Positions 1 to 26,292 of a stretch of 26,292 bases of DNA are shown piece by piece; position 1 is the first letter of the stretch, and each line of letters begins with the position of its first letter. The stretch comes from Planctomycetota bacterium. GTDB taxonomy: Bacteria; Planctomycetota; Phycisphaerae; SM23-33. Made by a program: the position numbers and the translations under genes. The notes under the pieces were generated by a model. The model did no database searches and was not told the origin of the DNA. It saw only the letters and a program-made list of their open reading frames with translations. Location of the stretch: NCBI GenBank assembly GCA_003644335.1, contig QNCB01000002.1, positions 1 to 26,292 on the forward strand, given 5' to 3'.

Positions 1-636
1 GATCCTCCCGGGACTAAAGGTAACGTGGAGTATGCGGCATACAGCCCGCTGCAGCTCCTGACAGCCAGCATAGTGTGTCGCAAGCTCGAGACAGCCTTCC
101 CTGCGATCAAGGGTCGTTATTTGAGTTTTGAGAGACGGTCACAGGGCAAGACAAGCCCTCCGGGCTACTTCATGCACGACTTCGCCAAGGGTTCGACGCA
201 CTTCGATGTGTCTCCTAGTTTCCTGGAGCAAGAGACCTGGGATCGTTTCTGGGACCTCGTAGATTCACATACGCACATCACGACGACAAACGTGTGGAAG
301 CCTCGCCAAAAATACAAATCCAGCGGTGCTGGGGAAGACCTCATCCGGGCTCCCCTTTCGGAAGAAGTTACGAGTAATTTTACCAAACTCCTTTTGGGCC
401 CTTCTCATGATTCAGGAGTGGGGATCGCCCGGGCTTCTATGTCGTCGGATATCGAGAAGCCTGCGGTCAACAATGAGGCTGGAAATCAAGCCGTACAGGA
501 ATCACAGAAGGTTTTACAAGAAGCCGCAAACACTTATAATATGACACAGCAAGCGGAAAATCCGCCGGTATCGCGTGTGTCGCGGAACATAGCAGTTGCG
601 CAAGAAATCCAGGCGCAGACATCGGACTACTGGTAA
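1..636 (+). CDS. Unknown phage protein, 5' end outside window
   Basis: The reading frame is open from the first base, so the gene probably starts upstream of the window. A GTG at 25 with a weak AAAGG upstream is a possible but less likely start (203 residues). I do not recognise the family. The N-terminal two thirds look globular, with aromatic and charged residues. The last ~60 residues are Gln, Ala and Asn rich and look extended or helical, ending in TSDYW. The stop codon overlaps the ATG of the next gene (TAATG), and that gene is gp25-like, so this is probably a tail or baseplate-associated protein of the same operon. The role is inferred from position only; there are no recognisable catalytic motifs. 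Confidence 0.6.
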   Translation, partial: DPPGTKGNVEYAAYSPLQLLTASIVCRKLETAFPAIKGRYLSFERRSQGKTSPPGYFMHDFAKGSTHFDVSPSFLEQETWDRFWDLVDSHTHITTTNVWKPRQKYKSSGAGEDLIRAPLSEEVTSNFTKLLLGPSHDSGVGIARASMSSDIEKPAVNNEAGNQAVQESQKVLQEAANTYNMTQQAENPPVSRVSRNIAVAQEIQAQTSDYW

Positions 637-1085
637 TGACGTATGACATTCATTTTCAGCCTGTTCCACGAGGAGAAGTAAGCAGTACGCGTGTCTTCAC
701 GTTTGGGTTTCGTGCGGCTTTAAAGGTTAGTGGTCCGCAAGCATTGGTTAACCGATGGGCCAAAACTTTCATGACTCCCAAAGGGAGTAACCCATTGGAT
801 AAGAGTGAAGGGACGGCTTTTGGTCGGCTTTTCGGTTCTTCGAACATCAATGCGTTTGCTCGCGGAATCGAAGATGTGGTGTTGCTTTCCATTGAGGACG
901 CTAATGACCAAGTACGAAAGCAAGACTTGGAGGGGTTGTTTCCGGAAGATGAGCGGTTAGCGAATGCTACGTTGTTTCGTTTGCAGACGGTGGAAACGCA
1001 GGACGGTGTAGAAGTGTGGGTTCGTATCGTCAATGTTGCCGGACGGGTACTCCCTGTACGGCTTGTTGGCTTAGCAGATAGGTGA
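636..1085 (+). CDS. Putative baseplate wedge protein, gp25-like
   Basis: 149 residues. The pattern matches the small baseplate wedge family (T4 gp25 and related proteins). An N-terminal strand region leads to KTFMTPKGSNPLDKSEGTAF, the family's 'L-x-TPKG...P...GT' signature (residues ~44-63). A helical part follows with A-x-x-Q-x-x-x-Q-like spacing, then FPEDERLANATLF and a final beta part with V-x-V-x-I-x-N-x-AGR. Family members form the inner baseplate wedge and help connect baseplate, sheath and tube. The ATG overlaps the previous stop, which suggests translational coupling, and the next gene is the J/gp6-like wedge protein, the usual partner in contractile-tail clusters. Assignment is by motif and synteny, without a database search. 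Confidence 0.62.
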   Translation: MTYDIHFQPVPRGEVSSTRVFTFGFRAALKVSGPQALVNRWAKTFMTPKGSNPLDKSEGTAFGRLFGSSNINAFARGIEDVVLLSIEDANDQVRKQDLEGLFPEDERLANATLFRLQTVETQDGVEVWVRIVNVAGRVLPVRLVGLADR

Positions 1086-1092
1086 GCAGCTC

Positions 1093-3213
1093 ATGGCTGA
1101 GATCAACATCACGGAAGAAGACCTGCAAGCTGCTGAGAACTTTCTGGTTCAATACCTGACTGAAAAGGTACCGGACGCATCGTTCGAGCGTGGAAGTGCC
1201 ATGCGAGATTTCGTGATCAATGCTTTCACGTATATCTTTGCATATATGAAGTATGAAGTGGATTTCAGTAGAATGCGTCAGTCGTTGTTGCGTATTCAGG
1301 AACTCACGGACGCTGACGACATCTCGCAAGCTGCAGATGAGATTCTTTCAAACTGGTTCCTTTCTCGTAAGGGTGGGCAGCTCGCAAGAGTAACTGCTCG
1401 ACTTCATTTCTTGGAGCGCCGAACCTATAACTTGGATCTCGCTACCAAGTTCTGGCGTACGTCTACCCTGGCGTTCTACATTGACGCATTGACCGGGCCC
1501 TTCACGATTACTGATGACATGCTCTACCCCGTTTATGGAACGGACGGAGAGCGCATCGATTACATTGTGGATGTCCCTCTCAAGAGTGGGCGTGTCGGTG
1601 AGGGTTACAATGTTGATCCTGGTACGTTCATTCGGGTGGACTTTCCCGGAGGTATGCCGTTCTTCACATACGCTGAGCATCTCAATCGTTCCAGCGGAGG
1701 GCTGAATGTTGAGGCAACAGATGAGATAATCGACCGGGCGCAGACAGCCATCACGGTACGCAATCTCATTAACAACCGTTCGTGTGACACCGTACTTCAG
1801 CAGGAATTTCCTGAGATTCTAGAGACGCTCACCATCGGTATGGGAGAGCCTGAGATGGTCCGGGATCGCCGTACGGAAATCGCGTCACACATTTCTCTCC
1901 ATACTGGTGGGCATTACGATACGTATTTGGAACTTCCGATGATGACTGTGGAGGATGCGGGTGTGATCGGAGGGTACTTCCAACGTCCGGACAATGTCAT
2001 CAATATTTTCCGAGATCCGCTTTTGACATACGGGGATGGAACGCCTGGCTCGGATACGCCTTTCACGGATCCGACTATCGACTTGAAGACGGGTGATGTT
2101 CTTTACATCCTGGATGGGATGCTAGGAGCTCCGCGTGCCTTTACGATTTTGAGTGTGACGGCCCACGAGCTGGAAGTCAGCGCAGCGGTTCCGTTCACGG
2201 AGGCGTCTGACGAGACAGGAAATACAGTCTTGTATTCCGCGGGAGCTATTGGACCGGCGTTCGACGACAAGATCCCTTCTCGTTTTGCGCAGGCGAGCAC
2301 TAATCCCACATACACAGATGTCCCCGTAGGTACTTCGCGTCACATCAAGTCGCCTGGTAAGATCGTACTGACGGGAAGACCTGTACAGGACATCGAATGG
2401 GTGGAGATCACGGATCCCCCCGCGTCGATGAGTCAAATAATCGATCCCACGTCTGGTACCATTGTCTTTCCTGTGCGTGTGAACGCTGATCCTATTGGCC
2501 CTATGGCTGAACCTTCGTTGAACCAATATCAAGCCAACGTACGTAATCCGACGTACTCTCAGTCTGCCGAGATGGTAACAGAAATCAATGTGGGGTTCGG
2601 CGGTCCTGCGCCTGACCCGGCATACTTCGACGGTTATAACCTTCGAGTAGTGTACAAAACGTTGTCAGGGTTCACTAACATCCACGCATTCGTGGAGAAC
2701 CAGGATCGTCGAGTTCTTGCTGCGAATCAACTAGCGCGTGCGCGCCATCCTGTCTGGGTCGAGGCGAACATCCCGTACAAGATGAAGCCCACGATGTCCA
2801 GTTCGGTGATAGATGAGGAAGCAGCAGCACAACTCATTTCGGACTACATCAACGCCTTCGATCCCAACGACGATTTGGATATGAACGACCTTGCTACGCA
2901 GTTCCGCCTAGCATACACCGCAGTGGGGAATGTGGCACCGTTTACGCTCTATTACGATTTCCACGCTCCCGATGGGCAGCTCGTGCGTTTCTCGACGTCT
3001 TCGATTGTCTCTATCTTCATCACTGCAGACAATGGCGTAGTGCTTGAGAATAGTGCGGACATTGTTGTGCCGCAGACATTGATTGACCAGGGAATTACCG
3101 CTATTGATGACGCGGATTCTTTGAACGCTTGGTACGACTTGTTAGGGGTGTCGGACCGCACGATCAAATACCGGAGCGCTGAGACCTATATCTCGTTCGT
3201 GAAACAGGGGTAG
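1093..3213 (+). CDS. Baseplate J-like (gp6-like) wedge protein
   Basis: 706 residues, far longer than P2 gpJ (~300) but within the range of large-phage gp6/J-like proteins. The N-terminal ~110 residues are helical, with the family's opening pattern (P-x-A-S-F-E-RGSAMRDFVI). The core J-like section (residues ~170-250) has VDVPLKSGRVGEGYNVDPGT followed by SSGGLNVEATDEIIDRAQTA, the 'GG...E.DEE...R' signature of baseplate J proteins. A small beta domain near residues 330-390 resembles repeats in the next gene. The C-terminal third is a mixed region that includes helical AAAQLISDYINAF. It follows the gp25-like gene by 7 nt with GGTGAG upstream. The protein would form the baseplate wedge ring that joins hub to fibres. 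Confidence 0.75.
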   Translation: MAEINITEEDLQAAENFLVQYLTEKVPDASFERGSAMRDFVINAFTYIFAYMKYEVDFSRMRQSLLRIQELTDADDISQAADEILSNWFLSRKGGQLARVTARLHFLERRTYNLDLATKFWRTSTLAFYIDALTGPFTITDDMLYPVYGTDGERIDYIVDVPLKSGRVGEGYNVDPGTFIRVDFPGGMPFFTYAEHLNRSSGGLNVEATDEIIDRAQTAITVRNLINNRSCDTVLQQEFPEILETLTIGMGEPEMVRDRRTEIASHISLHTGGHYDTYLELPMMTVEDAGVIGGYFQRPDNVINIFRDPLLTYGDGTPGSDTPFTDPTIDLKTGDVLYILDGMLGAPRAFTILSVTAHELEVSAAVPFTEASDETGNTVLYSAGAIGPAFDDKIPSRFAQASTNPTYTDVPVGTSRHIKSPGKIVLTGRPVQDIEWVEITDPPASMSQIIDPTSGTIVFPVRVNADPIGPMAEPSLNQYQANVRNPTYSQSAEMVTEINVGFGGPAPDPAYFDGYNLRVVYKTLSGFTNIHAFVENQDRRVLAANQLARARHPVWVEANIPYKMKPTMSSSVIDEEAAAQLISDYINAFDPNDDLDMNDLATQFRLAYTAVGNVAPFTLYYDFHAPDGQLVRFSTSSIVSIFITADNGVVLENSADIVVPQTLIDQGITAIDDADSLNAWYDLLGVSDRTIKYRSAETYISFVKQG

Positions 3214-3216
3214 ACC

Positions 3217-6200
3217 ATGGCTATCACAATCGGCGACTACCCATCGACTCTCCTCTACGGACTCTCGGATTTTTGGCAACGCTTTTTTAGGGATGCCGAT
3301 GATCTACAGGCGTACTACCAGTCTTCTGAGATCGCATTGGGGGAGGCGTACCTGGACCTTTTGACGTCGGTACTGAACGTCGGAGTCGTTGATACTCCTC
3401 TCTTTGATAAAGAATTCTGGCGCCTGTTTGCGATTAAGGAAACCGATCTGCAGTTCATGGCTGGAGTGGCGGCATCTGAGGATCGCTTCATCTATGATAT
3501 GCCAGGGTCTTCTGTGAACGCGGAGTTTCTCCAGAACACAATTTTTTCTCCTACCATTGAGCTTGAGCGAGATGTGGATTTTGAGGTGCAGGACAATGAT
3601 GGTTACCTGCGTTTTTTCTCTGATCCTTTCCGTGCTTACCAGGAGTCCGATGGGGAATGGTTTCCTGCTAAGGGGTTAGCGTGGCGTTACGCCAACATCG
3701 AGGTCGGTAATAAATTTACGGATCGAAAGCGCGGAAATGTGCATTGGTACGCGGACAGTGACGTCAAGCGTGGCGATACCTTACGCATTCTGGCGTATAC
3801 GGGAACACAACTCTATGACTCAGGCGGCGTCGCTAACGGGCAGATCACTTACGTTGCTCCGGATATGTTCTTCACAACTGTGGTCGCGTTGTTCGATGCC
3901 ACCAATGTTGGGGATATCATCAAGGTTAAGAATTCCACGCCCGTCTATGATGGCTTTTACGTAGTAAAGGAAGTGCTCTCGGCGTTTCAAGTTCTTCTTG
4001 AGCCTATGTTCTATGGGGTCACTTCTTCTTCGGGTCCTGTTGAGTGGGAGTTCTATAAAGAAGTGTATTACGGAACGTTCCAGGACTACGAGATTGATTA
4101 CATTGACAAAACGTTCTTAGTTGGGCCAATTGTTGCGCCGTATCCGTTGGATCTGAACCCTACATTGGTGTACTCCGTGGTGCGGGAGCGTGCGGGTGAC
4201 GCTGTTGTGGGGTATCCCCTTGCGGGTCCAATTCCCCCTCCAGCGTTCATGGACGCTAGTGGAGACCCTCTTAATGTTTTGAAGAACGTAGGCGGAGATC
4301 TATACGTAGAGTTGAATGCGTTTACACCGTTCACTTCTGCAATGGTCAGCGCAACTCCCCCTTGGGGAATTACATTGGGGGCGCCTTATAACCAGTCATT
4401 TGCGATTGTAGATGTGGCGGTAGGCCCTCCTACGAATGAAGCGAAGCTCGACGTGGATCCTTCCACTTTGGGGTTGGCGGACGGTGATTCCGTGAACTTT
4501 GATAGTGGCTGGGCCGTTGCGCAAGCGCCTCCACCGTCGGACCTTAGCGTGCGCCATGTTGTTCCTGGGAGTGTACGCGTTTACGCAAATCGCACGTTTG
4601 GAGGGACCGTAGTTGAGAACGAGGACTTCGTTGTTGATTACTATCGTGGTCGCATTATTCCTACCAAGCCGTGGGACGTAGGATCGAGCAACCACGCAAG
4701 TTTCCAGTATATGCATGAGGTCTTTTTCTCGGCGGGGGGCGAGACCTTTGAGATGCAAGAGGGACGCGTCAAGGAAATTTCTTACTGGGTGCCGCAAGTC
4801 GACGTTGATAATTTTTCGCTGTATTACAACTATGGTTCGATGCTCAATCGCTTTGAAGCGTCGTCTGAGAGTTACAAAGCATTTCTTCGCGGCATCATGC
4901 ACTTTTACGTTTTTGGTCCCATCTTGAAGCGCACAGAAGCGGCTTTGAACGTGATTGCGGGTCTGCCGTTGGTCCGAGCTGACGGGGAGATTCTGCAGTC
5001 TTATAGCGATGGAGTTGACGGGGCTGGAAACGATGGAACGCTCGTCGCCGCGTCTTCACAATTCAACACCCCTACTTACACATTTTCAGAGTTGGATGTT
5101 GGTGGTTATGTGGTGATCTCCGATGCTGTAAATGCGGCTAACGAGGGTTCTTTTAAGATCTTGGAAGTGGTCGATGCCAATACTGTTGAGCTTGAGACTA
5201 CGTATGGGTTCGTTGACGAAACTCCGCTGGACTGGCAGGTAACGCGGTTTTATCAACAGACAGTCGTAACGGACAAGCGCACCTATGCGTACCCCTTCTT
5301 GATTCCTTTGCGTCCTGACGTGATGGATTCCGACAACTACGGAGTTCTTACGTTTAACGCGTTTGAGCCTTTGACGCTTGCGTTCACGGTTGTGGACTAC
5401 TTAGAAGACCCGACTTGGTGGCATAACGAATACATTCCGGAAATTCTTTGGAAGGGGCAGCCTGCGATCCGTAGACTTGCGTCTACGAGCTTGGTTGATA
5501 ACGTATTCTTTCCGAGTGACGATGCGCGCGTGGGTGATCCAGGATTATATTATGGTGCAGACGATGAGGGAAATGTGACTGTCGCTGATTCTGACTATCG
5601 GCATACTGTCGCGTTTGTGCTTTTTGACCGGTATCTGAAGATGCACATGTTCAACATTGAGATCGACGAGAATCTCGAAATGGACGCAGAATTTCGTCAG
5701 GATCTGGACGAGCTCATCCTTGTGGCTAAGCCTTCCTACACGTATCCGTATGTGCGCCCCGGGCAGTTCTTCGAGGATTCTGCTGAACTCTGGGATCTCC
5801 TGGAGTGGTACTTGACTCAAGAACTCAGTGACACCGTTGAAATCGCGGATAATTATTTGACGTTTGGATCGTTCCTGACGTTCGGGGATTTCTATACCTA
5901 CAATGAGTACACGGTAGTTCCTACCGGAGTCGTGTCTCCTCCTCCGCCAGGGCCGAGTCCGCCGTTACCCATTGCCCCCAACGAGCACATTGTTCGGGTT
6001 AGCTTGGACGCTACGGTTGACGGCGGTGTTCCTGTAGTTGAAGGGACGCATTACACATTTGACTACGATCCGACGTCGCCTACGGCGTGGACATTCACCC
6101 CAGATGTGCTCTCGTTTTCGTGGGATCCGGGCCCGATCAATTTTTCGGCGTTGGTGGTACCGACTGACAACATCGCACCTCCTCCGCAGCCGGATACACG

Positions 6201-6348
6201 ACTTGGCTATACACCCATTTTCTTTGGAGGTTTAGAACCTCTTTATGTACGTAAAGGTCTTCCGGGGCCTCCTGTTGGATCGGAAGAGATCGACCGTGCA
6301 ATCGAAGTAGAGATTGATGATGGTGGTTTGTCCTATATTTATCCGTAG
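3217..6348 (+). CDS. Large baseplate/tail structural protein
   Basis: 1043 residues, starting 3 nt after the J-like stop, with only a GGGG element just before the ATG. The sequence is beta-rich and aromatic-rich with no catalytic motif, as in multi-domain baseplate proteins. Two ~65-80 residue segments (around 200-282 and 607-682) share the pattern 'VGD/VGG-hydrophobic ... G-F-x-(I/V)-x-EV ... V-x-L-E ... W-x-(F/V)-x-x-FY' and look like internal repeats of a small beta domain. A Pro-rich linker (SPPPPGPSPPLPIAP) near residue 910 separates a final ~130 residue domain, which has a D-x-T-V-D-G-G-V-P-V-V-EG-T strand pattern seen in Ig-like or adhesin-like domains. Position between the wedge protein and fibre genes suggests a second wedge or peripheral baseplate component. 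The exact family was not recognised. Confidence 0.65.
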   Translation: MAITIGDYPSTLLYGLSDFWQRFFRDADDLQAYYQSSEIALGEAYLDLLTSVLNVGVVDTPLFDKEFWRLFAIKETDLQFMAGVAASEDRFIYDMPGSSVNAEFLQNTIFSPTIELERDVDFEVQDNDGYLRFFSDPFRAYQESDGEWFPAKGLAWRYANIEVGNKFTDRKRGNVHWYADSDVKRGDTLRILAYTGTQLYDSGGVANGQITYVAPDMFFTTVVALFDATNVGDIIKVKNSTPVYDGFYVVKEVLSAFQVLLEPMFYGVTSSSGPVEWEFYKEVYYGTFQDYEIDYIDKTFLVGPIVAPYPLDLNPTLVYSVVRERAGDAVVGYPLAGPIPPPAFMDASGDPLNVLKNVGGDLYVELNAFTPFTSAMVSATPPWGITLGAPYNQSFAIVDVAVGPPTNEAKLDVDPSTLGLADGDSVNFDSGWAVAQAPPPSDLSVRHVVPGSVRVYANRTFGGTVVENEDFVVDYYRGRIIPTKPWDVGSSNHASFQYMHEVFFSAGGETFEMQEGRVKEISYWVPQVDVDNFSLYYNYGSMLNRFEASSESYKAFLRGIMHFYVFGPILKRTEAALNVIAGLPLVRADGEILQSYSDGVDGAGNDGTLVAASSQFNTPTYTFSELDVGGYVVISDAVNAANEGSFKILEVVDANTVELETTYGFVDETPLDWQVTRFYQQTVVTDKRTYAYPFLIPLRPDVMDSDNYGVLTFNAFEPLTLAFTVVDYLEDPTWWHNEYIPEILWKGQPAIRRLASTSLVDNVFFPSDDARVGDPGLYYGADDEGNVTVADSDYRHTVAFVLFDRYLKMHMFNIEIDENLEMDAEFRQDLDELILVAKPSYTYPYVRPGQFFEDSAELWDLLEWYLTQELSDTVEIADNYLTFGSFLTFGDFYTYNEYTVVPTGVVSPPPPGPSPPLPIAPNEHIVRVSLDATVDGGVPVVEGTHYTFDYDPTSPTAWTFTPDVLSFSWDPGPINFSALVVPTDNIAPPPQPDTRLGYTPIFFGGLEPLYVRKGLPGPPVGSEEIDRAIEVEIDDGGLSYIYP

Positions 6349-6365
6349 GGTCATGGTAAAGTACC

Positions 6366-6388
6366 CGAGTCGCTGTCAGCGAGGGCTC
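6366..6388 (+). promoter_or_regulatory. Small hairpin overlapping the Shine-Dalgarno of the next gene
   Basis: In the 42-nt gap before 6391, TCGCT (6370-6374) pairs with AGCGA (6378-6382) across a 3-nt loop. GAG (6367-6369) can add to CTC (6386-6388). The probable ribosome-binding element GAGGG (6381-6385) lies partly inside the stem, so the hairpin could lower translation of the downstream gene. It is small and could be chance. Confidence 0.25.
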
Positions 6389-6390
6389 TA

Positions 6391-6975
6391 ATGTATGAGA
6401 TTTTCAAGAAGTTCGCCGAAAGGTTTAACAAGAGTGGCGCGATTCCGCACCGGGATGTTGCGCAGCTTTACGGGCACATTGAAGTCAGTGTTTTCGATGC
6501 GGCTCGCGGGGGTAAGCGGGTTTACCACGTAAAGAAACGGAATCAAGTGGTGAACACTGGGCGTCAAGCAGTTCTCGAAATGCTCACGCAGTACGGAGCC
6601 GGTAGTCCGGGGCAGCAGAACCCCAATTATAATCAGCTTTGGTCTTTGGGTGTCGGGACTGACGGTACGCCCCCTACGGTGAATCAGACAAGTCTCGGGG
6701 CTGAGGTTTTGACTAAGGTGTTTGCACGCCCAACAGAAGTCTTGTACGTTCCAGATCCGACTTTTGAGATTCACTGTTCAATGACATTTGCGACCACCGA
6801 GGCCAATGACCCTTCACCACTTCAAGAGGTCGCAATTTTCACTCGTGGCGATAACGACGACCCGTATGTCGCGGCGGACCGGTTGTTGTACGCCCGCCAA
6901 ACGTTCTCTCCGTTTGTCAAGACCAACACCATGACCGTGGTGTTCAATTGGATTCTTGGTATGACGGTGGCCTAG
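6391..6975 (+). CDS. Small virion/tail-associated protein
   Basis: 194 residues. The segment KRNQVVNTGRQAVLEMLTQY (residues 51-70) followed by LGVGTDGTPPTVNQTSLGAE (~89-108) is a pattern seen in phage virion proteins encoded next to tail fibres. It is typically a jelly-roll-like fold with N-V-V-N-x-G and 'G-x-G-x-x-x-P-x-x-x-x-T-x-L' turns. The rest alternates strands and ends with hydrophobic VVFNWILGMTVA. It is preceded by GAGGG and lies between the large baseplate protein and the fibre gene, so it may be a fibre-attachment or collar-like component. No enzymatic motif is visible. The structural role is an inference from position and pattern. Confidence 0.6.
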   Translation: MYEIFKKFAERFNKSGAIPHRDVAQLYGHIEVSVFDAARGGKRVYHVKKRNQVVNTGRQAVLEMLTQYGAGSPGQQNPNYNQLWSLGVGTDGTPPTVNQTSLGAEVLTKVFARPTEVLYVPDPTFEIHCSMTFATTEANDPSPLQEVAIFTRGDNDDPYVAADRLLYARQTFSPFVKTNTMTVVFNWILGMTVA

Positions 6976-6987
6976 GAGGAGCGCGCA

Positions 6988-9900
6988 ATGGGAACGCAGA
7001 GAGTTAATTACCGTCAAGGTTCCGACACCGGTGAGCGGGATGACGCTAACGCAATCAGTCCGATCATAGACGGTGAGCGTGTAAACGCAGCGACTTCTAA
7101 TCGCCCGGGTGAGAATATCCGGAGTCGTACAGAGTCTGCGAGATCCGACCTTGAAGACCAGATGTATCTGTCTGATACGGACATGCGTTGGATTATTCGG
7201 GGTGGGCATATCGCATCGCCCGGACCTCCTAGCCCAGATTATATGCTCAGTGAGAGTGTGGCGTCGGTTACAGAATGGTACCCCGCTAGTAGTGGGTCTG
7301 GGAATCCCCCTTGGCACACTGCAGATCCGGAGCGTGGGTACTTTACGGTAGCTCCAGACGCTCCTGATTTGGGGATTGTCTTAGAGGGGATACTGTCTAC
7401 GGCAGCGGATTTCCCCCACGTATTAACATTGTTTGCGGAGAATAACCTACCTCCCCGCACGTATGAATTCACGCTTACTTCTCGGTATCAGGCGGCAGAA
7501 GGCGGTGACATTATTCGTCTGCGTTGGCGATACGAGGATGATACTTTAACCCCCTTCCCATCGGGGTATTTGAGTGTGTACGCCACGGGAGATCCCATTC
7601 ACGTGATCAATGTGGATGTCGCAGGAGACGGCACCGTGACACTCGAAGATGTGCGAGCCGCCTTAGAAGGGGATCTTGATATTACAAATCTCGTGTCAAT
7701 TCCTATCTTGGGAACTGGGGACACGGGAACGGTTATTGACGTTGCCGATGTTGCTGCACCTCCTGCGGGTGAATTCATATTTGATAAGGAGTACCAGCGT
7801 GAGCTGCACCTCATCTCGAATGTCGCGTTACAGGCATTCTTTAATATCAATCCTCCTACCGCTCCTTACCCCTTCCCCAACCAGCTCAAGGACGGAGACA
7901 CGTTAGGGATTTACTACCCGTACATCAAGGATCCCGAAGCGTTCTTTGGTCCGCACGCGGACCCCACTAAGGTTGGGGGACGAAGACAAGCAACGCTTAC
8001 TAATAATGCACTTGCGGCGGTTGTCGAAACGGATTCTTCGCAACTTTTCAACAGCACATACGAGCCTGAAAAAGTCGCGCAGGGTATTCCGATCTGCAAG
8101 CGCATCGGAGACGACCTGATCTTCATTGACGGTACGATAGTGAAGGGAGAACTCGACCCGTTAGATCCGCTTTATCCGCCAGACGGTGTCCGCTTTGGCG
8201 AGCATGGATACACGCTGGAGCGCATCATGCTGGGCGCTTCCAGCATCATGGTTACCCTCACCGAAGATTGGTTCGGTGCAGTACCTCTTAGCTCAGGATC
8301 CCCCGCGTCAATCCAGGACGTGATTAACGCTATACTCAAAGACCTGGCAGGTACTGGAAGTCCTGAAGGGTCCGAGTTGATTGGAAGTCAGGGTAATGCG
8401 GGCGGAGGCGTGAGTGCACTGATTACTTCGTTAGTAGCGGGCAGTCTTTGGGGGCAATTGATTGCGTTGCAGGCAGGACAAAATGCGCGCGCAGCTCTTG
8501 GATGGGACGAAACTGTTACTGGGGAGTGGTTATTTCAAAATGTTCAAAATTTCCAACAGGAACAGTTTTTCGATTTTCCTCCGTTAGTACCTGTTTCCCC
8601 TTATTTACGAGGGAAGGCGGCTACGGCAACTGAGTCCTATGAAGTGACGTTGGGAACTTGGAGTTATTACCATAGTAGTCAGGGAGACTATTATACCGTA
8701 GGATTAGCTCCCAATGTTGTTCCGGCAGGTACATGGACTGTTGCACCGCAGAGTGTTCCGGGAACTCCTGGTAACGCTATGTTTTTTGGTAAGACGGACG
8801 ACGGATGGGTGTTCTATTTATTTGAAGGAGTTCTTGCTGGAGATATAATTTCGAATTTTGATGTGGCTTGTACCGCTAAATACGAGCTTACAAAAAGCGG
8901 GGGACTCTGGTATCACAATTTCAAAAGTGATCGTTATAATTTCGATACACCTAACGGAGGAGTACTGGGAGGGGATTGCTTTATAGGAGGTAAGCTCACG
9001 GTTAACGGCGGAACCTTTGGTTCTCCAAGTTATTTTAACGGGTCTGTCGATGTTAGCCCAGTAGGAGGAGCACATCTTACATTTGGGGGGCGGTCGTTTA
9101 ACGGGCCAATTCATGGACTGGAAGCCAAGTTTGAGTCAGTGTCCCCAACGATTAATCGGTTAGAATTTCATGCTGGTTTTGGGCTAGTTACGGGTCGCGG
9201 AATTCGAGTGGTTGCGGATAAGCCTTATCCGGATGCTGTGGGGCAGTTCATGCCCAGCACCGCACTTCCGGTGTCCTTCAACGAGAGTAAGTTTTACTAT
9301 GTGTGGGTAGACCCAGATGGTGAATTTTGGTTGGACGATATTGGACCTGTTTGGAATTCAACATACGGTGCGTATTTAGTGGATGCGTCACAAGTTATCG
9401 CTCCATATAGTGTTTATGAATACGCATTAGTGGATATCGTATGGAGTGTTGAGGGTAATACGCCTGGGACTATTCGGTTTGGTACGTGTCCGGATCTCGG
9501 AGGAGGGAGGCGTTACTGGCAGGAGGTTGATACGGGTACCCCGATGGAACATCAGGTAACAGAGCGGGAAACCGTGTGGATTAATGCGGGAAACACGGAT
9601 TTTTCGAACAGAGACTTAAAGGTAGCTGGAGGTGTGGGTGTACGCAATCCTGGAGTTCCCCTAGCAGTTACTAAGACCGCGATATTGAAGTTGCACGCTG
9701 AAGGACGACACACATCTTCGAGTCCTACGGATTTTATTAACGTCGTTGCTCAGGTTGTTAATTTGGCTAATGTCTATCAACCACCAATCCCTTCTCTTTA
9801 CCGCGGTGCGGGATACGCTGCAGTACACGTGAATGGTTATATGGAATACGGCACAGAACCCTCGGAAAGGGTTATGTCAGGAATTTTACAAGATGTTGTA

Positions 9901-10041
9901 GTTGACGCTGTAGGTGGAGGACAGGTTCGTTGTGGTGTAGAATCTGATGCTTCTGGGAACGTGTTTACCGAGGCGTATGCTTCGATTCACCATTGTGGTT
10001 TTATCTGGGATCGAATGAGTAATCCGCAAATCCCTCAGTAA
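6988..10041 (+). CDS. Long tail fibre protein
   Basis: 1017 residues behind a near-perfect ribosome-binding site (AGGAGGAG, 6975-6982), the strongest in the structural operon. The N-terminal ~75 residues are charged (TESARSDLEDQMYLSDTDM) and would anchor the fibre to the baseplate. Beta-rich domains follow. A short DVAGDGTVTLEDVRAAL near residue 212 resembles an EF-hand or dockerin-type loop, but one ligand position is Ala. The motif ALGWDETVTGEWLFQNVQNF (~499-518) is the 'ALG...TVTGEW.F' signature that opens fibre shaft domains. From there to the C-terminus the DNA is clearly more A+T-rich than the first half, as expected if the receptor-binding part has been exchanged. No chaperone or peptidase domain is seen at the C-terminus (ends WDRMSNPQIPQ). 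Confidence 0.78.
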   Translation: MGTQRVNYRQGSDTGERDDANAISPIIDGERVNAATSNRPGENIRSRTESARSDLEDQMYLSDTDMRWIIRGGHIASPGPPSPDYMLSESVASVTEWYPASSGSGNPPWHTADPERGYFTVAPDAPDLGIVLEGILSTAADFPHVLTLFAENNLPPRTYEFTLTSRYQAAEGGDIIRLRWRYEDDTLTPFPSGYLSVYATGDPIHVINVDVAGDGTVTLEDVRAALEGDLDITNLVSIPILGTGDTGTVIDVADVAAPPAGEFIFDKEYQRELHLISNVALQAFFNINPPTAPYPFPNQLKDGDTLGIYYPYIKDPEAFFGPHADPTKVGGRRQATLTNNALAAVVETDSSQLFNSTYEPEKVAQGIPICKRIGDDLIFIDGTIVKGELDPLDPLYPPDGVRFGEHGYTLERIMLGASSIMVTLTEDWFGAVPLSSGSPASIQDVINAILKDLAGTGSPEGSELIGSQGNAGGGVSALITSLVAGSLWGQLIALQAGQNARAALGWDETVTGEWLFQNVQNFQQEQFFDFPPLVPVSPYLRGKAATATESYEVTLGTWSYYHSSQGDYYTVGLAPNVVPAGTWTVAPQSVPGTPGNAMFFGKTDDGWVFYLFEGVLAGDIISNFDVACTAKYELTKSGGLWYHNFKSDRYNFDTPNGGVLGGDCFIGGKLTVNGGTFGSPSYFNGSVDVSPVGGAHLTFGGRSFNGPIHGLEAKFESVSPTINRLEFHAGFGLVTGRGIRVVADKPYPDAVGQFMPSTALPVSFNESKFYYVWVDPDGEFWLDDIGPVWNSTYGAYLVDASQVIAPYSVYEYALVDIVWSVEGNTPGTIRFGTCPDLGGGRRYWQEVDTGTPMEHQVTERETVWINAGNTDFSNRDLKVAGGVGVRNPGVPLAVTKTAILKLHAEGRHTSSSPTDFINVVAQVVNLANVYQPPIPSLYRGAGYAAVHVNGYMEYGTEPSERVMSGILQDVVVDAVGGGQVRCGVESDASGNVFTEAYASIHHCGFIWDRMSNPQIPQ

Positions 10042-10045
10042 CTTA

Positions 10046-10537
10046 TTAGGTAATTGGTGCCTTAATATCCGAAGGCGACCCCGGGAAAATAATAGCAAAT
10101 CCGCTCGGACCTGCGTTTAGCCACGCGGTGATTGCAGCAACTAGTGTAGCTTTCGCGGAAGATTGTTCAGGTATAGGTGTGTTGATTCCTGATGTGAAGT
10201 TCGAAAGGGGTACGAAGATACTCGCGCTTAGCGCCGAAGTAAAGAACGCACTTACGGGTCCGGCGTTGAAAAATGCGAGTATTGCGGCACCGATGGCGTC
10301 GGATACTGCAGGTCCCGAAGCCAAAGCAAAGGCTCCTGCGATTCCTCCCCTCAGCGCGTTTTGTGCCGAGGGGAGGTCGCAAGTTGGTTGAGTGATGGGA
10401 ACGCCGTTGGAGACGCCCCCTTTTATGTAAGGGATGAACGCGTCCACGAACCCTTTAGCTTGTTGGTCAATGGACTCTTTCGGGGGGTTCTCCGCGGCTA
10501 TGAGTCCGTTGATAAACGCTGACTGGACGAGTGGCAT
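10046..10537 (-). CDS. Ala/Pro-rich hypothetical phage protein
   Basis: 163 residues on the minus strand, with the stop 4 nt from the convergent end of the tail fibre. The ATG follows directly on the TAG of the zinc-ribbon gene (TAGATG), so translation is probably coupled. The composition is rich in Ala, Gly, Ser, Pro and Phe, with alternating hydrophobic patches (GGIAGAFALASGPAVSDAIG, and ITAWLNAGPSGFAIIFPG near the end). The pattern 'A-A-x-x-x-AWLNAG...FP' resembles small phage structural proteins of unknown function, often found in virions, but I cannot name a family. An overlapping plus-strand frame (10128-10391) is the mirror of this low-complexity composition and is not favoured. Confidence 0.55.
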   Translation of the reverse strand: MPLVQSAFINGLIAAENPPKESIDQQAKGFVDAFIPYIKGGVSNGVPITQPTCDLPSAQNALRGGIAGAFALASGPAVSDAIGAAILAFFNAGPVSAFFTSALSASIFVPLSNFTSGINTPIPEQSSAKATLVAAITAWLNAGPSGFAIIFPGSPSDIKAPIT

Positions 10538-10753
10538 CTACTCTCGGATACTGTTGAGCGGGACAGCCTGTACCGGAACGAATTTACCGTTCTCCTTGTG
10601 GAGTGTCAGTTTGAACCCTTTAGGTCCGCGTTGACAGTTGTCGCAGATGTACCCCACCAGTTCTCCCTGGTGATGGATTTCTACCGCTTCCGGTCCTTGA
10701 ATTCCATCACAGCCTTCGAAGAGGCATGTTAGTTGTTTCATTTTAACGGTCAT
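10538..10753 (-). CDS. Small CxxC zinc-ribbon-like protein
   Basis: 71 residues. I chose the ATG at 10753 because it overlaps the TGA of the ribonucleotide reductase gene (ATGA) and has AGGAG seven bases upstream. A longer frame running back into the reductase (to 10840) has no such support. A Met five codons in is a second option. Cysteines at residues 10 and 15 (C-x4-C) and 37 and 40 (C-x2-C) make a plausible zinc-ribbon. The C-terminal part (FKLTLHKENGKFVPVQAVPL) looks like two strands. Coupling to the reductase suggests co-expression with nucleotide metabolism, but no function can be assigned. Confidence 0.55.
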   Translation of the reverse strand: MTVKMKQLTCLFEGCDGIQGPEAVEIHHQGELVGYICDNCQRGPKGFKLTLHKENGKFVPVQAVPLNSIRE

Positions 10754-13386
10754 GAGCAAGCTCCTGTGTTGTATGAACAGTTGGGACAATCGTAACAGGT
10801 TGCCCCTATTTTTCGCAACTGTGATCCGCAGTGTGGACAAGGTTCGGATGCGAGATCCAGGTCTTCGTCCATAGGAGGAGGCAACATTGAAGGGCGTTCG
10901 TTTGTTATGTTTTTGCCTTCATCTGTCAGAAATCTCCAACGAATCCATTTAAAGACGTATCCGATAATGGAGTTCGCAGATGGGATGTTAGGATTGTTGG
11001 TCCATCCTGAGGGCGCAAAGCGTGTACCTTCAAACCGAGAAACGAGTTCTTCCAGGGGAATTCCGTACTGAAGCGCAACAGAGACAAGAGTGGCGAAAGC
11101 ATCCAGTAGCCCATTAACAGTGGAGCCGTGTCCGGCCATACGTAGGAAAAGTTCCCCAATTTTTCCGTCGGGGTAAAAACCTACGGTGATGTATCCCTTA
11201 TGTGGTCCAATGTGGAATTTGTGCCCTTTCTGATCGTGCTCGTCAGGTAAGGACGTGCGTTCAGGGGCGGGGAAATCATCATCGTTTTTCTGTGTCAGTT
11301 CCCGCACGCGTAGGGGCTCGCTCATCTTACTACCTTCTCGGTAGATAGTGATGCACTTCACTCCTCTTTCCCAGGCTTTTAGGAAGGTGCGTTCAACGTC
11401 TTCAACGGTAGCTTCTCGCGGCATATTAAACGTCTTGGAAATCGCACCTGACAGGAAAGGCTGCACGGCTGCGCACATGTTGATGTGTGCGTCTACGGAT
11501 AGCCTCCTAGTCCCTATAGGTAGCGCGCAATCGAAAACCGAAAGGTGTTCATCTTTCAGGTTGGAATTTTCAAAGTGACCGTGTTCTCTCATGTACTCTA
11601 AAAGCTCTTCTTGATCTTCGGGGTCGTATTCGAGAGCCTGGAGCGCGGATTCGACATTGGGGTTCACGTATTCCATAATGTCGCCTCCGACCAGTGTTTT
11701 TGTTTTCCGAAGTCCGATGTCCGGTTCTACTCCTGTAGTAGCGCAGTCCATCATGAAAGAGATCGTACCGGTAGGGGCGAGTAACGTAACCTGGGCATTT
11801 CGAAATCCCTTGTTCTTTTTGAAGGCTGTTCCGATGGCTTCTCTCCACGCGCTGATAGCTTTACTGTGTAAACCTGCTACATCTTTTCGTAGCTTTACGG
11901 TAGCAGCTTGCTGCCGTCGGAGTACGTCTTCCATGGTGGTTTTGTTGTCCGAAAAACGTTCGAAGGGCTCCAGGTGTGTTGCGATCTCGGCGCTTGTTCC
12001 GTAGGCGTAGGCGGTCATGCAGCTTGTAATCGCGGCGGCTACGTCGCGTCCTTTCGGGCTGTCGTATCCGAGGCCCCAGGACATCAAGAGACCTCCCAAG
12101 TTAGCGTAGCCGAGACCCAGAGTTCTGTAGCTATGACTATTCTTCTGGATAGCTTTTGTGGGATAGCTTGCGAGATCAACGATGATATCTTGAGCAGTGA
12201 TGAAGAGGCGCACCACGTGTTTGAAGACTTTACTGTCAAACTGGTACTTTTCTTTCGAGAATCGGCACAAGTTGAGGCTGGCTAGGTTGCAAGCCGAGTT
12301 GTTAAGCCATACGAATTCCGAGCACGGGTTCGACGCAACGATCTCACCGTCGCCCGCGCACGTGTTGTAGGTGTTGATCGTGTCCCCGAATTGGAGACCC
12401 GGATCGCCACACTTATGCGAAGCTTCAGCTATGGCTCGAAATAGTTTTTGTACAGACAGGGTTTCGGCTACTCCCCCATCTGTCCTATTTAAGGTTTGCC
12501 ATTCTACGTCGTTTTCATAGCCGTGTAGTATATTCCGGACCTCTTCCATGAACGCATCTGACACGCGTACCGAGTTGTTCCCTGACTGGTGTTTCACAAT
12601 TCCGTAAGCACTCTCAGGATCGGCGAAGTCTGTAGACATTCCTGCGAGTGCCAGGATTTGTACGATGTCTTCTTGTTCAGCTTTGGAGGTGATGAATTTC
12701 CAGATGTCAGGATGGTCCACGTCGAGAATTACCATCCGGGCGGCACGGCGTGTACGTCCGCCGCTCAGGATCACATTAGCGAAGGCGTCGTAGCCGGACA
12801 TGAAGGATACAGGACCTGAAGCGTGACCTCCTCCACGAATGTGCTCATGCGAGCCCCGAAGAGGGGAAAGATTTACGCCCGAACCTGAACCATCTTTGAA
12901 GATCATTCCTTCCGTTTTGGTGAGGTTGAGAATTGATTCCATGCTGTCATCTACCGAATTGATGAAGCATGCAGAGCATTGGGGTTTTTCGACTCCTGGA
13001 ACGCCGAGGTTGAACCACACCGGGCTATTGAACGATCCGTATTGCCCGTAAAGCGCCAGTGAGAGCTCGTCTCCAAAAATCTTGCCGTTCTCTTCGTCAA
13101 AGTAGCCTTGCGCTACACCGCCTTCTACCAGGGCGTTGATTACGCGTTCCACCATTTGTCGCACACTGATTTCAGTATGTTCGGTTACTCGCGACTGTCG
13201 GAAGTACTTACTTGCTACAATCTTGCAAGCGTCATGGGACCAGGAAGACGGGAATTCCGCGTCCAAGCATTCGTAGAGTACTTCTCCCGTCTTGTTGTTT
13301 TTGATGATGATGTCGGTCTTTGACCACTCGACTTGTTGATGGGCGTCAACATTGTCTTGAGACAAGAGTCGCGTGAATTTGAGCAT
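10750..13386 (-). CDS. nrdJ: Class II (adenosylcobalamin-dependent) ribonucleotide reductase
   Basis: 878 residues, normal length for the family. It reduces ribonucleotides to deoxyribonucleotides using a thiyl radical generated from adenosylcobalamin. Visible signatures are QCSACF (Cys140 as one redox cysteine), the GSGSGVNLSPLRG loop (~166-178), SNPCSE (radical-bearing Cys355, Glu357), LNNSACNLASLNL (Cys366 as redox partner) and APTGTISFMMDCATTGVEPD in the C-terminal half of the barrel. A C-terminal tail follows with CPHCG and CYDCPNC pairs, which binds zinc or carries the reductant-facing cysteines. A late DUF-like beta domain precedes the tail, as in bacterial NrdJ. No small R2 subunit is present or needed. 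GGGAG lies ~8 nt before the ATG. The gene sits between a RuvC-like resolvase and a zinc-ribbon gene. Confidence 0.95.
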   Translation of the reverse strand: MLKFTRLLSQDNVDAHQQVEWSKTDIIIKNNKTGEVLYECLDAEFPSSWSHDACKIVASKYFRQSRVTEHTEISVRQMVERVINALVEGGVAQGYFDEENGKIFGDELSLALYGQYGSFNSPVWFNLGVPGVEKPQCSACFINSVDDSMESILNLTKTEGMIFKDGSGSGVNLSPLRGSHEHIRGGGHASGPVSFMSGYDAFANVILSGGRTRRAARMVILDVDHPDIWKFITSKAEQEDIVQILALAGMSTDFADPESAYGIVKHQSGNNSVRVSDAFMEEVRNILHGYENDVEWQTLNRTDGGVAETLSVQKLFRAIAEASHKCGDPGLQFGDTINTYNTCAGDGEIVASNPCSEFVWLNNSACNLASLNLCRFSKEKYQFDSKVFKHVVRLFITAQDIIVDLASYPTKAIQKNSHSYRTLGLGYANLGGLLMSWGLGYDSPKGRDVAAAITSCMTAYAYGTSAEIATHLEPFERFSDNKTTMEDVLRRQQAATVKLRKDVAGLHSKAISAWREAIGTAFKKNKGFRNAQVTLLAPTGTISFMMDCATTGVEPDIGLRKTKTLVGGDIMEYVNPNVESALQALEYDPEDQEELLEYMREHGHFENSNLKDEHLSVFDCALPIGTRRLSVDAHINMCAAVQPFLSGAISKTFNMPREATVEDVERTFLKAWERGVKCITIYREGSKMSEPLRVRELTQKNDDDFPAPERTSLPDEHDQKGHKFHIGPHKGYITVGFYPDGKIGELFLRMAGHGSTVNGLLDAFATLVSVALQYGIPLEELVSRFEGTRFAPSGWTNNPNIPSANSIIGYVFKWIRWRFLTDEGKNITNERPSMLPPPMDEDLDLASEPCPHCGSQLRKIGATCYDCPNCSYNTGACS

Positions 13387-13404
13387 TTCTCGAGCTCCCT
13401 TAGG

Positions 13405-13968
13405 CTAGATGTTGTCAGAAGATTTCGTAGAAATCCGGCGTTTTACTTTCGGATTTCTTATACCATGGATTACTTCCATCTGATACCGCTTCAGCAGAGA
13501 ATCCTCAGCAAGTGCGCGGGCTAGGTGCGCTAACCATATAGCGTCAGCCTCATCGTCGTTTAGGGTTATTTCCCACTCTCGCATCGCTGCTTCGATCATG
13601 CGTTCTTTGGACGCTCCTCCATTCCCTGTGGCGTATTTCTTTAGGCGGGTCGGTTCGACAAGTTGGATGTCGGGGCAGAAATCACTCGCGCATACTGCAA
13701 GTACTCCCCTTAGCTGCCCCAACGCATCTGCACGGTTAGTGGCAGCGTAAGCAGCGTCTTCAATACACACTTGTTTGATTGGCCCGTAGTGTGAAGTGAT
13801 GAATTCCAGGTGAGTTCTGAGCGCATCGCGGTACCACTTGAGGCGAGGTATCTCCCGATGCTTTCCAAAAATCGTGAGCGTGCGGCGTATTCCGGTTGCG
13901 AGAATTGCGAATCCCGTCTTGGTGAGTGACGGGTCTATACCAACATAGCTTGACTGTAAGGACCCCAT
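13405..13968 (-). CDS. RuvC-like Holliday junction resolvase
   Basis: 187 residues with the RNase H fold order of RuvC-type resolvases. YVGIDPSLTKTGFAIL (Asp12) is the first strand and catalytic Asp. CIEDAAY holds Glu70 in the second acidic motif. A glycine-rich KYATGNGGASKERMIEAAM matches the RuvC 'K-x-x-x-G-x-G-x-A-x-K' segment. DDEADAIWLAHLA (Asp138, Asp139, Asp142) is the final acidic motif. Such enzymes cleave four-way DNA junctions and in phages debranch replicating DNA before packaging. It is first in a minus-strand operon with the reductase (18 nt gap). The start is uncertain: AGGA lies only one nucleotide before the ATG, an unusually tight spacing. Confidence 0.82.
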   Translation of the reverse strand: MGSLQSSYVGIDPSLTKTGFAILATGIRRTLTIFGKHREIPRLKWYRDALRTHLEFITSHYGPIKQVCIEDAAYAATNRADALGQLRGVLAVCASDFCPDIQLVEPTRLKKYATGNGGASKERMIEAAMREWEITLNDDEADAIWLAHLARALAEDSLLKRYQMEVIHGIRNPKVKRRISTKSSDNI

Positions 13969-14012
13969 GTCCTACTATTTTTTACAGAAATTCTCAGCGA
14001 GGTCAATGCGTT

Positions 14013-14672
14013 ATGGCACAGCTTACAGTTGAGTTTATTCGAGACACTCTCTCGGACGGCTTTTATTTGGGCGTGGATGTCTTAAGTGGGGTAGATGTCG
14101 ATCCTGTGTGTATTGTCGTGCGTAAGGGTGCAGCTAGCACGCCTGAATACATTGCGCGTATCGCGACTTTAACGGACTTAGCGGGAATACCGGCGGCACC
14201 TGTTGTAGCAGGATACAACCAGTTCTACAGTCAAGAGTTCGACCTAGTTGTACCTGTGGCGGGTGACTACATCCAGTTGGTATCTCCTCCGGGCTTGTGG
14301 GATTACCTAGGGTATGTTCCGGGTACGTACCATGAGGTTGCGGCGTATGACCCGGTACATAAAGTGTGTGAGGTAGTTCCTGGTGATGAGTTTCCTGCGT
14401 ACGCTGGACGCTTGTCATTTGCGCTTTTTGATTCAGGGCTACTTCCCAAGGGGTCGTTCGTGAGCGCGGGTGCGGCTACCCTCGATGTGTACGGGGGCGC
14501 TTGGGATGATGAACTCTATTATCGGTTACAGACAATCCACACATCTATTGAACAGCTGCAGGACGCCATCAACAAGTTTGTATCGTTGCAAACAGAAGCC
14601 CAGTCACTCGTGGACAACACTGAGACGTACCTGGATGAGTACGAGGGTACGAGTACGGAGATCTACACGTGA
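14013..14672 (+). CDS. Hypothetical virion-type protein, first of a three-gene set
   Basis: 219 residues from the ATG at 14013, chosen because GAGGT lies 9 nt upstream and because the longer frame (from 13926) would run into the divergent resolvase gene. It is not recognised as a named family. It has a beta-rich N-terminal part with EYIARIATLTDLAGIP at 45-60, which resembles a motif at the same relative place in the next two genes, then a Tyr/Pro-rich middle. The C-terminal helix (~170-205, HTSIEQLQDAINKFVSLQTE) has heptad-like spacing and could oligomerise. The stop overlaps the GTG of the next gene (GTGA). It is probably a structural or appendage protein; this is inference. Confidence 0.58.
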   Translation: MAQLTVEFIRDTLSDGFYLGVDVLSGVDVDPVCIVVRKGAASTPEYIARIATLTDLAGIPAAPVVAGYNQFYSQEFDLVVPVAGDYIQLVSPPGLWDYLGYVPGTYHEVAAYDPVHKVCEVVPGDEFPAYAGRLSFALFDSGLLPKGSFVSAGAATLDVYGGAWDDELYYRLQTIHTSIEQLQDAINKFVSLQTEAQSLVDNTETYLDEYEGTSTEIYT

Positions 14673-15037
14673 GTGTACGCATAGACCTTAAACAAACGAA
14701 GACCGTCGAGGCGGGTCCTGTTTACCGAGTGCTCAACCAGGTGACGTATGCTGAGAATATCCCTTCTCAGATCTTTGTACACGATACTGAGACGGAAGAG
14801 TTCGTGCATGTTGCCACGGTGTGGGATCTTCAAACTTACCCGTTTACTCGAGACGAGGCCATCAGCGGACTCATCCCGTATTACTTAGCGGCACAATGCA
14901 CGAAGGATTATTCCGACATCCAGTCCGCATTGGACTTCACTGCTCACGTGTACAGCCGTGTAGAATGGCTTGTACGCGATTACGAGACGGCGAACGATGT
15001 CTTTGAGGGCGTGCTCACGCACTCCATCACGAGTTAG
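14669..15037 (+). CDS. Hypothetical protein, paralogue of the next gene's N-terminus
   Basis: 122 residues with a GTG start overlapping the preceding TGA, so translation is likely coupled. Residues ~12-115 align with the first ~120 residues of the following gene. Shared elements in order are V-YRV, IP/LP-x-Q-IFV, the FVHVATVWDL element (FLRVASPFDL in the partner), a 'TR/DR-x-x-A-I' helix, NDYSD-like KDYSDIQSA, and RVEWLV with a following acidic helix. This looks like a compact alpha/beta domain without an enzymatic motif. It is probably a minimal, coil-less version of the next protein, and the two may form one assembly. I do not recognise a named family. Confidence 0.6.
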   Translation: MSVRIDLKQTKTVEAGPVYRVLNQVTYAENIPSQIFVHDTETEEFVHVATVWDLQTYPFTRDEAISGLIPYYLAAQCTKDYSDIQSALDFTAHVYSRVEWLVRDYETANDVFEGVLTHSITS

Positions 15038-15039
15038 CC

Positions 15040-16080
15040 ATGGCCAACACAGAAATATCCCAGACACGTGAGCAGGTTCTTAACGCTGCGGGTGAGCAAG
15101 TTTACCGCGTAATTTCGGTAGTGGCTGCCAAGGGGGATTTGCCACACCAGAGTATTTTTGTGTTGTCCATTAATGATGCCTCCGATCCTACGTCGGATAC
15201 ATTCCTACGCGTAGCGTCACCTTTCGATCTCACGAACCTCTACACTGATAGGCCAACGGCGATTGCGAATAGTGCAACGATTTTCCTTTCTCCCTACGTG
15301 AATAATGACTATTCGGATCTTGAAGTGGCGATGCAAGCGACGCAAGAGATCGATGGGCGTGTAAACACGTTGGTAACAACTTGGCAGACGTATTTCGGAG
15401 AGTTCTACACTCCCACATCAGAAACGCTTACGTTTCCCAATTTCGATCCAAGTTACGTGCAAGAACTCAAGGCGGCATACGCAGCAGCTAAAGAGGCGAG
15501 AGAGACCGCTGAGTCGGATCTTGAAGACAAAACGACCACCCTTACAGATGCCGAGGACGCGCTTGCTGATGCGGTTGGAATGGTTGAGCTCTTCGCATAC
15601 CTGGTGCAGGTTTGTGACAAGCTCATGCCTGCAACTACGGGCTACTGGGCTATTTTGAATGCTGAGATTACGAGTTACGTTGGCGGAACTAATAGTCTGT
15701 TTAACGCTATGAAGACTGCGTACGAGGTGTGGTCTACTATTCCATGGGTGCCCTCGTCCCCTCCAGCCCCGACAGAAGATTATTTTGATATGTATAACGC
15801 GCTAAACGCGTGGTACGGCACCATCAAAAATGATTGGGAAACTGTCGGTGTTCCGCAGGTAGCAAATGTCACTGCTACTCTCACGGACGCCTGTAATAAC
15901 GCATCCTCGGAGTATACCAGCGCCCTCAACGACCAAACCAATGCCGCGTCGGATGTCGCTGATGCTCAGGAAGCAAAAGATAAGGCGACCGCCACACTGG
16001 CGGCCGCCCAAGAAGCGGAAGACGCAGCTCTCGCCGCGGTAGTGGCGGTGTGCCCGGACTTCGATCCTGCGTCCGTCTAG
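15040..16080 (+). CDS. Coiled-coil protein with paralogous N-terminal domain
   Basis: 346 residues. Residues 1-120 are homologous to the previous gene product. A long Ala/Glu-rich helix (~138-185) then leads into a compact Trp/Tyr-rich middle (~185-270, containing the Pro-rich PWVPSSPPAPTEDYF). A second long Ala-rich helix (~273-335) returns, giving the layout of an antiparallel coiled-coil hairpin with a head. The protein ends CPDFDPASV. The ATG is 2 nt after the previous stop with no good ribosome-binding site, so it probably relies on re-initiation. The stop codon overlaps the convergent stop of the minus-strand operon (16077-16080). Likely a fibrous virion or spike component, but a structural role is only inferred. 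Confidence 0.6.
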   Translation: MANTEISQTREQVLNAAGEQVYRVISVVAAKGDLPHQSIFVLSINDASDPTSDTFLRVASPFDLTNLYTDRPTAIANSATIFLSPYVNNDYSDLEVAMQATQEIDGRVNTLVTTWQTYFGEFYTPTSETLTFPNFDPSYVQELKAAYAAAKEARETAESDLEDKTTTLTDAEDALADAVGMVELFAYLVQVCDKLMPATTGYWAILNAEITSYVGGTNSLFNAMKTAYEVWSTIPWVPSSPPAPTEDYFDMYNALNAWYGTIKNDWETVGVPQVANVTATLTDACNNASSEYTSALNDQTNAASDVADAQEAKDKATATLAAAQEAEDAALAAVVAVCPDFDPASV

Positions 16081-17444
16081 TAGTAGGAATTCTTTTTACA
16101 GAGCTCGTGGGACTGACGTTCTTGGTAGATGAAGTTCTGGAAGTTCCTGTAGATGTCCTTGAGTGTACGTATGTGCAATTTCCAAGGAAGGAGTCCGCCT
16201 CCACGGTTGTAGTTTCTCCAGCGGTACGTTGCCGCTAACTCCCCGTCGTACGTAGATTCGATGTAAAGTAGCGTGTAGCTCGTGCGTTTCCAGCCGTTAT
16301 GGTAGATAGGGCTGTGGTTACGCTGAGCAAGTTCTAGTAGGACGGCTTTTTCATTTGTAGACATACGTCGATAAGGAGGTTCTATCAGAGTAGTCTTGTA
16401 CTTTTCCAGAAATCGTCGAGCAGCTTGGAAGCCCCCGATTTCTCGCATGTAGTTCAGCGGTGAGGTTTTGGGGTTGATTGCGAAGATCAACCGGTTGCGG
16501 TGGACTTTCAACGTGCCGTAGCATTTTCGCCTCTCCACTCGTTTGTCAAGTTCCCCACTGTTGGCAAGCAAGAACCGGAGTTCTGGTCCGGTGAAGGGTA
16601 CGTGTACTCTTTTGACGATGTTCTTTGCGATCTCTAAAGTGCTCTCATCATAGTATCCGTTACACCAGCGAGGAGCGCTTCTGTATTCACCCCAACAGGG
16701 CTCCTTCATCGAGCATTGAGAACACACACTTTTCTGGAATTGAGCGTAGCGACTGCGTTCGGATGCGCCTTTTTGCCTCTTTTCCAAATTCGCTCCTACG
16801 AGAGTGAAGTCGTGTTCTTTGATGTTTCGGTGCGCCTCGGGCACGCCTACGTTAGATGTCAGGGTAGACCCGATAGCCCGAAACCTACCTATTTGAGTTT
16901 TCCAGTACTGTGTGCGCTCCCAATAGTCTTCGATATCGAGGTCGGGAGCGGGAGTCTGAGCGAGTGCGCCCAAGCTCATGAGCGGACACGCCCCCCCACC
17001 TTCCACTTTTACCGGGCAACTCGTACACCCATCGATATACTTTTCTGGAAAGCTGCACCGATTTCGGATGTCAATGCCATACACGTATTCAGGGACGCCG
17101 TTAGTCATGAGCGTTACAGGGAGACGATCCGAGTCGTTCAGCGCACTACGGCACACGGGATCTGCTTCGTTAGTCGCGATCAAAAAACGCGATTCATGAT
17201 CGGATGGCCCGTACCTGTACTTTGCGCAGTGGTTTATGAAAGGGAGGATCATGAAGGTGTCACCGAGGTACTTTTGGGTTTGGGGGTCCTCTGCGATTTC
17301 TCGGTGAAGTTCCCTATCAGTCAAATCAATATTGGCGGGAGTTCGTGCAAACAGCAAACAGCACGGCACCCCCCGAGAGAGGTACCGGCTGTTGCTGAGG
17401 CACGCCGCCGTGAACACGTATTCCACGTCGGTTTTATTTATCAT
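16077..17444 (-). CDS. Unknown protein with two four-Cys clusters, RT-associated
   Basis: 455 residues, last gene of the reverse-transcriptase operon. Its ATG lies 11 nt inside the end of the RT gene, with GGAAAG upstream. There are two cysteine clusters. One is C130-x9-C140-x2-C143-x9-C153 (containing GCTSCPVK). The other is C231-x2-C234-x5-C240-x10-C251 (CSQCSMKEPCW). The C-x2-C-x5-C spacing is the same as in WhiB-type iron-sulphur proteins, though zinc is equally possible. The C-terminal ~200 residues are basic and aromatic (RRKCYGTLKVHRNRLIFAIN, YRWRNYNRGGG), compatible with nucleic-acid binding. No known domain was recognised. The tight coupling argues that it works with the RT, as an effector, RNA/DNA-binding partner or processing factor; which of these cannot be told. 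Confidence 0.6.
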   Translation of the reverse strand: MINKTDVEYVFTAACLSNSRYLSRGVPCCLLFARTPANIDLTDRELHREIAEDPQTQKYLGDTFMILPFINHCAKYRYGPSDHESRFLIATNEADPVCRSALNDSDRLPVTLMTNGVPEYVYGIDIRNRCSFPEKYIDGCTSCPVKVEGGGACPLMSLGALAQTPAPDLDIEDYWERTQYWKTQIGRFRAIGSTLTSNVGVPEAHRNIKEHDFTLVGANLEKRQKGASERSRYAQFQKSVCSQCSMKEPCWGEYRSAPRWCNGYYDESTLEIAKNIVKRVHVPFTGPELRFLLANSGELDKRVERRKCYGTLKVHRNRLIFAINPKTSPLNYMREIGGFQAARRFLEKYKTTLIEPPYRRMSTNEKAVLLELAQRNHSPIYHNGWKRTSYTLLYIESTYDGELAATYRWRNYNRGGGLLPWKLHIRTLKDIYRNFQNFIYQERQSHELCKKNSYY

Positions 17445-18591
17445 GAGCTTTCCAATTGTCGATGGCCACGTCGAGTTCCGCTTTCAGTTTATCCCCCTTG
17501 TCCGAATGGACTTGGCGAATAAAGCTGACTTTACCTCGTAAATACTGCAAGAGCTCTTCAGGAGTCGTCATCCCAGCGCGTTCGTGCTGGGTTTCGATCC
17601 CGCTAACCATGCAGTTGTGAACAATAGCGCGGATACGTAAGTATTCGTTGTACTCGATGTTGGGTTTTTGGTTCATCACGATGCCGAGCATCTTCCTGCG
17701 GTAGAAGGCGCTCGCGATCCGAGTCTTAGCACGATTTATCTTGTAACCAGACGACTCGACAATCTGAGTTACGTCTTTGGCGATCTCCTTTTTCTCTGCT
17801 GCGGGAATGTCTTGTCCGCATGTGATGGTGAGGTCATCGGCGTACCTACTGTATCGCCAGTCCCACGGGGACTCTAGTCCTTCTCGCTTGTTCCGGTCGT
17901 TGAAATATTCGAGGATGCGCTGGTCGAATCGGTGGTTTGCTACGAGGTTGCAGATTGCTCCGGATGTAGGCGCACCTTGAGGAGTACCGTGAAAGAACTG
18001 TTGTCGCGGTGTTCCCCTGTATTTATCATCATCAATACCCTTGGAATTTTTAATGGGGACGGTCATGAGGTTCGCTAGAAGTCCGCTGACATGAAACGAG
18101 TACCCGATGGACTGGAAGTAGTGACGAATCCAAGCCCGTCGGGTACTAGGAAAGAAGTTCTTGAGGTCCATCTTGATGTAGACACCTTGCTTGGGGCACG
18201 TGTGCTGTTGGGGTGTCTGACCTTTGGGTGCAGTGTCGCAAATATCACAAGCGGGGATGTGCCGGGAAACTGCGTCTACAATGGAGCGACTGGGGCGGTA
18301 AGCAGTTACATGGTCTCCTAGTTGTTCCTGGAGGGGAAGCAGCAGCCGCGCGTGCAGGCGGTGTAAGAAGACTTTCATCAACGGAGAGGGTGCGTGAATG
18401 ATCCGTTTCTTCCCATTGCTTTTGGGAATGTGGAACACCTTGTATTGATCACTCTTATTTTGGAGGAGGTGCCACATGGTCTTGTTCCGGAATCCTATAA
18501 AGAACGCCAGGGTACAGTCGTCCAGGAGGAGGAATTCCGTATCCGGAACGGTGATTGTTTCGAACGTGCTCTCTGTGAATCCGTAGGTCAT
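17434..18591 (-). CDS. Retron-like reverse transcriptase
   Basis: 385 residues with a full set of bacterial RT blocks. KSNGKKRIIHAPSPLMKVF (57-75) is the fingers motif. YRPSRSIVDAV (98-108) follows. Motif A is IKMDLKNFFPS (Asp142). HGTPQGAPTSGAICNL (201-216) is the next block, and YSRYADD (247-253) holds Asp252 and Asp253. GYKINRAKTRI (282-292), MLGIVMNQKPNI (301-312) and LRGKVSFIRQVHSDKGDKL (351-369) follow. The last blocks resemble retron RTs, but the usual VTG is MLG and the NAxxH box is not intact. Residues 115-132 insert a C-x2-C...H-x-C segment that may bind zinc. There is no maturase, integrase or endonuclease domain, so a group II intron protein is unlikely. GGAGGAGG precedes an ATG overlapping the upstream TGA. 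The priming or template RNA is not visible beside the gene. Confidence 0.9.
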   Translation of the reverse strand: MTYGFTESTFETITVPDTEFLLLDDCTLAFFIGFRNKTMWHLLQNKSDQYKVFHIPKSNGKKRIIHAPSPLMKVFLHRLHARLLLPLQEQLGDHVTAYRPSRSIVDAVSRHIPACDICDTAPKGQTPQQHTCPKQGVYIKMDLKNFFPSTRRAWIRHYFQSIGYSFHVSGLLANLMTVPIKNSKGIDDDKYRGTPRQQFFHGTPQGAPTSGAICNLVANHRFDQRILEYFNDRNKREGLESPWDWRYSRYADDLTITCGQDIPAAEKKEIAKDVTQIVESSGYKINRAKTRIASAFYRRKMLGIVMNQKPNIEYNEYLRIRAIVHNCMVSGIETQHERAGMTTPEELLQYLRGKVSFIRQVHSDKGDKLKAELDVAIDNWKAHDK

Positions 18592-19232
18592 TCGATCTCG
18601 CCTCCTCCCTTTATCGAGGTCTCCACAACTTCGCGGAACTCCTCGTCTACGGGAAGGCGCGTGAGCTCGATGTTTCTACGACAGCGAGCTTGGCCGGGTG
18701 TGCATTTGTTGGCGTGATAGTCTGCGACGTGTTTACAGATCGCGCAGATGACTGGAATATCTTCCTTGGGAGTGTGTAGAAAAACTGTAGGCATCGGGAC
18801 ACTTAAGTTGTGGATGTCGGATACCGCGTGTGACAACGTATAAGCCAGCCGTACCTTGCGCGTGACAGGTTTCTTACTTTCAGGGTCGATTTCTTTATCA
18901 CGCGCAAGATACGTTGGAACTACGAGGAGCCATTCTCCTTCCTCAATTTCCTTGATTTCGGGAAGGTTCCCATCGGTGATACGCTGCCACTTCAGGGCGT
19001 CGTTGTCACGTTTCAGACCGATTTTACGCTGCGACTCGAAACGGATACGGTTGAGCGACTTCTTAATGACGTCGTCAACCTTCAAAATCAAGCTGTACCG
19101 AAACAAGCTTGTTGCTAGTTTTCGGTGAGTTTTGGGAATTAGGTAGAAACGGTCGAAAGGGAAGTACTCAAAAGTCTGCGTACCTCCGTCCAACCGCAAC
19201 TGCTTCAGTTTGACGCAGTATATTTCGGCCAT
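18588..19232 (-). CDS. Unknown RT-operon protein with C-terminal zinc-finger-like motif
   Basis: 214 residues, directly upstream of the RT gene, with the stop overlapping its start (ATGA). AAGGA lies 7 nt before the ATG at 19232. The N-terminal two thirds are mixed alpha/beta and basic (RKLATSLFRYSLILKVDDVI, ESQRKIGLKRDNDALKWQRI), with an acidic patch after it. Near the C-terminus C-x2-C-x-H-x4-H-x3-C-x6-C (starting at CAICKH) is a plausible zinc-binding site of the compact 'CxxC-H-H-C-C' type found in several phage proteins. No family was recognised. The neighbours are the VWA gene (17 nt upstream) and the RT. A nucleic-acid-binding accessory to the RT is a reasonable but untested guess. Confidence 0.55.
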   Translation of the reverse strand: MAEIYCVKLKQLRLDGGTQTFEYFPFDRFYLIPKTHRKLATSLFRYSLILKVDDVIKKSLNRIRFESQRKIGLKRDNDALKWQRITDGNLPEIKEIEEGEWLLVVPTYLARDKEIDPESKKPVTRKVRLAYTLSHAVSDIHNLSVPMPTVFLHTPKEDIPVICAICKHVADYHANKCTPGQARCRRNIELTRLPVDEEFREVVETSIKGGGEIE

Positions 19233-19249
19233 GGTTGTGTCCTTGTGGT

Positions 19250-20872
<1,623 letters not shown>

Positions 20873-20878
<6 letters not shown>

Positions 20879-20901
20879 TCCGTTGCCTCCTAACGTATAA
20901 T
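20873..20901 (+). promoter_or_regulatory. Candidate sigma70-type promoter
   Basis: A perfect TATAAT (20896-20901) lies 17 nt after TTGCAT (20873-20878), which matches the first half of a -35 box. Transcription would start near 20908, about 30 nt before the ATG at 20940. It faces away from the VWA gene and is the only good promoter-like element in the divergent gap 20879-20939. The gap also holds the AGGAGG of the VWA gene on the other strand and GAGGGA for the plus-strand gene. Confidence 0.4.
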
Positions 20902-20939
20902 TGGTTGTGTTTCACTACCCCAGAGGTTGAGGGACAGAT

Positions 20940-21947
20940 ATGACAACTATTCCGTATGACCAAACATGTGATCCTGGATACTCGCATCTTCGAGTGGTGC
21001 TGGACCGCTTCCCTGAGCTCAAGGAAGTGGCCAAGACCGCCAACATCGATGACAACGAGTTTTCGAATCTTCCGGACGACTCTTTTGCATGGCCTGGAAA
21101 GCGTCGTTATCCTCTCCACACGCGAGAACACACTGCACTCTCTTTAGGTTATCGTAAGTTGGCAGGCGCGGTGCCAACTGAGGTAGACCAGATGTTGGAG
21201 AAGGCAGCGTCCGTGTATGAGATCGATCCCTCGATCTTTGAGGTCTCCGAGGCTGAAAAAACAGCGTCGGAGGAACGTTACGTTTTCCCAGAAAAACAGC
21301 GATTCCTGGTGAAAACAGCTGAGGATGTGAAGCTTGCGGAGCAACGCATCCGGGAAGTATACCCCCAGCTCACTGTTGAAGATCGTGCTGAAGGTTTGTT
21401 CAATCTCTGCAAGTTCGCAGAGGAATTGGGTGTTACACTATCTCCTTCTACCGAGAAACTAGCGGGATTTACGCTGACCAGTACTCGAAAGCTCAAGGAC
21501 TGGTTGGAGGCGCGTCAAGAGGTTACTCGAGGTCGAGTTTACGGAGACGCGTTTGCCAAGTTGGCTGAATCCCTGGAGGGTGTCGCTCCTGAAATTCATG
21601 ATCGGACGTTCCAGGTTGAATTGGCTTCCGCGATTCACGAGCTTGACAAGGAGGCAGGGATTACCAATCTCTATGGGCGTAAGCTCCCTGATCCTATCCA
21701 GACGGTATTCAATTCGGAGAAGCTAGCAGCGAATACTTTGGAGTTCGGTACCGGTATGATGCTGGATAAGAACAAGCTCGCGGCTCTTCCTCTTTCATTT
21801 TGGAAGGACCTCTTGGGGGACAGCATAGCAGCTGAAATTTCCAGTGATGGTGAAACCGTCAATCCTGAGGCTCTGATGCAGCTGCTCCCCACGTTACCCG
21901 CTGACGTCAAAGCCATCGCACAGAAGCAACTAGCGTCGTACGTATGA
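20940..21947 (+). CDS. Hypothetical phage protein, possible virion/head-associated
   Basis: 335 residues, with GAGGGA five nt before the ATG. The segment FAWPGKRRYPLHTREHTALS (49-68) resembles a short 'FA-P-KRYP-(I/L)-x-T-x-x-H' motif that occurs in several phage head and protease-linked proteins. The remainder is mostly helical and charged with no catalytic signature. It contains LEARQEVTRGRVYGDAFAKLAES and ends in a helical ALMQLLPTLPADVKAIAQKQL. It lies behind the candidate promoter and is coupled to the next gene by an ATGA overlap. Codon use is like the structural genes and unlike the G/C-ending genes on either side. Function unknown; a scaffold- or head-associated role is a guess from the motif and from proximity to the terminase gene. 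Confidence 0.6.
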   Translation: MTTIPYDQTCDPGYSHLRVVLDRFPELKEVAKTANIDDNEFSNLPDDSFAWPGKRRYPLHTREHTALSLGYRKLAGAVPTEVDQMLEKAASVYEIDPSIFEVSEAEKTASEERYVFPEKQRFLVKTAEDVKLAEQRIREVYPQLTVEDRAEGLFNLCKFAEELGVTLSPSTEKLAGFTLTSTRKLKDWLEARQEVTRGRVYGDAFAKLAESLEGVAPEIHDRTFQVELASAIHELDKEAGITNLYGRKLPDPIQTVFNSEKLAANTLEFGTGMMLDKNKLAALPLSFWKDLLGDSIAAEISSDGETVNPEALMQLLPTLPADVKAIAQKQLASYV

Positions 21948-22690
21948 TTGAAGCTTTGGAAAAACTGGGGAGTAGCATCTCAGCTATCCCTGAGTCCCTT
22001 CCTGAAACGTCCCGAATTCGTTCTATAGAGTTTCTAAAGAACGCGGACGATAGTCGGTGTGCTGCGGTATTGTACGCGGCTGCGCGGAACGCTTACAGTT
22101 TGGGTTTGCTGTCCTGGGAACCTGAAACTATCTGGCTTACGATGGAAAAGGATGGCATTGACCTGGGACTTGTGAGTCGAGACAAGTTGCTGGCAGTTAA
22201 CGCTCTCATTGTTAATCCGCAATTCTATTGGGACCACCTCGTATTTGAGAACACAGTGCACGCGTTCGTGGGGAACATCAGCAATCCTGACGTAATACAG
22301 GAGTGCCATCCCTCGGAGATGGCATGGACTGTGTACGAGGCTGACGTAGTACGAGGGATGGACCCAGAAGGCAAGGGCGATGCCGAGTTTGATGAGGATG
22401 TGCAGCAGTACATCGCTGTTTGCCTGAAGCGAGCAGGCTTCATTTGCGCGCCAGTAAACCTGGAATTCGCGGAGGATAACCTCGTAGAGCTCCAGCCAGA
22501 TGAGTCAAAAAATTTACGAAAAGAAGTTCAAGATGCTTGGGCGAAGTTGGATAAGGGGGCCCTCCGGAATACCCAGTTCGCGGAGGACCCCCTCGGAGTG
22601 AACTTGTCTCGGCTCGCAGGAACCTACGTTTACGTAGAGGACCTCGCGAAATCCATGGGACAGGACTTCCTGGAGCTCAAGGGAGTTTGA
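21944..22690 (+). CDS. Hypothetical phage protein
   Basis: 248 residues. The ATG overlaps the previous TGA and there is no separate ribosome-binding site, so it is probably translated by coupling. It is mostly helical with an acidic C-terminal half. Notable segments are SRCAAVLYAAARNAYSLGLL, NPQFYWDHLVFENTVHAFVG and HPSEMAWTVYEADVVRGMDP. These resemble helical phage proteins of unknown function. No catalytic pattern, signal peptide or membrane segment was seen. Its 3' end overlaps the convergent 128-residue gene by 14 nt. It is probably a partner of the upstream 335-residue product. Confidence 0.57.
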   Translation: MIEALEKLGSSISAIPESLPETSRIRSIEFLKNADDSRCAAVLYAAARNAYSLGLLSWEPETIWLTMEKDGIDLGLVSRDKLLAVNALIVNPQFYWDHLVFENTVHAFVGNISNPDVIQECHPSEMAWTVYEADVVRGMDPEGKGDAEFDEDVQQYIAVCLKRAGFICAPVNLEFAEDNLVELQPDESKNLRKEVQDAWAKLDKGALRNTQFAEDPLGVNLSRLAGTYVYVEDLAKSMGQDFLELKGV

Positions 22691-23063
22691 ACTCTGGAGT
22701 GATTTCCAGCCCCATGTCCGGCAGGCTGCGACGTCCTCTATCCGTTAGGATGTTCAGGTCTACCCAAGCGTCGGTCTCCTGCAGAGCCCGAGACAAGTCT
22801 GCGAGGTAGTCGTTGCAATTCAGCTTCTGCGCGAGCGGACGCAACGCGCGCTGAACGTAGATGCGTTCATAGACCGGCAGGATGAGGAGGAGCGTGATGA
22901 GTTCGTACATCACGTCCTCCACGGGGGGCGCCTTCTCGAACACGTCCTTGAGGGCGGTGAGGCATTGCATGCGACGTTTTATCAGCTGGGTTTCGGCTTT
23001 TACGGGATCGTCAGCGTAGTCCGCGTGACTGAGGACCCCCGCGAGTTCCAGTAGTCGTGACAT
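22677..23063 (-). CDS. Small partner protein of the MoxR ATPase
   Basis: 128 residues, all-helical by appearance (ELITLLLILPVYERIYVQRALRPLA in the centre, YLADLSRALQE after it), with a Pro-rich end. Its ATG lies one nucleotide after the MoxR stop (TGATATG), so it is co-translated. The codons are strongly G/C-ending like those of the ATPase and the VWA gene. No family was recognised. The likely role is an adaptor or regulatory subunit of the AAA+/VWA machine; this rests only on coupling and shared codon use. The 3' end overlaps the convergent gene by 14 nt. Confidence 0.6.
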   Translation of the reverse strand: MSRLLELAGVLSHADYADDPVKAETQLIKRRMQCLTALKDVFEKAPPVEDVMYELITLLLILPVYERIYVQRALRPLAQKLNCNDYLADLSRALQETDAWVDLNILTDRGRRSLPDMGLEITPEFKLP

Positions 23064-23064
23064 A

Positions 23065-24315
23065 TCAGCTCCCCCTCAAGGCGCGCTCGACTTCCGTCTG
23101 GGCGTCGTCCAAGCTCGTGTGGATTTTGATCCAGCTCTTGTGTGTCTGGACGTGCCGCATCAGATCGAAGAGGTAGTCCTTGGCGTTCGCCTCGTCGGCG
23201 TACTTCTTGAGCTGCGAAAGGACGCTGACGCGCATCTCATTCGGCAGATCTTCGAGGTACATGACGAAGTTCCCTGCCGTGACCTCGACGTCGGGTTGCA
23301 GGCTGAACATGTAGGTGAGGACGTTGACGTTGAGTTCGGTGATCTTTTCCTGCTCGGACTTGTTGAGGAGGAGCCGCACCGGCTTCCGCGCCATCTTCTT
23401 GTAGTTCAGCACCACGTCCTCCGCCCGGACGGCCGTGCGGTTGTCTTTGAGGTGCTCGACGAGCTGGGTACCCATGTGGATACCGACCGAGGCCGCGAAA
23501 CGGCAGAGTGCGAACTCGTTGTCCAGCGGCTTGTTCATCTTCTCGAGCATGTAAGCATCGAGAGAGATGGTTTGCACCGTGGCCGGACACATGTACTGCT
23601 TGCCCTCTCCCTGCGCCTTCTTGTCGTACAGGTTCTTGGGGTACTGTACGATGAAGTCCAGGACGCCTTCGTGGCACGGACGGCTTTTGCCGTCGTCGAA
23701 GCACTGCCGGTCGCTCATGTGGAACTGATCGCTCGAAGCGTGCGCGACCCAGTCCTTGAACGACTCTAGCGCGAAAAACCACTTCAGACGGCGGCGAAGT
23801 GCAGCGTTGTTTTCGATCTGCGTGACAGCGTACTGCGCCGTTGCCGGGTTCATCAACGCGATGACGATGGCCTCGTCCGGGAGGACGTAGTTGAACATTC
23901 TCCGGTCTTCGATGAGCGAGAAGAACATGGCGATGCTGTGCTGGAGACCCTGGTTGATCTCCTCGAACAGCATGATGGACTTCTCGCCTTTCTTGGGGAA
24001 CACCGACGGAACAAGAAGATCGAAGTAGCCTTCGGGCGAATCCTTGGTGCTCGGGATGCCGGTGCCCACGAGGCCGTAATGCGCGGTGCGGATGTCGTAG
24101 ATGCTCGCGCCCTCTTCGCGGGCGATCTCCGCGATGATCTGGGACTTTCCGATGCCCGCTTCTCCGACGATGCAGATGGCGCCGCGGTGTTGTCGGGTCT
24201 TCCAGGTGAGCAGAATCTGGTCCTTGATCTCCGCGATGGTGGCGCGCGGGATGTCGTACTTGTCCGCGTAATGAAGTTTCTTACCTGCTTCTTCTTCTTG
24301 CCTGCCTCTTGCCAT
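23065..24315 (-). CDS. MoxR-family AAA+ ATPase
   Basis: 416 residues. Walker A is GEAGIGKS (51-58) and Walker B is IMLFEEIN (114-121), the 'EIN' ending being typical of MoxR/RavA/NorQ ATPases. Sensor 1 Asn156 lies in IALMNPA, and an arginine-finger-like RRR (174-176) is in NNAALRRRLKWF. A helical lid and a ~150-residue C-terminal domain follow. MoxR ATPases form hexamers and act with VWA-domain partners as ATP-driven remodelling or metal-insertion chaperones (as in RavA-ViaA, NorQ-NorD, CbbQ-CbbO). Here the VWA protein encoded at 19250-20878 is the obvious partner. GAGAGG precedes the ATG. Third codon positions are almost all G or C after the first ~15 codons, unlike the adjacent terminase gene. 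Confidence 0.88.
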   Translation of the reverse strand: MARGRQEEEAGKKLHYADKYDIPRATIAEIKDQILLTWKTRQHRGAICIVGEAGIGKSQIIAEIAREEGASIYDIRTAHYGLVGTGIPSTKDSPEGYFDLLVPSVFPKKGEKSIMLFEEINQGLQHSIAMFFSLIEDRRMFNYVLPDEAIVIALMNPATAQYAVTQIENNAALRRRLKWFFALESFKDWVAHASSDQFHMSDRQCFDDGKSRPCHEGVLDFIVQYPKNLYDKKAQGEGKQYMCPATVQTISLDAYMLEKMNKPLDNEFALCRFAASVGIHMGTQLVEHLKDNRTAVRAEDVVLNYKKMARKPVRLLLNKSEQEKITELNVNVLTYMFSLQPDVEVTAGNFVMYLEDLPNEMRVSVLSQLKKYADEANAKDYLFDLMRHVQTHKSWIKIHTSLDDAQTEVERALRGS

Positions 24316-24335
24316 GCTGGTAACCTCTCTTTGTT

Positions 24336-25934
24336 ATGAGCAACTCCCGCTCTACATCATTATCCGTCGTCGCTGAAGCCTGGATTCAGCTTGACGGAAA
24401 GGATTTTCGGTTAACGGACTGGCCGATGCACCGCGCCTTCTACGACGGGCGTTATCGACGAACTTTGTTTAAAACTGCGCGCCAGGTCGCGAAGTCTACT
24501 ACGTTAGCGAATTTCTCCATCATCGAGTGCAGTCTTATACCACACTTCTCCACCATGTTTGTTAGCCCTTCCAAAGAGCAGACAACGCGATTTTCGAATA
24601 CTCGTATCGGAAAGACTATGCGGTACTCTCCGATCATTAACGAACAGTTCTTACGTACAGATCTTGCAGACCGTGTTTTCCATAAACAGTTTACGAATGG
24701 TAGCGAGATGCTCTTTACCTACGGTTGTGATGATGCTGAGCGTTTACGTGGCCCGTCTACTGACCGCAATATGTATGACGAGGTTCAGGATATTCTTTAC
24801 GACCCGGTCATCACAGTGGGTAATGAGACTATGGCCGAATCGGATTACGCTTTTGAGACTTACGCTGGAACTCCTAAGACGATGGAGAATACCATCCAAT
24901 ATCTCTGGGAGCTCAGTACCCGGAGTGAGTGGGTAATGAAGTGCGACGGGTGTGGTAGTCACGTTTTTGTGGATAGTGAAAAGTGCCTAGGTAAGTATGG
25001 ACCAGTTTGTCCGAAGTGTAAGCACTACTTGAATCCGTTTACAGGTCAGTGGATCGACATGGTTCCCAGTAAGAAATTGCAGGGATTTCACATCAGTCAA
25101 CCGATGATGCCCCGTAACGTTCCCTTAGCTATGCGTTCCGCTGGTAGGTCGAGTGCTGAGGTTAAACAGGCAGAGTTGCGCTGGGAGCGTATCCTGCAGA
25201 AGTTTGAAGAGACGCCCCTATCTACTTTCCGTAATGAGGTTCTGGGCGTCTCAGATGAGATTGGTAGTCGGCTCTTGTCGCAGGAGGAGCTCGAGTCGCT
25301 TTGTACGGGGGATCCTCTGCAACAGTTCCCAGATCGTAAAGCCCTTCAAGGAATTACGCAGATTGTCGCCGGAGCTGACTGGTCGGGGGGCGGCACGACA
25401 GGCGTCTCACGTACTGTTCTTTGGATCTGGGGTTGGCGTCCGGTTGACCAGAAACTCATAACCTTGTTTTACAAGGTATACCCTGGTACTAACCCGGTGA
25501 CTGCCGTAGAAGAAATCGCGCTGGTCTGTAAGCAGTATCAAGTGTCGATGTTCTGTGGAGATGCTGGAGAGGGCGCGCTGGCTAACGACCTCATGCGTAC
25601 TCATCTCGGGCATCACCGGGTAATCCAAGTGCAGTATGGGATGCAGGCTAAGGCACTTAAGTTCAATCAGGTAGACCGTTATACGGGTGATCGTACCACC
25701 CTGATCGATAATTACTTCATGATGCTGAAGCAAAAGAAAATAGAGTTTGGTCCCCTGGCGGAGATGCGTGTTGCTATCAACGACATCCTTAACGAGTACG
25801 AAGACGTTACACACACGGACCGAAAGGTGTGGCGCCACTCCCCGCAGAAGCCCGATGACTGTTTGCATGCGGGCCTCTTTGGGTGGTTGGCGTGGAAGAT
25901 AATCAATAAAGACTTCAAATTCTGGCAAGAGTAG
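24336..25934 (+). CDS. Terminase large subunit (packaging ATPase/nuclease)
   Basis: 532 residues. It cuts concatemeric DNA and drives it into the prohead. The ATPase domain has ARQVAKST (48-55, a Walker A variant of the phage type) and NMYDEVQDI (Walker B Asp148, Glu149). A four-Cys insertion follows (C203, C206, C225, C228), a likely zinc ribbon, as seen in some terminases. The RNase H-like nuclease domain begins at GADWSGGG (Asp348), with GDAGEG (Asp409) and PDDCLHAGLFGW (Asp507/Asp508) completing the acidic triad. No small subunit gene is recognisable beside it. The start is 20 nt from the divergent ATPase gene with no clear ribosome-binding site; no better start was found in frame. It is followed directly by the structured RNA region. 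Confidence 0.92.
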   Translation: MSNSRSTSLSVVAEAWIQLDGKDFRLTDWPMHRAFYDGRYRRTLFKTARQVAKSTTLANFSIIECSLIPHFSTMFVSPSKEQTTRFSNTRIGKTMRYSPIINEQFLRTDLADRVFHKQFTNGSEMLFTYGCDDAERLRGPSTDRNMYDEVQDILYDPVITVGNETMAESDYAFETYAGTPKTMENTIQYLWELSTRSEWVMKCDGCGSHVFVDSEKCLGKYGPVCPKCKHYLNPFTGQWIDMVPSKKLQGFHISQPMMPRNVPLAMRSAGRSSAEVKQAELRWERILQKFEETPLSTFRNEVLGVSDEIGSRLLSQEELESLCTGDPLQQFPDRKALQGITQIVAGADWSGGGTTGVSRTVLWIWGWRPVDQKLITLFYKVYPGTNPVTAVEEIALVCKQYQVSMFCGDAGEGALANDLMRTHLGHHRVIQVQYGMQAKALKFNQVDRYTGDRTTLIDNYFMMLKQKKIEFGPLAEMRVAINDILNEYEDVTHTDRKVWRHSPQKPDDCLHAGLFGWLAWKIINKDFKFWQE

Positions 25935-26292
25935 TGCTGCTATCCTTTCGCTGGGCGCTTACCAGCAGAGAGTGCCTCGTGTATGTAACACGAAACTCTC
26001 CGGCGTGTAGCACGCCGTAGGAGTGGGTTCTCCTTCCAGCACTGAAAAAGGTACTGCTGTGAGTCCCTGTAGCCCGGCCCTAGCCGAGGTTGATGTACAA
26101 GGTCCGATGAGTACATCATCCTCAGAGAGGGCTCGGGCTACCAGTGGATCTCAGGTATTGCTAGCGTAATGGAGTCACTTCCTCCGCTGCATGTCTCGAG
26201 CCGCGTGACAACGTAGTTGTAACGCGCCGAGCATGTCGGCGGAGGTATGTGAAGCCATTTGCCAAGCCAGCCGCAGTCGTTACCTGTTGGGA
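25935..26292 (+). ncRNA. Large structured noncoding RNA candidate, 3' end beyond window
   Basis: No ORF of useful length lies in this 358-nt stretch, yet it is full of long paired segments. AGTGCTG (25933-25939) can close on CAGCACT (26037-26043). GAGAGT/ACTCTC plus TCGTGT/ACACGA form a hairpin at 25968-26000. CGGCGTG/CACGCCG forms one at 26001-26017, and AGGAG/CTCCT one at 26019-26034. A ~25-bp arm at 26069-26141 pairs GTAGCCCG/CGGGCTAC, GCCCT/AGGGC, GAGG/CCTC and TGATGTAC/GTACATCA, with a 12-nt loop. GTGAGTCC (26059-26066) can enclose it with GGAGTCAC (26171-26178). A ~27-bp arm at 26181-26245 includes CCTCCGC/GCGGAGG, CATG/CATG, CTCG/CGAG, CGCGT/ACGCG and ACAAC/GTTGT. G-T pairs (e.g. 26160-26167, 26188-26238) favour the plus strand. 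No tRNA, tmRNA or intron core was recognised. Confidence 0.72.

Follow-up and report, generated by a model that had tools for sequence, protein, structure and literature searches.

What kind of element fills the gene-free stretch that lies between a phage terminase gene and the end of its contig? The window analysed here, 26,292 bases in all, is an entire virus record, and because this record is classed as linear it is probably a fragment. Its last 358 bases run from the end of the terminase gene (25934) to the contig end, and 25935-26292 holds no ORF of at least 60 aa in the ORF list. The plus strand of this stretch folded at -174.5 kcal/mol (z -8.2) and the minus strand at -169.8 kcal/mol (z -9.35); neither energy was reached by any of 100 shuffles. 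An earlier note on this DNA had described 358 gene-free nucleotides with at least six hairpins. The ORF scan and the fold agree with that description, which missed that the stretch is truncated by the contig end and that the RNA is best read from the minus strand. The two long arms with internal loops that it reported are present in the fold, and its view of a large multi-branch RNA rather than a terminator is upheld.

Rfam searches gave zero matches for the whole window at gathering scores, and chance matches only for 25800-26292 at a permissive threshold and for seven relatives, which places the stretch in no Rfam family. A tRNA and tmRNA search of 25935-26292 found none. Comparison of the array with phage records by similarity returned six records with chance matches of 20-30 bases only, and an exact 29-base pattern of the first module (module A, Table 1) matched the contig of locus L002 alone.

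Layout of the contig-end modules

Two junction-closing helices had been proposed. The helix of 25933-25939 with 26037-26043 closes a complete module in the minus-strand fold (-52.3 kcal/mol, reached by none of 200 shuffles). The other proposed helix, 26059-26066 with 26171-26178, has a G-G mismatch and does not appear in the minimum-energy structure, in which 26061-26066 pair within one arm, with 26146-26152. The arms are separated by a repeated 9-mer (GGTACTGCT / GGTATTGCT), with copies at 26050-26058 and 26154-26162.

On the minus strand, the module order is a1, a G, the P4 hairpin, the P3 hairpin with its three-base loop, one or more long imperfect arms, AG and a2. Judged from sequence and predicted folding, the order is that found in retron ncRNAs (msr-msd). 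Module A folds on this strand into a closing helix and four hairpins, and the same grammar is seen in relatives. Module B is represented by its 3' part, its a1, P4 and most of P3 lying past the contig end. The phage locus L002, which is ~99% identical to the window in this stretch, runs on past the window's end and supplies the sequence beyond 26292. Its continuation contains P3, P4, a1 (GGUACUG) and a promoter-like GGTAAAA, giving a complete module B with three a2 copies and a fold z of -11.35. According to passages of PMC6868368, retron a1/a2 helices span about 8-30 bases and end at the priming G; at 7 bp, the a1 of the window is one below this range, and its junction context is TGGA.

Table 1. 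Predicted features of the window and modules near related bacterial RTs; loci named with L are separate records with their own numbering.
Feature	Position	Strand	Basis or remark
Large terminase subunit	24336..25934	+	PHROG 675, 8.5e-46; Pfam GpA_ATPase
Module A, complete retron-type ncRNA unit	25933..26043	-	5' end 26043, 3' end 25933; fold z -6.1
a1 strand (P1a), module A	26037..26043	-	pairs with 25933-25939
G right after a1 helix, candidate priming (branching) guanosine	26036	-	G of relatives; definition in a passage of PMC6868368
P4 hairpin (msr-like), module A	26019..26034	-	sequence and fold
P3 hairpin (msr-like), module A	26001..26017	-	7 bp, loop CUA closed by G-C; triloop family in relatives
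Arm(s) of module A (msd-like), two hairpins	25950..26000	-	fold
a2 strand (P1b), module A	25933..25939	-	overlaps terminase stop codon (25932-25934)
Module B, 3' part: two arms and two a2 copies	26050..26292	-	near-identical L002
a2 copy 1, module B	26050..26056	-	comparison with L002
a2 copy 2, module B	26154..26160	-	one base different from L002
Retron-type RT, 385 aa, proposed trans-acting partner	17434..18591	-	PADLOC, PDB profile, Foldseek
214-aa protein, four invariant Cys	18588..19232	-	overlaps RT start, syntenic with RT
455-aa Cys-rich protein	16077..17444	-	overlaps RT end, syntenic with RT in many relatives
L174 module	1919-2082	RT strand	RT frame from 2110, 27 nt after
L167 module	9362-9580	RT strand	RT frame from 9608, 27 nt after
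L166 and L168 modules	near 8570-8810	RT strand	21-bp a1/a2
L172 module	9127-9329	RT strand	descriptor
L238 module	9353-9512	RT strand	descriptor

We regard it as probable that the contig-end stretch is the 3' part of a trans-acting, multi-template tandem array of retron-type ncRNAs on the minus strand. The earlier guess of an RT substrate fits such an array, and the suggestion of an unrelated new RNA class gives way to the grammar of retron ncRNAs.

Modules, cassettes and strand in related phages

A terminase search of IMG/VR gave 26 loci. An alignment search contributed its best 80 of 114 loci, and a 38%-identical locus (L027) was added to these for a set of 81. The gap after the terminase measured 100-2,200 nt in 68 of the 81 loci, yielding 56 non-redundant gaps (36.5 kb), among which two that are really polymerase-coding contig ends (L020 and L054) were kept. 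On the far side of the gap lies a convergent gene of ~1,000 aa, identified as a family A DNA polymerase in L002 (Pfam 3.9e-72) and by position elsewhere. A scan of named genomes found no terminase relatives.

Earlier descriptors with fixed GCT and CC flanks gave many chance matches and were set aside. The descriptor used here set two conditions, a G-C-closed P3 hairpin with a three-base loop and a stem of 6 bp or more, and a helix of 8 pairs or more around it, and left the flanks free. It returned 132 matches, 71 of which had a G right after a1 and a G right before a2 and were spread over 38 of the 56 gaps. Dinucleotide shuffles (n=60) had a mean of 1.0 and a maximum of 4 such G-flanked matches, and the reverse complement had 9. 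The third loop position of P3 was A in 66/71 matches; once shared helices and loops without this A were removed, 65 distinct modules in 35 gaps were left. Their junction bases, which the search did not fix, were TGGA (10), TAGC (10), CGGA (4), TGGC (4), TAGT (4), TAGA (3), CAGC (3), CAGT (3), TGGT (3) and others. The phage a1/a2 helices span 7-17 bp, the distance from P3 to a2 is 50-165 nt in 58 of the 65 modules, and the arms (n=60) have a mean fold z of -2.4 against mononucleotide shuffles. Each of eight a1/a2 positions shows all four Watson-Crick pair types, in modules that were selected on pairing. Retron priming contexts reported in passages of PMC6868368 are TAGC, CAGA, CAGC, GAGC and ACGC, and the Ec86 msr hairpin bound by RT region Y is described there as an 8-bp stem with a UUU loop. 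The phage modules have the a1/a2 helix with a G in a TAGC-like context, short msr-like hairpins among which the P3 triloop hairpin is the predicted RT-bound one, and a long mismatched hairpin between msr and a2. Taken as sequence predictions, retron-type arrays are found across a large uncultivated phage lineage.

Covariation in homologues, which the earlier note had named as a check, was seen for the four arrays that could be aligned (L058, L026, L057 and L061). The proposed pairs were formed in 99.6% of cells, and two-sided pair changes numbered 8/70 against 3.2 in shuffles, a count of 8 being reached by one shuffle in 500. When the partner was slid along, at most one two-sided change was obtained. 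At L010, L011 and L013, pairing is possible between the terminase 3' end (last codons and stop) and sequence that follows it at a distance of a few dozen to ~130 nt, over 15 bp in L010 and as judged by eye in L011 and L013, and the outermost array helix overlaps the terminase coding end.

Several arrays have a single a1-P4-P3 followed by 3-9 arm-plus-a2 cassettes. Exact a2 copies number three in L002, four in L003, three in L012, three in L015 and nine (plus one variant) in L014, and L066 has five copies of an a2 unrelated to the others; the longest arrays of this kind are those of L014 (11605-12760) and L066 (3088-4250). Compared with L002, the window is missing a 129-nt unit, which consists of 117 nt plus a single copy of a 12-nt repeat. 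We read this as a cassette lost or gained between a2 repeats, and an assembly cause is unlikely. The arms of the window and of L003 could not be aligned by BLAST, at 87% identity of the terminases. Within the fetched loci, no arm matched another part of the same locus at E 1e-4, the one exception being a 39-base self match in L095.

The best reading of these data is that the RNA lies on the minus strand and is transcribed in the direction of the terminase gene, with the downstream DNA polymerase gene behind it; a transcript continuing from the terminase gene, which is on the opposite strand, is not supported. The motif GGTA[AT]AA occurs in the 56 gaps 31 times on the RNA strand compared with three times on the other strand, against an expectation of 3.9 based on the remainder of the loci; terminase 3' ends account for eight of the 31 copies. 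By eye, the motif ends 4-6 nt before a1 in nine arrays (L002, L003, L010-L015 and L055). In two genomes with a relocated array (G015 and G021), both flanking genes point in the RNA direction. The closing pair of P3 in the four alignable arrays is G.U in 14/16 cells and G-C in 2/16; on the opposite strand the G.U would be an A.C mismatch, so that for the msr-like part the minus strand is the more likely RNA. Weak pairs of the P3 hairpin likewise favour the RNA strand (18 G-U to 3 A-C), and those of a1/a2 are without strand bias (11 G-U, 13 A-C).

The arms behave differently. As the complement, 41 of 60 were more stable than as RNA (energy p 0.00014; z p 0.16), and the weak pairs of 59 arms were 102 A-C to 66 G-U, compared with 107 to 104 in shuffled arms. 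Selection acting on the cDNA strand could account for the bias; we give this reading no weight because the arms of six multi-arm arrays were unbiased (15 A-C to 17 G-U). Alifold of the four arrays gave -155.3 for the complement versus -152.3 for the RNA strand, with 25 versus 30 covarying pairs. The second a2 copy of the window (GGTATTG) pairs with the a1 of L002 through a wobble on the plus strand only.

The reverse transcriptase and its co-occurrence with the array

The reverse TRANSCRIPTASE (RT) of the window lies ~7 kb from the array start (25933), and in relatives the RT is 6-9 kb upstream of the terminase end. Its best PADLOC model is retron RT_XIII (3e-59), and NCBIfam models for retron St85 (1e-43), Ec67 (1e-35) and group II (1e-18) all scored under their curated cut-offs. 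A 15-sequence RT profile searched against PDB chains ranked the retron Ec67/Ec86 RTs best (7e-26 to 1e-23), and 12 sequences, nearly all of them retron RTs (Ec67, Ec86, Kva2, Ec78, Ec83 and others), preceded a group II RT. The 12 best Foldseek chains for its AlphaFold (AF2) model (pLDDT 82.5) were retron entries. By sequence profile and predicted structure, the phage RT belongs to the retron family. The Y and DD of YxDD are invariant in 15 homologues, and other motifs diverge, with DAxxH in place of NAxxH, the usual retron RT motif, and LLG in place of VTG. A group II intron was considered and rejected, as there was no Rfam match and the RT is nearer to retrons (1e-43 versus 1e-18). Against an annotated phage collection, the RT matched 12 records, all at 29% identity or less.

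RT and ncRNA do not form one contiguous cassette: the RT gene of the window is overlapped by genes on both sides. Because this one-cassette feature of canonical retrons does not hold here, we call the elements retron-type arrays. The four Cys of the 214-aa neighbour are invariant across 25 aligned sequences, and its AF2 model (pLDDT 80.6) had no PDB match by Foldseek at E 0.001. No effector gene could be recognised, the 214-aa and 455-aa proteins being conserved neighbours of the RT without a family match. A vWA-domain (DUF2201) protein (19250-20878, minus strand) and an AAA ATPase (23065-24315, minus strand) keep their synteny with RT and terminase across the family; tblastn finds neither near the terminase in the RT-less L086, L095 and L098, and both in the RT-less L027.

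The RT was found in 47 of the 75 records searched, a 57-residue match in L027 being left out. Among the 28 negative records, 24 have under 5 kb of sequence upstream of the terminase and therefore cannot show it, and four (L027, L086, L095 and L098) cover its place and lack it. At least one module lies in the terminase gap of 31/47 RT-bearing records. The other 16 comprise eight without a gap of 100 nt and eight with one, and three of the latter (L019, L044 and L068) had matches in other descriptor searches. We then scanned ten genomes, as possibly incomplete contigs, throughout for modules: seven RT-bearing ones without gap modules and three RT-less ones. In five of the seven (G015, G021, G022, G032 and G034), modules with helices of 10-16 bp were present elsewhere in non-coding DNA, in tandem in G015, G022 and G034; the other two (G036 and G030) had 8-9 bp matches only, anywhere. 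In the three RT-less genomes (G063, G072 and G026), no module of 10 bp was found, and the 8-9 bp matches were at chance level. Array presence thus tends to track the RT genome-wide, and this co-occurrence may partly reflect shared ancestry, since the RT-less genomes are among the most distant. In the relocated array of G021 (L115, 730-1010), one module has a 14-15 bp a1/a2 helix and a second has a 7-bp helix that, by eye, continues past a one-base bulge.

Related RTs also occur in bacteria. An RT-alignment scan of named genomes gave 120 loci, of which the best 80 were kept; ~50 of these are, by title, from Planctomycetes or Myxococcota (25-32% identity). A similar module descriptor was run upstream of 42 of the 80 RTs and then across all 80 loci, where it gave 59 matches compared with 23 in one mononucleotide shuffle, so that these matches are mostly chance. 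Six of the 80 loci have a module upstream of the RT on the RT strand (Table 1), lying about 0.5-1.4 kb before the RT match in L166, L168, L172 and L238. The P3 hairpin of L167, 8 bp with a UUU loop, has the form described for Ec86 in passages of PMC6868368. By sequence, these six are likely cis retrons, and the grammar of their ncRNAs is thus the one found in the phage modules. L164, a contig binned in an Archaeoglobales MAG, a putative host, carries an RT of the phage lineage at 45% identity; it measures 78,677 b, as does the contig of L045.

We infer that the arrays would produce msDNA. Transcription would start from the GGTA[AT]AA site and the RNA would fold; the phage RT would bind the msr-like P3 hairpin in trans, prime from the G following a1 and copy the arm adjoining the paired a2. 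In a multi-cassette RNA, a1 could pair with any a2 copy, so that one RNA could yield alternative msDNAs, and each array would give several different RNA-DNA hybrids (msDNAs). Change is much more rapid in the arms than in the scaffold, which points, tentatively, to phage-host or phage-phage conflict as the most likely use, with msDNAs as decoys or sensors. A fuller version, to which we give less than even credence, is that in a whole lineage of large phages one a1-msr serves many interchangeable msd-a2 cassettes in trans, and that the fast-changing ssDNA library made by a single phage RT during infection acts as counter-defence decoys or against rival phages.

Alternative explanations and known systems

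The array could instead be a structural RNA, conserved among the phages, that acts in RNA form (a decoy, sponge, regulator or packaging RNA), the RT being an unrelated core gene. The very strong RNA-level folding and covariation, and the separate loci of RT and array, would suit such an RNA; we nevertheless find it unlikely, as the junction bases match the retron priming context, the same module precedes the RT in some of the related bacterial retrons, and the array tends to occur where the RT does. The packaging version, which the earlier note had raised by analogy with phi29 pRNA, is disfavoured because in a subclade the array sits away from the terminase gene and is thus not tied to it.

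It is very improbable that the stretch is a DNA-level element, in which hairpin cassettes between short direct repeats move as folded single strands in the manner of integron attC sites or REP elements. The 129-nt unit that differs between L002 and the window, the folding of both strands and the rapid arm turnover are what such an element would show, but the wobble pairs and conserved G.U-closed triloops of P3 favour an RNA strand, a promoter-like motif stands at the array start, and the 10 window proteins run against Pfam include no integrase or transposase. Least credible is a convergent-gene terminator or dsRNA barrier between the terminase and polymerase operons, which the position between convergent genes might suggest: the stretch is far too elaborate, terminator-like sites in 23000-26292 are not in excess (3 versus 2.9 expected), at least 10 relatives have gaps of 2-41 nt here, and two other genomes have the array flanked by genes that run in one direction.

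In bacteria, retrons are known as defence cassettes that combine a single RT with a single adjacent ncRNA. If the retron-type array reading is true, viruses would make an msDNA repertoire of their own, reversing this usual picture. The phage arrays would then directly test the role of msDNA sequence in phage-host conflict and offer a natural multi-template retron, with several DNAs from one RNA. Phage retron arrays are absent from the available passages of PMC12350094, PMC7824862, PMC8867640 and PMC8934634, and listings of CC-licensed PMC papers contained no recognised report of such arrays, trans ncRNAs or phage retrons.

Among known systems, GOLLD and ROOL, both Rfam families, resemble the array as large phage-associated structured RNAs. 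They were rejected as candidates, with no Rfam match in the window (gathering), in 25800-26292 (permissive) or in seven relatives. The packaging RNA of phi29, which also has an Rfam family, is similar in its packaging-gene neighbourhood; it too was rejected, with no Rfam match and the array lying elsewhere than the terminase in relatives. Canonical retrons (Ec86 and Ec67, and the six likely cis retrons above) share with the phage modules an a1/a2 helix ending at a G, an msr hairpin with a three-base loop, a long msd hairpin and the retron RT fold. They differ in having a single ncRNA that shares one cassette with the adjacent RT, whereas the phage arrays consist of one to many ncRNAs, ~7 kb from the RT in the window, and have no recognisable effector. 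Links of retrons to phages are described in passages of PMC6868368, in which Ec73 lies in the phage-like element phiR73 and Ec86 and Ec67 adjoin a prophage packaging gene.

Retron-Nex1 (Ne160) of Nannocystis exedens is also similar in that msr-msd repeats lie away from an RT: passages of PMC6868368 describe several duplicated msr-msd repeats with no RT within 1 kb, an old puzzle on which the phage arrays would bear. N. exedens DSM 71 (L232) has an RT of the same broad clade at 27% identity, which may be the Ne160 RT, and the descriptor found no convincing module within 10 kb of it. Retron-Nex1 differs in belonging to a bacterial chromosome, whereas the arrays described here belong to phages of one lineage, in which the RT is syntenic, arrays stand in tandem at places that recur between genomes, and modules combine one msr with many msd.
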